Shown here: positions 1 through 64,000 of the stretch, piece by piece
Numbering within the stretch: position 1 is the stretch's first letter
Layout: each line of letters begins with the position of its first letter
DNA from: Undaria pinnatifida
Lineage: Eukaryota; Sar; Phaeophyceae; Laminariales; Alariaceae
Direction of reading: 5' to 3'
DNA length: 64,000 nt
Assembly: GCA_012845835.1 (NCBI GenBank)
Contig: JABAKD010000023.1
Location: 26,577,972 to 26,641,971 of the forward strand
The notes under the pieces: generated by a model
What the model was told of the DNA's origin: nothing
Seen by the model: only the letters and a program-made list of their open reading frames with translations
The model's database searches: none
Made by a program: the position numbers and the translations under genes

Positions 1-360
1 TCACTACACCTCTGCGTGTTCACTGCACGGCTGCGTGTTGCTGCCGTTGGGTGTCGCGTATCATACCGTACCTGTGGGATGGCCCGGGGTTGATGTGCTG
101 CTGCCCTCTTTTCCGCTTCTTCCTCTTCTGTTGCTGCTGCTATCGTCTGGGCCTCTGTTCGGCTGATGGCAGTCTTCTTCTGCGAGGCCGGATATGTGCT
201 TGAGATCGGTCTGTCCTCTGGTGGTGGTCGTGGCGAGGGTGATGGTGTGATGGTGTGTCTTTGTTGTCTTCGTCGTTTCTGAGAGACGAGGTTTGAATTT
301 CCGACCAATTTTAAACTGCTGTGACACGGCTCCCGTGACTCCCGAGAACCACAAAGGGGC
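1..360. repeat. Dispersed repeat, copy A
   Basis: This stretch matches 30663-31052 in the same orientation over most of its length. Both copies hold the same CTG-rich tract, then ggcctctgttcggctgatgg, then a shared TGG-rich stretch. The open frames read across it in either direction are side effects of the repeat and not genes. The boundaries are approximate because the copies differ by small indels and the left end runs off the window. Confidence 0.75.
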
Positions 361-433
361 CAGGTAAGTCTTCCGGCAACCCCTTTTTGCACGACGATCG
401 TGCAAAGAAAAAGTGCACGACTCCAAAACGCCT

Positions 434-496
434 CCTGAACCACACACCCAGAAACCTGAACCACACACCCAGAAACCTGAACCACACACCCAGAAA
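434..496 (+). repeat. 21-bp tandem repeat, three units
   Basis: Three head-to-tail copies of a 21-bp unit starting cctgaaccacacaccc lie about 120 bp upstream of the first exon of the ankyrin-type gene. A regulatory role is possible but nothing in the sequence shows one. Confidence 0.9.
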
Positions 497-615
497 CCCT
501 TTTTCAAATCAGAAACACAGCGTGAGTACCAAGGCACGATTACCGCACGCATCACAGCCCCCACACCGCCACAAGGGTCAAGCAGCACGCGCAAATCAGA
601 CGAAACACAGCAGGC

Positions 616-2344
616 ATGTCTCTGATGGATGTTGCCATCGCGATGGTGGCTCGTAGTGCAAGCGCTGACACCGACGTGCGATCCGAGCACCAGCAGAAGC
701 ACCAACGGCCGAATCATCGGGAGGAGGCACGAGCAACCGCAGGAGCGACAGCAGGAGAGGCTGCAGAGGAACAGGTGAGGATAGAAGTGTGTCCTGTGAG
801 ATCACGTTCGACGACGTGCACTCCGTGAACTGAGACTGCTGTGTCGCCGATGTGGATGACGCCTTGTTGCTGTGAGATCATGTGGGCTGAAGAAAATTTA
901 AAATTGGAAAAAAAACAGATCTTGTCATTTGTATGGACCATACATTGTACAAAAGTGATGAAGGCCTGGTACGTTCGTTTTTTGTGGCAAATATTAAATC
1001 TCTGCTAAGTCCTTCCTCTCGCAAAACCTGTTGGATGTAGAGGCATCATGGCAAATTCATCCACACGACCCGCCCGCCGTGTTTCCACCTATGATATTGG
1101 CCCATGTTGGAACTGTATTTTTGTTTTCAGGTGCTGCACAACCCGGACGTGCGTGCGGAGATAATTGCCTTCGTGGGCGGGCGGCAGCTGCAAGCGTATA
1201 TATTTGTAGGGAGGGATTCAATGCGGTGGCGAAACACATTTTTCGAAGGGATACCACGGGAAACCGCGAACTCCGCTATCGTGACGTCGGTTCCTCGCAC
1301 GATGGAGGCGTTGGGCTTAGGTTGGAAGCCGGGCAACGGAGCACTGAAATGTGCCGCAGGAGAGGGGAATATCGAAGTACTGAATCTGTTGCTGGAATCG
1401 AAGTACTGAAAGACGCACGTGACTTGGGCGAGTGGGGCGATGGAGTGTTCGCAGCTGCTGCGGAGGCCGGGCACATTCACGTTCTGAAGTTCTTGATCGT
1501 TGCCGGCTGCTATAAGGACCAGATCGGATTGAAGGCCTTAGAAGTCGCCGTTGAGTCGGGTAGTGCGGCCATGCTAGACTGCTGCGACATCTCTGACCTA
1601 CGTCATTCCAAAAATGGATTTGTTCTGGACGAGCAGCGCGTGGAGGCCGAGGCTATTGTGACCCCTCCTCTTAAAGAGGCGATAGCAAGCAGAGATTTGG
1701 AAATGGTGCGGTCTCTTTCGCATTTCGTGGGGGCTGCCGGGGAAAGCGGGGGATGGATGCGCGACCAAGTTCTGGAGTTTGCGGAAGATGGCGACATGAA
1801 GATTCTGCTATGCCTGGAGGATATGATCATGTGTGGGCGATATGAAGGGTTGTTCTTGGACACGTTCTGGACAGCGGTCGAACATGGCCGGTTTAGCGCG
1901 GTGGCCCAACTGTTGACTTGGTGGTGGTCAGGAGTACCTCCTCACATGCGCGCTGAAACGGGCGGCCAGCAACTTGTCCCGGACGGCGTCCTGGTCATGG
2001 TAGCCAGACTCGGACATTTGGGAATGTTGCGGTGGTGCAAAACAAACTTTCCCTTAGTTTCCCGGGGCTTCTGCCTGTATTGCGCTTCGGTGGACGGCTG
2101 GTCGCGTGTACCCGCCGACGCCGCTGGCGCCGGGCATGTCGATTTAGTTTTGTGGTGCCTCGATAACGGGTGGGAATATGACGAGAGTTGGATGGAAGCC
2201 GCTGGGAAGGAGGGACGTTCGCATGTCATTGCGGCGTTGGTGGGGAGGGGTTTCGCCTGCCAGGTGCAAGTTGAACAGGCAGCGAGGTGTGACGAGGGTA
2301 TGGAACGGTATCTTGCTGATCTTCTGCCTTGCGAGTGGCATTAA
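616..2344 (+). pseudogene. F-box-like/ankyrin-repeat protein gene, two exons, frame broken by a 26-bp insertion
   Basis: Exon 1 (616-774, 53 codons) starts at an ATG and ends at a CAG|GTGAGG donor. Exon 2 starts at 1131 after ttgttttcag, and both junctions are phase 0. Exon 2 opens with an F-box-like stretch (VLHNPDVRAEIIAFVGG). Ankyrin-like helices follow, such as AAAAEAGHIHVLKFL and AAGAGHVDLVLWCLDNG, up to a stop at 2342-2344. Such proteins are normally protein-binding adaptors. The reading frame breaks near 1371-1410, where atcgaagtactgaa occurs twice, 26 bp apart. Without one 26-bp period the two halves join in frame. This could be a real mutation or an assembly error. The ankyrin family is fairly sure. 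Any role beyond protein binding is unknown. Confidence 0.7.
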
Positions 2345-3015
2345 AAATCCGTACTTGTCGTGCCGCGCAAAGGTTTGCGCTGCTGTTTCAAGGTCGCGTG
2401 GCTACAGGTATTTTTAGATTGAAAACCTGCTGCGTTGTGATCGTCGTTGAGGGAAGATGGAGCCCAAGAGACGTGAAAAGAGACGTGAAAACGCACGCGT
2501 GCATGACGATCCATGCGTAAGGCTAGATGTTCGGAGGGAGGGACCGTCAAGGTGCTGGGTTCCTCGAGGAGATGAGGTTCTCGAGTCCTCTCGTTGCGCT
2601 TGCGATGTGCGGCAGACGTGCCCTTGAGCACAACACCTCAACACCAATCACCCGAAATGCTAATTGGCGCTCCTTATTAACGTGGTAATTTCGAACGGTC
2701 TGCTGGCTTTCAACTCGTACCCCCTTTATCACACACCCCGTTTACCACCGGTGGAAAATCACCATCCAATCACATCCAATGACCCCCACACCGCTTGAGG
2801 ACGTCGATGACATGGAATCATCCACCCAAACACGCTATGTGGCAGTCCATCACCTTGGATGTAGATCCACAGGGGGGGGTCGACCAACACCAAACGCGAA
2901 ATCCGCTGAGCAGCACGATGCCATCGGCCTCTAACTTCGTTTAACTTCCCTCGTGGTCGTGCACGAACACGTCTGAACAGGAAAGAACAGGAAACCGGCA
3001 ACCTCACCAACGTTT
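2345..3015. other. Intergenic stretch without a recognisable gene
   Basis: This stretch separates the ankyrin-type gene from the 3' end of the first MULE. The open frames here are short, overlap on both strands and show no family motif. No repeat shared with the rest of the window was noticed. Confidence 0.5.
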
Positions 3016-5411
3016 TCAATGGCCTTGCGCGCGTCCCCTAAGCAGTACCCCGCCGGATTTGATGCTAGACCGCTGCCTACTACCTTGACCTCTAGCGGCT
3101 GGTTGGCGCACAGCTTGTGGGTTGCCAACCACAGCCCCCTCTCCCGAAGAAATCCTCGCCGCGGCGTTGAGGCTACTCTCGAAAGTCTGTACGATGGCAC
3201 GCAGAGTGTCAGGGGGGACCAGCTGCACCCCAGAGCTCACGGCCGCACTGGTCCTCTTCAACATCCCAACGTACAGGAGCCGGCGTTCCTGGCTACTCTG
3301 CCCTGTCTGCGCATCCCTCCTCTGCAGAGTACATACACTCTATGGTGGCGTTCTCCGGGATTGCTGGGATTGCTTGCCAAGTGTCAACCATCGCTACGGT
3401 GGGGGCGCGTACTTGGTTTTCGTCGGACGCGCCGGCGTGGTTCCGCGCTACCATCCATTGCGGTTTGCACTCTGGTGGCCAAGCCTCTAGTTCCCTCAGG
3501 CCATTCTCTGTTAGCCAGTGCCTGTTGAGTATGCCTACATGGAATTTGAACTTCGGGGTCAAACGCATGGCCTGCCAAAAGTGCCGACAACATAGACCGA
3601 GCTCTTGCAGTGGACGGCACGAGCAGACGTGACTGCCATCCTCCATACTGCACACTATGTACTGCATCTCTCGGCCCTGACGGCTCTCAACGACTACGGC
3701 GACCGTCTCGACGCTTACCATCAAGTCGCCCAGGAACTCTAGTTTCCCTAGTGCTGAGGAACGTTCCGCCCCCTCAAGCACTTTGTTACCACCACCACAA
3801 AAAATGGCGGCGGCGCCCATCTCTTGGGTCATGAACCTAAGCGGCCACTGCCCAAGCCCGTAACGGATGGGGGCCATGAACCTCTCCCCAAACCACACCC
3901 CGCCAATGTCCTGAAGCTCAACAGCTGGAAGGGCGAGCCGAGCGCTGCGAAATTTGCCCGATGTTCCTGAGCCTCGAGTGTTCCCTCGAAGAACTCAAAG
4001 ACCCCTTGCAAAGAAGTCATCGCGCCGCAGACTTTCTTCATGATTTTGTTGATACCTGCCGCGGTTGGCAGGCGTGCCGAACATGGTTCGGTGGGCTGTC
4101 ACAACATCGCATGAAGTGGAGAACAAGTACATAGGACAGACATCGATGGACGTCTACCACACTTTTCAGAGGGCAGAGCAAAAAGGAGTTGAGGAAATGG
4201 GTCGCCAGCGGCGCTATTCCTAGTGTGGGCGCTGCAAAAGTATACAAGCACGCAACATGCAGCAGTGGACACGTGGCCGTGGTCGCCCCGACGAACACCG
4301 AAGCACAAAGCATACTCCGATACATGCTGACCACGCAAGGGCCCACCTTCGACTTGGCTGGAGGTGAAGGACGAAATACTGAACTTCAGCACAGAGAAAG
4401 CAGCTGCCCAGCGATGACGGTCCTTGTAGAGAGTGTGCCGCAAGTACTCCTCCGCCTTCGGGTATTTCTCGACCAGCTTTTCGAACGGTTCCTCGAACCC
4501 GGACTCCGACAGCCGGCCGCGCATCTCCAGGAAGTCTCCGAAGAAAGCCTATGAGTGTAGTGGGTGGGGTTACAGACAGCGACGATGGCCGAAGCGGCGG
4601 GCGCGTGGTGGGGGGGGAATGTTCAGTCCAAAGCAGTCTCTCTCCAAGCGCTTTCGTGTTGTCACAGGTTGAGTGTAGGCGGGTGAAAACACTGAACTCA
4701 AACAACAATAGCCGCTGCAAGTACGCGAGGATGTTCGGCGAGCGTATAACGGAGGCGGTTGCAGCTTGTCCGTGGTGACCACGCGGTGGGCCGGATGGTT
4801 AAAGCTTGTTCGGAAGTTCGCGGGGGACAACAGTCCCCGAGGCCAGCCGTTACGACTTATTCGACACTTTAAGGCACTGGTACGAACGGCAAATATCGTC
4901 GCCGGTGCTTTCGGCGAGGGCATGGCAACGCGACGCGAAGCGCGAAGCGCCAAACATACGATAATGTTCTTGTACCGGAACGCCACCTCCCCGTCTGCCC
5001 CAACAACCCAACAACCCAAGCCGAGTCGCATCTGCACACAAGGAAATGCGAACTCACTTGATACGCTTTCCCCAAGATGGGGCCGAGCTTCTCCCTGACG
5101 TTCTTGTACAGGTGCCATTGGCACCTGAGCATCGTCGCCCCAGGAAACCGGCTCTGCGCTGCTAAGGTACATGCAGCGTCGGCGTCTTGGATGAACACGT
5201 CCGGCCCCTGCCCGCCCCGCGTCTCCTTCCACGCATCCATCATCCACTCGAACGTCGTCGTCTGGGTGTCCGACGCAATCATCTGAAAGACGACGCGCGT
5301 GAAGTACTCTCCGTCAACCACTACGCCGATGCCCACCGGCAGCCTGTACATGTTTTTCACCGCGGTGTCGTCGTAGACAAAGACGTGGCCATACTTTATG
5401 GAGAGTGCCAC
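3016..5411 (-). pseudogene. Mutator-like (MULE) transposase with SWIM zinc finger, 5'-truncated and frameshifted (copy 1)
   Basis: Cut-and-paste transposase remnant. An exon at 5411-5058 (354 bp) reads VALSIKYGHVFVYDDTAVKN and continues to the MULE-core segments QDADAA and MLRCQWHLYKNV. An exon at 4548-4347 carries the region around SSQVEG with the presumed catalytic Glu. The last exon starts at 4055 and holds a SWIM finger (CSCRPLQELGLCCRH). Splice sites (GTGAGT donor at 5057, GAAG|GT donor at 4346, cag acceptors) fall at the same positions as in the second MULE at 37.5-40.9 kb. A frameshift lies near 3935 and a stop at 3293-3295. The C-terminal tail (VVGNPQAVRQPA) continues in another frame to about 3016. 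The exon expected upstream of 5411 is missing, so the copy is dead. Confidence 0.85.
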
Positions 5412-5462
5412 CTGCAGCCGCCAAAGGGATGATAGAACCCGGGCTTGCGCAGCTTGAATGTT

Positions 5463-5554
5463 TGGGTGGTGGTTCTCTTTTCCAACCCGTGGGTTAAGAT
5501 TAGGCGCTCCCACCTAATCTTAACCCATGGGTTATAAAAGAGAACCACAACCCA
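5463..5554. repeat. Long imperfect palindrome, 42-bp arms with 8-bp loop
   Basis: The left arm 5463-5504 and right arm 5513-5554 are reverse complements at about 38 of 42 positions, around the loop cgctccca. It lies about 50 bp from where the MULE copy 1 coding sequence is cut off. It looks like the two ends of a short foldback element, or a remnant of one. Confidence 0.85.
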
Positions 5555-5617
5555 CACATCCAAGCCGTGGAAACCCCGCGGTGAAACCCTTACATGTCCC
5601 CTTTTTGGTTCTTGGCG
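5548..5617 (-). repeat. Short dispersed repeat matching 31036-31105 in inverted orientation
   Basis: About 70 bp, including ccgcggggtttccacggctt when read on the minus strand, reappear almost unchanged on the plus strand at 31036-31105. It overlaps the right arm of the palindrome and probably belongs to the same small mobile element. Confidence 0.75.
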
Positions 5618-7386
5618 GCGAGTCTTGAACGCAGCGGGCCAGATCTGCTTTGCATTGACCAATCATAGAGCTTTATTTGCTTTGTATCGTAATGCACCCA
5701 TTGTATCGAAACCCCATTTTGCTTTGCATTGACCAATCAAAAGGCTCTATTCTGCTTTGCATTTGCTTTGCATCGCGCCGCAATTCAAACTGCTCTGCAC
5801 GCTCCCCACTCGAACACTACCCACATTTTAGAAGCTCGAATGCCCTTCTACACACATTCCTGGAATGTCATGAGCTGGGGATCACCGTGCACATGCCGGC
5901 AGACCCTAATAAGCCAACGTTTTCGGTGAGGATGGCCCCCTGCGTCGACAACCACCACCGCCAAAAAAGCGATACAGATCGGGTCTAGTTGGAGCGACAC
6001 TGGAGCCTTGACCTGACCGGGCGAGTCTGTTTTCCGTGACGCGCAGCGCCAAGGCCAGCAACATGCAGCAATATCGTGAGTAGAAGGGTGATGCTTTCGC
6101 TGGTACTTTCATGCGCTTGATTGGTTGTGTATCGTTGTCTCGTAGGCTTCGTTTGACAAGATTCTGGTCAGGTTTGTAGGCGGTGTCTTCGTACGCTCCA
6201 TTGCACGAATACATAGCGCACGGATACAACCAGTGCACGAAACAGCAGCTACCAACTAACTGCTGTGTTGCAACAACAATAGGCCGCGGACAGCGGCGGT
6301 AACAGTACTAGGTACACCGCAGAGGGTAACAGACTGCTGGGGTTGCTACTGTACAGTGGTAGAGGTAATGCACATTACTTTGAGCGGCTGCGTACGGCGG
6401 TCGCGGCTGCTGTCTGCGGCATCCTATTATTGCACGCGTTGAGCACAGTCATCGAGTAGTCACATGTGGAAGACATTGGCGGAAAAAGGTTCACCATCAA
6501 CAGCAACGAGTGACAGCGGCAGCAGCGGCAACTGGGTTGCTACATGTATAGAGTGATAGAAGCTGTGTCAATTACTTTTTTAGACCTCTGCTGCTGCTGC
6601 TACTGCTGCTGCTGTCCTTCTTCTACGGCTACTGCTGCTGCTGCCCGGCTACTGCTGCTGCTGCCCGCGGCTCCCCAACGCACGTACCGTATTGCCGGAC
6701 AACATGCACACCGCGCACGTAGTCGATATACTGTTTTCCCAGGTGTGGAATAACAGCGGCAGTGATAGGCATGACAACAGCAACTGTCACATGAAGCAGC
6801 AGTAGCCGCTGCAAAAGCTGGGGTTTATGCTGTACAGCATCAGTAGTAGCTGTGTCGGTTCCGCTAGCTGTTGAGGATGTTGTTGCTGTTGTTTACGGTG
6901 TCCTGCTGTTCGTATCGCCGAGCAACTGTCGCCGTATACTTATGCCACTTACACAGATTGTCCAAGTACACAGGTTGTTAAGTGCACAGGTACTGTACTC
7001 TGTTTGGTAGGAACCTCAAGTCATCCAAGATAGGAATCAGCAGCATCTGTACAGCACCGTTTCTCTCTTCGCCCTTGCTTCTTGAAAAAAAAGATGCTCA
7101 TAGATTGATGGGATCCTCAACGCCGAAGCATCCATCGGGAGAACAATACGGCCTTTGGCAGGAGTGAGAAACGCGGACAAGGGGAAAGGATTTCACCACG
7201 TTAAGGTGAGATTGACTTGTTGTCGAGTAGATGGCGCGGAGGGACGATTCGTTCATGTCTCGTTCAGGCTTGAGCAACGTGCACCGCAACGCGTGTGATG
7301 CGCGTCACGTTCTACCGTGGACGTTCATCTCTTGAACTTGTTTCCACCCCATACCTCACATCCTTTCACGTTCTTCCCCTCCTCAG
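5618..7386. other. Non-coding stretch: short duplication and CTG-rich low complexity
   Basis: Near 5648 and 5728 the motif tttgcattgaccaatca is repeated about 80 bp apart. From about 6240 to 6960 the sequence is rich in CTG/CAG trinucleotides, densest at 6585-6665, so its open frames are runs of Cys, Leu, Ala or Gln. No gene is recognisable. Confidence 0.6.
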
Positions 7387-8873
7387 ATGTACAGTATTGG
7401 CGTAATGGCGTCCAGACTGTTTCTGCCTGCTGACGTGTGACTGGTGATGCTGTTCCCTACCACTCTTTTAGGACGTTGCGCGGTGGGCGTGAAGGCCACC
7501 ACGCGCACCAATCATGCGCCTGTTCGTGGAGTGGGGCTCAGAGCCGTGACGGACGACATCGGCGCAAAACCATGCATAGCATTCCCGGGGAGAGCGATGC
7601 GGTGAGTGTCAGTTGTAAATATTCATGTGCTCTGCCCATGTAATAAACTTCTACGTTCAGTTTTCGATTTTGGTGCTTGAATCCAAAACCGCCCCGTCAG
7701 TGTGAAATATGCATTGATGAGCATACCGCCGTTGACCCCTTGATGTTTTCTACTTTCTTTGTGGTCGAATCCGTCCGGCCGCCACTGTTTTGGTATGACA
7801 AGGCAGCGAGTCAAGCAGAAGACGCCCGTTGGGCCGGAAGAAAATGACACTTCGCGCAGTCGTTCTGTCCTAGCAAGCACAGTGATACGTTAGGTTGTGC
7901 TGGTAAGTTTCAAACCCTCCGGCGTGTCATATATCGTGTCGGGGTTGAGTACCAATTTACTTCAAAAACACTTGAAGAATCACAGGTGACAAAGATAAAG
8001 ATTGCGCTTGGAGTGCAAACCATGTGAGCGAGTACAATGAGGTCGCGTCTCAGGCGCCTTTTTTTTTCTTGTTTCGTGCGTGTACCTGGGATTGCAAACG
8101 ATTGCTTGCCTCGTACGCCATGACCGGTTGGCGGAAATATCGCCTTGCTGCTTATCGCCTGTCCCCAAAATCTGTCTTCCTATCATCCCAATTTCCAGCG
8201 CCCCAGACGGCGAGTCTCAGTTGGAGCCCCCGACAAAATTAAGCCGGGTGCGGAAGACCTTGGCCTATTGGATCAGGCCTTCGATTTTATCTCACCAAGG
8301 TGAGTTTAGACGTGCTTGCGCCGGGGGGGACGGGGGGGGGCTGCATAGCTATGGGTAGACAACACAAAGAAATATCTTGGACAGGGCGGCTCGATTGCTT
8401 CGTAGATCATTGGGGCTATACCGTTGTACGGCGCCACACAAAGTTTGACCGCATTGACAATAATTGGCTCACTGTCACGACCGCAATAAAAACGCGACTT
8501 CGGTATGGTTGGGATCTTTGGAGATCGTCAATTAATAACTCAACTCACCTGGGCGCAGTCAGCATCGTCGAAAACTATTGTTTGCGTGCCATCGCGTATG
8601 ATGTCTTCATATTTAGCGAAATAGTACAGTAGGCATATGCCGGAGGAGGGCGTGCTAAGCACAACGGAGAGTTGCAATGTACCAAGTAGGCAGCACTATT
8701 TATGGGTCGCTTTCGCTCGTAATTCAATTACAGTCGCTCGCTCTGCGTCCAAACCAGCCGCGGTGAACTCAAGTTCTGGCCACCCCTCTCGAGGATCGTT
8801 GTCGACGCTAAAATCCCCAGCAATTCCAACGACGGCACAGGGACACGGACTCGGAGTTGCTAGCGTTTGCTAG
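7387..8873 (+). CDS. Candidate multi-exon gene of unknown function
   Basis: No ORF here is long, but several exons are bounded by good splice signals. A tract ending cttcccctcctcag precedes 7387. Exon 7472-7601 follows ccctaccactcttttag and ends at GCG|GTGAGT. Exon 8199-8299 follows catcccaatttccag and ends at AAG|GTGAGT. A terminal exon starts at 8734 after ttcaattacag. One reading of 8199-8299 (phase 2 at its end) joins the terminal exon in frame and gives GAEDLGLLDQAFDFISP, then GELKFWPPLSRIVVDAKIPS, with a stop at 8861-8863. A second frame is also open to 8873, so the choice is uncertain. I recognise no family. The first exon and the exons between 7602 and 8198 are unresolved. Confidence 0.4.
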
Positions 8874-10589
8874 GGGTTTACGCTCTATGCTGATAGGCAA
8901 TTTTCGGGAGATACAGCCTGGTTGTAGTCGACCCCACTTTTCAATGGTGGGATTGAAGAAGATATCACATGCCGTGGATTTTTTCTGGGCTAGTGGCCGC
9001 GCGGATTGTTAGCGAGACCAGTGTGGGGTTTGCATTTTTTTCGCTACATCTGGAGGTGACGGGTGAACACCAGCTGCTCTGTATGGAGCTGCATTCGTGC
9101 ATCGTTCTTTGGACTCAATGTATACTGCCTGCCTTTATTCCGTTGCCACTCCGAATTGCGGCGTTATGATAGCATTGAGTTCTCAGTGACAGATAACCCC
9201 TCGTGTCGCCATCCCCTGTATCCTCCTTGCTGTTTGATCTGTTCGCGCCGTTAGCAGGATGTCTGCCGGGACACTATCGTCAAGCCTTTCGCCACCTTAG
9301 TATCTCGAAAGGGAGAACCCCGCAGGTACTGGACTTCACTGCCTTTGCGGCGAGCCGGAATGAAGCTGTAGCAATTCCAGAACGAGGTGCGGCCGACCGA
9401 TTAGAGGTGGAAGGCTGCGAGTGCAACTTTTTCGCAGGAATTCAAGAAAGACGTTGAAGCGAAGCGGGCAATATAGCAACAACACCAGCAAGAACACCAC
9501 TCTTCCGAGCGTCCCTGCGTCGCAAACAGCTCAAGCATGACCAGAACCGTCTGGGTTCGCTTGTGCTGTAAACGGGGTAAAGGTGGAGGGGGCAGTCTAC
9601 CTTTTGTTATGGGGTGTTGGTGTTAGGGAGGGGAGTGGGTGATGTGACGACCGAGGGACTAGAGAAGACGGTGACGTTGGCAACACTGACGTGAGAGGTG
9701 GAATTGTGGGCGGAGTACCGCCAAACGTAAGATAGAACGCTCAAGTGGGAGGCTGCCGTTTGATATTCCTACGCAAACGTGGAGCACGTGCCAACCAGGA
9801 GCGCCCAGGTTTGGCTAGGGTGGACCCACGGCTGATGGGCAGGAGGTCTGAGCAGGAAAAAATTTCAGATACAAATATGATTCCAGTCAAGCTTTGACAC
9901 GTCGAGGCCGCGTCGTCGATGTCTGCGCATGCGCGCAAAGCAAACAATACTTACAGGGGGCAATGCCGAAGGTAGAAAGGCCAAGTCTGTCTAGTATGTC
10001 ATGAGGAGCGTACACAGGCAGCTAATCCAGGCTGCGGTATAAGCCAGTGCAAGCCTCGCACATACATGCGTATTCGTACGTGCGTTGTATGGGCCCATGT
10101 CTCGTCTCAGTGGTGTGGCCCACGAAAGGCCGCATGCACACGTACGGATTGCAACTGAAGATTATTACTATCGGTACTATACTGCACCTGCTACACACCA
10201 GGCAATATGGTAGGACAATCTGTACTCTCCGTCCGGAATTCAGCATGCTGCTGTATTTATTCGTGAACCTTCCGCATGCTGCACGTCTTGAGTCCCGAGG
10301 TGCCACATCTTCCGCGTATCCTACCAAACGGTAAAAAATACAAGGGCTTTGCTCCGCGGGCGGCAGACGCCGCCCGCTACGCTCGCGCCAGGTATACAAC
10401 AACACAACCAAATGTGAAAGAGACAGGAATAAAAGGTGCATAATTTCATGAAGCCCGCGACTTGATAATGCCAAGAGCTCTATGGGGAGAGCTGTTTACT
10501 CTGTGCTGTGTCGCGAGCTTGCTGGCGATGTCACGTTCAGATTGGCAGTACGGGCGAACACGACAAAAAAAGACATTCATTATTCAGAA
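8874..10589. other. Largely unassigned stretch with one candidate exon
   Basis: A possible exon at 9258-9325 follows gcgccgttagcag and ends at CGCAG|GTACTG. It reads DVCRDTIVKPFATLVSRKGE and may belong to the gene just upstream or to another one. From about 9480 to 10590 I see no convincing coding signal. A short GC hairpin (gcgggcggc ... gccgcccgc) lies near 10355-10380. Confidence 0.35.
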
Positions 10590-11520
10590 CGGGTGTATGA
10601 TAGCGCATCATCACCAGCTGCTTGTGGTAGAGCACCAAATACGAACGCAAGATGACATTGTGGTTGTACACCGTAGTATTTTTACTTACATCTATGGAAC
10701 TAGCTATGGAGAGCGACAACAAAAGCGAAATCGTAGTGCATCACCAGGGCCTGCTATTGGTCGGACGCAGCATACGAATGCCAAACGTAGTCGTATAACG
10801 TAGACGCTTAACTTGCATCTATCATATTAAGGCTTATATTAAGCTATACGGTTTATGCGCGTGGGGCGTATAAATAGACACTACTTGCAGTATATGAAAA
10901 ACGAGCCCGACTACCCAGTGCACATTGGACATGCACGTGATTCTACAACTTAATTGTACTTGGGGGGCCCAAAAATAACCAGCTGCTAGCTTACTGGCGT
11001 TTATTTATGGGCGTGGGTCGTATAAATAGATACTACTTGCAGTAGACGGAAAACGCATCCGTGGCTGTACTGCTTGCCATGAAGTAACGCGCTTGGGGCG
11101 CTAAAAAGAGCCAGGTGCTTGTGGTAGGGCACCAAATACGAATGCAAGACGCGGGTGTACATCGCAAGCTTTTACGGTACATCTACGATACTACTGGACA
11201 TCTATTAGCATGCGCACGGCGTTCAAAAGGATACACCTAGCTATCAAGACTGAAACAAATGCGAAATCGTAGTGCATCACCACGGCATGCTTATGGTAGG
11301 ACACAGAATACGAATGCAAAACGTAGTCGAATACCGTAGACGCCTAACTTACACCTATCGTATTATACTACACTTCTGGACTACTTGCAGTATACGGAAA
11401 AGGCATCTGAGCACCCGGTGCACATTGGACATGCACGGGGCTGTACTACCTGCCATCAAGTAACGCGCTTGACTTCCAGAAAAACATCTATAACTATGAG
11501 TACGAGCAAGTAGTCGAATT
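10590..11520. repeat. Degenerate tandem repeat region, four diverged units
   Basis: Four diverged units share a core like ttgtggtagagcaccaaata followed by cgaatgcaaaacgtagtc, beginning near 10605, 10735, 11110 and 11275. The spacing is irregular (130-375 bp). The short ORFs inside are repeat-derived. Confidence 0.7.
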
Positions 11521-11689
11521 GGAACACTGTGATAACAACACTACATCGAAAAACAAAAACCCTTCCAACGAAGGTTGATCATACTGTGCCTATTTTATGC
11601 ACAAACTTCCACGACACGCAATATCACAAAACAATCTGTCACAATCTGCAGGGGAATATGAAAGTCAAAGGACTGCATCTAAAGGTTAT

Positions 11690-12035
11690 AAAAAGCCCAC
11701 TATGTGACGGAATACAAACATGAAGCAAGCACCTGACCAATATATGATGCAACTCGCTACGGCTAAGTGTTGGCGCGAAGTGACACTACGTACAAACACC
11801 AACATCGACGGTACAAAGCAGACCACGATGTGAGGGCATTCAAACACGAAGCAACTACCTAACCAACATGTGATGCAACTCGTTGGCGCGAAATAACATA
11901 GACACACGATACGAAGAAACACAAACGTCGACGTTACGAAACAGCCCACGATGCGAGGGAATACAAACATGCAGCAAAATACCTGACCACCATATGACGC
12001 AACTCACTACGGCTCTGTATTGGCACGAAATTGCA
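11690..12035. repeat. Tandem repeat of about 125-bp units
   Basis: Three units share gcccacgatgcgagggaata, then an acctgaccaa-like stretch and a tgatgcaactc-like stretch. A further partial copy lies at about 13365-13420. No coding sequence is supported. Confidence 0.75.
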
Positions 12036-12048
12036 TATAACTCTTTTC

Positions 12049-12680
12049 CGACCACCTACACGATCGCCTAGACCTAGCACACGCGTATAACAAGCTGCTA
12101 CATATCTTTGATCTTACAGCCGAAGTGTATTTGAATATTATTTGTGACCTAAACCTCCTAAAAATCCCCCCCCCCCCCTCTTGCTCTCCCTTACTCAAAC
12201 GCCCCACCAAATATCAAAATCCGCCACATTAACAAACACTTCACGCACAGGATATCACCTCATTATCTTTCGAGAGCCATCCATGCCGCTGTGTTTCCCC
12301 CCCCCCCCCCCCTCCAACGCCCCTTCTTTCCCGACCACCTGCACGATCGCGTAGACCTAGCACCACGCGTATAACAAGCTGATACATATCTTTGATCTCA
12401 CAGCCGAAGTCTCACAGCCGAAGTGTATTTGAATATTATTTGTGACCTAAACCTCCTAAAAAATCTCCCCCCCCCCCCCCCCCTCTTGCTCTCCCTTACT
12501 CAAACGCCCCACCAAATATCGAAATCCGCCACATTAATAAACACTTCACGCACAGGATATCACCTCATTATCTTTCGAGAGCCATCCATGCCGCTGTGTC
12601 CCCCCCCCCCCGCCTCGAACGCCACTTTCTTCCCCATCACCCGCACCTTCGCCTAGACCTAGCACCACACGTATAACAAA
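12049..12680. repeat. Tandem duplication of a ~290-300 bp unit containing poly-C tracts
   Basis: Units starting with the accacctacacgatcg-like motif begin near 12049 and 12336, with a partial third near 12637. Each unit contains two pure C runs of about 10-17 bases. The motif cacaggatatcacctcatta is identical in both full units. No gene is present. Confidence 0.85.
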
Positions 12681-12689
12681 CCCCTCACC

Positions 12690-12911
12690 TAAAGCCCTTC
12701 CCCCCCCCCCCCCCGCCCCCCGCCCCCGCCCCCACCCCCCACCCTCCCCCCCCAACCCATCCCAACCCCACCCCCTCGAACACTCCACCCTCTCTTTACT
12801 CACTGATTGTACGACTTATCCCAGAATATACACGATAAACTGATGTATTATTTCCAAAAATGTCACATTTATCCCCTCGAAATAATGTATAGTTTCCAGG
12901 CACATATCGAG

Positions 12912-12943
<32 letters not shown>

Positions 12944-13060
12944 GCCCCCAATAATATACTGGTGCCAAAACCGTCAGATTTATCCCCTCGAAAGGATTTA
13001 TAGCTTACATGCACAAATTGCCCCTTTCCCCCCCCCCCCCCGCCCCCCCTCCAAACCCGC
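12690..13060. repeat. Poly-C tract cluster
   Basis: Long runs of C occur at about 12700-12780, 12917-12943 and 13027-13050, separated by short unique stretches that share a tatcccctcgaaa-like motif. On the minus strand these are G runs able to form G-quadruplexes. The glycine-rich and proline-rich ORFs read here are artefacts of the runs. Confidence 0.8.
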
Positions 13061-14253
13061 TCGCTTTTGATCAAAACCAGGCCCCCCCTTTGCCTTCACA
13101 GCTGTCAGATTTTGTCCCCCTCAGAAAAGGGTTTTATAGTTTCCGCGCACAGACTGACTAAAATCATCCTGTTGACCCTGATAGCTACACTGTAGCTGTA
13201 AGGGGAGTCGCCGACCTATATCCTTAATGAGGACACACAACTCGTAATGCGCGCGATCGGAGTATCACACACAGCTTGCAAAGATGAGTTTCGACGAAAT
13301 CTTCGATCTCACAGCTGGAGTGTATTTTAATTTTTATAATAAATACACACGTTACGCTACAAACAAACTCAAACACCACGGTACGAAACAGCCCACAATG
13401 TGAGGGAATACAATCATGCACCAATGTAACGAACGGATAAAGAGCTATTTTAGTCACACGTACCTAAGTCTCCAATCCCTTGTCCCAACTCTCTCACCGC
13501 TTCTAGTTCGTTTCCTCCGTGTCTACCTTCAGGCTGATCCCTCCCGTCTGCTTGTTGCAACAGCTGCCTGCAAACACCAGTCTCGTCTCAGGCAGTCCTC
13601 TTCCAAGCGCTCGTACAATATAACAGATCTCCGGATGAAACCTCCAACAATGCCTCACGGTAACGATCGCTGTACTCAAGCTCGGTTCGCAGTCACTCAC
13701 GCTCGTGTCAGATCAAGTTCAGGTTCCTTTTTCCCTCGTTTGGTTTTGTGTGTTTTTGGACTGAGGCCGTGAGCAGCACGCTTTCTAGACTGATCGGCGT
13801 TATACAGACCTAGGAAGCATTCCGCCACAGGATTTCATGTGACGTCATGTCAATCCACCGCAACACCCCCCCAGCACGGCTTCTCAGGAATACCGTGCTA
13901 ACCGGGCTGCGGATACACTGGAGTAAAAGTGAGGGCCTTTTCCCACACTTAGTCGTGTTTCGATTACCCTAAGGCTCGAATGAGTGGCGTCTAACATTTT
14001 CATGGATAGGCGTCTCTCAGGGGGTAGGGACCCTGGGCCTCGCGCTTGTTTTTTTTTTCGCATTAGGTCCTAGATCGGTACTGCTGGACTTGCTAGTATT
14101 TCTCATCAAGCGCACCAGCTGAAAGCCTCTTATCCACCACTTCCCGGCTTTCCCAATAACCCGGGTAGGCCGAGGCGTTGATCCTCCTCGCTGGTCGATC
14201 TCCGGCCAACGTCTTCTCCCTTTCTCCATCCGCCTCCACTTCACGTTCCACGT
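13061..14253. other. Region 3' of the Gypsy pol gene; no clear LTR found
   Basis: A block near 13242-13284 (gcgcgatcggagtatcacac) recurs at 22149-22190, outside the Gypsy element. On the minus strand a purine-rich stretch (ggagaaagggagaagac) lies about 20-40 bp beyond the pol stop and could be a polypurine tract. A 3' LTR would start just after it. I could not find a matching copy beyond 20.7 kb, so no LTR is called. Confidence 0.45.
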
Positions 14254-17200
14254 TTACGGGGAACCGGATTGCGAATTTCCGGTCCTCCTACCTTTCAGAA
14301 TTTCACGTTTGTTGAGCTCTTCCCAATCTCCGTCTGCGTACCGAACCCGCCAGTACGGTGACTTGTAGTCGAAGACTTTTGAAAGGTGACGCTTCTTGTT
14401 TCCCTCAGCGTCCGCGAATTCCCTCCAGATTACGGTCCCCACGGGGTGTTGTTTCAACGCTTGTTCGCGGTCGATCCCATCTCTTTCCTTCCGCGTTAGC
14501 GTCGAAGTTGGTCTTGCCCGGCACTCCGCTCCGTGATACGTTTCCCACAGCGCATGGAAAACGTCCAGCTGTAAAGGGGTGAAGCTGTCTCGTGCCTCCT
14601 CTTCGGACAGCCACTGCGACTCTGTGCCATCCACGAATTGTCCCTTGCATCGCCACTTCCAAGCGTTGCCTTGACCCATCACAGCCTTTCTGTCTATTAT
14701 TAGAGTATACATAGGCGACGCTACAATCGACGGCTCCGCTAGTCCGAAGTCAACTCCCCATGCCAGGTGAGCAAATTCGTTTTCGAAGTCGTGACGGAGG
14801 TCGTCCGGACGAAAGTGGAACATCTTGATATTCGATGCTGACGCCCGTCGTCGGCGAATCCCTCGCCCATTCATCGTGACGATGTAGCTGAGTCCTGGTA
14901 AGACAACTTCAGTCACCTCCCAAGGTCCGGTCCAGTGCTCGTTGGCTAGTTTATGATGTATCCCTTCCCTTGCCATCACAGACTCCGCCTCCTTCACCAG
15001 CACCTTATCTCCGACAACAACACGGGTGCCTACCGAGGTCTGACCGATTTCAGCATTCCGACTCTCACGACTTTTCTGCCTGTCTTCATGTCTTTTCGAT
15101 AAAGCCATCCGTACATCCCGTACCTCCTTGTACGCTTGACGTTTGTCGGCCACGTAACTGTGCATCCCGCCTCTGAAATCACCACCATCTATCTCAGGGT
15201 GCGTAGCATCAAGTTGCGTGCGTGCATCACGACCGAAGAACAGACGGAAGGGAGTTGGCTTCCCCGGCAGGCGCAGGTCCGGCGTGGTACGATGGATCCA
15301 CAATGCCGGTTGTACGTATTCGTCCCATCTGCGAGGCCAGGTCTTGCACAGTTCTCCTAGTGCTTCGTGTAGCCACCCCCCCAATCTCTCCACCGTCCCC
15401 TGTGCACGTGGATGATCGGCAGGCCCATAGGCGATGGTCACGTTCAACCACTTACATAAGTGTTGCATCACCTCTGCCGTGAACTCGGATCCCGGATCAC
15501 TGCGAACATGCAGCGGTAGCCCAAAAGTAAGCATCACTTCGAGCAGTTTCCTCGCTACTCCGATTGCTTCTTTCGTAGGGAGTGGAAAGGCGAACAAGAA
15601 CTTGCTGGCTTTGTCAACCGCTACCAGTAGAACTTTGTTGCCTGCGTCCGACTTCATCCCCATGTCCTGGATGTCGACTTCGAGTACTTCTCCGGGTCGT
15701 AGAAACCTCGACGGTAGCATGGCAACCCGTTGACTCGCTGACCGCTTGCGACGTCTGCACCCACACGAGAGGACGTAGTCTCTAACGTCCTTAATGAGGG
15801 TGGGCCAGCAGTACCAATGACTAATCAAGGCTGTAGTTCGTGCCGTCCCCGGATGCCCATAGGTGCTGTGCGCCAGCGCCATAATCCCTGGAACGAGAGA
15901 TCGGGGAACTGCAAGTCGTGGGATATTTCCCCGAGGTGCCATCCACAAGAGGCCGTTATCATCCATCACATATTCGCCACCTCCTGATCCTCGGTTTCCC
16001 GCTTCCTGGAGTTCTTTCCAAATCTTGCCAAGTACCATATCTTCGCACTGCCTCTGCATCAGCTGTGGCAAATCCTGGAGAATAGCTGTCACCCTTTCCA
16101 ACATGGATGGCTCTGACCGCTGGGATCCCTTGGCCTCTTTCCCTGATCCGCTTGAACGGCTGCTGGTGTCCTTTGGTGATTCCTCCAACGGATCACGTTG
16201 CCGTTTCGGTCTCGGGATGGGCTCTCTCTGACCCCTGCGTTTGCGTGGGCGATCAACTTCCACTGGTAATTCAGTAGTAGTGACCGTCTGCGCCTTTGCA
16301 TTCTCCATATCCTCCTCCTCAGGTAACGGCGGTTCTGCCTCCCAGACAACCTCCGGTTCCTGGGAAGTGGCCTTTGCCTGCGATCTCGTGACCGCTCTTG
16401 TCACCTCAAAGGCTTTCGATGCTGCGAGGTAATCTTCAAACACCATGCAGGCCAACCCTTCTAGTTCCGCCACCTCTGGTACCGGTTTTCCCAGTAAGCC
16501 TTGAACAGCTAGTTCAACTAATACTGCTCGTGGCATTGGAGGAGACGTGAAATCTGCGATGACGTTTGCCGCTGCGCTTTGGCTAACCGTTTGCGGGATC
16601 ACGTAGTGCTCTTGCCCTGTGGTGATTTTGGCGTAGTCGTTGAAGTGCAACTCTTTGGCTTTTTCAAGGCGTGCCGCATCCGCTGGGTGTGCGATATCCC
16701 ATTCGGTTGGCTTTTCCCCCATGATGTGAGCACGGTTCAGAGAGATGATGGGTTCGTTGAACGAGTAAATCGCTCGCTCTCCGTTACCTCTTTTCAAGAA
16801 GAATCCGCCTCTTCGTCCCAGAAATTCCCCTAATTCCTGAACTGGTTGCTTCACCTTCTCCAACCTCCGCTTCCAAACGGCTAACTTCCTTTTTGTGGCA
16901 AGGCCTCCCTTGATTCCTAGCACGAATGTCCGTTTCCTCCTCCACGGAATCCCTACTTGGCTCGCTAGTATCTCCACTTTGTCCACGATGTATGACTCTC
17001 GTTCCAAAGCGGGGAGAATCTCCTCGTTCCACATCGTCGTTCGCAGAAGGTTGCCCAAACATTCGAGTATGAAAACTCGTGCGTCTGAAGCGATGGCAGC
17101 TTGGGCTAGGCTACTCGCTCCGGACATTCCCTCCTTCTCTCGTATCCCTTCAAACCTCCTGCAGGCGTCACCGACCACTACGTCTGGTTTCACCTCTCTC

Positions 17201-18948
17201 AACATGGTTAGGCATTCCGGCGACCCTGTTGTCACCCTAAGAAGCTTCGCACCTTTGTCCAGTCCGTTTGCTCTGATGCATTCCAGTGCTCTCCAGTCCT
17301 GGTCTACTGCTCCCCTGACCGTCAGCAACCCTTCTGATGCAAGGATGCTGCCTCCCCCCCCACAGTCGAGCATGACCACCACTGGAAACTCCGGTGCAAC
17401 GACAAGCTTGGCCTGTTGAGTATCTGCCTCTGATGGGTCTGTAGGTGTGAGTGCGACGGCTCCAAGTACTGTAAGACTTTGAGTACTAGATCCGTCCACA
17501 TCTTCTACTCCTAAGGTTTCGAGGTGTACGCCGTCGAGCACTGGCCCCTGTGGCCCTTTGTAAACGTTTGGCAACGACTCGTCTCCTGGAAAAGAGTCGT
17601 CGAAATTTTCGATCACGATGCTCTTGTTCGGTAACCGCGACATGGCGTCTGGGAGCTGATGTTGTGTCCCCGGCCTCCACTTCAAGGTTATGTCGTGCTC
17701 CATCAACCTCAGAGCCCAGCGGTGGTATTTCGGTGTGAGAGATTGGCTTTTGAAGAGTCAAGTCAACGCCGAACAGTCCGTGATGAGCGTGAACGGTCGT
17801 CCCCAAAGATAGGGTTGGAATTTGTTTACTGCCCACATGACCGCCATGCATTCACGGTCCGTTGCTGACCTTTTGGAGTCTCCTCTCGACCACCTTTTGC
17901 TGCCATACGCCATCACCTTTTCCACTCCTTAAATGCATTGTGTTAGCACCGCTCCTGCTCCTATCTCACTGCCATCGGTGGACAGCGAGAACGGTTCTGT
18001 CCACACCGGCAGGGCTAGGATTGGAGGTGACGTCAAAGCTTCGATAAGCGCATCAAAAGCTTTGTTCTGCTTTTCTCCCCATGGGACTTTCTCTTTCTTC
18101 GCTCTCTTGGTTCTGAACCTTGGATCTCTCAGCAAGTCGGAAATGGGGGCCACCACCGTGCTATACTGGGGTACGAACTGTCGTAAGTATCCTGTCATTC
18201 CCAGCAACACTCGCACTTCGTCCACCGTGTTCGGCCTGGACAGCTGCGTGATAGCATCGATCTTGCTCGGGGCTGACCTGGTACCAAGTCTATCCACGAT
18301 CATGACGACGAACTCCATGACCGACTGACAGAAATGCGATTTCTGAAAATTTACGGTTAAACGTCCTTGCCTTAGACACTCTAACGTTTCTCGCAGCAGT
18401 ACCCACTGACCTTCAAGGGTTTTCGACGGGATGGCGATGTCGTCCAACCAATTCTTGATTCCCCTATCCTTGACGGTTAACAGTCGCCCTCCAACGTAGT
18501 TGGCAAACGCCGAAGGCACTGTCTTCAACCCGAAGCCGCAGCGAACGTATTCGTACAGTTTTCCGTCAGCGTCTCGAAATGCTGTCAGGTGTCGATCATC
18601 CTCATGGATCTCGAGCTGTAAGAATCCTGAAGCTAAATCGATGCTAGAAAAATACTTCGACCTTTCAATCTCATCCATAATATGTTGCAAGTCTCCGAGT
18701 CCACCACTCTGTGATTTGAGAAGCGCATTGATACCTCGAAAATCCTGTACAACCCGCACTGTCCCATCTTTCTTGCGAACCGTCGAACAATTGGCGGCCC
18801 ACTCGGAAGTTGATTCCCGAATGGATCCATTCTTCAGGAGTTTCACCACCTCAGTTTGAATCATCTCGCGCTGTTCCGGGCTGTAGTGTCGAATGGGGTC
18901 CACGTATGGCTTGACGTTGGGATCTTTGAGCTCCAGTCGCATGGGCAC
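14254..18948 (-). pseudogene. pol: Gypsy pol: RT - RNase H - DNA methyltransferase-like - integrase - Tudor-like, two in-frame stops
   Basis: One frame runs from 18948 to 14254, interrupted only by TAA (17931-17929) and TGA (17760-17758). The RT has FLQLEIHEDDRHLTAFRDA and a WLDD active site in place of the usual YVDD. RNase H begins FSLSTDGSEIGAGAVL and ends LPDAMSRL. In the 1150-residue segment starting at 17706, residues about 105-400 match C5-cytosine methyltransferase motifs: I (MLDCGGGGS), IV with catalytic-type Cys182 (GDACRRF), VI with Glu215 (FILECLG), VIII (IPWRRKRTFVLG) and X (SPPMPRAVL). The integrase has His613/His618, Cys648/Cys650 and a DD35E triad at Asp678, Asp737 and Glu773. 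The C-terminus (YWRVRYADGDWEEL) is Tudor-like. The stops look like a point change in a Gln codon and one in a Trp codon. The retroelement call is certain; methyltransferase activity is not. Confidence 0.88.
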
Positions 18949-19602
18949 TCTTGGGGTTGACCGAGAACACGTCGATGTACTCGTTGAGAATGCCCATCAA
19001 TGTGTCCTTTGCGCTCGGACTGAGCTGTCCGAAGTTGGCCTCTCCCAGGTCCACCTTGGGGGCTTCGCTCGTAATCTCTGCGATTTCACCCCCTTTGTTG
19101 CATTGCTCCGGTGGTCTCCCTTTGTCTTTCTTTTTGATCCCGTCGTCGTGTTTGGGGCTTGTCGGTTCTTCCGACACCGGGTTCATGAGTGACTTCATGC
19201 GTTCCCGATCGTAATTGCTAACAGCGTAAACCGTGGCAATCACCAGCCCCCCCTGGATCTTCACATTATCCTGGGTAACATTCGACAACCAACATTGAAG
19301 TGGTATATCTGGGAACCACCACTGTGCCCCCCTTGGCACTCCTAGATCCACTCCTAGTTATAATCATAGCGGTTAGTTGGCGTTACCACTACGAGCTGCT
19401 GCACTTGAGGCTGAGGGTCTTTGACAAAAGCGTCTACCTGGATACTGGTACCACATGGAACCTCTACGTCTTTTGCAATGCGTAGTTTCCAGTGCAGAGT
19501 GCCTTCGTCCTCCCAAACAGAGTTTCCTAACTCCATAATCCCCGCTGGGATCTTCGGTCCCTCCAATTCTTCCGGTTCTTGCTCGTCCGTTGACGGTTTC
19601 AC
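18949..19602 (-). pseudogene. Gypsy protease-RT linker, frameshifted
   Basis: Two adjacent frames (19602-19354 and 19351 downward) give PAGIMELGNSVWEDEGTLHW and then SAKDTLMGILNEYIDVFSVN. The latter is the usual acidic stretch just before a Gypsy reverse transcriptase (a short ORF-end helix then the FSVN motif). The frame must shift by one or two bases near 18950 to enter the RT frame at VPMRLELKDPNVKPY. Confidence 0.7.
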
Positions 19603-19617
19603 CGCGCAATAGTGGTC

Positions 19618-20060
19618 TCATTCGGCACACATCGCTCCTGCCGCGGCCTCTCCGACCTCCTTCGGGGCGAATGGTACCCACGCTGAGGATGGTGTCGGCC
19701 GTAAACCCTCCTCACCATCGAAGCTGATGATACTTCGATTGTCCTTCATGAACGCGGCTCCAAGCACTATCGCATACGGAAGTCCCTCACCACCCTGAAC
19801 TTCACAGGGAAGATTTGGTCGACCGGTGCAAAGACTAGTGGTAGCAAGCACGAGCCTACCACTTCCATCGGGGGTACGGCGCTGTTCTTTGGGTTCGCTG
19901 CGCGGAGTAGGCCGTCTCCCGTTGGGTTTATCAGCGACTTTCCCCTAACCATCACGTTCTTCAATGGGTTCGATGAACTGCCGTGACACGTAGTTTCCTC
20001 CACCCGCCTCAGTATCCACCAGCACCGCAATCGGAAGTCGCCGGCTCGAGCTCGTTGCAT
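19618..20060 (-). pseudogene. Retroviral-type aspartic protease remnant
   Basis: The flap-proximal motif reads VLVDTEAGGGNYVSRQF, where functional proteases of this class have DTG or DSG. Here the third residue is Glu, consistent with a G-to-A change. The rest of the domain is spread over two other frames (AVPPMEVVGSCLLPL, then AIVLGAAFMKDNRSIISFD), the last matching the conserved C-terminal strand of Gypsy proteases. At least two frameshifts are needed, so it is not functional. Confidence 0.75.
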
Positions 20061-20141
20061 GCCACAACGTTGCATGAACCCAAACCTGTGACGTCTTAGT
20101 TTGCATTGCTCCCATTTCTGATCGGTGAGAGGAACTCTCTG

Positions 20142-20312
20142 AACCCTGGCTGCTGTTAACCAGTGAACCCTGACTGCTGTTGGCCAGCTGGTTGTTGTTT
20201 GACCAGTGAACCCTGGCTGCTGTTGGCCAGTGATTCCTGCCTGCTGTTGACCTGCAAACCCTGGCTGCTGTTGGCCAGCAAACCCTGGCTGTTGTTGGCC
20301 AGCGACCTTGGC
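20142..20312 (-). repeat. ~27-bp tandem repeat, about six units, coding for Asn/Ser/Gln-rich peptide
   Basis: The unit ccctggctgctgttggccag recurs with small changes. On the minus strand it encodes repeats of the type LANSSQG in one frame and AGQQQPGF in another. It sits between the gag-like region and protease of the Gypsy element. Confidence 0.85.
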
Positions 20313-20329
20313 GCCATCCGAGGTCCCCA

Positions 20330-20683
20330 TCGCGATCTAGGGTTCGGTGGTGCTTCTCTTGGGGTTGTCCGTGGACCCCATCGTCCTCCGATTCCAAACG
20401 GTGACGGTAGGGAGGGAGCGGACATCTGATTGTACCCGCCTCCCGTTCCTACAAGATTTGCCAGTCCTGCTGCCCCTTGTCCTGCACCACCCTGAGGACC
20501 CCATCCAACCTGGCCGCCCTGTGGTGGGCCTCCAGCCTGGCCGCTCTGTGACGGGCCTCCCTGTGGTGGGCCTCCCCTCGGGTAAGGTGCACCAAAAGGT
20601 CCCCAAAAAGGTCCCCCTCTTCCTGCCATGTTATTTCCTCCAATCACTCCTCCCCCCCCGTCCCCTCGGGTAGGGTGCACCAA
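20330..20683 (-). pseudogene. Gag-like low-complexity Gly/Pro/Gln region of the Gypsy element
   Basis: The frame beginning at 20683 is rich in GGPPQGG-type motifs and runs in the same direction as pol. It occupies the gag position but shows neither a capsid fold signature nor a CCHC knuckle. It may be what is left of a gag C-terminus with the 5' part of the element lost. The identification rests on position. Confidence 0.4.
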
Positions 20684-20845
20684 AAGGTCCCCAAAAAGGT
20701 CCCCCCAAAAGGTCCCCCTCTTCCTGCCATGTTATTTCCTCCAATCACTCCTCCCCCCCCGTCCCCTCGGGTAGGGTGCACCAAAAGGTCCACAAAAGGT
20801 CCCCCTCTCCCTGCCATGTTATTTCCTCCAATCACTCCTCCCCCC
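20575..20845 (+). repeat. ~90-100 bp tandem repeat, three units
   Basis: The stretch gtgcaccaaaaggtcccc, followed by ttcctgccatgttatttcct and a C run, begins near 20585, 20673 and 20773. It lies at the upstream border of the recognisable Gypsy element, where the 5' LTR or gag would be expected. Confidence 0.85.
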
Positions 20846-22650
20846 TCCCCGGGACGCCGCCCGTTTCCCTTTGACGAAACCTCTCGCTTTGCTGTCGTGT
20901 AGAGTAAGATGACACGACGGACTCGACGACGCTGTGTTGTATCCGACGAATGGAGCTGTGCAGTAGGAGCTGTGCAGTATGCGACGGACTCGATGAGGCT
21001 GCGTGGTACACGATGTACTCGACGAAGCTGCGTTGTATAAGGTGAAGATGGTATCCAACGATGCAGTCTAGGGAGACGAGTGGAGTCCAGGGGATCGATG
21101 GAGTCTAGTAACACCAAGTTGTCCGCACCAAACGGGTATAAACAGTGGCTTGGGACAAGGTGGGTGGGAAAGAGGGGTGGTGAAAGGTTTCGAGTACATG
21201 CATATTGACCTTCCTGGTTTGTTGAAAGTTGTCCCCTTATCATAATATACATGCAACCCTTCGAAAGCTCAAGTCTTCACTAACAGAGTAAGGTATGGAA
21301 TCCCTTAGGCATCTAAGACACAACACTGATAAATATTAATGTATTCTTCACAAACCCCAAAATTCCAACGTACTTATCACGCTTCCCCCTATTCTAATAT
21401 GATAATGTTCTTGAACCCTGTTTCCAATTCCGGTAAGTTCTTAGCATGACAAAAAACAGCTATAGAAAGGCTTACATTCCCCATACATAATTAAAAACCA
21501 GAACCAGTTTGCAGTATCACTACTCTTGAAACACCTGTGAGAACGACCTTGCAGTACCTATACAACCTGCGAAGACACAAAATCCCCATCACAAAGGCCA
21601 AAACCAAATTGCCTGCAAAAAAACTCTTGCCTTACGGTCGTCTCACAGTATGCAACAAGTGTAGATCAACTAACAGACCCGAACAAATTTTCAACCCGTA
21701 TGATGAACGCAAGCACATCCCTACAGTGACTTATCACGTATGAACTTACTCGTCATCGGCACTGATGATAATCCTTTCCCGATGTCCTATTATTGGTCTC
21801 GTATTATTTAATCTACTTCTTACATTTTATACAACTTAGTCAGCCCTTGCTATATTTTTCCAAAACAACCCAGCCCGTAGATTACGATTTCGCGTAGTAT
21901 AAATACCAACTTGTGTACTATTCTATACAAGGTAAAATAAGCAAGACCAACCTGTATACTATTCTTCCGTACAGCAATTGCTGATCCTCCAGACCAATCG
22001 ATTTCTCATGCTTTACAAGGTGCAACAAACGAGTAACCCCAATAATAACGTCTACATATAATACTCTATACTCACAACCGTACACTATTTTGACCATATA
22101 GTCTATACAGCAGTAGTAGGTATATGTATGAGCAAATGATGTATAATACGTAATACGCGCGATCGGAGTATCACACATAGCTTGCAAAATATATTTTTTA
22201 TTACCACCTGGTACATTATTTTACTGGTTCAACAGTCCATGTTACTCCCTTTTCACCATCCTGCCTACATAAATACCCCCCCCCGACTTGCATTTAGGCA
22301 AGGCTTACTAGCAGGCAGGGATGCATGTATGTCTTTTCCAGTTCAAAATTTTGAAAAAATTGGTTTACGGATATTGTCAAAATTAAAATACACTCCAGTT
22401 GTGAGATCGCATTGTACCATCGCTGCTGTATGCATCCGTTATCGATTGAGTATGTACTGGTACCCGAACAAACAAAAGATATTTTTTTCAGGCAAAATCA
22501 GGTATACCCGTTCAGTTTGGCGTCAAAATTGGTGCAGCACAAAAAAAACAAGAGCATATCACAAACGACATGCAGAACATATGATACGCACGTATACAGC
22601 ACGATAACATACATACCTGGTACAACAATGCAGAAGTACTCGTCGTAAGA
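20846..22650. other. AT-richer stretch without recognisable genes
   Basis: From about 20880 to 21060 short cgacggactcgacg-type motifs recur. From about 21250 to 22650 the sequence is visibly richer in A and T than its surroundings. A block at 22149-22190 repeats 13242-13284. The ORFs are short and unsupported. Confidence 0.5.
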
Positions 22651-22711
22651 GTAAGACCTACTATTATGGCGAATACAAGGGGCTACGCCGGCGGCCTGGA
22701 CGGCCGCCGGT
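22651..22711 (+). repeat. Single end of a TIR-element family plus GC-rich hairpin
   Basis: The motif taagacctactattatggcg matches the left terminal inverted repeat of the element at 46933-47631. It is followed by a short hairpin (ccggcggcc, loop tggac, ggccgccgg). No partner end was found nearby, so this is probably a truncated copy or a shared end motif. Confidence 0.6.
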
Positions 22712-22948
22712 CGCAGCGCAGGATAGTAAATATTAAGAGGGTAAGAAGTAATGCCAAGAGTTAGACGAAGTTTGTTAATTCATATGTGGGAGATACTGGA
22801 AAGGGAAAATGCTGACAAATTTTTCCCGATTTCCCGTGTGCGGCGGAACAAAGCGAGAAGGCAGCCTGGAAATTATGGGAGAGCATGGCGGTTCACCCCA
22901 GCTGGGTGACGCTCTGCGTTGCTACGCAGAAAGGCGCGGCCACAGCTG

Positions 22949-23400
22949 CTGCTGTGCATATACCATTTGTAGCTTCGTGAAGCTGCTGTGCATATACCAT
23001 TTGTAGCTTCGTGATGCTGCTGTGCATATACCATTTGTAGCTTCGTGATGCTGCAGGCTCATCATAGCTTCAGCTACTGCTGTACATCATGTACATGTAC
23101 GTGCTGCTGTAGACTACCGGGGGTTCAAAAATATTGATAGTTCGCAGTTCTCCACGACGCCTAGCTGCTGCTGTGCATCTACCATTTGTAGCTTCGTGAT
23201 TCTGCTGTGCATATACCATTTGTAGCTTCGTGATGCTGCTGTGCATATACCATTTGTAGCTTCGTGATGCTGCAGGCTCATCATAGCTTCAGCTACTGCT
23301 GTACATCATGTATATGTATACGTGCTGATGTAGACTACCGGGGTTCAAAAATATTGAGAGTTCGCAGTTCTCCACTACGCCTGGGTGGCAGTGTTCTCGG
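22949..23400 (+). repeat. Nested tandem repeat: ~220-bp units built from 34-bp subunits
   Basis: The 34-bp subunit gctgctgtgcatataccatt, continuing tgtagcttcgtgat, occurs three times at about 22950-23050 and three times at about 23163-23270. Each set is followed by aggctcatcatagcttcagc and then by ggggttcaaaaatattga. The larger unit of about 215-220 bp is therefore itself duplicated. Confidence 0.85.
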
Positions 23401-23819
23401 GGATTACGAACTTTTCTTCCCCAGATCCTAGCACAAACCTCGCTTAGTGGCCTTTACAATGGCGACGCCGGCCAGGTAATCGACCCCCCCCCGTGTGTCG
23501 GAGGTCAGAGAACACGTACCGAAGAAATAACGCGAAGACATTAGCCCTGTGTGCAGACTACGCACCAAACGTCTCACAGGGCACGATTTTTCGGAGATCT
23601 CGTCGTAGATCTCGACGTCGAGGCCTTGCGCGCGCGCTACGGCGCCGAGCGGGCGGATTAGCTGAGCCGGTGGTTGCAGGCGAGGCGGGGGCACGCCTCA
23701 GCGAAGAAACCGCGCGGAAAGGCGGTCAGAGGCGGGAGATATCCGCAGACGTAAGGATGTGGTATGTGATAAGCGAACTAAGATATAAAGATTTTTACGT
23801 GCTGCTGTAGACTACCGGG
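23336..23819 (+). repeat. ~484-bp repeat unit, copy 1, upstream of the Copia insertion
   Basis: The unit starts at ggttcaaaaatattgagagt and runs to the Copia target site. Its counterpart at 30056-30500 begins at the second target-site copy and is nearly identical for about 440 bp. It contains the short open segment ATGGCGACGCCGGCCAG followed by a GTAATC donor-like site, perhaps the start of another element's gene. Confidence 0.85.
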
Positions 23820-23824
23820 GGTTC

Positions 23825-24078
23825 TATTTGAGTAGACTCGCCGCAAAGCAGTGACAGTTACGTGTCGGTTCGGAGTATGGTTTCTTGGGCTATTTGTTCA
23901 TGTCCTTGGATCTGTGTGTGCTGTGACGAGCCGCGAGGCTCTCACTCCTTTTTCTGTTCCTCCTGTTAACTTTCCCTCGAGGGTGTGTGACAACCGATAA
24001 TACACGAACTTAAAAGAGAAGCCATTCGGCAGCCCAGCGGGGTGAGTCGACGCTAACCGGCGCGGTCGGAACTAAACA
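23825..24078 (+). repeat. Copia 5' LTR
   Basis: 254 bp, from TATTTGAG (3' copy TGTTTGAG, so the usual TGTT start is mutated here) to ACTAAACA. Five differences from the 3' LTR. Confidence 0.93.
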
Positions 24079-24090
24079 TTCTAGAATTGT

Positions 24091-24108
24091 TGGTACCAAA
24101 GTGAGACC
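24091..24108 (+). promoter_or_regulatory. Putative primer-binding site
   Basis: The stretch tggtaccaaagtgagacc, 12 bp beyond the LTR, begins TGG as expected for pairing with a tRNA CCA end. It resembles the initiator-Met site tggtatcagagc of many Copia elements. The tRNA is not identified with certainty. Confidence 0.5.
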
Positions 24109-24366
24109 ATGGCTATTTCTGTGGAAGATCAACTCGCCGAGCTGAGAGCGCAGCTGACGGAGGAGAGGGAGTCACGCGCGGCGGCCTAGAGGGCAGCTGC
24201 GGAACGCGCTGACGCACAACGCGTTCAGCACGAGCAGACCATGAAGATGCTGGCCCAGATGATGGCCCAGCAAGGTGTAGAAGACAAGACGAGTCCGGAT
24301 GGGGAGGCGCACTAGGCGTCTGCTGCGAGTGGCGAGATAGAAGATCCTGCGTCACCAACATCCCGA
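24109..24366 (+). pseudogene. N-terminal coiled-coil extension of the Copia polyprotein, interrupted by two TAG codons
   Basis: An ATG at 24109, in frame with the main ORF, begins MAISVEDQLAELRAQLTEER, a strongly heptad-like segment continuing into ADAQRVQHEQTMKMLAQMM. TAG codons at 24187-24189 and 24313-24315 split this 86-codon stretch. The surrounding sequence stays in frame without indels, so point mutation of sense codons is the simplest explanation. Readthrough or downstream initiation at 24367 or a later ATG cannot be excluded. Confidence 0.65.
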
Positions 24367-27291
24367 GTGGGCCCTGTCAACCCTTCTGTGCCCATGGAGG
24401 TTGGTCCACGAGAGGATCAATCAATAGGGAGTGTCCAAAGCGGGTTGGACGGAGACTACGGTCTCCAAGGTGAGCCCGCTGTGACACACGGGAGCCGAAG
24501 ATCTTTTCGAGCTCCCATGAAGATGAATCCACCGCAGCTACGAGACAGAAAGCAGTTTCACATTTTTCAGCAGAAAGTACATACGTATGCGAAGTTCCAG
24601 GACTTCGACAGTGTTCTGTACGCCGAGTCTCATCTCGACGTCGGCGACCAACTCAAATCAAAGAGCGATTTCCTCCGGAAAGGAGTGCCCGAACTAGTTT
24701 ATGAACGGCATCTTAGAGCCTGGTTCTTCCTGGCCCAGGCATTCCACCTAACAATAGATGTCGGGCGTTTCCAACGGAGCAAGTCCCCCGGAAAATGTTG
24801 GGAAGAAACTGTGAAGTACTATTGCCCCAAGAGCACCGGGGATCAAATCTCTCTGCGGAAGACGCTCAGTGATTTTAAAGTCGAAAAGGGAGTTGACCCG
24901 ATCCCGAGATTGTACAATCTCGAGGAACACGTGATGAAAATGCACACTGCGGGTATTGATGTTGATGAACAAACCACCCTCTGCACGTTTGTTGCTGGTC
25001 TGCCTGTGTCGGAGTACTACTTCGAGATACGGCAGCTGAGTCGAAGACTGTCCTTCGACCGGGATGAGGTGATACATACCATCGAATCCCAATACAACCT
25101 TCTGCGCTCTCGGAGGCAGAAGAACTCCGCAGCCCATGCGCTCGTTGTTGACGGGCGTGGTGGGGGCGGGGGACGCGGACACCCTGGCGGGAAGCGCGGG
25201 GGCCGCGGAGGCGGCCGAGGAGGCAAGCACGCCGAGAAGAAGAAGTCCGGCGACGGAAACGGCGCTGAGGACAACAAGCCTGCGGCAAAGGGACCGCAGT
25301 GCTACAAGTGTGGGCTTCGAGGCCACTTCGCCCGCGACTGCACCACACAGCTCTGCAAGCGGTGCAACGGTCGGGGGCACGACGAGGATAAGTGTCCTTC
25401 GTCTACCGACATGCACGCCAACATGGTGATAGAGCTACCTGAACCGCCGGAGTCGGACTCAGATTCAGGATCGACGACTTCGAGTTGCGTCGCGTCTGGG
25501 CTTATGGCGGTGGAGCTGGATCATGCAGGGTGTGGGTACCAACCAGGCAAGTGTGATGATGGTGGTCCAATCGGTGGTGTAGGGGAACTGGCTCTGCAGG
25601 CCGGGGTTAAATCGGAACGTTGGCACTTTGATACTGGAGCCTCGGGCATCTTTACCCGTAGCTCCGAGAAAATGACTAACTTCCGACCATGCAACAAGCA
25701 AATTAGCGTTGCTGGTGGCGGTAAACTGCTTCGCATAAAAGGTCTAGGCGACCTTACCCTCGAATTCCCTTCGGACGATGGCCAACCTGCCATGCGCATG
25801 GAGTTCAAAGAAGTAGGGCTCTCACCTGAGCTTGATTTCAACCTCATTTCGGTGTCGAAGGCCGTCAAACATCGGTACAAGTTTAGCATCGATGACCCCG
25901 GACTCACCATCCACCAAAAAGATACTGGTCAAGAAATCCTATTGCCCCCTTACGGGGACATGTACGTCGGACATGGCCGTAGGGTGGATGGCAACGAGAT
26001 AGCCTGCGCAGTTCTTACACCCGGGCGTATGCCCACCACCGATGTGGATATTAACCACTATCATCACACTGCCTCCCACACCCACCCCCGTTTGTTGAGG
26101 AAATCGGCGGAGCAGCAAGGCGTCAAGCTGAAACCTGGGGTGAAGCTGCTCCCGTGCGTGGGATGTTCAGCAGCGAAAGGGTACAGCGCACCGGTGCCCA
26201 AGTCCACAAACTCTCGTTCAGATAAGAAAAACGGGAGAGGTTTCGTTGATTCGACGGGGAAGAAGCCTGTCGCTTCGATCGGTGGAAGCCTCTATGGTAT
26301 CATTTTTCGTGACGATGCCACACGAATGTCGCGGGAATACTTCATGAAATCAAAATCTGAAGCCCCGGCAAGGCTACTTCAGTACATCGCTGATACTAGC
26401 CAGGATGGTCTGATAGGAATCATCCGTTCTGATGACGCGCCTGAACTGATGTACGGAGAGTTTGCCGAGATCTGCAACAAAAACGGAATCAAGCGCGAGT
26501 TTACGTCAGCGAGCACACCGCAGTTGAATGGTGTAACAGAACGTGGGCTAGCACTTATCGAGAAGTTAGCCAAGACGTCGATGATCCAGGCAAAATCGTC
26601 TTTCGTCGGCCAAGATTTGCCGTCGACGGAGCGGCTGTGGGCTGAAGCTCATCATTTTGCCTGCGACAATCTCAATCGCACTGCTACGACCTCAAATAAA
26701 GACATGAAATCTCCCTACGAGATGTGGCACGGCAAACCACCGTCGCCGACGTTGGTGCAGTGGCTCCAACCATGTTTCTTCAAGACGAAGAGAAAACACG
26801 AGTGCGACCCGCAAGCGGAACCGGGATTTTATCTCGGGCCCGCAGACAACCATCCGAGGGGACCATGTCGTATCCTGTCGAAAGCAACTCACCAAATTCA
26901 CCTCACCCGTGATGTCACCTGGCATCATGTCCCGACCCCTGCCCCCTTGCCAGCCTATCAGCAGGCACCCCCTACACCCGTTGAAGGGAGGGGGCATGAC
27001 GACGAGACCGCCGTCGGGGGCAGGGAGGGCACACCACTTCAAGGTGGTGGGGGGGATGATGACGCTTCGGACAGCGATGACGACCTCTCAGTGGAGTGGG
27101 AAGACGAGACACACGATGCCAAGGATGTCAACGTCGCCGCCGGCAGAGCACCGGAGACGACCGAGCCGACAGGAACTCCGTTCCAGGGGACCAACCCCTC
27201 CGCGGCAGTGTCTCATGAAGGTTCGTTCGGGGACGATGGTGGTACCACCCCGAGCAGCAGCAACCAGCGCAGAAGCCGAAGTCGCAGAGGC

Positions 27292-27346
<55 letters not shown>

Positions 27347-29448
27347 CCAACACCAACAACAGCAGCCGTGGCAGCGGACATGGCGACGGTGGCAGCGCCG
27401 ACGGTGGCGGTGGAGGCACTGCCGGTGACTCCGCCGGTGACATCAATCTTGCCGGCTATGCACCGCTCCCCCCCGAACTGCCCAAAGGTGAAGCGGGACG
27501 GCTGCAGAGCTGGGGTAGGCACGGTGACCTGATCACATCGTCGAGACTGAGATCCGTGCGCAACCGCCTCCATGAGGTACCCAAAGAACCGAATACTGGA
27601 GGCAATACGGCCCTGCTGGTCTACATGAAGGCGCTGGTGACGGACTTCATCAACGGCGAACTGGAAGCTGAAGAGATGCAAGAAGCAGAAGAGTTCATCA
27701 ACGGCAACGCATGCGATGATCTCCTGGACTCGCTGGCAACGAGTGCGACTGGTTTCGACGACCACGAGTCAGCATCTAACGTCTTCTCGCTAATGCACGA
27801 CACCGCGATCGACGAGCCCGAGATCGCTCTGGTCACCATGGAATCAGGGAAGTCCGAGTCTGAAATTGAAATGCCGTCTGGTCCTTTGTCAGAAGCTGAA
27901 GTACCTCCGATCTCCGTAGCTGGCGTGTACAAACCTAAATACAAAGACGCGTACCTTTGGGCTATGGACAAGGAAATGGATGGTATTGTGAAGAATGGGA
28001 CATTTACTGTTTTACCTGGCCTTCCGGAGGGGGAGAAAGCAGTAGATGGTAGGTGGGTGTTATCACTGAAGTCCGACGAAAACGGATACATTACTACACC
28101 CAAAGCGAGGCTGGTAGCAAAAGGGTTTATGCAACGGGAAGGCGTGAACTATCTCCAGACATACGCACCTACACCCGCCACTACTGGTGTCAAGATTGTG
28201 CTAGTGTGGGGGAACCACAAGGGGTACACAACGTCTCATTTCGATGTCAAACAGGCGTTTACCCAAGCACCGCTAGACTATAAAGTCATTATGAAGCTCC
28301 CTGGGGGTTGCGGTGACCTGTCTGGCAAATACGTAGAGCTCAAGAAGGCGTTGTACGTCCTAAAACAGAGCGGTGCCTTGTGGAACAATTTGCTGGTTAC
28401 GAAACTAGCGAAACACGGCATGGAACAGTGCAAAGCCGACCCTTGCGTTTTTCGGAAGATTGTGAAGGGTGAGGTAATACTGGTTCTGGCAGTCCATGTG
28501 GACGACATGGCTGTAGCCGGTCCTAGGGATGAGGTTGACAAGCTGCTTGTAACGCTCAACGAGGACTTCACGACGGTTGACCTGGGAGAACTAACCTTCT
28601 TCACGGGGTGTGCGGTTATCCAAGACGTAAAAGATGGGATAACTAAAATAAACCAGCGGACATTCATCGAAACATTGGCTAGAAGTTTTGATGTGACAAC
28701 GACTGCCCGATACCCCGCCACTGCCGGTGCTGACCTAGGACCGAGGAAGGAAGGGGAACCAAGTGGAAATTGGCCTTACAAGGAGGCCATCGGATCATTG
28801 CTATGGCTGGTCGTCTGGTCAAGAATGGAGATTGCGAATGCGACGCGTGTTGTAGCTCGCCACGCGAACAACCCTACCGAGAGGCACTGGACAGCGGTGC
28901 TACAGATCATTCGATACTTGCTCGGTACCAAGGACCTGAGCCTCACGTTCGAAAGGGAACCTGAGTCTGACTTTGAATTGTCGGTGTACACGGATTCGAA
29001 CTTTGCCGAGAAGGATGACGACAGGCGTTCCGTATCGGGGGTAGCTGTATGCCTAGGTTACTCCATGATTACCAGATTCAGTTCGACTCACAAGACCACG
29101 TCGCTTTCGACCGCCGAGGCAGAGTACCGTGCGCTCGGTGATGGAGTGAAGGAGGGTCTATTCGCGAAATCGGTAGCTTCGTTCGTAGCACCATCGCTTG
29201 TAGAGAAGACAATTATGGTATATGTAGATAACGAAGGGGCAATCAACCTTGCGATCAACCCATTCAGCTCTGCAAGAACCAAGCACCTTGATGTGAGGTT
29301 TCATTTCGTTCGCGAGCTGGTATCGTCTGGTACGATCACGGTTGAACATGTTCCGACAGCGGAACAACGGGCAGATCTTTTCACGAAGGCGCTCGTAGGC
29401 CCTACCTTCAGGGAGCACAGGGACTACCTGATGAACTCTTACATTTGA
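24367..29448 (+). CDS. Ty1/Copia Gag-Pol polyprotein (1693 residues)
   Basis: A single open frame encodes the whole replication machinery. The gag has two zinc knuckles: CYKCGLRGHFARDC from residue 313, and a CKRCNGRGHDEDKC-type one from about 330. The aspartic protease has WHFDTGASGIF (Asp422). The integrase carries a VDS-type first Asp, Asp689 (IRSDDAPEL) and Glu725 (VTERGLAL), a DD35E arrangement. A Ser run coded by AGC repeats lies at about residues 977-995, in the linker between integrase and RT. The RT has FDVKQAF and the HVDD active site (Asp1379-Asp1380). RNase H has YTDSNFAEKDDD (Asp1543), STAEAEY and VDNEGA, and the protein ends near RADLFTKAL. The 24367 start is simply the beginning of the open frame after a TAG. 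All catalytic motifs are present, so the element may be competent apart from its N-terminus. Confidence 0.95.
27292..27345 (+). repeat. (AGC)n trinucleotide repeat coding for poly-Ser in the Copia polyprotein
   Basis: About 18 consecutive AGC codons lie in the integrase-RT linker. The run keeps the frame and is probably length-variable between copies. Confidence 0.9.
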
Positions 29449-29801
29449 TTCTGTTCTGGGTCAGAAGTAATTTGTTCAATTTTTTGGTTTAGCGCCGGGT
29501 GATTATTATGAATAAGTCATGCGGAGAGAGACAATGCCATCTCGCATTTACTGTCGCGGCCTTAGCGTGCCTATGGCAGGAGTAGGCGATCTCTGGTTTT
29601 CTTGTCTTCGCCTTAATTCTCATCTTGGAGGCGCGGCTATTGTGGTCATGTTTGATTGGCACAATGGTTTTTATTTTTGGTATTTTTGCAAGGGGTTTTG
29701 ATCCGTGGGGCGGGTTTCCCCTTGTACATTGCTTTGCAATAGACATACATTAAGACATGTCTATGATAGGTTCGTCACGGTATTGTGTCGAGCCGGGAGG
29801 G
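29449..29801 (+). other. Copia 3' untranslated region with polypurine tract
   Basis: This 353-bp stretch between the polyprotein stop and the 3' LTR has no supported gene. The purine-rich gccgggaggg immediately before the LTR is the likely plus-strand primer site. Confidence 0.7.
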
Positions 29802-30055
29802 TGTTTGAGTAGACTCGCCGCAAAGCAGTGACAGTTACGTGTCGGTTCGGAGTATGGTTTCTTGGGCTATTCGTTCATGTCCTTGGATCTGTGTGTGCTG
29901 TGACGAGCCGCGAGGCTCTCACTCCTTTTCCTGTTCCTCCTGTTAACTTTCCCTCGCGGGTGTGTGACAACCGATAATACACGAACTTCAAAGAGAAGCC
30001 ATTCGGCAGCCCAGCGGGGTGAGTCGACGCTAACCGGCGCGGTCGGAACTAAACA
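29802..30055 (+). repeat. Copia 3' LTR
   Basis: 254 bp, TGTTTGAG to ACTAAACA, followed by the target-site copy GGTTC. It has the canonical TGTT...AACA ends. Confidence 0.94.
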
Positions 30056-30500
30056 GGTTCAAAAATTTTGAGAGTTCGCAGTTCTCCACTACGCCTGGGT
30101 GGCATGTGTTCTCGGGGATTACGAACTTTTCTTCCCCAGATCCTAGCACAAACCTCGCTTGGTGGCCTTTACAATGGCGACGCCGGCCAGGTAATCGACC
30201 CCCCGCCGTGTGTCGGAGGTCAGAGAACACGTACCGAAGAAATAACGCGAAGACATTAGCCCTGTGTGCAGACTACGCACCAAACGTCTCACAGGGCACG
30301 ATTTTTCGGAGATCTCGTCGTAGATCTCGACGTCGAGGCCTCGCGCGCGCGCTACGGCGCCGAGCGGGCGGATCAGCTGAGCCGGTGGTTGCAGGCGAGG
30401 CGGGGGCACGCCTCAGCGAAGAAACCGCGCGGAAAGGCGGTCAGAGGCGGGAGATATCCGCAGACGTAAGGATGTGCATATGTGATAAGCGAACTAAGAT
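30056..30500 (+). repeat. ~484-bp repeat unit, copy 2, downstream of the Copia insertion
   Basis: Nearly identical to 23336-23800. Together with the target duplication this shows that the Copia element landed at the start of the second unit of a tandem duplication. The sequence from 30510 to 30660 is purine-rich and unassigned. Confidence 0.85.
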
Positions 30501-30662
30501 ATATAGATTTATACGTTCGCAATTCAGAATGAGACGTACAGACAAAACAGAGAAGAGGGAGAATCAAAGAGAGAACCAGAGAGAGTGCGCCAGACTAAGA
30601 TAACAGGATAAAGACAAGACACGAACAGCAGAGGAAGAGAGAAACACAGCAACAACACATCT

Positions 30663-31105
30663 TTCTTGCACCTCACTACACAGCTGCGTGTTGCTGCCGT
30701 TGGGTGTTTGGGCGAGTTCGGTGTGCGTGCTCGCTGCTGCGGTGCGTATCATACCGTACCTGCGGGATGGCCCGGCGTTGATGTGCTGCTGCTCTCATTT
30801 CCGCTTCTTCTTGTTCTGCTGCTGCTTCTGCTGCTGCTATCTTTTGGGCCTCTGTTCGGCTGATGGCAGTCTTCTTCTGCGAGGCCGGATATGTGCTTGA
30901 GATCGGTCTGTCCTCTGGTGGTGGTCGTGGCTGGCGTGATGGTGTGTCTTCGTTGTCTTCTTTGTGGTTTCTGCGAGAAGAAGTTTGAATTTCCATCCAA
31001 TCTTCTAGACAAAGCATGACACGGCTCCCGAGAACCAAAAACATGAAAAGGGGACAGGTAAGGGTGTCACCGCGGGGTTTCCACGGCTTGGATGTGTGGG
31101 TTGTG
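30663..31105. repeat. Dispersed repeat, copy B
   Basis: Positions 30663-31052 match the first 360 bases of the window. Positions 31036-31105 match 5548-5617 in inverted orientation. The three pieces appear to be parts of one repeat family. No gene is supported inside. Confidence 0.75.
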
Positions 31106-32146
31106 GTTTGGGAGTTTACATAGCCGCCGGAGGCGGTAAAAAATGGGTAAAAAGGGGGGGAACGAAAAAATAGAACGAAGAAACAGAGAGGAGCACGAGA
31201 CTGGAGCAAAGCACAGCTAAGCGAGCCTTGCTCACGCGATTGGCGACGGCCGTGATGGAGAAACGAGATGCACGAGGTCAGACCTCGAATTTAATTGGAA
31301 TGCATACATCCTGCGGGATGTTTGGTTGCTTGGCGGGCGCTCACGACCTAGAGAAGCTGCGGTACTTGGATGCTTTTTTTTGGAGGGCGCCTACTTTTAA
31401 ATCAAGATAATAAGGAGAAGGTACGTACCAGGCATCATGTACGGGTACCAATGGTAACTTAGAGGGGGCGTAGGCAGGCAGGTACATGCCCTCCTGCTGC
31501 GGAGAAGGAAACGTATATAGCAACAAAGGTCCAACAAGGCTGTCTCCACTTTTTCTGAAGCCGTCATAGCATCGAACCTGCTTCTTTGGCTTCCTCTGTT
31601 GTGACGAAGCCAGTATGATATTTGTTACAAGGGCTTCGCTCGCGGAAGGAGGAATGGACATTCAGTTGAAAGGCGGAAAAGAAGCACAAATGGCGCAACT
31701 GGCAACTTGAAAATGCCAAGAGGTCCATATACAGTACAACGGTAAACGATGGAGACGATTATGATTATGAGTTTTGTATTATCATCCATCCGCCCAGTCC
31801 ATGATGGGCACGTCGGAGGACTTGCTTGGCATATCCTTCCACCTCTCAGGTAGCACCTGTACACTTATTAATAGCTCTCTCGAAGTCGATCATCAATAAT
31901 AAATTATCGCAGTGCATAGACACCAGGCACGCGCTTGTCAAGGATAGAGACAGGAAAACTACAACTTAAGATGTAAAGGAGCGCAGTGCCAAAAAAAACA
32001 TGCTGGAAGCAGGAACTTGAACGCACACACCGCAAACATGTGAAGTACATTTGTATTCCGACGGACGAAGAGCACGCATTTAGGCATAGTGCTCAAAAAA
32101 CGATGCTGGTATATAGAAACCACAACGTTCTATAAAGAATGTGCTG
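31106..32146. other. Stretch without a recognisable gene
   Basis: Only short, mutually overlapping open frames are present, none with a familiar motif. No tandem repeat was noticed. Confidence 0.45.
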
Positions 32147-32693
32147 TCAACATTGCTTCCGAAGGAGCATACAGGCTTGCTTGGACTCCTCCTCAGCGGA
32201 GGTACCCAGCACCTTGCACTCTTGTTTTTTGTCGATGATCTCGTGAATCTGTCCACAAACGTTGAAGCATAGCGGGAGGGCGTCGATAAGTATGTGTAAA
32301 AAAGTATTCGTACCTCTCTCCAGCAGACGTCGTAACCATCCAAAATATTGGAGCTCCTTCTTTCGTTGTTAGTAATTGTTGTGGTATCGTTGTACTTGCT
32401 CTTGGAAATTGGAAGAAGAGCCGCACTTCATAGACTATATCCGCACGCAATCCCCTAGTCTTGAGCAAGAGACATGGATGTCTCGACTCGTGACACACAG
32501 AACGAAAGATAAGAGTAGAACGTACCTCGATGTCGAACGCCCTCTTGGCATCTTGGCAATGGAATGCGGGATGTATATCGAGCAAGTGGTAGCCTGCCTT
32601 CTTCAGGAGGTCACCGACCTTGATGTCGCCGGTGCACTTCGTGTTTATGTCCTCGCCGACTTGGCGGCCCTCGGCGACTGCTTCGCAGGGCTT
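32147..32693 (-). CDS. Candidate multi-exon gene fragment, unknown function
   Basis: The exon at 32693-32526 is exactly 56 codons, bounded by a cgtttgaag acceptor and a GAG|GTACGT donor. It reads with normal protein-like composition (GDIKVGDLLKKAGYHLLDIH, then HPAFHCQDAKRAFDIE). A terminal exon at 32248-32147 follows tttgtggacag and reads IHEIIDKKQECKVLGTSAEE, ending in a Cys just before TGA. A short exon may lie between them near 32314-32359, but its phase does not fit the terminal exon as I read it. Upstream exons are not resolved. The family is not recognised. Confidence 0.4.
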
Positions 32694-32699
32694 CTTCAA

Positions 32700-34059
32700 A
32701 CGACAACAACGGATGCGAATACCTTGCGTTCAGTAAATGTTCAAAATAGTAAGGCCACGTAGCTGTCGTCGGTTTCCAAAGTTTGAAAGGAAGTCGTACA
32801 ATTTAACACTGTTGTAATAAAGGCGGTCGTTTATGGGCAAAGCCCTGCCTGGTACCACAACGTTGCTAGCACCTATGAAACCACCACTGGGACAGGAACG
32901 AACGGGATTCACAGTCGCAACTGGTAAGCGTAAGCCCCGGTACACTGCTATATAAGGCCTACCGGCGGAATACCGACAACGAAGGGTAAGAGACAGTACC
33001 TGCTGTATATATTGTTCGGTACTACTCTATTACTGCAGCTATCAACACTATTACGACCGACGTGTACTGCGACCTGAGGAGGTTGCGCACCCTACTTGTA
33101 CTCGTTAATACAAAGAGTTTATGTGGTTGTATGAAAAATGAGTAACAGTAGTAGTAGTACACCGCGTCACTACATAAACAACTCGCTAACCCCAATCACG
33201 GGACTGCTCTCCAGCACCACCCAGGTTAACTTCAGCTTCTGTTTAATTCTATATATCAACCTCCAGTGTGTACTGCGACTGGTGCTGATGGTATCATGCT
33301 GCTGTGTTGTTTATCACTGCATGGACCATTTTTACAACCCTGGCTGACCCCCGTGATGGGACTTGCCCGTTTTCATTGCGTCTTACATGTATAGATACCA
33401 CGTAGTCGTAGTCGTACATCCAAAAAGTGTGTAAATATCACAGCACAAAGCGTCACTGCTGCTTGGACCACTTGTTCAACCCCCGCTTACCCCGATGACG
33501 GGACTGCCCCGTACTCGTAGTCGTACATACATGTATTGTGTTTGGTTGTACGTTGTACAACCCCCGCTTACACCCCGATGACGGGACTGCCCCGTACACG
33601 TACTCGTACATACAAAACTTGTGTTTGGTTGTACGCATGAAAAAGAAATCACGCACGCAGCGTCACTGCGTAGACAACTAGTACAACATGCTTACCCCGA
33701 CGACGGGACTGCCCTCCGAGACCACCAAGACGCGTCCCCAAGCACAGCTTCCACACCGTGTAGTAGTTCGACCACGCTGGTGTAGCACACACATGCTACA
33801 GAAAATGTTGCAGACAGGCACACAAGGTCAAACAATGTAAATTTCAATGTGCATCATTATTGGAAACAGGATTCGCTTGAGTTCACCAACACCCAAAACC
33901 ACATAGTCTAACGCGTACAACTTGCAGCACACTCAGCCAACACTCAACACTCAACGCAGCACTACCGAAAATACAGGGTGTTGACATCTAGTGTCTTACC
34001 TATGTCGCACGGCGCTGAACACACTGACAACGGGAACAAACTCTCAGCATCAGTAGTAT
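32700..34059. other. Stretch with degenerate repeats around cccgatgacgggactgcccc
   Basis: The motif ccgatgacgggactgcccc or a close variant recurs near 33350, 33490, 33575 and 33695, with tagtcgtacatac-type sequence between. Elsewhere there are no convincing coding signals. Confidence 0.55.
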
Positions 34060-34504
34060 AGTAGCTGACAGCAAACATCACATTCCAACAACACGAAGAA
34101 ATGAAACTCACGTTTCGTCAAGCTCTCAGCTCCTCCGTTAGGGACGCCGATCGAAGGTGAATCACAGGTGCCCGCGTCACACCAGTCACATACGCGAGGG
34201 TTGTCGCCGCTTCCCCAGTGCTTCTTGTTAAGGTTACATGAAAAGCTTGGCACGTGGAAGGCTCGTCACTCCTGCAGGTGTCGCAGACAGCGTCCTGGTA
34301 ACTCCTGCTTTTCCTATTTCGTGCGATGAGGAAGCCGTCACAACCCTTGCTCGGGCACGGCCAGTCAGGATTGCCAGAAGAAGCTGAGTCCCCTTCTTGC
34401 CCGACCAGCGTCCACACGCCTGATCCTGAACCTCCACCACCCCCACTGTTGGCGGAGCCTCCTCCCGCGCTAGCCTTGGTCCGCTTCGCAAATTTCAACT
34501 TCAA
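34060..34504 (-). CDS. Candidate cysteine-rich zinc-binding protein gene fragment
   Basis: The frame from 34504 starts MKLKFAKRTKASAGGG, has a Gly/Ser-rich linker and then a cysteine cluster (WPCPSKGCDGF and AVCDTCRSDEPSTCQ). A second frame further on gives NPRVCDWCDAGTCDSPSIG and runs to a GAAAC|GTGAGT donor near 34113. A small intron between GTAACC (near 34240) and the second segment would join two cysteine clusters. The spacing suggests zinc binding. I recognise no named domain. Gene boundaries are uncertain. Confidence 0.35.
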
Positions 34505-34676
34505 ATTGTTATTGCCGATCCGGCAAATTTCAAATTCAATTTGTTTGCAGCCGTCAACGGCAATTCCCTCTCAACAGCCAGCAATTGGCCAACTTCAAAT
34601 GTAAAAGTACAAAAAAGAAGTTGCTGAAAAAGCAAAATAAAAATATCAGAGAGCAAGCAGTAAAAAGATCAGAGAA

Positions 34677-35773
34677 TAGACACTTATAAAACTCATAAAA
34701 ATCGCGATTTTGGGTGTTTAGAGCCAAATTATGCGCACCTGGAGTTTTATACGCGTGCCGGAAATTGCGATATTTTCGCGACCTGTGGTTCGCAAAACAC
34801 AACCCAAGTGCGAAAAGTCGCACAGGGCTTTTTTTCCCCATCGCGATTTTTAATGTTCTTTTATGTTGAGTAGAGCCAGAATTACTGACAGACAGGATTG
34901 GACACGCCCCGGAAAACACGTACCTACCCACACGAGGCTTGCTTCTCCACGATACCATCCGATCGTCACCGCGACAACATGGACAACAACAGCAGCGATG
35001 GCCGCGGGGTCGGGGTTGAATACATACAGCAGGTGGGTGCCCCCGTGGCCGGGGAGGGGCGGATGCTCGAGATGCCCGGATTCAGAGGCACCACCACAAC
35101 ATCCAGTGCTCCACCCATGGACGGATTTGTGACGGAGTAGAGGTATGCCCCCAACCCGGCAACAAGCGGGTAGCGGTTGGCGCGAAGGACGCACAGAGGG
35201 AAGGAAGCAACACATGGCAGCCGCAACATTTCAATGCCGTCGCTGCTGCCATGGGTTCTGGTGTGGGCTCTACCCACGGCAATATCAGCAGGAAGCTGAG
35301 AGATCTAACGAGCACTACTACTGCTGTAGATTATACGTCGTGGGAGTAGCGAGATACCGACGCCCGCCAGCGTCGCGTAGGCACAAGCTTCGACAATGTG
35401 TCTCACCACGAGCGCGAGCCGTGTCTGCGCTGCGGCATCGTTCATGCCAAGAGCCAAACTCATGATAGATGCAGGCGCTGATGCCTGCCGAGCTACCGGG
35501 AGCAGCAGCTACAGCAGCAGCAGCAGCCACGTCCTTCGACCAGCGGTGTGCTGTGTGTGCTGTGAGGAGTGAAGAGCTGACCTAGGGCTACGGGATTGGC
35601 ACCGAATTTGTTCGTATCTTGGCACATAACCCGAGTTTTACATATCACGTACTTCTGGAAGAAAAGGCGATTTTGAGTTTTATATCGGGTGGTTTGCGAA
35701 ATCGCAAATCGCGATGTGGCATTTGGGTTGAAGATCCGAAATATCGCACTCCTCTGAGTTTTATAAGTGTCTA
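34677..35773. mobile_element. 1.1-kb DNA element with perfect 19-bp terminal inverted repeats
   Basis: tagacacttataaaactca at 34677-34695 is the exact reverse complement of 35755-35773. Inside each end, further cgcgattt-type inverted motifs are present. Both ends include a TA, consistent with a TA target duplication (Tc1/mariner-like), though this is only suggestive. The interior holds no transposase that I recognise, so it is probably non-autonomous. A plus-strand frame near 34979-35140 (MDNNSSDGRGVGVEYIQQVG) and a second near 35230-35350 may be captured or vestigial coding sequence. Confidence 0.7.
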
Positions 35774-37500
35774 ATGAGAGCTGAGAATTAGACTATAGGG
35801 AAAGTAAGGAAGGCAAGGAACTTCGGGACGGTTCTTTTCCCCAGCAACTAATTTTCTTTTCGGCAATTACGGGCTGAGAAGGGCTGAGAGGGGGGAGGAT
35901 ATGCCGAGCGAGACCTCCGAGGGGGTCGAGGACTAAGTAATTAAGTTTATGTCTGGGGTAAGGATTGTTCTTATCGAAGATGTGAATTTCATAAATTTTC
36001 TCTTTTCTTTCGGCGCGCCCTAGAAAACCAATCCACTACAAACCCATTTTCAAATACTGCAGTGTACGCAAGCCGAAAGACAGGGAAAAAGACAAAGCGC
36101 GAAACAACAGCTATTATTATAAGTCCAAAGCAGCTCACAGCAGCAGCAGACCAGAAGCAGGTCTCGACGTAGGGCACAAGGCACGCACAGGCCACACATG
36201 GCGACTGCGATGACCTCTCTGGTCGAAGAGCACGATCACCGAGGACATGACCGGCGGTGATGAGCTGCCGTGCGCCGATGATCCTAGAAAGAGCTTGCAG
36301 CAGTACGAGTACAGCAGTGGAAGCTCGCATAAAATAAAAATGCCTGTGGTACAAAAATAAAAACACATAGTATCGTCCGTCTCGTAAAAACACTTAATAT
36401 TAATACATATGTACCCTAAAAATTATAAACGAAATAAGAAAGCGTGTAACCTAGCCTACGTACAGTCTTATTTTAGATAAAAATAATAAAAAAAATCGTG
36501 CAGCTTACATAAGAAACTACAACCCTGCCTCTGGGTGGTCTGGTCCAAGACACCGGGAAGCTGCCAGGAAGCTGGTACTCTCGGCGACGAAAATAAGAAA
36601 CTATAAAAAAAGAAAATTGTTGGTTTCTGGCTCGTTCAGAATAAGGAAAACAGTAAAAAGCCGAATTTAAGCTTAGTTACTACATCAGTAGAGGGCCGAC
36701 GACGCTGCTGTGTGCTGTTAGGAAACGAAGAATCAATTGTTTCATAAAAAAAGATTTTGGAAGTAACCAAAACACCCAAGATAAGGACTAACTGGTGACG
36801 CTACGATACAGGAGAGGATGCTGGAAAGGGCTGAAAAATAATGAACCGTCAGCAGCAAGAAACACACGCGTGCAAAGCTCGTGAGGGCGCCTCAAAAAAG
36901 GCTTTGAGGCGGAACACAAAATAGGCAACCTCCACTGTTGTACCACCATATACATCACCATGCAGCACGCGCGTCGCACAGCTCCTTTCATTGCAGTTCC
37001 AAAACTTCCTTTACCCCAGCAACCCGGGCGGGCTGCCTTGTGCGGTCGACGTTGTAATCGTCTGTGATTTTCGAAAACTTCCCCCCCAGGGGTTAACAGG
37101 GGGGGGGTACTCTCACACCAAGTGAAAGTAAGTATATCCCGTTTTATTTATTCATTTGTCGAGTGATCAATCACTGCACATTTATTTCCATTCTGAACTC
37201 TGGGTGTGTCATGTACCTGGTATCGTTTAATATGTCGTGTGTCTTCGGGCATACTTATAACACACTAACAAGCCACAACAACCTCACATTAATAATACAT
37301 CAAAGGCGGTCACCCCGAATCACACGCCAAAACTAAAAAATAGGGGTGTACTCATGATCGTGTTGGCGCGAGCACGATGGGCCCTTGCATCCCTACTATT
37401 AATATAATACTAGTATTAATAGTGTCCTTCGTATGACGATATGGGACGACGGGGGAGTACGACGGCTATCACCCGCCACCATTTGTTTTTAACGGAGTAC
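35774..37500. other. Non-coding stretch with an inverted dispersed repeat and small palindromes
   Basis: Positions about 36010-36210 match 48180-48385 in inverted orientation (core aaccaatccactacaaaccc). Near 37400 is a small palindrome (actattaata ... tattaatagt), and ctattaatagtgtc recurs near 46328 and 46642. A run of G lies near 37100. No gene is supported. Confidence 0.55.
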
Positions 37501-37522
37501 TATTAGTTACAGGAGGGGGAGG

Positions 37523-40500
37523 CTAGTTGTATGATTGACTAGCCATTCTGGTCCCGGCAGCGGAATACCGCGTCTGCACGTTCGACTTGTGCCTTTTATT
37601 CCCAAGCCTCCTCCCCGCGGGCAAACGCACAGTGTCTGGGTTGCCCACCACAACTCCCGTCCCCAACCCGATCCTTGCTGCCTGGTTTATTTGGGTTCTG
37701 CAACCCTCAAAAATCTGACGCAGTGTCTCAGCGTCCACAGTCTCTACCCCTTGCGCTATCATTGCCGTGCTTTGCTTCAGCAGATCCACGTACAACTTGC
37801 GACGGTCTTGTACCGTAGGCCCGTTCTCCTTCATTCGCACCAGAGTAGACTGAATGGTACCGCCCTCAGCGATCGCCTTCCACCGACCCTCGCTTGGCGG
37901 GGTGGGGTCGCCTGCCACAACTCCTCCCCCCTCTGCATCTGACCTCTTGTGTTTTAGAGCGACTGACCAACTCGGTCTGGATGCGATGGGCCAATCATCC
38001 ATCGGTTTACACCTCTGCTCTGATAGCCAGTGCTTGTGGAGAATGCCTATGTGGAACCTGCACGCGCGGCTCAGACACATCGCCATCCAAAAGTGCCGGC
38101 AACAAAGGCCAAGGGTCTGCGGTGTGCGGCATAAGCAGAGGTGGCTGCCACCCTTCATGGCGAGGACAAGGTAGCGCATATCCGTACCACCACGGTTCTC
38201 AACAATGCAGGCCACAGTCTCGACGTCGACAACCATGTCCCCAAGGTATTCCAACTTGCCTAATGCCTCTGCGCGGTCAGGGCCGTCTACCAAGTGGTTG
38301 CCTGAGCCGCCGCAGAAAAGCGATGCGGCGTCCATCTCCTCCAGCATGAAATTGACAGGCCATACTCCAAGCCCGAACTTCAGCGGCTTCAAGAGCTCGT
38401 CTCCGAACCAAACAAAGGCCGTCCGCGGTAAGAACATCGTGCGCATGTGCAGCTGAGCGTTTCGAAGAGCACTGCGGTCGCTCTGTTGTTCGATGGCACC
38501 ATCCCAAAAGCCGAACAGCCTAACCAAGGAGGTCCTAGCGTTGCAGACCCGCCGCACCTGCGAGTTCATCCCTGCCGCGCGAAGCAAAAGCAACACGAAA
38601 TCGCCCAGCATGAGAAAATGTATCGGGTGTTACATGCGATAGGGACAATCGAAAATCGCGCTTCACACGGCGATACTCTAAAAACTACCGCAGCAAAGGG
38701 AAGCCACCATCAGGTAGAGGTTACCTACAGAGATACGTGAACCCATCTTCTTAAGGCTAGCAGTAACGAGGTGGTGGTCGGCCCAGCAAAACAAAAACAC
38801 GCGCGGCGGGCACGATACCACAAACACACGCACGGCGGGCACGATATCTCATAACAAAGGTAAGACACCCGAGACCACCCCATTTTGCATGGACAGATAC
38901 TTACCAAAACTTTGCGTCGCATGCAAATCGCAGCTGTCCAACGCCACAACATAGTGAATCACTGCAAGGGCACACTGCCATGATTTTGCGGGCACCAACC
39001 AACCCCCTCATTCCCCTCGCCCGAGCGGCGCAATTCACTGTTCGGCAAGTTGACTTACACGATCCTGTCGGCAGATATGGTGCACCGCCTGTCATAAATG
39101 AGTTTGAGTTCTAAAGAGGCCGGCTCCGCGCGTTACTTTCGTTGGACGTGAGATATGGAACCCTCCTTACAGTTGTTACAGTTGGAAAGCTCACATCTGG
39201 CTAATATCAAAGGCCCAATATCAAATGGGTTTTGCACTGGTGGCGACGCGTTCATCGGGGGAAAAACATACGTCTGAACCATCCGCTCTTCATCGATGTT
39301 GCTTCATCTCAGTGAAGCTCACCCCCCCCTCTAATGAGTACACTCCCCCTTTCCCCTCCACCCTGCGCCGCCCCTGGGAGACCCGGAGTAAAGTTATTTG
39401 AGCTAGGTGTCTGGGAAACCTACGTGGGCACCCTTCATGACACCCTTCACTACAATACCGTACGGTTCTTCACTTCAACGATGCATGTTTCGACGAGAAG
39501 ACAAAACGGTCGCATCACGCGCGGGCTATATTGTCCACTAGTACGCACGCATGAAGCACACAGTATGTGTACCTTCGACTCTGTTCGTCGTCCATGACGC
39601 CACGCAGAAGGAAAGCGGGGAGAATGCCACCGCCCAGCGCTCACGATCATGGTACAGCTGCATCAGGTATTTCTCGGCCTTCGGAAAGGCTTCCAGTAAC
39701 TCCGCGAAGCTCTTGTCGAATCCAGATTTGTTGAGTCGGCCGCGCGCCTTGTAGAACATGTCACGGAACGCCTGTTTCGAGTCGAGTATGTAGGGTTGGT
39801 GTTTATACATATATAACTGGCTCAACGGTTTTATCATAAATACATCGCGTGCGAGTCACCGTTGGCGAGCACATAATACTGCTGGTGAATAATAGCATCG
39901 ACCAAAAAAGTGCAACCAATAAATCGGTGGTGAGGAGCCAGGTCAGCGGTGAAATCGAGCTGCTTGGCGGTGAGCGTAGGAGGTAGCACCAAAGCGATGA
40001 AGGAAGTTACTGTTGCGTTGGATGAAAAAGACAATTCGTAACATATTGACTAGTTAAAATATATTTGCATCGGGCCACCGCCTGGGTTCTCGCTACTCCC
40101 CTCATGCAATGATACTTTAGTACGTCCACGCAAGATACGCTGGTGTCGGGGACAACACCTCCTTGCTATCTCGTGGTCCCTCTCTACCGCAGGTTCTCGA
40201 CATAGTTTATCTACATAGCTCACCGGGAAACTAGATCCCAAGACTCCGGTGAGGTTCTTCGTGAGGTTCTGTCCAAGATGCCAAATACACCGCCGCTTGA
40301 TCGCAAGGGTGAAAGTCTTGTCAGCTGCCGACCTCATGGCGATGTCCGCGTCTACGAGCATGACGTCAGGCGGCCCTCCTCTTGCTTCTTCAAAGGCCTC
40401 CAGCATCCACTCGAAGGTCTCCCTCGTTGTGTCGGCAGTAATTGTCTGGAAGACAATGCGCGTGTAGTACTCTCCATCGATCACAACCCCCCAAGGCCGA

Positions 40501-40876
40501 GCGGAAAGCGATACCGGTTCTTCACGGCAGTGTCGTCGTAGAGGAGCACCTCGCCATACCGGGCTGCAAGCGCGACCTGTGCCCATCATGCGTGCATACG
40601 TCGTCGAGTGCGGTCGAAGCTAAGTGGTCAGCAGCCAGCTCAGCTAGACCAGGAGATAGAATGTGCACAACACGGACAAGCTATCAAAACCCATCAACAC
40701 CGCTTCAGGCACAAAGACTATATCATTTCGCTCCAGACACCAAGACTACACCACTAACCCCTGGCACACAACTCCTGACTTACCTGCCCTGCCGTCATCC
40801 AAAACAAGTGCGTAAACCGCCCGTGGTGGTCAAGCTTGACCTTCGAGACCCCGCCACCTTTTGTAGCTTCCCGGAC
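37523..40876 (-). pseudogene. Mutator-like (MULE) transposase with SWIM zinc finger, four exons, one frameshift (copy 2)
   Basis: Exon at 40876-40784 is 31 codons (KGGGVSKVKLDHHGRFTHLF, ending FWMTAGQ), with a cttgcag acceptor and a GTAAGT donor. Exon 40576-40224 (353 bp) carries the MULE core: VALAARYGEVLLYDDTAVKN, VDADIA and CIWHLGQN. It is one base shorter than the equivalent 354-bp exon of copy 1, with the frame lost at a G run near 40487. Exon 39771-39573 carries RVEG with the presumed catalytic Glu. Exon 38571-37523 encodes the SWIM finger (CLCRTPQTLGLCCRHFWMA) and a tail ending at a stop. Junction phases agree (0, 0, 1). The single indel lies in a homopolymer, so a sequencing error could make this gene look broken. 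No terminal inverted repeats were identified. Exons upstream of 40876 are unresolved. Confidence 0.85.
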
Positions 40877-40899
40877 CTGCAAGAAACACATCGTGATTC

Positions 40900-43800
40900 C
40901 GGGACGCACGCGAGTACACATAGGAGTCGCGCCAAATCGTTTAGACAATGACTATTCATGCATTAAGGTTTACAACTGACGACAAAGACTCTGGAACCCT
41001 GGCAACCCTGCCATTGTTGTGGGCGGGGAAAAGTCAGACATTACATGGCTGAACTGCATCTACGCTAGCCCTGTTCGACACCTGTTGTGTCTCATCACTT
41101 GTGAAATAACCAGAGGTCCCAGGGCGCCGTAATACAGAGCCAATTACACCCCAGCGCTATAAGGTACGTTAAAAACAGTAGATGTAGTGCGAACGTCAAA
41201 GTTCGGAGCGTTCCTGCCGGTGCACGTACCACTACAACACAACAAAACTACCACATAAAAAAGGATAATACGAACCCCACTTTGTCCAGCAACCCCTGCG
41301 CGTCGAACAGGTTTTCCCCGCCACTATGCTGGGATGCAGCGTTCTGGACGGCCCGAGTGTTGACTCGGCGATTGTGCTAGGCTTCTAACACCTTGGCCTG
41401 AACCGCTGGAGCAAGTCCCGCGTCTGCCAGACGGATAAAAGACGAGAATAGGGATGTTAAGCTGACGCGATATAGAGCCCCAGAATATGAATGACATCTA
41501 CGAAAAAATAACTCTTTCTGTATCTTCCTTGTCTACCGACTTTACTCTACCATGAAACTCACAGCGACGGCAGGACAACCACAAACAAAATCACGACGAA
41601 GGCTTCTTCACACCAATCTCTACGCACCACCTGCCTGCGAGTTTCACCGCCGCAGCTTTCACTGGCGATGACAGAGGTGCCTTCATCTGGTCCTTTATCT
41701 CCATCGCCTCTTTGTCCACCGCATGCTGGTGCTCCAGAGACGTCGTCGTCAGTCGGGGGTGTTTGTTCACCGGGCATATAAGAGGCCATCGCGCGGTAAT
41801 CTGCAGGGAAAATCGGTGCCCCATATAGATTGCATCGCGTGTACGATTAGTATTGATATACCGGGTCATCATCGGCATTTAGTGTGTCTGCATCCATCTA
41901 GAACAGTGATAGGGTTTACGGCGAATCAGGGGGAAATAATAAGCCTAAGTACGCCAAGTCAGATTAAGGTGGCACGTACGGCAGCTGCGACGAAACCACG
42001 GGGCCGCCAAAGACGCTTCCCACTGGGCTCCAGGAGGCTTCCTGCTACCGGGGATAGGGGGAAGTTAACCAAAGAAGAGCAAGGTACACACATCATACGG
42101 CGGGCAGGTGTCACCTGAAACTACACGTACCACTGTCACCCCTATCACCGAAAGTACCCCTCATTCACCCAAGGTGACGAGCATAGTTACATGTAGTTCT
42201 TCCATGCCAAATAAACGGGTGCAGACACAACTGATCGAATATCAACGCGTGAAACCTGTTGACTGTAAAGCAGTTCATCCGTACACTAGAAAGCAACACC
42301 CGAAATTCTCCCGGCCCCAACCAAGAAACGCCAGATATATGCACGGTACAACCTTCGCGCATTGGCGTACATGCGAAGGTACACCCTACCTTAAATGCGC
42401 AGCCTGTCCTCTGGCTAGAGGCTTTCCTTGGCACCCTTTCAAGACCTGGTGGAGACGCATGTCAGAACATGTGAGACGATGGTTTACTCACCACTGTTAT
42501 GCGACATACCAACGCTGATCGCTAGGGCAAACACGATTGCCATATTTGTATAGCGAGTAAATGTGAGTTTCTAAGTGGTAAAACCGCGCCTAAACACTGC
42601 GCCAAGAAATAAGGACCCCCCTTATCTCGGTTCGAAAAAGACACACAAGATGACAGCATATGGATCCTGGACAGAAAGAAGCATAAAAAATCATGAGGGA
42701 CTCTCCACGGGGTGGTGCGCTTGAAGCTGGAAGAGAATACGAGTAGAAAGCACAAAAATACCATGGCTCTCCTCGGCAATTTTCCCGCGAACCACGGTAA
42801 CCGCAGGAGATCGACGATGTCAGCGTCATTGATGAAGAGCGAACAGCGTCAAGAGCATGATAACATAGCCACAATCACGGGGAATCGAATGGTGGCATTT
42901 GCTTTTCGGTATGTTCAAGAAACACCGCGGCAGGTCCACGGCAACGAGACGACGGGGTTTTTGGTGCAGTTACCGTGGTATCGTTACCGTGGTCCTACGG
43001 CTTCATGTCTTACAAACATGAAAAAAAACACCACTCGATTCCCCGTGATTGTGGCTTTGTGTTTATGCCTTTGACACTATTAATTCCTCATGAATGACGC
43101 CCGATATCGTCGATATCCTAATTTACCGTGGAAATGAAAAAAATGTCGAGGAGAGCCCTGAAAAATACTAAACATATATACCACCGAGCACAAGTTGATG
43201 ACAGTTCAAGCATTTCTCCTGACCGAGGTCCTAGCGACAGCAAGCTTATCCATACTTGCAACCGCAGTAATACTGTACTATATCCAATCCTTCTGTCCTG
43301 CCAGGTATCGTTCTACCCTTTTTACATTCAAAACTCACCACCGGCACTCCTCCTACGTTGGCGCTGCCGGTCGTTCTGCCGATTTTTGCATGCCATGCAC
43401 GCATTTCCATGCGATCATGACAAGGCGGCCTCCTTCCCCTTTCTCCCTTTTAGAAGAATCACGCGCGATCTTCACACCATGTGTCGCGCAAGTCTGCTTC
43501 ACCGCCGTTTCCACGTCCACTTAAGTTTTTTTCCTCCATAGGAATGCTCTTGAGCTCAGCCTCCAATGCTTCGGCGGAGTACGAGTACTGCAGACGCCGA
43601 ACGCAAAGAGCGGCAGTCATGCAGCAGGATGAACAGTGTCAACGTCGGCAGTTGTGTGTTATCTACCACCACTACTCCTGAAACAGAGGGGAGAAAAAAG
43701 TCAGTTCATCCTTCGCTTCATTGACACCTTACGCTTGTTCTTAAGTTTGCGTATCATGCCAACTTCACGAGACAATCATCATGTTGGTGTAGAAAGGTCG

Positions 43801-44329
43801 TAATCCAGGTGGCCAACCTAAAATATTACGGCTTCAGGTAATGGTTACTGCAGGGGATGGTTAATGTTTGAACATGTAGAAGGGCTGTAGAACGTCTACT
43901 CGGGCGCAGAGGGGGCGGTTGACAGAAGCCACTGGACCTCAAGGCCCGCACTTCGCATCTTTTTTACGTCCCATGCTCACACGCATCCAGCCATGGCTAT
44001 CCGTGGATATATACCTTCATCCAGGTGCTCGTACTGCATGGAAAAAATAGTAGGAAAAAAAAGTAACTCACGAGACGCATACTGCGCGCTGATACAGCAG
44101 TATTCGTACTGCTGCACGCTCTTCTTGGAGCCTGATAAACTCATTGGGACTATCACGCCCTCAAGACAACAGCAATCCCCGTGTTTTTGGTCGATATAAA
44201 TGGGGCCGAAAAGGGTGACGAAGAAAGCTGACGTGGCGTCACACGAGTAGTACCGGGGGGGAGAAGGGAAGGCACCTGTCACCACAGCCTGTCTACAAGG
44301 TCGCGGAGGATATAACCAGGGCTTTTAAC
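40900..44329. other. Long stretch without a recognisable gene
   Basis: Several ORFs of 90-140 codons overlap on opposite strands, and none has a familiar motif or a convincing splice framework. There are no strong repeats apart from short A runs. Real genes with small exons could be hidden here. Confidence 0.4.
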
Positions 44330-44640
44330 GGGTCATGACCCGACCCGCGGGTCGGGTCAAGGGGGTTTCAAAATCTCGCGGGTCGGGTCGGGTCGGGTTA
44401 TTACGTTTCAAAATCTCACGGGTCGGGTCGGGTCGGGTCAAGATGTTTTCAAATCTCGCGGGTCGGGTCGGGTCGGGTCAAGAGGCTTCAAAATCTCGCG
44501 GGTCGGGTCGGGTCGGGTCAAGAGGTTTTTAAAATCTCGCGGGTCGGGTCGGGTCGGGTCAAGGGGTTTTCAAAATCTCGCGGGTCGGGTCGGGTCATGA
44601 CCCGCGAGATACGGGTCACTTCGCGGGTCAAGCAATAATG
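44330..44640. repeat. GGGTC-based minisatellite array 1
   Basis: Units of about 43 bp, made of cgggtcgggtcgggtcaag plus a caaaatctcg-type spacer, repeat about six times. Palindromic motifs (gggtcatgaccc, acccgcgggt) lie at both ends. The Arg/Gly/Ser repeat ORF is a by-product. Confidence 0.9.
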
Positions 44641-44959
44641 ACCCGTGAGTTGTTTTAGGCTGACCCGCGGGTCAAACCCGCGGATCTGGCCGGCGGATCC
44701 GCCTTTTTCAAACTTCCAGCTGAGAGCCACATTGATGCCGTGCAGGCGCCCCACGGGTCGGGCCCGCGGGTCCGCCAGTAAAGTACAGACATTTCCGCTT
44801 CCTGCCTCCCTCGTGCCGATGCTCCGATCGTATGTCATCACAGCGTGCAGAACGATCACCAGGCAGTACCCCTAGCTACTCGTACCAAGGCATACAGCAG
44901 TGTGACGCGAATCCCATACCTACTGAAGCCGTAACAACAGTAGTAATATTACGGTCATA

Positions 44960-45278
44960 CCAGTACGAAATGTGACCAAACGTAAAAAGGCAAAGAAGGG
45001 CAGTCGTCGTCGAAGCAGCAGCAGCAGCACTAGCAGCAGCAAGCACCAGCAGCAGACCCCGGATTCTCGCGGATCGCAGCCTCTGCTGACAGACCCATCG
45101 CCCCAGTTGTGGGCTTGCTGCCGGAAGCGGCTCAGCTAGGCTGCTTGCGGGGGCTGGAGACTGCACAAAAAGAATATAGATACAGCAGTAGTAGTACAAA
45201 TAGTAGCTAGCTCGAGAAATATCATACCAGTACCGAATGTGACCGAACGTAAAAAAAGCAAGAAGAGCAGCCGTTGTC

Positions 45279-45309
<31 letters not shown>

Positions 45310-45490
45310 GCAGCAGCAGCAGCAGCAGCAGCACAGCAGCAGCAGCACCCTGGCAGCAGCAAGCGCCAGCAGCAGACAACGCATCCTCGCGGATCGCAGC
45401 CCCTGCTGACAGATCCAACGCCCCAGTTGTGGGCTTGCTGCCGGAGGCGGCTCAGCTAGGCTGCTTGCCGGGACCGGAGATTGCACTTAT
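44960..45490. repeat. ~266-bp tandem duplication with CAG runs
   Basis: A unit beginning gtgaccaaacgtaaaaaggc at about 44973 recurs at about 45239. Each copy contains a CAG run, longer in the second (45280-45360), and shares ccccagttgtgggcttgctg. Poly-Gln/Ala/Leu frames on either strand are repeat artefacts. Confidence 0.88.
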
Positions 45491-45744
45491 AACTTATTTA
45501 TAACTAGCTCGCTCGTCGGGTCGCTCGTCGGGTCGACCCGGTGGTCTAGCGGTACGGGCATGTCCATGCATGTGGGTTGCGGTTTATTTTCTATTTCTCG
45601 CGCGCACACCACATGACATAATCATCAGCTGCAAACAATGCCGGTAAAAAACGCAGAGTACACGACATACTGGGAAAAGTACGAGGGACCAAGGACCAAC
45701 CAACCGACCGAGGTATACCTGCTTTGACCCGTGACTTCTTGACT

Positions 45745-46095
45745 TTGACCCGTGAGAAATGTCACGGGTCAAGTTAACGTGACCCGCCAGACGACCCGAA
45801 TCTCGCGGGTCACCCGGATTGTCGCGGGTCGGGTCGGGTCTGGTCAGGACGATTTCAAAATCTCGCGGGTCGGGTCGGGTCGGGTCAAGACGTCTCGAAA
45901 ATCTCGCGGGTCGGGTCGGGTCGGGTCAAGACGTCTCGAAAATCTCGCGGGTCGGGTCAGGTCGGGTCAAGACGTCGCGAAAATCTCGCGGGTCGGGTCG
46001 GGTCGGGTCAAGACGTCTCGAAAATCTCGCGGGTCGGGTCGGGTCAGCTGACCCGACCCGACCCGACCCGACCCGCGAGATTTGACCCGACCCGT
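45745..46095. repeat. GGGTC-based minisatellite array 2 ending in a palindrome
   Basis: Units of about 43 bp (cgggtcgggtcgggtcaaga plus cgtctcgaaaatct) repeat about five times. At 46047/46048 the orientation flips around cagctg, so gggtcgggtcgggtcag is followed by its reverse complement. The array belongs to the same family as 44330-44640. Confidence 0.9.
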
Positions 46096-46932
46096 GAAAA
46101 GCCCTATCCTCCTAAAAGTTGAGCTGGAAAGTAACAGTGATGAAACAACAAAAACAATAAAAAAAGAAAATACACAGCAGTACGTAGCGTGCAGAATATA
46201 CCTTGATGTGCGTTGAATCCTTTGTTGGGCTCCCCACAGGCGCCGGAGCCGTGTCGTTTATGCCACCCGTCACACCCGGGGCACCCGAATTCGTACCGTC
46301 CTGATCCGTCTCCCCACTCCAGGCCGCCTATTAATAGTGTCAAACGTCGACAGCACGGCCGTCTGGGTCAAGCGTCGAAGTGCTGCATCGCTTCGTTGGG
46401 CCAGGAAGAGAACGCGCTAGAGTTTTACCAGGTACAGAGTACAAATTTAACACTTTCAGAGCAGTTGTTTACTACCGCAAAAAACAATCCAATACTCGTA
46501 CTATTTCCAAGTAGTTTTGTCCCCAAAAACCGTTTCCGGCTCTATAAAGGGGTTGACACTTTCGGAGTCCAGGTATATATAAGCGACGCAGCCCAAACAG
46601 GTGCGGTGTTGCCAACCATCTAGTCCAGCAGCAGTACGACTATTAATAGTGTCGTACAACTCTGCGCCGCGGCTCGGACTTTAAACCTGTCCCGGGCTTG
46701 GTCATGTGGCTGATGCTGTACGGCAGTGGGGCAGTGGGCGTTGGCACTAAGAAACGTAAAATTGGCGTCCAAGCTCTCGTAACTCATATTTTCCGTGCCC
46801 TTACTGCTGTTGATAGCAGCACCAGCATAATTTGATGGCTCCCGAATTTCTTATTTTCTACAACATCTCAGGCTGGTTTTCTTATTACCCTTATTTTTTT
46901 ATCCTCCGGCGGATGGGGAAAAATATAGCTAT
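46096..46932. other. Stretch without a recognisable gene
   Basis: Frames are short and overlapping. The only notable item is ctattaatagtgtc, present twice here and once near 37415. Confidence 0.45.
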
Positions 46933-47631
46933 AGACCTACTATTATGGCGAATATTTTCATCGATTATTTCTCTCTTTAACCGGGATCTCCGACGCCAAA
47001 AATAAAAACCATCCACTATGGGACCAGAAATCATCGTTATTTCTGGGTTCAGAAATAATCGAGGCCAGAAATCAGCGGATCTGGTGATTTCTGAGCCCAG
47101 AAATAACAGCTCTTCCAACCTCAGAACTGGGATTATTTGACTTTTTGGATACTACCTCGTACCAAGTATCACATGTCACCACCGCTCATACTGTACCTGG
47201 TATGATACTTGTCTGCTGTACACGTCACGCATCACCCACAACAAAGAATCATAAACACACCTACGACAGCATACTGCGCTTGTTGTGTGCGAGACAGAGC
47301 TTCATCCTCACACAAACGCGACAGCAGCAGCACCACCACCATCGAAACCACCACAGGCACACCACACCAGCACCACAGCAGCAGCGCAGCAGAAGAGACC
47401 GCAGCAGAGGCGGTGGTGACCTAACGTCGCCGGCGACAGTGTACGTGCCAGATTTCAAAAATAAAGGCAAACTGCAAAACAAGACCTATTATTCAAAATT
47501 AGACCACTTTCCAAAAATCAGAAGCCATAATGGACGCCCCTTATTTCTGATGCAGTTATTTCTGGAGCCTCAAAACTACAAAAATAATCGCCAAAAATAA
47601 TCGCTATTTTTTTTTCCATAGTAGTAGGTCT
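46933..47631. mobile_element. ~0.7-kb element with terminal inverted repeats (MITE-like)
   Basis: agacctactattatgg at 46933-46948 and ccatagtagtaggtct at 47616-47631 are inverted copies with one mismatch. Subterminal attatttctgg-like motifs recur in both orientations near both ends. The same end sequence occurs alone at 22651. No transposase is present, so the element would depend on another for movement. Confidence 0.7.
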
Positions 47632-48430
47632 TAGCTCACCACACTTCCACGTATTTTCTGTTTGCGTCCTGTACTACTGACTGTACTACCAGGTACTGAA
47701 TAGCAACGACACTGGTTTCACAACACGAACCCTTCTCGATCAGTGCACATACACTCACCGCCCCAGCGGCCATCACTGCGCATATGTCGCTCTCGTCACC
47801 CACGTTTCGCGTTGGGTCACCCGCATTCCCCGGAGTTGCCGCCGCACCACCGCTGCGGGCACTGGTAGTCATACCGATGACAATCGCTCCCGCAGTCTCC
47901 GAAGCAGGGACCCCTCTCGCGCGAAACGCTAAGCCACCGACCTCGCTGACATCGTCAACATTGATGAGACCACCGTCGGACGTCGGGCCACTCCCTCTCG
48001 TAGGAGTCGACGACGTACAGTAGTCTTCGTCTGCATACCACTCGCTCCCTCAGGAGTCGCCGGAGCAGGGACCCCTCTCGCGCCAAAGGCACACGTACCG
48101 TCCTCGCAGGCGCCGTCCACTTCCACTATGCCCCCGTCGTTTCCCGCGTCGTCAACTGCGACATAGCTCCCTAAAACATCGACCAGAGAGGTCATTCGCT
48201 GTGCGTGGCCTGTGCGTGCCCTGTGCCCTACGTCGAGACCTGCTTCTGGTCTGCTGCTGCTGTGAGCTGCTTTTTGACTTATAACAACAGCTGTTGTTTC
48301 GTGCCCTTTTCCCTGTCTTTCGGCTTGCGTGCACTGCAGTAATTGAAAATGGGTTTGTAGTGGATTGGTTCTCGAGGCGTTCATGCTCCTGCACACATTT
48401 TTTTGCAGGTTGCTTCTGCACACGTTATTA
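47632..48430. other. Stretch with a dispersed repeat at its right side
   Basis: Positions about 48180-48385 are an inverted copy of 36010-36210. A shorter internal duplication (gggacccctctcgcg) occurs near 47908 and 48068. No gene is supported. Confidence 0.5.
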
Positions 48431-49160
48431 GTCAGCACATGAGTGGGTGGAAACTTCGAGAAAGACCCTCCCCTGCCCATGCTGTGCGAGCTTGAACAAA
48501 CGGCCAAAACAAATAACTGGTGCCTGGCAAAAACATTGAGTGCTTCGTACTCCATACTCGCTTCATATGTAGGATACCTCGCAGGCGTCTGCCGCCTTCG
48601 GTGTGCCTCAGTGTGGCAGTCAGTACAGCAGCACAGCAGGACTGGCCCTCAACCCAAGACGAGGATTTATGTCATCAGTCAGCACATGAGTGGGTGGAAA
48701 CTTCGAGAAAGACCCTCCCCTGCCCATGCTGTGCGAGCTTGAACAAACGGCCAAAACAAATAACTGGTGCCTGGCAAAAACATTGAGTGCTTCGTACTCC
48801 ATACTCGCTTCATATGTAGGATACCTCGCAGGCGTCTGCCGCCTTCGGTGTGCCTCAGTGTGGCAGTCAGTACAGCAGCACAGCAGGACTGGCCCTCAAC
48901 CCAAGACGAGGATTTATGTCATCAGTCAGCACATGAGTGGGTGGAAACTTCGAGAAAGACCCTCCCCTGCCCATGCTGTGCGAGCTTGAACAAACGGCCA
49001 AAACAAATAACTGGTGCCTGGCAAAAACATTGAGTGCTTCGTACTCCATACTCGCTTCATATGTAGGATACCTGGCAGGCGTCTGCCTTCGGTGTGTCTC
49101 AGTGTGGCAGTCAGTACAGCAGCACAGCAGGACTGGCCCTCAACCCGGTTCAATTTCCAC
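48431..49160 (+). repeat. 247-bp tandem repeat, three copies
   Basis: Copies start at about 48431, 48678 and 48925. The first two are essentially identical; the third has a 3-bp deletion and a few changes near 49085. The repeat begins gtcagcacatgagtgggtgg. The identical 99-codon frames within it reflect duplication and are not evidence of a protein. Confidence 0.95.
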
Positions 49161-49999
49161 CCTCGAAATGTAGGCATTCGCGGGAAAGAGGCAACACTGA
49201 ACAGGGTTGTAAACTGCAGCAGCACCGGCCATGCGCTACGTCGGGCACAAAAGCCAAACAAAAAAAATGTGTCATCGAAAAATTAAAGCCTCAGGACGAG
49301 AGAGCAGGAGCGCGAGCGCGCGACGAACTATGTCAGAGTCCCAGCTCTCTGACCGCAGAGAACGCCAGGGTAGGAGGAGTCTCGCGGGCGTTTTCCACCG
49401 GCTAGTTGTGCTGTAGTTGGGTTGGCTGTTGGGGTGCTGGTTGTCTGTGTGTTGTGCTGTGTTTTTTTTGTTTTGTGGTGTGTTGTGTTGTGTGTGTGCG
49501 CTCGATCCTCGTGAATAAACAAGGGCTCCTTTTCAAGTAATAGTTCGTAGAGGCATGCCGCTCCACGAGAGTGGGACGCCTCTGACCACCGCCAACGTTC
49601 CTGATGGTGTTGTACACGCAGGTTGATTAACCCGGGTTGGGGATACACCAAGCGGCTTGCTAGGTTGAGCGTTGCAATTACTGCGTGGGTGTTGTGCTGT
49701 GCTGCTGCTGCAGAGTGTCCGTTGTTTGCTGGAAAATACTCGGAAAATTGCTTCAAATATGCACTTGGGCCAAAATGTGCCCAAGTGCATATTTTGGGAA
49801 AATCCACATCTCACCGTGGTCTGCCGTGGTCGTTAGGTAGATAAAATAGACCTATTTAGACATTTAAAACACGATAGGGCTTAATTTGGTTTAGAGCCAA
49901 AAATATAGGCATATCGTCAGGCTCAAATACGTCTATAGGGCGCGCCTTTCTTTCCAGGATTACCATGAAAAAACGGCTGCAGTAATATCGAGAGCGGGG
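49161..49999. other. Stretch with a perfect hairpin and T/G-rich tract; no gene recognised
   Basis: A TG/TTTG-rich run lies near 49435-49500. A perfect inverted repeat at 49755-49794 has 16-bp arms (aaatatgcacttgggc) and an 8-base loop. Open frames on the minus strand lack any recognisable motif. Confidence 0.5.
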
Positions 50000-50338
50000 T
50001 TGCCTGTCGTTTTTGTCCTGGTTTTTGAAAGCCGAGCAATAAAGCAAGACCGCCACCACCCACACCAGCAGTCACATGCGTCGTCACACAGCAAGCATGA
50101 ACGACATCCCGGAAGACCGCAGAGGAATTGCCCCAGGCCAAGCAGATTCTTGCAATCCGGCGACAGCAGCGACGGAAGGACGACGGGCCCAGTGCGAACG
50201 AAGTTGCCTGGATTTTCAGGGGGAAGCACTTGTGTAGATGTGGCGTCAATCACCGAGGCCACAGACAGCATCAGCCCCACGAACACTTTGATGGTACACC
50301 AATCACAGGGGAAGGAGGCAGCTGCTGAAGGCCAGGGT
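50000..50338 (+). CDS. Candidate exon of unknown function
   Basis: One frame gives a protein-like stretch (STCVDVASITEATDSISPTN) and runs to CCAGG|GTAGGT near 50338, a possible donor. The 5' boundary is unclear. The frame reads on to a stop at 50359 if unspliced. No family is recognised. Confidence 0.25.
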
Positions 50339-50459
50339 AGGTTTGGGCGCCGGTGCTGAGAGCGTGGGGCTCCGGGACAGCAGCAGCAGCAACAACAACA
50401 GCTGATGGTGATGAAGGTGAGGATCAAGTCCATACAAGTTCTTACATTTTCAAAGGTTG

Positions 50460-51773
50460 CACGTAGCTTGTGCGAGTTCGTACATTTTTGAATTTTGAAT
50501 TTTGCTCACTCTACAGCAGTATACGAATTCGTATTTTTTTAATCTTGCACGTACAGCAAGATATATAGAGCTGCGACCTGTGAGTGGGCACACAAACTAC
50601 AGCTGTATTTGTATGGACATCATCGTGAAGTACGCGAGAGCAGGTAAGAAACTCCTATTTGGGCTCAGGCTCGCGGCTTATTGTGATCTCAACGTTGAGC
50701 GTAGGGTCTTAAAGGCTACGAGGTATTATATACCAGGTAGTATTTACAGTGGCGTTCCTGCCTGAGTACAAACGCTTAGCCGTAGTTTCTTATTAAACAA
50801 AGCTCTTTCTTAAATTCTTAACTCCCAAGTTCTTGACGTAAGTCGCGTACAGTATACCAGGTACCAGTATGTGTGTGTTCTTCACATTAAACCGTTCTTC
50901 TACTCGTCGACATCCAGCACACCCAGTGTCCGTACTGATTCTTCACCCTAGAAAGATCAGCTCTGTGGTCACAAGCTACGACACAGAGATAATGCATCGT
51001 AATGCATTCGACAACGCAATGTCATGCCCTAGTACTGGGTACGACAGGCACAACATACATACGTCAGCAACAGAAATACATTGGAAGAGAGAAATACGAA
51101 ATAAACAGAAACAAAAACAATAACAAAAACAAAATAATAATAAGAAAACAAATAAAAACAAAGATAAAAATAAAACAAAAAATGAAACAAACAAAATGAA
51201 GGGGAAATCGAAGAAACAACCCAACCGGAAAGGAGAGCCAAAGCTCGGAAAAGAAACATAATAAAATGAAATAAAATAAAGTAAAGTAAAACCAAAATAA
51301 GATAATCCGAACACGAGCCAAAAACCTGGACACGCAAGGAGGGAACAAAGGGGAAAAAAATCCCCCAGAAAAAGACGAAAAGTGCTATGTACCTACTAGT
51401 CGGCCTGGTACCTTGCTACCCTGTCTGCCATCTCCTTCCTGCCTTCGTCCACCGCGGTCTCCCTTCTATTCCTCCTGTTAGTATACAGCAGTACTGTATA
51501 CTAGGTATACATGGGTATACGCAGGACTTTTAACAGCACATTATATATACACTGCTATGTGTATACTATTATATAATTGGGTCCTGCTGTAGTCATCGGT
51601 TAGCGCTCCTTCCGCTTAACATTGTCGTATGGATGCGCAGTGTACATTGCCAGGTGGTATTATATTTCTCGTGGTATATTGTACTGGTCCAGTCTGCCAG
51701 TATACGCTTCCAGTTCTGATGCAATCCAGTATACTGCTTCATAGCGCAGTTTTTTTTATCTCTACTGTTTCAG
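50460..51773. other. AT-rich, gene-poor stretch
   Basis: From about 51100 to 51300 the sequence is an A-rich run of aaacaaaaataa-type motifs. The hydrophobic Phe-rich ORFs on the minus strand are its complement. Short ccaggta-type motifs around tatac repeat near 50730, 50850 and 51500. No gene is supported. Confidence 0.5.
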
Positions 51774-52170
51774 GCTACTCGTTCGAGTGCGCAGCCCAAT
51801 TTTACGCCACACGTCCATGACATTAAAGTTTGTGCCGTTCCCCGGTGCTCGCTACGTTTTGAACACAGGTCAAGTCAAAGCGAGCACACCAGTCCAGTCA
51901 GAAACTATCCCGGAGGGGGTCGTCCTTACGCTTTGCGCGGCTATAAAGGAGAAGTCATACTCTGTCGACGAAAACATTACGTTGAGGTACGGAGGAAATC
52001 AGTGCAAGGCGTCTGATGTGCTCGCCATCATCAGGAAAGAAGATGTCGCGGAGGATGCGTCCTCCATCAACACCCGGAGGTCGAAGCACCGTTTTATGCG
52101 GGTACTGGGGTTGATTGTTTCCGACAAGCACCGGGGAACATTTTTTCAATCCCGCCTGTCGTGCTCAAGG
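51774..52170 (+). CDS. Candidate exon next to a satellite array, unknown function
   Basis: It follows a strong acceptor (tttatctctactgtttcag). The open frame has protein-like composition (MTLKFVPFPGARYVLNTGQV and later KSYSVDENITLRYGGNQCKA) until the 146-bp satellite begins near 52180. Further candidate exons lie beyond the satellite: one after ttttttacgtgcag at 52911 (YRAYGVFDIDKREYSLS in one frame), and one ending at a CCA|GTAAGT donor near 53185 (GALKVVFEVIELGHRGAEAC). If real, the array would sit in an intron. The family is unknown. Confidence 0.35.
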
Positions 52171-52179
52171 CGAGAATCA

Positions 52180-52890
52180 TTGGTTGTCGATTCCCCCCCC
52201 CCCTTCCCCGCCGTTTTTTTTCTTCAGTCTGGTGGAGCACTCGAGGGTGTAGTTTTGTGGCTTATCGTGAGAGTACCACGGTGCAGCTGGCACCCGTTTT
52301 TTTCATGAGTCCAGCGTATTGGTTGACGATCCCCCCCCCAACACCCCGTTTTGTTCCTCCCAGTGTGGTCAAGCACTGGAGGGTGTACTTTTGTGGTTTA
52401 TCGTGGGAGTACCCTGGTGCAGCTGGGCCCCGTTTTTTTTTGCTCTTATAGGAGTCCAGGGTATTGGTTGTCGATCCCCCCCCCCCCAAACTTTTTTTTG
52501 TTCCTCCCAGTCTGATCAAGCAGTGGCGGGTGTGATTTTGTGGTTTACCGTGATAGTACCACGGTGCAGCTGGTCCCGCTTTTTTGTTTTGAATAGGAGT
52601 TCAGGGTATTAGTTGTCGATTCCCCCCCCCCCCACCCCGTTTTTTCCGCCTAGTCTGGTCAAGCAGTGGAGGGTGCAAGTTTTGAGATTTGTCTTGAGCA
52701 TACCACGGTGCAGCTGGCCCCTGTTTTTTTCTTATGGGTGTAAAGATTATTTTGTTGCCGAGGGTCAAAACAGAAGCCCACCCCCCCGCGCCCCGGGTTG
52801 TTTTTCTCGCAGTCTCCTTGAGCAGTGGTCGGTATAATTTTGAGTTTCTTTGTGAGAGTACCCCGTTGTAGCTGGCCCCAGCACACTACT
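52180..52890 (+). repeat. ~146-bp satellite array, five units, forward orientation
   Basis: Units contain a C run, then gtctggtcaagcagtggagg, gtgagagtaccacggtgcag and a T run. The core recurs near 52281, 52415, 52563, 52707 and 52866. The unit is the reverse complement of that at 53740-54530. Confidence 0.9.
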
Positions 52891-52910
52891 TGCTTATTTT
52901 TTACGTGCAG

Positions 52911-53739
52911 GTTTATAGAGCATACGGGGTATTCGATATTGACAAGCGAGAGTACTCCCTGTCTTGATTTGTTGTCCCATCAAACCACAGTAATATATCG
53001 GCAAATTAGCCTCTCCAGTATCAGAAATTATTTCCCTCGGGAACGTATGCATTTCAGCTTGGGACACGTGTGGGTTTCAATCAGAAGATATCGTGGCTGA
53101 ATCCGATACAGGAGCCCTCAAAGTCGTATTTGAAGTCATTGAGCTGGGTCATCGTGGCGCGGAAGCATGTTTATTACGATCTCCAGTAAGTACTATGCGT
53201 CGTCGTATCGCGAACACATCCTGTGAAACGCAGCTGTTAACAGGTCCAGTGACGTCATGAGTACCCCTCGTATTTATTTCCACGTGCTTACTATATTTAT
53301 GCATCCGACGCCATGCCCCCCATCCAAAACCGAGTAGCACAAAGCGCGGGTAAAGGAGCACTTACAGGTAAAAGCTCGGCAACCTACTGCTCTGTTGCAA
53401 ACGAATAACGGAAAACAAGGAGTAGGCGTCCTCTCTATTACAAGAAACGAACATGTACCCTCGATATATCATAGTATAAAAAAACTGCTGGCGCATCCAT
53501 ATTGGGGGAAAGAGCACTTTCTATTCGTACGCTCGATAATCGCAGGCACTCCTATACAAAATCAAGGAGGCAGCTTTACCGAGGTCCTTCAGCGACAACA
53601 GACAACATTACACACTCCATTCGTATATGAGGCTGGGAGGAAACCGAAACGGGCAGGGCGGGGGGTGGGACGGCGGGGGTTGAAATCTGCATGGTCGAAG
53701 TCGTATGACCATAGACTCGCGAAGGGAAAAGGTAGAGGA
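52911..53739 (+). other. Unique spacer between two inverted satellite arrays, with possible exons
   Basis: This spacer would form the loop of a hairpin between the arrays. It includes two short candidate exons (see the entry at 51774) and an open frame near 53540-53690 (EVLQRQQTTLHTPFVYEAGR) after a possible aatcgcag acceptor. Confidence 0.35.
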
Positions 53740-54530
53740 GGGGGGGCTACGTTTCTGACGATGGACAAAAACGGGGGCCAGCTGCACCGGGGCACTCTCA
53801 CGAAAGTAATCAAACTTACACCCTCCACTGCTTCATCTGGCTGAAAGGAAGAAAATGGAGGGGGGGGCTTCGTTTCAGACGACCGACAACCAATACCCTC
53901 AATCGCTATATATAAAAAAGGGGAGGGCAGCTGCACCGGCGTACTCTCACGATAAACCACAAAATTACACCCTCCACTGCTTGACCAGACTGGGGGAAAA
54001 AACCCGGGGGGAGGGGGGGGGATCGACAACCAATACCCTGGACTCCTCTTGAAAAAAAAAAGGGGGGGGGGGGCAGCTGCACCGTGCTACTATCACGATA
54101 AACCGCAAAAATACACCCTCCACTGCTTGACCAGACTGGGAGGAACAAAACGGGGTCGGAGGGGGGGGGGGGGGACGACAACCAATACCCTAGACTCCTC
54201 TTCAAAAATAAGGGGGGCGCCAGCAGCACCGCGCTACTATCCCGATAAAGCACAAAATTACACCTTCTACTGCTTGACCAGACAGGGAGGAAAAAACGAG
54301 AGGGGGGGCTTTGTTTCAGACCATCGACGACCAATACCCTGGACTCTTCAAAACAAAAAAACGAGGGCCAGCTGCACCGTGGTACTCTCACGATAAACCA
54401 CAAAATTACACCCTCCACCGCTTGACCGGACTGGAAGGAAAAAAACGGGGGGGGGGGGGGGGGGGGCGACAACCAATACACTGGACTCCTATTAAAAAAA
54501 GAGGGGGAGGTGCCAGCTGCGCCGTGTGTT
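53740..54530 (-). repeat. ~146-bp satellite array, six units, inverted orientation
   Basis: The core cagctgcaccg or a variant recurs near 53784, 53930, 54075, 54222, 54369 and 54514, a regular spacing of 145-147 bp. Each unit carries a G run of 6-20 bases. Confidence 0.92.
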
Positions 54531-55569
54531 AAGATACGGCCTCGAAAGGCCTGTAGGTATCCGAATTTGAGATCATTTGGATGGGTTTCGTATGATAAGG
54601 TTGGCGGTTTATATTCGGGGAAGTTAGGAATTAGATCGGAGGCACGCGCCTCCGATCTCAGAAGCTATCCCGGGCTCTGGTGGAAACGAATAAAGCTATA
54701 TCTCTACGAAGGAACGAAAGTGAGTACTCTCCGAGGACCTGCTCAATTGGCAGACCTGCAGGGGGCACTCTGTGTCCCCCACCTTTAATTTAACATGTGG
54801 CGTCGACGAGCTTGATATGCTATTGTGCCAGCGTTCCTCCAATCTCCGATTTTTTTTCGTACGAGCGATTTTGCTTTTGCTTTCCATCGAGCTCACAACC
54901 CCTGTTCCTTCTCGGGTGGCTTCTCAATGGAGGGAGCGCCCTTCCTCCTACAACGGCGACCACAACAGCAGTGAGATGGCAGGGGCCCCTCTTGTTGGTC
55001 GCCGGGCACGTACCACATGGACGACACCTTCCAAGTACGTGCGGACGACACTGCTCTGCGGAGCACACTCCTCGTCTCGAATTTTGGTCCCTCCTGTTGG
55101 TTGCTGGGCACGCACCACACAGAGGACACCTTCGGAGTACGTGCGGACGACACTGCTCTTCGGAGCACACTCCTCGTCCCGACCTTTGGTCGCATCAGTT
55201 CACCGCCAGCTGGTCATAGACCACTCCGCAGTGGAACTGCCCGAGCCCCACCCATCAGACTTGTTTGCTCCGCGCTCTGCCAGGATGTTGCACACACATC
55301 TCCGCGAGTTGCCAGCACAAGCCCCAAGATCGGCCATCGACTTGTATTTTTTTTTTGCGTTTTGGGGCTTGGAGGCATATGCACGACACGCCACGGACAA
55401 GCATACTGGAATCAACCCTTCGAATGACCTTCGACGGGGACTTCGCTTGCTGAGAGAGCCCATCGACCAGCATACACCTTTGCTGTCGGAGCCAGACCGC
55501 CCTTCGCGGGACCCCCTTGGACTACGGGCACTGTGCTCCAGGAGCTCATGTGGGGCTCCTTCCTTGTGA
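54531..55569 (+). other. Open frames of uncertain status, with a ~96-bp internal duplication and a hairpin
   Basis: A hairpin at 54633-54658 has perfect 11-bp arms (agatcggaggc). An ORF from 54772 to 55569 (265 codons) contains two adjacent copies of a segment around YVRTTLLCGAHSSSR (about 54992-55090 and 55091-55186). The other strand and frames are also open there, so the coding status is weak. No family is recognised. Confidence 0.3.
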
Positions 55570-56689
55570 TCCTACCTGGGAAGGAACAGGCGGTGCTCGT
55601 GGAATGTTTGGGCTTTTTCGTTTGGCGAATTTTCCAGTACACGCGTTATCGTATGGGTTTCAGTACTGTACATACGTCGATCCGTCTTGTGCGTCGAACA
55701 AACAGCTGCTCCCTTTCTGCCGAAATTAGTACAAGCTACAAATTTGACGCACCTCGGACCCCTCTCCGATCTTTCTCGATCAACAGCGTTCCACTACTGC
55801 CGTGCGTCGCGTAGCTTCAACCACCATCGTTTTGCAGAGGTACCAACTACAGTGCAGCACAATGGGCTCGCTGTCAATGCCTGCCATATACCGCCGGATT
55901 CTCTGCTGTAGAAGTCTCTGTACAGCAGCCAAGCCGCCTACTTTGCTCCTTCCCATCCACCACATGGCTAGACCCTTCACTGCCCCAGCGTCCACAGTTA
56001 CAGCACCGCAGCTCTGACACCCCCCACTGCTGTGCGGGTGCTCCTTGCAAGTTCGATTCGAGAGTTTTTTTTTCTCGTCCTGGCCCCTCCGTGACTAGAA
56101 CTTGAACCTAGTGAACGCTGAAACTCTGTGCTGGCTTTTTTGGGCAAGGCTGTTGGTGTGTGCGATGCCCTATATTCTCCCATTCATGGGTACGCGGGGA
56201 CTATAATACCACTTTCTGTGTATGCACAGCTGTGACCGTGCGGCACTCCGCACTGCTGTTAACGTAACTGTCCCTTTATCGGTGGGAGTGGGTACGGATT
56301 TTTTTTTTTCAGCTGTCCGGGCGTTAGGCCGTCTTCCTGCCGGTACATGTGCTGCCCTTCACGATATAGCTAGGGTCTACGCTGGATTTTTTTTTTTTTC
56401 TTTGCACATGTTCGGACAGCTACTGCCCGTTACAGAGCGCTTACGACACAGTTCGCGGAGATACTGCGCTTCACAGCTTTTACTAGCGCAGTGGAGATCA
56501 GCCCGTTTGATGCGGTACCTTTGGGGGCAAACAGCCTTTCTATTCGACTGTGGGCGTGCACATTTTTCTACAGCTGGTGTTGGTACTACACTATCCATCT
56601 TGGTGCGGTTGAAATTGCCGTTACCTGTGAACACAGCAGTGATACTGCAGCAATTAGCACTACTGTAGGCGCGACCGTCCCCCTTTAGT
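55570..56689. other. Stretch without a recognisable gene; diverged relatives of the downstream array at its end
   Basis: From about 56220 onward, loosely related segments with ctgcccgtt-type motifs and T runs anticipate the 84-bp array. Open frames are short. Confidence 0.4.
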
Positions 56690-57880
56690 GCGGTCGGGGG
56701 AAACTACCTTGTTTGGGGGGGTTATACTGCCCGTTTTTTATACGGTTGGTGCGCGAACGTATACTGTCCTACGCCCCCCCTACACTACTGTGGGGGCGGA
56801 TGCTGCCCGTTTTTTTTTTATACGGTTGGTGCGCGATCCTCTACTGTGCTGCACCACCTACACTACACCTAGGGTAAATGCTGCCTGTTTTGGTGCGATG
56901 AGTGTCAGCGTGTTGAGCGACTCTTCACTATGCTTCCACCCCTACACTACACCTAGGTTAAATGCTGCCTGTTTTGGTGAGATGAGTGTCAGCGTGTTGA
57001 GCGATCTTACACTGTGCTTCCATCCCTACACTACACCTAGGGTAAATGCTGCCTGTTTTGGTGAGATGAGTGTCAGCGTGTTGGGCGATCTTACACTGCG
57101 CTTCCACCCCTACACCACACCTAGGTTAAATGCTGCCTGTTTTGGTGCGATGAGTGTCAGCGTGTTGAGCGACTCTTCATTATGCTTCCACCCCTACACT
57201 ACACCTAGGTTAAACGCTGCCCGTTTTGGTGCGATGAGTGTCAGCGTGTTGGGTGACCTTTCACTGTGCTTCCCTCCTACACTACACTTAGGTTAAATGC
57301 TGCCTGTTTTGGTGCGATGAGTGTCAGCGTGTTGAGCGATCTTACACTGTGCTTGCACCCCTACACTAGACCTAGGTTAAACGCTGCCTGTTTTGGTGCG
57401 ATGAGTGTCAGCGTGTTGGGTGACCTTTCACTGCGCTACCCCCCTACACTACACCTAGGTTAAATGCTGCCTGTTTTGGTGCGATGAGTGTCGGCGTGTT
57501 GGGCGACTCTTCACTCTGCTACCCCCTACGCTACACCTAGGTTAAACGCTGCCTGTTTGGGTGCGATGAGCGTCGGCGTGTTGGGCGAACCTTTATTGTG
57601 ATAACCCCTACACTACACCTAGGGTAAATGCTGCCTGTTTTGGTGCGATGAGTGTCGGCGTGTTGGGCGACCCTTCACTGTGCTTCCACCCCTACACTAC
57701 ACCTAGGTTAAATGCTGCCTGTTTTGGTGCGATGAGTGTCGGCGTGTTGGGCGACCCTTCACTGTGCTTCCACCCCTACACTACACCTAGGGTAAATGCT
57801 GCCTGTTTTGGTCCGATGAGCGTGGGCGTTTTGGGCGACGCTTTCCTGTGCTACCCCCCCCGCCTAGGTTGAATGATGCC
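56690..57880 (+). repeat. 84-bp tandem array, about twelve units
   Basis: The unit ctacactacacctaggttaa, then atgctgcctgttttggtgcg and atgagtgtcagcgtgttg, repeats every 83-85 bp from about 56860. Two more diverged units precede it. Where the period is 84 the frame stays open, giving a 28-residue repeat (TTPRLNAACFGAMSVSVLSD). Confidence 0.93.
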
Positions 57881-58291
57881 TGTTTAAGTGCGATGGCTGT
57901 AGACGTACCTTTACTGTGTTGCACCCCCTGCACTGCGGTTAGGGTCAGTGCTGCCCAGTTTTGGCTCCTTGTACTGCGGTTCGTGCGGGCGTTACCCATA
58001 TACCCTACGGTCAGACTGGGCGCTGCTCTTATGTTGCGGTTTTGATGATTGGTACCTTGTTACTGCTGTAATCCTCTTATACGGCTAGTTGGCGTGGCTG
58101 CTACCATCAGTGATGCTGGACGGAGTCGAGGCCCATATGTTGCTGTTTGCTGAAACACAGATATACCCCTACTTGGAGCAGGGACATCACAACAAATATC
58201 TGCCTCCATAGCTTCTTTACGCGTCGTTCCCATCCCGCCACCTTCCCCCACACCCCCTCCTTCGGCTGCCCTCCATACAGACAACAAGCAA

Positions 58292-60393
58292 CATGTCTAT
58301 CAGTGAGGAAGCGGGCTACTCGGGGCAGGCTGAGGTCTTCCACGAACCCCAACCTGGATGCCCACGAGACAGGGAGAGCTCGCTCGAGATCCCGCGACTC
58401 GAGACGGGGGGAACCACCGGAGGCGGGTTCCGGTGACGAGACAGAAGACAGAGCACCATACCTCCACCCGTTCCCACCAACCAAGCGGGTCGATTCGCTG
58501 GTTCGCGCTGAGAAGAAGACGGACCAACCCCCACCGGACTCGGGGGCGTCTCGACGCCAGCTCTCGCCAGCCCCGGGGGAGCGCCACCAGCTGCCCCCCC
58601 CGCGCTCGACAGGGCACCACCGCCGCCACCTGGGCTCTCCGCGCTCGACAGAGCGCCACCCCCAGAGCTCCCGGGACCGGGGCGCCCATGCCGCCCCCTT
58701 GGACTTGGCATACGCGGCGGCGCGGGCCCAGCGGGCGCTCGACGACGCCAACCAGACGATAGCACGCCGACGTCGGTTTGACGAAGATATCGAGCAGGCG
58801 AAGACCGCTGCACGGGAGTCGTCCCTGGTTGCGAAGAGGGCGCAACAAGCCCTCGCTCAATCAGTTGCGTCGGCTGCGGCGGGAGCTACCGCGGCCCCCT
58901 TGCCTTCGTCGCGCCCGCAGGGTGTCGCATCCCAGCGACCACGACCCGGGAACGACGCCTTCTTCAAGGGCATCGTCGCGTGCATGGCGTCTGCACCGCG
59001 GGTAGACTTCTCCTCAGCGTTGGCGACCCGCGGTGGTGGAAACGGCCTGCGCCCTCCTCCCGTCAGAGAGGCCGGTGTCGCGGCAAGCGGACGTCCTCAG
59101 TGGAAGCGGCCTGGGCTCGCGTGGATTGTACGCCCTATGCTAGACAGACGAGAGCCGCCCCGACCCTTGCCCTCGTCAAGGCCCTGCTGATAGCTCACGA
59201 CGAGGACCCTGACCCTGTCTTTTGGCCGGACCCCGGAGGAAGAGTTGGCAGAACGAAACCGGGGAAAATGTCGCGACAGTCGCGACCGCGGGGACCGCAA
59301 CCTGGGGGGTGGCGGCAAAAATGGTGGGGGTGGCGACCACCACCACCGCCGCGGGGGTGACAGCGCATCGGGTGCTGGTGTGCCTGAGGGCGCCGCCGAG
59401 GGGGCAACTTCGGTCCAACAACCGGGGCAGTTGGCCGCCGCTCTGGCAGAGGAATGGCGCGAGAGGACGTTCAGCGTGGGACGGCTCGTCAACCTCCTCC
59501 CGCTCGTCTTCGTCCTCGAGCACGGACCACAGCGAGGTGGTCGTGGTAGCAGGCAAAAAGTGTCAAGAGCCATGGCAGGAGGAGCATCTGCCTGAGGCTT
59601 TCACCCTCCTGTTGCGTCTGCTGATCACGCACTTCGACGGGGTTGACACGGAGGAGGGCTACACTAAGTTGCATACTTTTGGAATGTGTAACGGCATGCC
59701 TTTTTCTGATTTCAGTGGAGTTTCGCGTACTTATGCCGACCGCTACGCGGAGTGAGCGTGTTTTGTCTCCGGGGACGGATGTGGTGTTGGAGGTGGTTCG
59801 GGTGGCGGCGTATGAGCAATTTCCGGCTCTCCTGCCTGCGTTGTACCCTGGTTCGAAGGCAACAAACCCGCGGCCATACGCCTCGTTGGATGCTATGTGG
59901 CGGGCTTTTAGTGACTAATAAGACACCTGCCGTCAACGGCGAAACATTTTTTTCTCTCCCTGTTTCTTCGACGGGAGCGCGGTCATGCGCCCTGTCGGGG
60001 CCCCGGCCCGCCGATCATGGGCGAGGCCAGGGCCGAGTGCCGTCCCAGTCGCTTTCGTGGCAGACGGGATCGAGCCATCATTCAACTGTCATGCCCATCG
60101 ATGATTCATCTGACCCTTGGCTTGACCACACATCGAACTGCTGGCCACTAGGAGAGCATCATTATGCAGAAGGTTTCGCCGTTAAGGCCTCGTTTAAGAC
60201 AGACGACCCTCCCCTTTGGAGCGGCCTCCTTTCACCTCGCGCTGATGCCCTCCGAGAAAACCGGGGGCTTTGCCTCAACTGCCACGAAGACAACTATTCC
60301 TTCAAGCATTGTAGGCATCCTTTCATTACTGCGAGTGGCTGCTTGAACCCTGAACTTGGCCAACTTGGCGATGATGACGCACACCGACGTTGA
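58292..60393 (+). pseudogene. gag: Gag-like protein of a retroelement, frameshifted, with unusual zinc knuckle
   Basis: An ATG at 58292 begins MSISEEAGYSGQAEVFHEP. The product then continues through at least four frames. There is a charged and coiled-coil segment (LDDANQTIARRRRFDEDIEQ), a Gly-rich linker, a capsid-like region (EAFTLLLRLLITHFDGVDTE, then MCNGMPFSDFSGV) and DVVLEVVRVAAYEQFPALLP. A zinc-knuckle-like CLNCHEDNYSFKHC follows at 60271-60312. A TGA at 60391-60393 interrupts the frame where a Trp codon is likely. The order (N-terminal coil, capsid-like region, knuckle) is that of retroelement Gag. I remember similar proteins in brown algae but could not check. The class of element (LTR or other) is not established because no reverse transcriptase lies in the window. 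Confidence 0.65.
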
Positions 60394-60460
60394 CAAACAC
60401 GCATGGTCTGCTACTGCCGAGACGACAAATCTTCTCGCCCGAACAACCACAAGAAAAATC

Positions 60461-60548
60461 GTCGCCATCTTTCTGGTCAATCGTCGCCATCTTTCTGGTC
60501 AATCGTCGCCATCTTTCTGGTCAATCGTCGCCATCTTTCAGGATCAGG
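60461..60548 (+). repeat. 22-bp tandem repeat, four units
   Basis: gtcgccatctttctggtcaa (plus two bases) starts at 60461, 60483, 60505 and 60527. It lies in the basic tail of the gag-like frame. Because 22 is not a multiple of 3, the amplification itself shifts the frame. Confidence 0.93.
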
Positions 60549-61749
60549 GCCAGGTAGACTCACAACGATACCACATACACGTCGGATCACCATGGTGGTA
60601 TCATGCGCTCGCCCGCCTCTTCTGCCCCCGCTCCCGCTCCTCGAATGCGCTTTGGAGCCGCCCATAACCTGGGCGAAAATAAATTTGCGCGCCAACCTGG
60701 TACATTCCGTAACGGCAATCGACAGCTCGACGGCGGTACGGCACCGTCGACAACACTGTCGAGGGGTACCTCTTTTGGTTTTAGAACATGCTCGTGTTCT
60801 GTTGCTAGCCTGTCCAGTAACGCAGCACAGACTGCCTCTGTCAAGAGCCCACGGGCTCCTACGCCGTCTGCGGACGATTCTCACGGCGTAGTACCGGCGG
60901 CGGGAACTAGCGCTTCAAGCGTGGTTTCCTCCAGCCACGTAATTTTTTTCTTTTCTTTCTTTCGTTTTCGACGGCGAGAACGCGCGCTTTCAGCGACGTT
61001 CCCCTCGGTCATGGTCTGAGTTCGGCAACGGGAACCGCGCTTCCGGCGCCGTACCCCTCAGCCGCGGCATAAACTCAGCAATGGGGTACGCGCTCCAAAC
61101 GCCGCCCCCATCAACCATGGCACGGGAGCCTGCGCTTTGCGCGCTCCCCCCCCAGGCACGCGCCGCGCAACAATATAGCTGCGGCGACGGCGCGTCGCCT
61201 TTTTACGCGTATGTGTTCATCCCCCCCTCTCCCTGACCAGGCGGTGGCGGTCGGTTTGAGGTGTGGGACGGTCGACCCTCAAAACACTTTTTCTGACCAC
61301 GAGGTGGCGGTCGATTTGAGGTGTGGGAAGGCCAACACTACAACACCGAGATCTTTTGCGAGGCTCGATCCGGTGTTTGCTCGCGATAAGGGCGGGCGCT
61401 CTGTTTTTTTTTCCATCAAGGAGGAGTCGACAAGATTAGCTACCTCGTCTCCCTTCTCCAAAAGACATAACGGAAGAGAGCCTCCTCGGGTAAAAATATT
61501 ATTGCCTTGCCCGAGCCCCGCTCCAGAAGACGCCCACAGGGTTTACGGACCCTGCTTCGTCTTTTAACACGCTAACCCACGTGTTCCAGGCTGCGTCTGC
61601 CCCAGTGGCACAGGAAGAAGATCCGACACTGCGCGACGGGCCAGTGGTGACTCCACGGCCTCCAGCCTGATCAGCTGGACGCTATTCCCGTAAAATTACG
61701 GAAGAATCGCGCCTCTCGTCAAGCAGAAACAGCTCAGAGCCCCTGCCCC
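60549..61749 (+). other. Gag-to-NADAR interval, mostly Ser/Pro/Ala-rich open fragments
   Basis: The frame 60603-61019 continues the gag-like C-terminus (RMRFGAAHNLGENKFARQPG). Beyond 61020 the frames are broken and low in complexity. Two short copies of a gaggtggcggtcgatttgag motif lie near 61240 and 61300. Confidence 0.45.
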
Positions 61750-62345
61750 TTCGGGCGCAGTTAGAGCAGTTTTCTTGCGATTATACGCCAAAAAGCAAAG
61801 AGGCCACGACGCGAGAAACCGTGGGTTCAGATTCGCGTCGTGCTCCCGAGGCCTGGTGTTCCTGAGGGGACACTACAGGCCCGAAGAGCCGAGGACTGGT
61901 GTTCCCAAAGGGGGACATTGCAGACCCAAATGTCCAACGAGGCTACCGACGGGTTGGCACCGTCAGTGTTGGACTCTTTTTCGGGTGCAATGAGGGCGGC
62001 TTCGTACGAGTTTCCGCCAGCGAGTGAGGAGGATCCGAGGCGAGAAACCCCGGGTTCGGACTCGCATGTTGCTCCCGAGGCCTGGTTCTCCCGCAAGGGG
62101 ACAATATAGGCCCAAAGAGCCGAGGACTGGTGTTCCCAGAAGGGGACATTGCAGACCCACAAATGTCCAACGAGGCTACCGACGGGTTGGCACCGTCCGT
62201 GTTTGCCATTTTTCGGGCGCAGTTAGAGCGGATTCTCGCGCTTTTCCGCCAACGAACGAAGAAAGACCCGAGGCGAGATACCACGGGTTCGGATTCGCGT
62301 CGTGCTCCCGAGGCCTGGTGTTCCCGGACGGGAACATTGCAGCCC
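61750..62345 (+). repeat. ~230-bp tandem repeat, about two and a half units, upstream of the NADAR frame
   Basis: Units begin near 61753, 61983 and 62214 with a gggcgcagttagagc-like motif and share gtgctcccgaggcctggtgt and tccaacgaggctaccgacgg. The repeats read as broken frames. Confidence 0.85.
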
Positions 62346-62397
62346 AAATTTCAACACGGATTTTGACCCCTCTCTCATATACTCCACAGCCAAAGTG

Positions 62398-62865
62398 ATG
62401 TTATTCTGGCAGCCCCCATCCTATTTTCCACCGTGGTCCCCTTCGTCGTTTGCCGTGGACGACGTACCATATTCTTGCGCGGAGCAGTACATGATGGCCG
62501 AAAAGACCAAGTTTTTGCAAGACCATCGAGCAGTGGGGCTCATTATGTCGTCGCCTCGTCCAAGCATACGCAAACGCATCGGTCGAGGCGTGCGCAACTT
62601 TGACTCCGCTGTTGGGGACAGGGAGAAGCAAAACGCCGTGTCGCCTGGCACCTACGCCAAATTCACGCAGAATCCAGCCATAAAAAATCGCCTTTTGAGC
62701 TCTGACAACAAGCTTCTGGCTGAATCTAGCCCTCTGAACCCAGTGTGGGGCATTGGCCTCCGGGCGGATGGTCCCAGGGCCAACAACCCATGCCAGGGGA
62801 GAGGAAAAACTTGCTCGGTGAGGCACTTTCTGCCGTTCGCGCAGCTATTTGCGACAATGAGACCG
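62398..62865 (+). pseudogene. NADAR (YbiA-like) domain protein, one frameshift near its C-terminus
   Basis: The reading from ATG 62398 follows the NADAR family along its length. It has the N-terminal aromatic/Pro stretch (PPSYFPPWSPSSFAVDDV), the Glu motif SCAEQYMMAEKTKFLQD, the PSIRKRIGRGVRNFD helix, YAKFTQNPAIKNRLLSSDNK, LLAESSPLNPVWGIGL, and in the next frame KNLLGEALSAVRAAI. The shift lies in an A5 run at about 62804-62809, where one extra A would restore the family pattern, so a sequencing error is possible. Characterised NADAR proteins act as N-glycosidases on riboflavin intermediates (YbiA) or remove ADP-ribose from guanine. This copy follows a gag-like gene on the same strand, about 2 kb downstream of its zinc knuckle. 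Whether it was translated with it is unknown. Confidence 0.8.
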
Positions 62866-63025
62866 GGTCGGCGCACCCGGCCTCCCCTAGTCGGCTCCGC
62901 ACCTGCACTGCGAGTGCAAGAACCAAGAAATCTCGTCCGCGCCGCAACCGGACCGTTCAGAGCGGCCAGCGCTCGCAAAGCTTCCCCTTCGGCGTTTCCG
63001 ACCTATTTCTCGGGCGCGTTGGCCA

Positions 63026-63298
63026 ATGAAAAGCCGTGAAGTTGTGGAGATAGCTTCTAGCGTCGGCCCTGACCTTGCGATGTCAGAACACTGCCCCTGT
63101 TTCGTCGAGGGTACTGTGACGCTGGACGACGTTTTGTTCACTATGAAAATCGCGTATATCAGTCGAGCAACGCTCGACTCGGAGAGGCACTGGACTCCTA
63201 TAGATTTGGGGACCGGCAGCATTGCTTGGGTTCCCAAAACGCCTCCGAGGATACTGAGGGGAACAAAGTTCCGCATATCCTCCGGCCACAAGACATAG
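63026..63298 (+). CDS. Short open frame of uncertain function downstream of NADAR
   Basis: Ninety codons starting MKSREVVEIASSVGPDLAMS and including WTPIDLGTGSIAWVP, which loosely recalls a D-x-G-type protease motif but is not enough to call one. An opposite-strand frame of 131 codons overlaps it (63478-63083), and I cannot say which, if either, is real. Confidence 0.3.
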   Translation: MKSREVVEIASSVGPDLAMSEHCPCFVEGTVTLDDVLFTMKIAYISRATLDSERHWTPIDLGTGSIAWVPKTPPRILRGTKFRISSGHKT

Positions 63299-63583
63299 GA
63301 GAGCATTGGCAAAGTGGGGACCCTCAATGCACGAGTCCAGCGGTAGCTTGAGTTCGTCACCGCGTTCGATTGCACACTCGAGTACCGCAAAGGCAGCGCG
63401 AAGGGCATCGCTGATTTTTCCGGCCCGTTTTCCAGAGCCGCTACGGAGTACGACCGCAGTGGTTTGAAAAAATTTCAACCTCGTGGGGTTAACAAGCCCA
63501 ACCCCGTTGGAGATAGCGGTATCTACCTCCTACGGACCCGCGGGCTGCGCGCTCCCTCCTCGCCGATCCCAGGAGTCGGTTCG

Positions 63584-63732
63584 GGTGGACTCGCGCCCCT
63601 CGCCAAAAGCACTGTCTTGGATGGGCTTGTGCCCCACACCGAAGCACTGCTTTGGGTGGACTCGAACCCCTCGCCGAAAGCACTGTCTTGGGTGGGCTCG
63701 TGCCCCGCACTGAACATGCTGCCTTGGGTGGG
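63584..63732 (+). repeat. 36-bp tandem repeat, about four units, coding for a 12-residue period
   Basis: Units like gggctcgtgccccgcaccga plus the agcactgtcttgggt ending repeat four times. In one frame this gives a PSPKALSWVG-type 12-residue repeat. The sequence from 63790 to the window end is open in the plus direction (IDGLSASPGRFVARVSASVV) but unidentified. Confidence 0.85.
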
Positions 63733-64000
63733 CTACCTCTCACCTCTACCGCGTTTCACGATTTTCGCACACACGAGCCACGTATAAGGATTGACGGCCT
63801 TTCTGCTTCCCCGGGGAGATTCGTCGCTCGTGTTTCTGCCTCCGTCGTCACTACCGAAGGCTGTACCGGCCGCGGGTCGATTTCACCTGCCGCCGACACT
63901 GTTTTCGCTTCGGTTTTTGCCATACCCATCGAGGGCGGCACGGGCTCCGCAGAAGCCCTGGCTGCAGCGACGCCCATCGCACAGCCGACTTATCTATCCC

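Follow-up and report, generated by a model that had tools for sequence, protein, structure and literature searches.

The window analysed here, a 64,000-nt stretch of contig JABAKD010000023.1 of the kelp Undaria pinnatifida, contains on its minus strand a Ty3/Gypsy LTR retrotransposon whose Pol carries a domain resembling C5-cytosine methyltransferases (MTases). The element is organized as follows:

13425..13865, minus strand: 3′ LTR, about 441 bp, with TG...CA ends
14254..17706, minus strand: second half of Pol, 1150 open codons
14299..14379, minus strand: C-terminal Tudor-like segment (PTM_DIR17_Tudor), E 0.0013, 18.9 bits against a cut-off of 27.2 bits
14797..15936, minus strand: integrase (IN), H2C2 zinc-binding domain (PF17921, 1.2e-12) and rve core (PF00665, 6.9e-10)
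16492..17394, minus strand: C5-cytosine MTase-like domain, 301 aa, supported by hhalign, PF00145, and PHROG
17929..18948, minus strand: reverse transcriptase (RT) with the first part of RNase H, spanning 339 codons (PF00078, 1.1e-15; PF17919, 1.8e-11)

Homology between the window copy and other copies of its subfamily (A) stops at 13423-13425 in all 19 copies fetched at that length, while six of these 19 show separate short matches beyond the edge of the 3′ LTR. The 5′ LTR of the window copy was not found within the 64 kb; in another copy (L027), the LTR is present twice, with 96.8% identity over 444 bp. The 1150-codon frame comprises the tail of RNase H, the MTase-like domain, a linker, the integrase, and the Tudor-like segment, for which PF21743 gives E values of 0.0013 and 0.0028, both under the cut-off. 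Upstream of this frame, Pol of the window copy is interrupted by two in-frame stops. A frameshift is ruled out, as the RT frame and the 1150-codon frame share one reading frame with the two stops between them, and Pol is uninterrupted in some other copies, e.g., over 1694 aa in L029. Membership in Ty3/Gypsy follows from the domain order RT, RNase H, H2C2, and rve and from the LTR pair of L027. The best PDB match of the element is Ty3 Pol, and the integrase region also matches the Ty3 and PFV integrases.

The MTase-like domain corresponds to residues 105-405 of the 17706-14254 minus-strand frame and is thus located between RNase H and integrase. We compared a profile of 17 element copies (A2) with a profile of ten C5-MTase sequences (A3). 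These are E. coli Dcm plus nine relatives from phages that were retrieved through it, with a single one annotated just as "hypothetical"; A3 itself retrieves M.HhaI from the PDB at 4.7e-81. In hhalign, the two profiles align over 258 columns (query 4-295 onto template 1-298 of 303) with a score of 53.9 (p = 5e-7), compared to 26.4 for the best of 60 column shuffles and 18.4 for the reversed profile. The stretch trusted by the default realigned run comprises just residues 5-167, covering motifs I-VIII. With subfamily B added (profile A4), the default run yields 280 columns at p = 1.1e-7, and the settings of the shuffle test yield a score of 54.0 versus 28.6 for the best of 200 shuffles. Moreover, each third of the domain aligns in register, as does B alone; the first third does so weakly (p 0.066), and the C-terminal third falls onto template positions 258-298.

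Pfam searches, as suggested in the initial annotation, agree with this alignment. PF00145 (DNA_methylase) matches 12 of the 17 copies at E ≤ 1, the best at 8e-5, and leaves five without a match, while the best E of any other Pfam family is 0.081. For the window copy, PF00145 ranks first among 24736 families, though under its cut-off (18.6 versus 22 bits; 15.7 bits within the whole frame). NCBIfam dcm reaches 0.056 and the PHROG family "DNA methyltransferase" 3.4e-4. Searching the kelp's own genome with PF00145 places seven loci of the element family above the curated cut-off, and one of these seven aligns across profile positions 8 to 181. No MTase was retrieved from the PDB by sequence search with the domain alone or with the A2 profile. 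Judged by these profile comparisons, the domain is homologous to C5-cytosine MTases, and its assignment and position in a brown-algal Ty3/Gypsy Pol stand as initially proposed.

On re-reading of the frame, the motifs follow one another as MLDCGGGG (I), AVDQD (II), VVGDACRRF (IV), FILECLGNLL (VI), SQVGIPWRRKRTFVLGI (VIII), and an X-like tail; the motif letters given in the initial annotation are correct. The motif positions are:

17350..17373, minus strand: glycine loop MLDCGGGG resembling motif I, with which it is paired in the profile alignment
17158..17172, minus strand: motif IV-like GDACR (usual PCQ), Cys retained, Pro gone
17056..17067, minus strand: motif VI-like LECL in place of the usual ENV; A retains Glu, B has Gln instead
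16912..16956, minus strand: motif VIII-like VGIPWRRKRTFVLGI (usual GVPQRRERVFIVG), from profile alignments
16552..16608, minus strand: motif X-like tail HYVIPQTVSQSAAANVIAD, from the C-terminal third alone (p 0.011)

The putative AdoMet loop is represented by DCGGGG, while the F of FxGxG is not retained. D10 and C11 of motif I are present in 33/33 A copies, and the acidic D31 and D33 are conserved in both A and B. In motif IV, 29 of the 32 A copies with a letter at this position have the Cys (Arg in two, Trp in one). The residue preceding it is Ala in 30/32, Thr in one, and Pro in one, the single Pro-containing copy being frame-broken. All nine B sequences read here carry Ala-Cys. Motif IV is therefore ACR or ACL, not PCQ, and the Pro of the Pro-Cys nucleophile of C5-MTases is missing from both subfamilies, apart from the one A copy. 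Conservation of Cys78 does not exceed that of an average site, with 24% of sites at least as variable. The Glu of motif VI is invariant in A (ECL, 33/33), whereas B reads QCL, QCT, or QCI and has Glu in none of the eight sequences reaching this motif. In motif VIII, K154 is found in 33/33 and R155 in 32/33 A copies. We take this motif to be of the Dcm/DNMT1/DNMT2 type, which would speak against the Dnmt3 class.

The element family divides into subfamily A (137 match rows, including the window copy), subfamily B (14 places, about 40% identical to A), and a group C with about 62% identity in the integrase. The domains of A and B share 36-41% identity across 265-293 residues, and the B element L041 has the same order of RT, RNase H, MTase, IN, and C-terminal segment. 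The interval between RNase H and IN in A spans 1380-1600 bp in 38 of 56 measured elements, typically about 1485 bp, and is shortened to 724-801 bp in ten. In group C, it amounts to 447 bp in all four elements measured, and no match to the MTase-like domain lies upstream of any of the 19 integrases examined; the intervals of group C and of the shortened A elements are taken from match coordinates alone. Consequently, the domain was either captured or differentially lost. Since group C has no room for it and some A elements miss about half of the interval, these copies show that, as far as element sequences tell, the domain is dispensable for the spread of the element.

The pattern of substitutions bears on how the domain has been maintained. 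Between A and B, silent sites are saturated (pS 0.76-0.80), while pN is 0.39-0.42 (L041, L070, L071), and the frame is open across the domain in many copies. Among 33 A copies, substitutions common to at least three copies comprise 32 amino acid-changing and 34 silent ones, compared to 361 and 131 among singletons; amino acid changes are thus depleted among widely shared substitutions (Fisher p 7.9e-5). Those found in exactly two copies (93 versus 34) look as unconstrained as singletons. The ratio for shared substitutions is 0.35 in the domain versus 0.09 in RT (p 0.07 for the contrast) and 0.12 in IN (p 0.12). A parsimony count on internal branches gives 46 changing and 18 silent substitutions in the domain, a ratio of about 1.05 versus 0.22 for RT. 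Such a value near 1 would speak for relaxed constraint, opposite to allele sharing. We prefer allele sharing because the tree is star-like and parsimony counts alleles near half frequency repeatedly. The domain is under purifying selection, apparently weaker than that on RT and integrase. The comparison with these two domains that the initial annotation called for has thus confirmed constraint by allele sharing, at a lower level and with parsimony in disagreement. Motif residues do not vary at random across copies, an outcome that had been named as grounds for discarding the assignment.

Searches for a donor covered proteins, viruses, and the host. No Pol-length relative was found at E ≤ 1 in a set of 5.8 billion proteins. 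Viral contigs contain no match for the domain and none for a separate MTase fragment at C33, so no viral donor was found. We rejected an origin from a host gene in decay: outside the element family, an exon-wise PF00145 search of the genome (matches at E ≤ 0.01) returns just two fragments of disrupted ORFs, both located at C33:9.58-9.60 Mb. DNMT2, which is reported for brown algae, was not seen in this search either, and its silence is a weak argument because intron-split genes are missed.

Taken together, we are moderately confident that the element harbors a captured C5-MTase domain which has been inherited with Pol, no longer writes ordinary 5-methylcytosine (5mC), and is retained as a dispensable module that would serve in binding. 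Capture between RNase H and integrase would have occurred in an ancestor of A and B, a kelp Ty3/Gypsy element with a Tudor-like tail; alternatively, the domain would be ancestral and was later lost in group C. Since then, it would have been passed on together with Pol. Ordinary 5mC is most likely no longer written, because neither subfamily retains the motif IV Pro and the motif VI Glu is missing from B. Moderate purifying selection would keep a fold that is still useful in Pol. Most plausibly, this fold would bind nucleic acid, whether newly made cDNA or the target, and it may bind AdoMet as well; its neighbors in Pol are the integrase and a probable chromatin-reader tail.

It is possible, though in our view unlikely, that the A-type domain is a working C5-MTase that would act on element cDNA (or RNA) before integration by means of a non-standard motif IV. 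Its mark would be transient, as the host would lack a maintenance enzyme. Catalysis in A may be feasible, given the retained Cys and Glu and the conserved glycine loop with its following acidic residues. Two SymbioDIRS-Dnmt3 domains are described to methylate CG in yeast (PMC5890265), and the kelp Saccharina japonica is reported to contain about 1.4% 5mC, mainly CHH, without DNMT1/3, a level ascribed to DNMT2 (PMC6916402). Against activity stand the loss of Pro before the Cys in both subfamilies, the change from ENV to ECL, and the missing Glu in B. Further, CpG transitions are not in excess among 18 element copies (148/10179, 0.0145, versus 434/29047, 0.0149, for other C/G), which thus bear no CpG-methylation scar, although a transient or non-CpG mark need leave none. 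The observed/expected ratio of CpG amounts to 0.95 for the window as a whole and to 0.87 for the domain. Negligible 5mC is reported for Ectocarpus (PMC12477816). DNMT1/3/5 are reported to be absent from brown algae (PMC13076208), while a contrary report describes DNMT1 in early-branching brown algae (PMC12344493). The initial suggestion that the domain might actively modify DNA to protect or silence the element is not supported, in view of the missing Pro, the Glu-to-Gln change in B, the lack of a CpG scar, and the spread of elements in which the interval is absent or about halved.

Distinctly unlikely is a relic passenger, i.e., an ancient capture that is decaying with little or no function. 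The group C integrases with no domain match upstream and their short intervals, the ten of 56 A elements lacking about half of the interval, the lower constraint compared to RT and IN with a parsimony ratio near 1, and the active-site changes in both subfamilies are what such decay would leave behind. However, A and B have kept 36-41% identity despite saturated silent sites, widely shared amino acid changes are significantly depleted, and the frame is open in many copies. An unrelated accessory domain with a chance resemblance to MTases is highly improbable: the window copy alone stays under the Pfam cut-off, the PDB returns no match by sequence, and five of 17 copies lack PF00145, but the collinear profile match far exceeds all 260 shuffles, separate thirds and B alone align in register (the first third weakly), and both PF00145, first of all Pfam families, and PHROG point to DNA methyltransferases.

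For the non-methylating binding module, we tentatively consider a longer history, which we would put at somewhat short of even: an MTase carried into or through the loss of methylation in brown algae would have become a Pol module in two subfamilies that differ in their active-site changes, with other members lacking it. If true, an epigenetic system that has been lost would live on as a fossil inside a parasite. Together with relatives that lack the domain, the two subfamilies and their altered active sites form a natural series, in which one can ask whether the use of the domain depends on methylation. In addition, counts of algal DNA methyltransferases by Pfam cut-off miss most such copies and perhaps take a few as host genes.

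Retrotransposons with cytosine MTases are few, and the role of the enzyme may be self-methylation, camouflage, or another. The precedents named at the outset, in dinoflagellates and a charophyte, are borne out by the descriptions in PMC5890265. Closest is KnitGypsy-Dnmt3 of Klebsormidium nitens, described there as a multicopy Gypsy LTR element with a cytosine MTase in the Pol frame and, likewise, purifying selection on this domain. Thus, the position is notable for a brown-algal Gypsy Pol, but an MTase-bearing element of this kind is not unique. KnitGypsy-Dnmt3 differs in its Dnmt3-class domain with conserved key residues and in a host with ample 5mC, whereas the kelp element has altered motifs IV and VI and resides in algae from which DNMT1/3/5 are reported to be missing. 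SymbioDIRS-Dnmt3 and SymbioLINE-Dnmt of Symbiodinium also are retrotransposons with a DNMT, located in Pol for SymbioDIRS; they belong to the DIRS and LINE classes and retain catalytic residues, and two SymbioDIRS domains are active, as the same report describes. Among brown-algal elements, Gypsy-10_Ec32 of Ectocarpus carries a C-terminal Tudor domain, to which the Tudor-like segment of the kelp element may correspond, and possibly belongs to the same broad Ty3/Gypsy lineage, but the account in PMC12477816 mentions no cytosine MTase for it. Sola1-1_Ec32, from the same account, is a brown-algal transposon with an accessory DNA methyltransferase domain as well; it is a DNA transposon, and its enzyme, fused to a ParB-like domain, is predicted to form N4-methylcytosine or N6-methyladenine. 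Repeated acquisition of enzymatic modules in Ty3/Gypsy Pol is described for plant Tat and oomycete Chronos and Archon elements, where the module is an RNase H (PMC5348765). DNMT-bearing Gypsy elements are therefore already known; what is new here is a degenerate one, carried by a Gypsy element whose hosts belong to a group reported to be devoid of DNMT1/3/5.

The 301-residue methyltransferase-like domain lies in a Ty3/Gypsy element on the minus strand of the window, which extends upward from its 3' LTR.

Features of the window copy
13425-13865, minus strand: 3' LTR, at the end of likeness among copies of subfamily A, to which the window copy belongs
17706-14254, minus strand: 1150-codon frame
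17394-16492, minus strand: methyltransferase-like domain
17929-18948, minus strand: RT

RT and the 1150-codon frame share one reading frame, with two stops between them in the window copy; in genomic copy L029, the frame is uninterrupted over 1694 codons and encodes, in order, RT, RNase H, the domain, integrase zinc-binding region, integrase core, and a C-terminal segment that matches Tudor weakly. The window corresponds to C30:26577972-26641971 of the searched genome (511,146,479 bases, 68 contigs). Within this genome, likeness stops at 13423-13425 in 19/19 A copies fetched at 9.9 kb, and copy L027 carries an LTR at both ends, 96.8% identical to each other. Likeness also ends at 20139-20140 in several 9.9-kb copies (L027, L030, L031, L034, L046), and the upstream part of the element contains short tandem repeats with 24-nt and about 100-nt spacing (20140-20890). 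A few hundred bases past the 3' LTR, many poly-C runs occupy a tandemly repeated stretch (12100-13070), GC skew being strong (-0.40) for 12001-14000. An open frame of 1693 aa on the plus strand (24367-29448) resembles a Ty1/Copia Gag-Pol, as judged by eye.

For the excised 301 residues, C-5 cytosine-specific DNA methylase ranks top of 24,736 Pfam families (E 0.0014, under the cut-off). The same family matches 12 of 17 copies scanned singly at E <= 1 (best 8e-5) and 5 of 10 scanned public proteins at E <= 0.1 (best 1.5e-4), and in a genome search it places seven element-family sites above the curated cut-off, one aligned over profile positions 8 to 181. PHROG families named DNA methyltransferase match 3/3 copies (3.4e-4, 0.0015, 0.05); speaking against the identity, PDB sequence searches with the domain gave no match. 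The strongest test of identity is the comparison of profile with profile. The reference set for it consisted of E. coli Dcm together with nine phage relatives, and its own profile recovers M.HhaI, DNMT1, and DNMT2 in PDB. Against this set, the 17-copy profile scores 53.9 (p 5e-7) over 258 columns, end to end in both domains, with a maximum of 26.4 among 60 column-shuffled controls; the default realigned run retains only residues 5-167, spanning motifs I to VIII. A profile of both domain-bearing subfamilies, A and the divergent B, reaches p 1.1e-7 over 280 columns in the default run, and 54.0 at shuffle-test settings against a maximum of 28.6 in 200 shuffles. Domain thirds aligned separately are each in register (p 0.066, 1e-5, 0.011), as is subfamily B by itself (p 0.0016). 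At the level of sequence, homology to C5-methyltransferases, as the initial annotation had proposed, and the order of the domain in Pol are shown.

Pro-Cys in motif IV and Glu in motif VI form the catalytic core of C5-methyltransferases. Subfamily A keeps the motif VI Glu in 33/33 copies and the motif IV Cys in 29/32, together with motif VIII Lys (33/33) and Arg (32/33), and the proline position of motif IV is alanine in 30/32 (GDACR), threonine in one, and proline in one frame-broken copy. It is possible that the A-type domain is an active but transient modifier. In B, motif IV reads Ala-Cys in 9/9 sequences, and Gln replaces the motif VI Glu in all eight sequences reaching it (three genomic, five public), although three or more of the public sequences appear to be these loci in another assembly, which brings the independent number closer to five. 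Since Glu is lost there while the fold persists, the selected function, at least in B, is arguably not ordinary methylation.

Host methylation was considered alongside. Brown algae, with Undaria among the profiled species, are described in PMC13076208 as without DNMT1, DNMT3, and DNMT5, keeping DNMT2 alone, and the sister lineage Schizocladia as having DNMT1 and abundant CG methylation. Further papers mention DNMT1 for early-branching brown algae (PMC12344493), negligible 5mC in Ectocarpus (PMC12477816), and about 1.4% methylation, mostly CHH, in Saccharina japonica (PMC6916402). Across 18 element copies, transition rates per site and copy are 0.0145 at CpG versus 0.0149 at other C or G, and CpG is barely depleted (0.95 in the window, 0.87 in the domain); hence there is no sign of germline CpG methylation. 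Outside the element, two broken C5-methyltransferase ORF fragments lie at C33:9584045-9584356 and 9595022-9595297 (PF00145 4.3e-8 and 4.6e-10), adjoined by a weak MYND-finger match (0.074). They are possibly an old viral insertion; viral contigs held no relative of the second fragment.

Selection was assessed in the window copy and 32 loci that retain the greater part of the domain, chosen by hand and score and biased to long matches. Amino-acid-changing versus silent substitutions number 361 to 131 among singletons, 93 to 34 in exactly two copies, and 32 to 34 in at least three of the 33 copies (last class versus singletons, p 7.9e-5). For the 18 copies in which every segment is present, widely shared changes give a site-corrected ratio of 0.35 in the domain, 0.30 in the RNase H tail, and 0.24 in the linker, compared to 0.12 in integrase, 0.10 in the C-terminus, and 0.09 in RT (domain versus RT p 0.07; versus integrase p 0.12). 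When A is compared with B, silent sites have reached or come close to saturation in all segments (pS at least 0.74); pN is 0.39-0.42 for the domain and 0.24-0.35 for RT and integrase. The shared-substitution classes and A-B pN/pS thus indicate long-standing purifying selection on the domain, apparently looser than on RT and integrase, and demonstrate long-term constraint as read from these alignments. A parsimony count on internal branches (domain 46:18, ratio 1.05; RT 0.22) is at odds with allele sharing; taken together with the two-copy class, it would allow constraint to have relaxed recently.

The domain search of the genome returned at least 137 match rows, some loci being split over several. 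Subfamily B, whose domain is about 40% identical to A, occupies 14 distinct places at >=60% identity to its best copy, the element of which has the domain order of A. The integrase search (at least 110 rows) revealed a third group, C, with 60-63% integrase identity. Among the matches listed, the domain occurs <=2.5 kb upstream of 0/19 group C integrase rows examined versus 42/50 A rows; one further row, at 58% identity, has the domain upstream and belongs to B. RNase H-integrase intervals were taken from match coordinates of RT-RNase H and integrase in 60 paired places.

Elements with short intervals
C61:10044608, C32:18062021, C13:11099785, C22:21932128, and six more: A, 724-801 bp (usual about 1485)
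C24:2234398-2237331: group C, 447 bp
C27:18742074-18745004: group C, 447 bp
C24:10761292-10764225: group C, 447 bp
C43:749974-752916: group C, 447 bp

Group C therefore lacks about 1 kb, a domain-sized piece by coordinates (447 bp in 4/4), and its open frames are long (1645, 1643, and 1377 aa, and a fourth of 815-961 aa that contains a stop). Among the matches listed, none of these four elements has the domain. In A, the interval is 1380-1600 bp in 38/56, 724-801 bp in 10/56, and of other values in eight. Four short-interval elements on four contigs measure exactly 768 bp, so the shortened form seems itself to have spread. The one on C56 retains domain residues 195-301; for the other nine, no domain was found among the matches listed. 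As A-C divergence in RT and integrase about equals A-B divergence, gain in A and B and loss in C both fit.

Public protein sets contain 57 matches to the A+B profile at E <= 0.1, seven of them B-like. Two public proteins represent larger sets of member sequences from short contigs, 133 for P0016 and 91 for P0019. P0016 (434 aa) comprises the second half of the domain, the linker, and the integrase zinc-binding region, and ends in a string which we take to be adapter read-through of transcriptome assemblies; this end weakly hints that its element sequence may be transcribed.

Most likely, a captured methyltransferase has been converted to an accessory binding module of Pol. We infer that catalysis has been lost in the domain and that its role is binding; beside integrase and the Tudor-like tail, it would act on cDNA or target, helping the element yet not being required. 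A Tudor-tailed Gypsy lineage is known in Ectocarpus and Tribonema (PMC12477816). Among the titles and abstract openings searched, none described a brown-algal retrotransposon carrying a cytosine-C5 methyltransferase domain, though such a report may exist in print. A DNMT in Gypsy Pol is itself already known from KnitGypsy-Dnmt3, whose domain gave inconclusive activity in yeast (PMC5890265).
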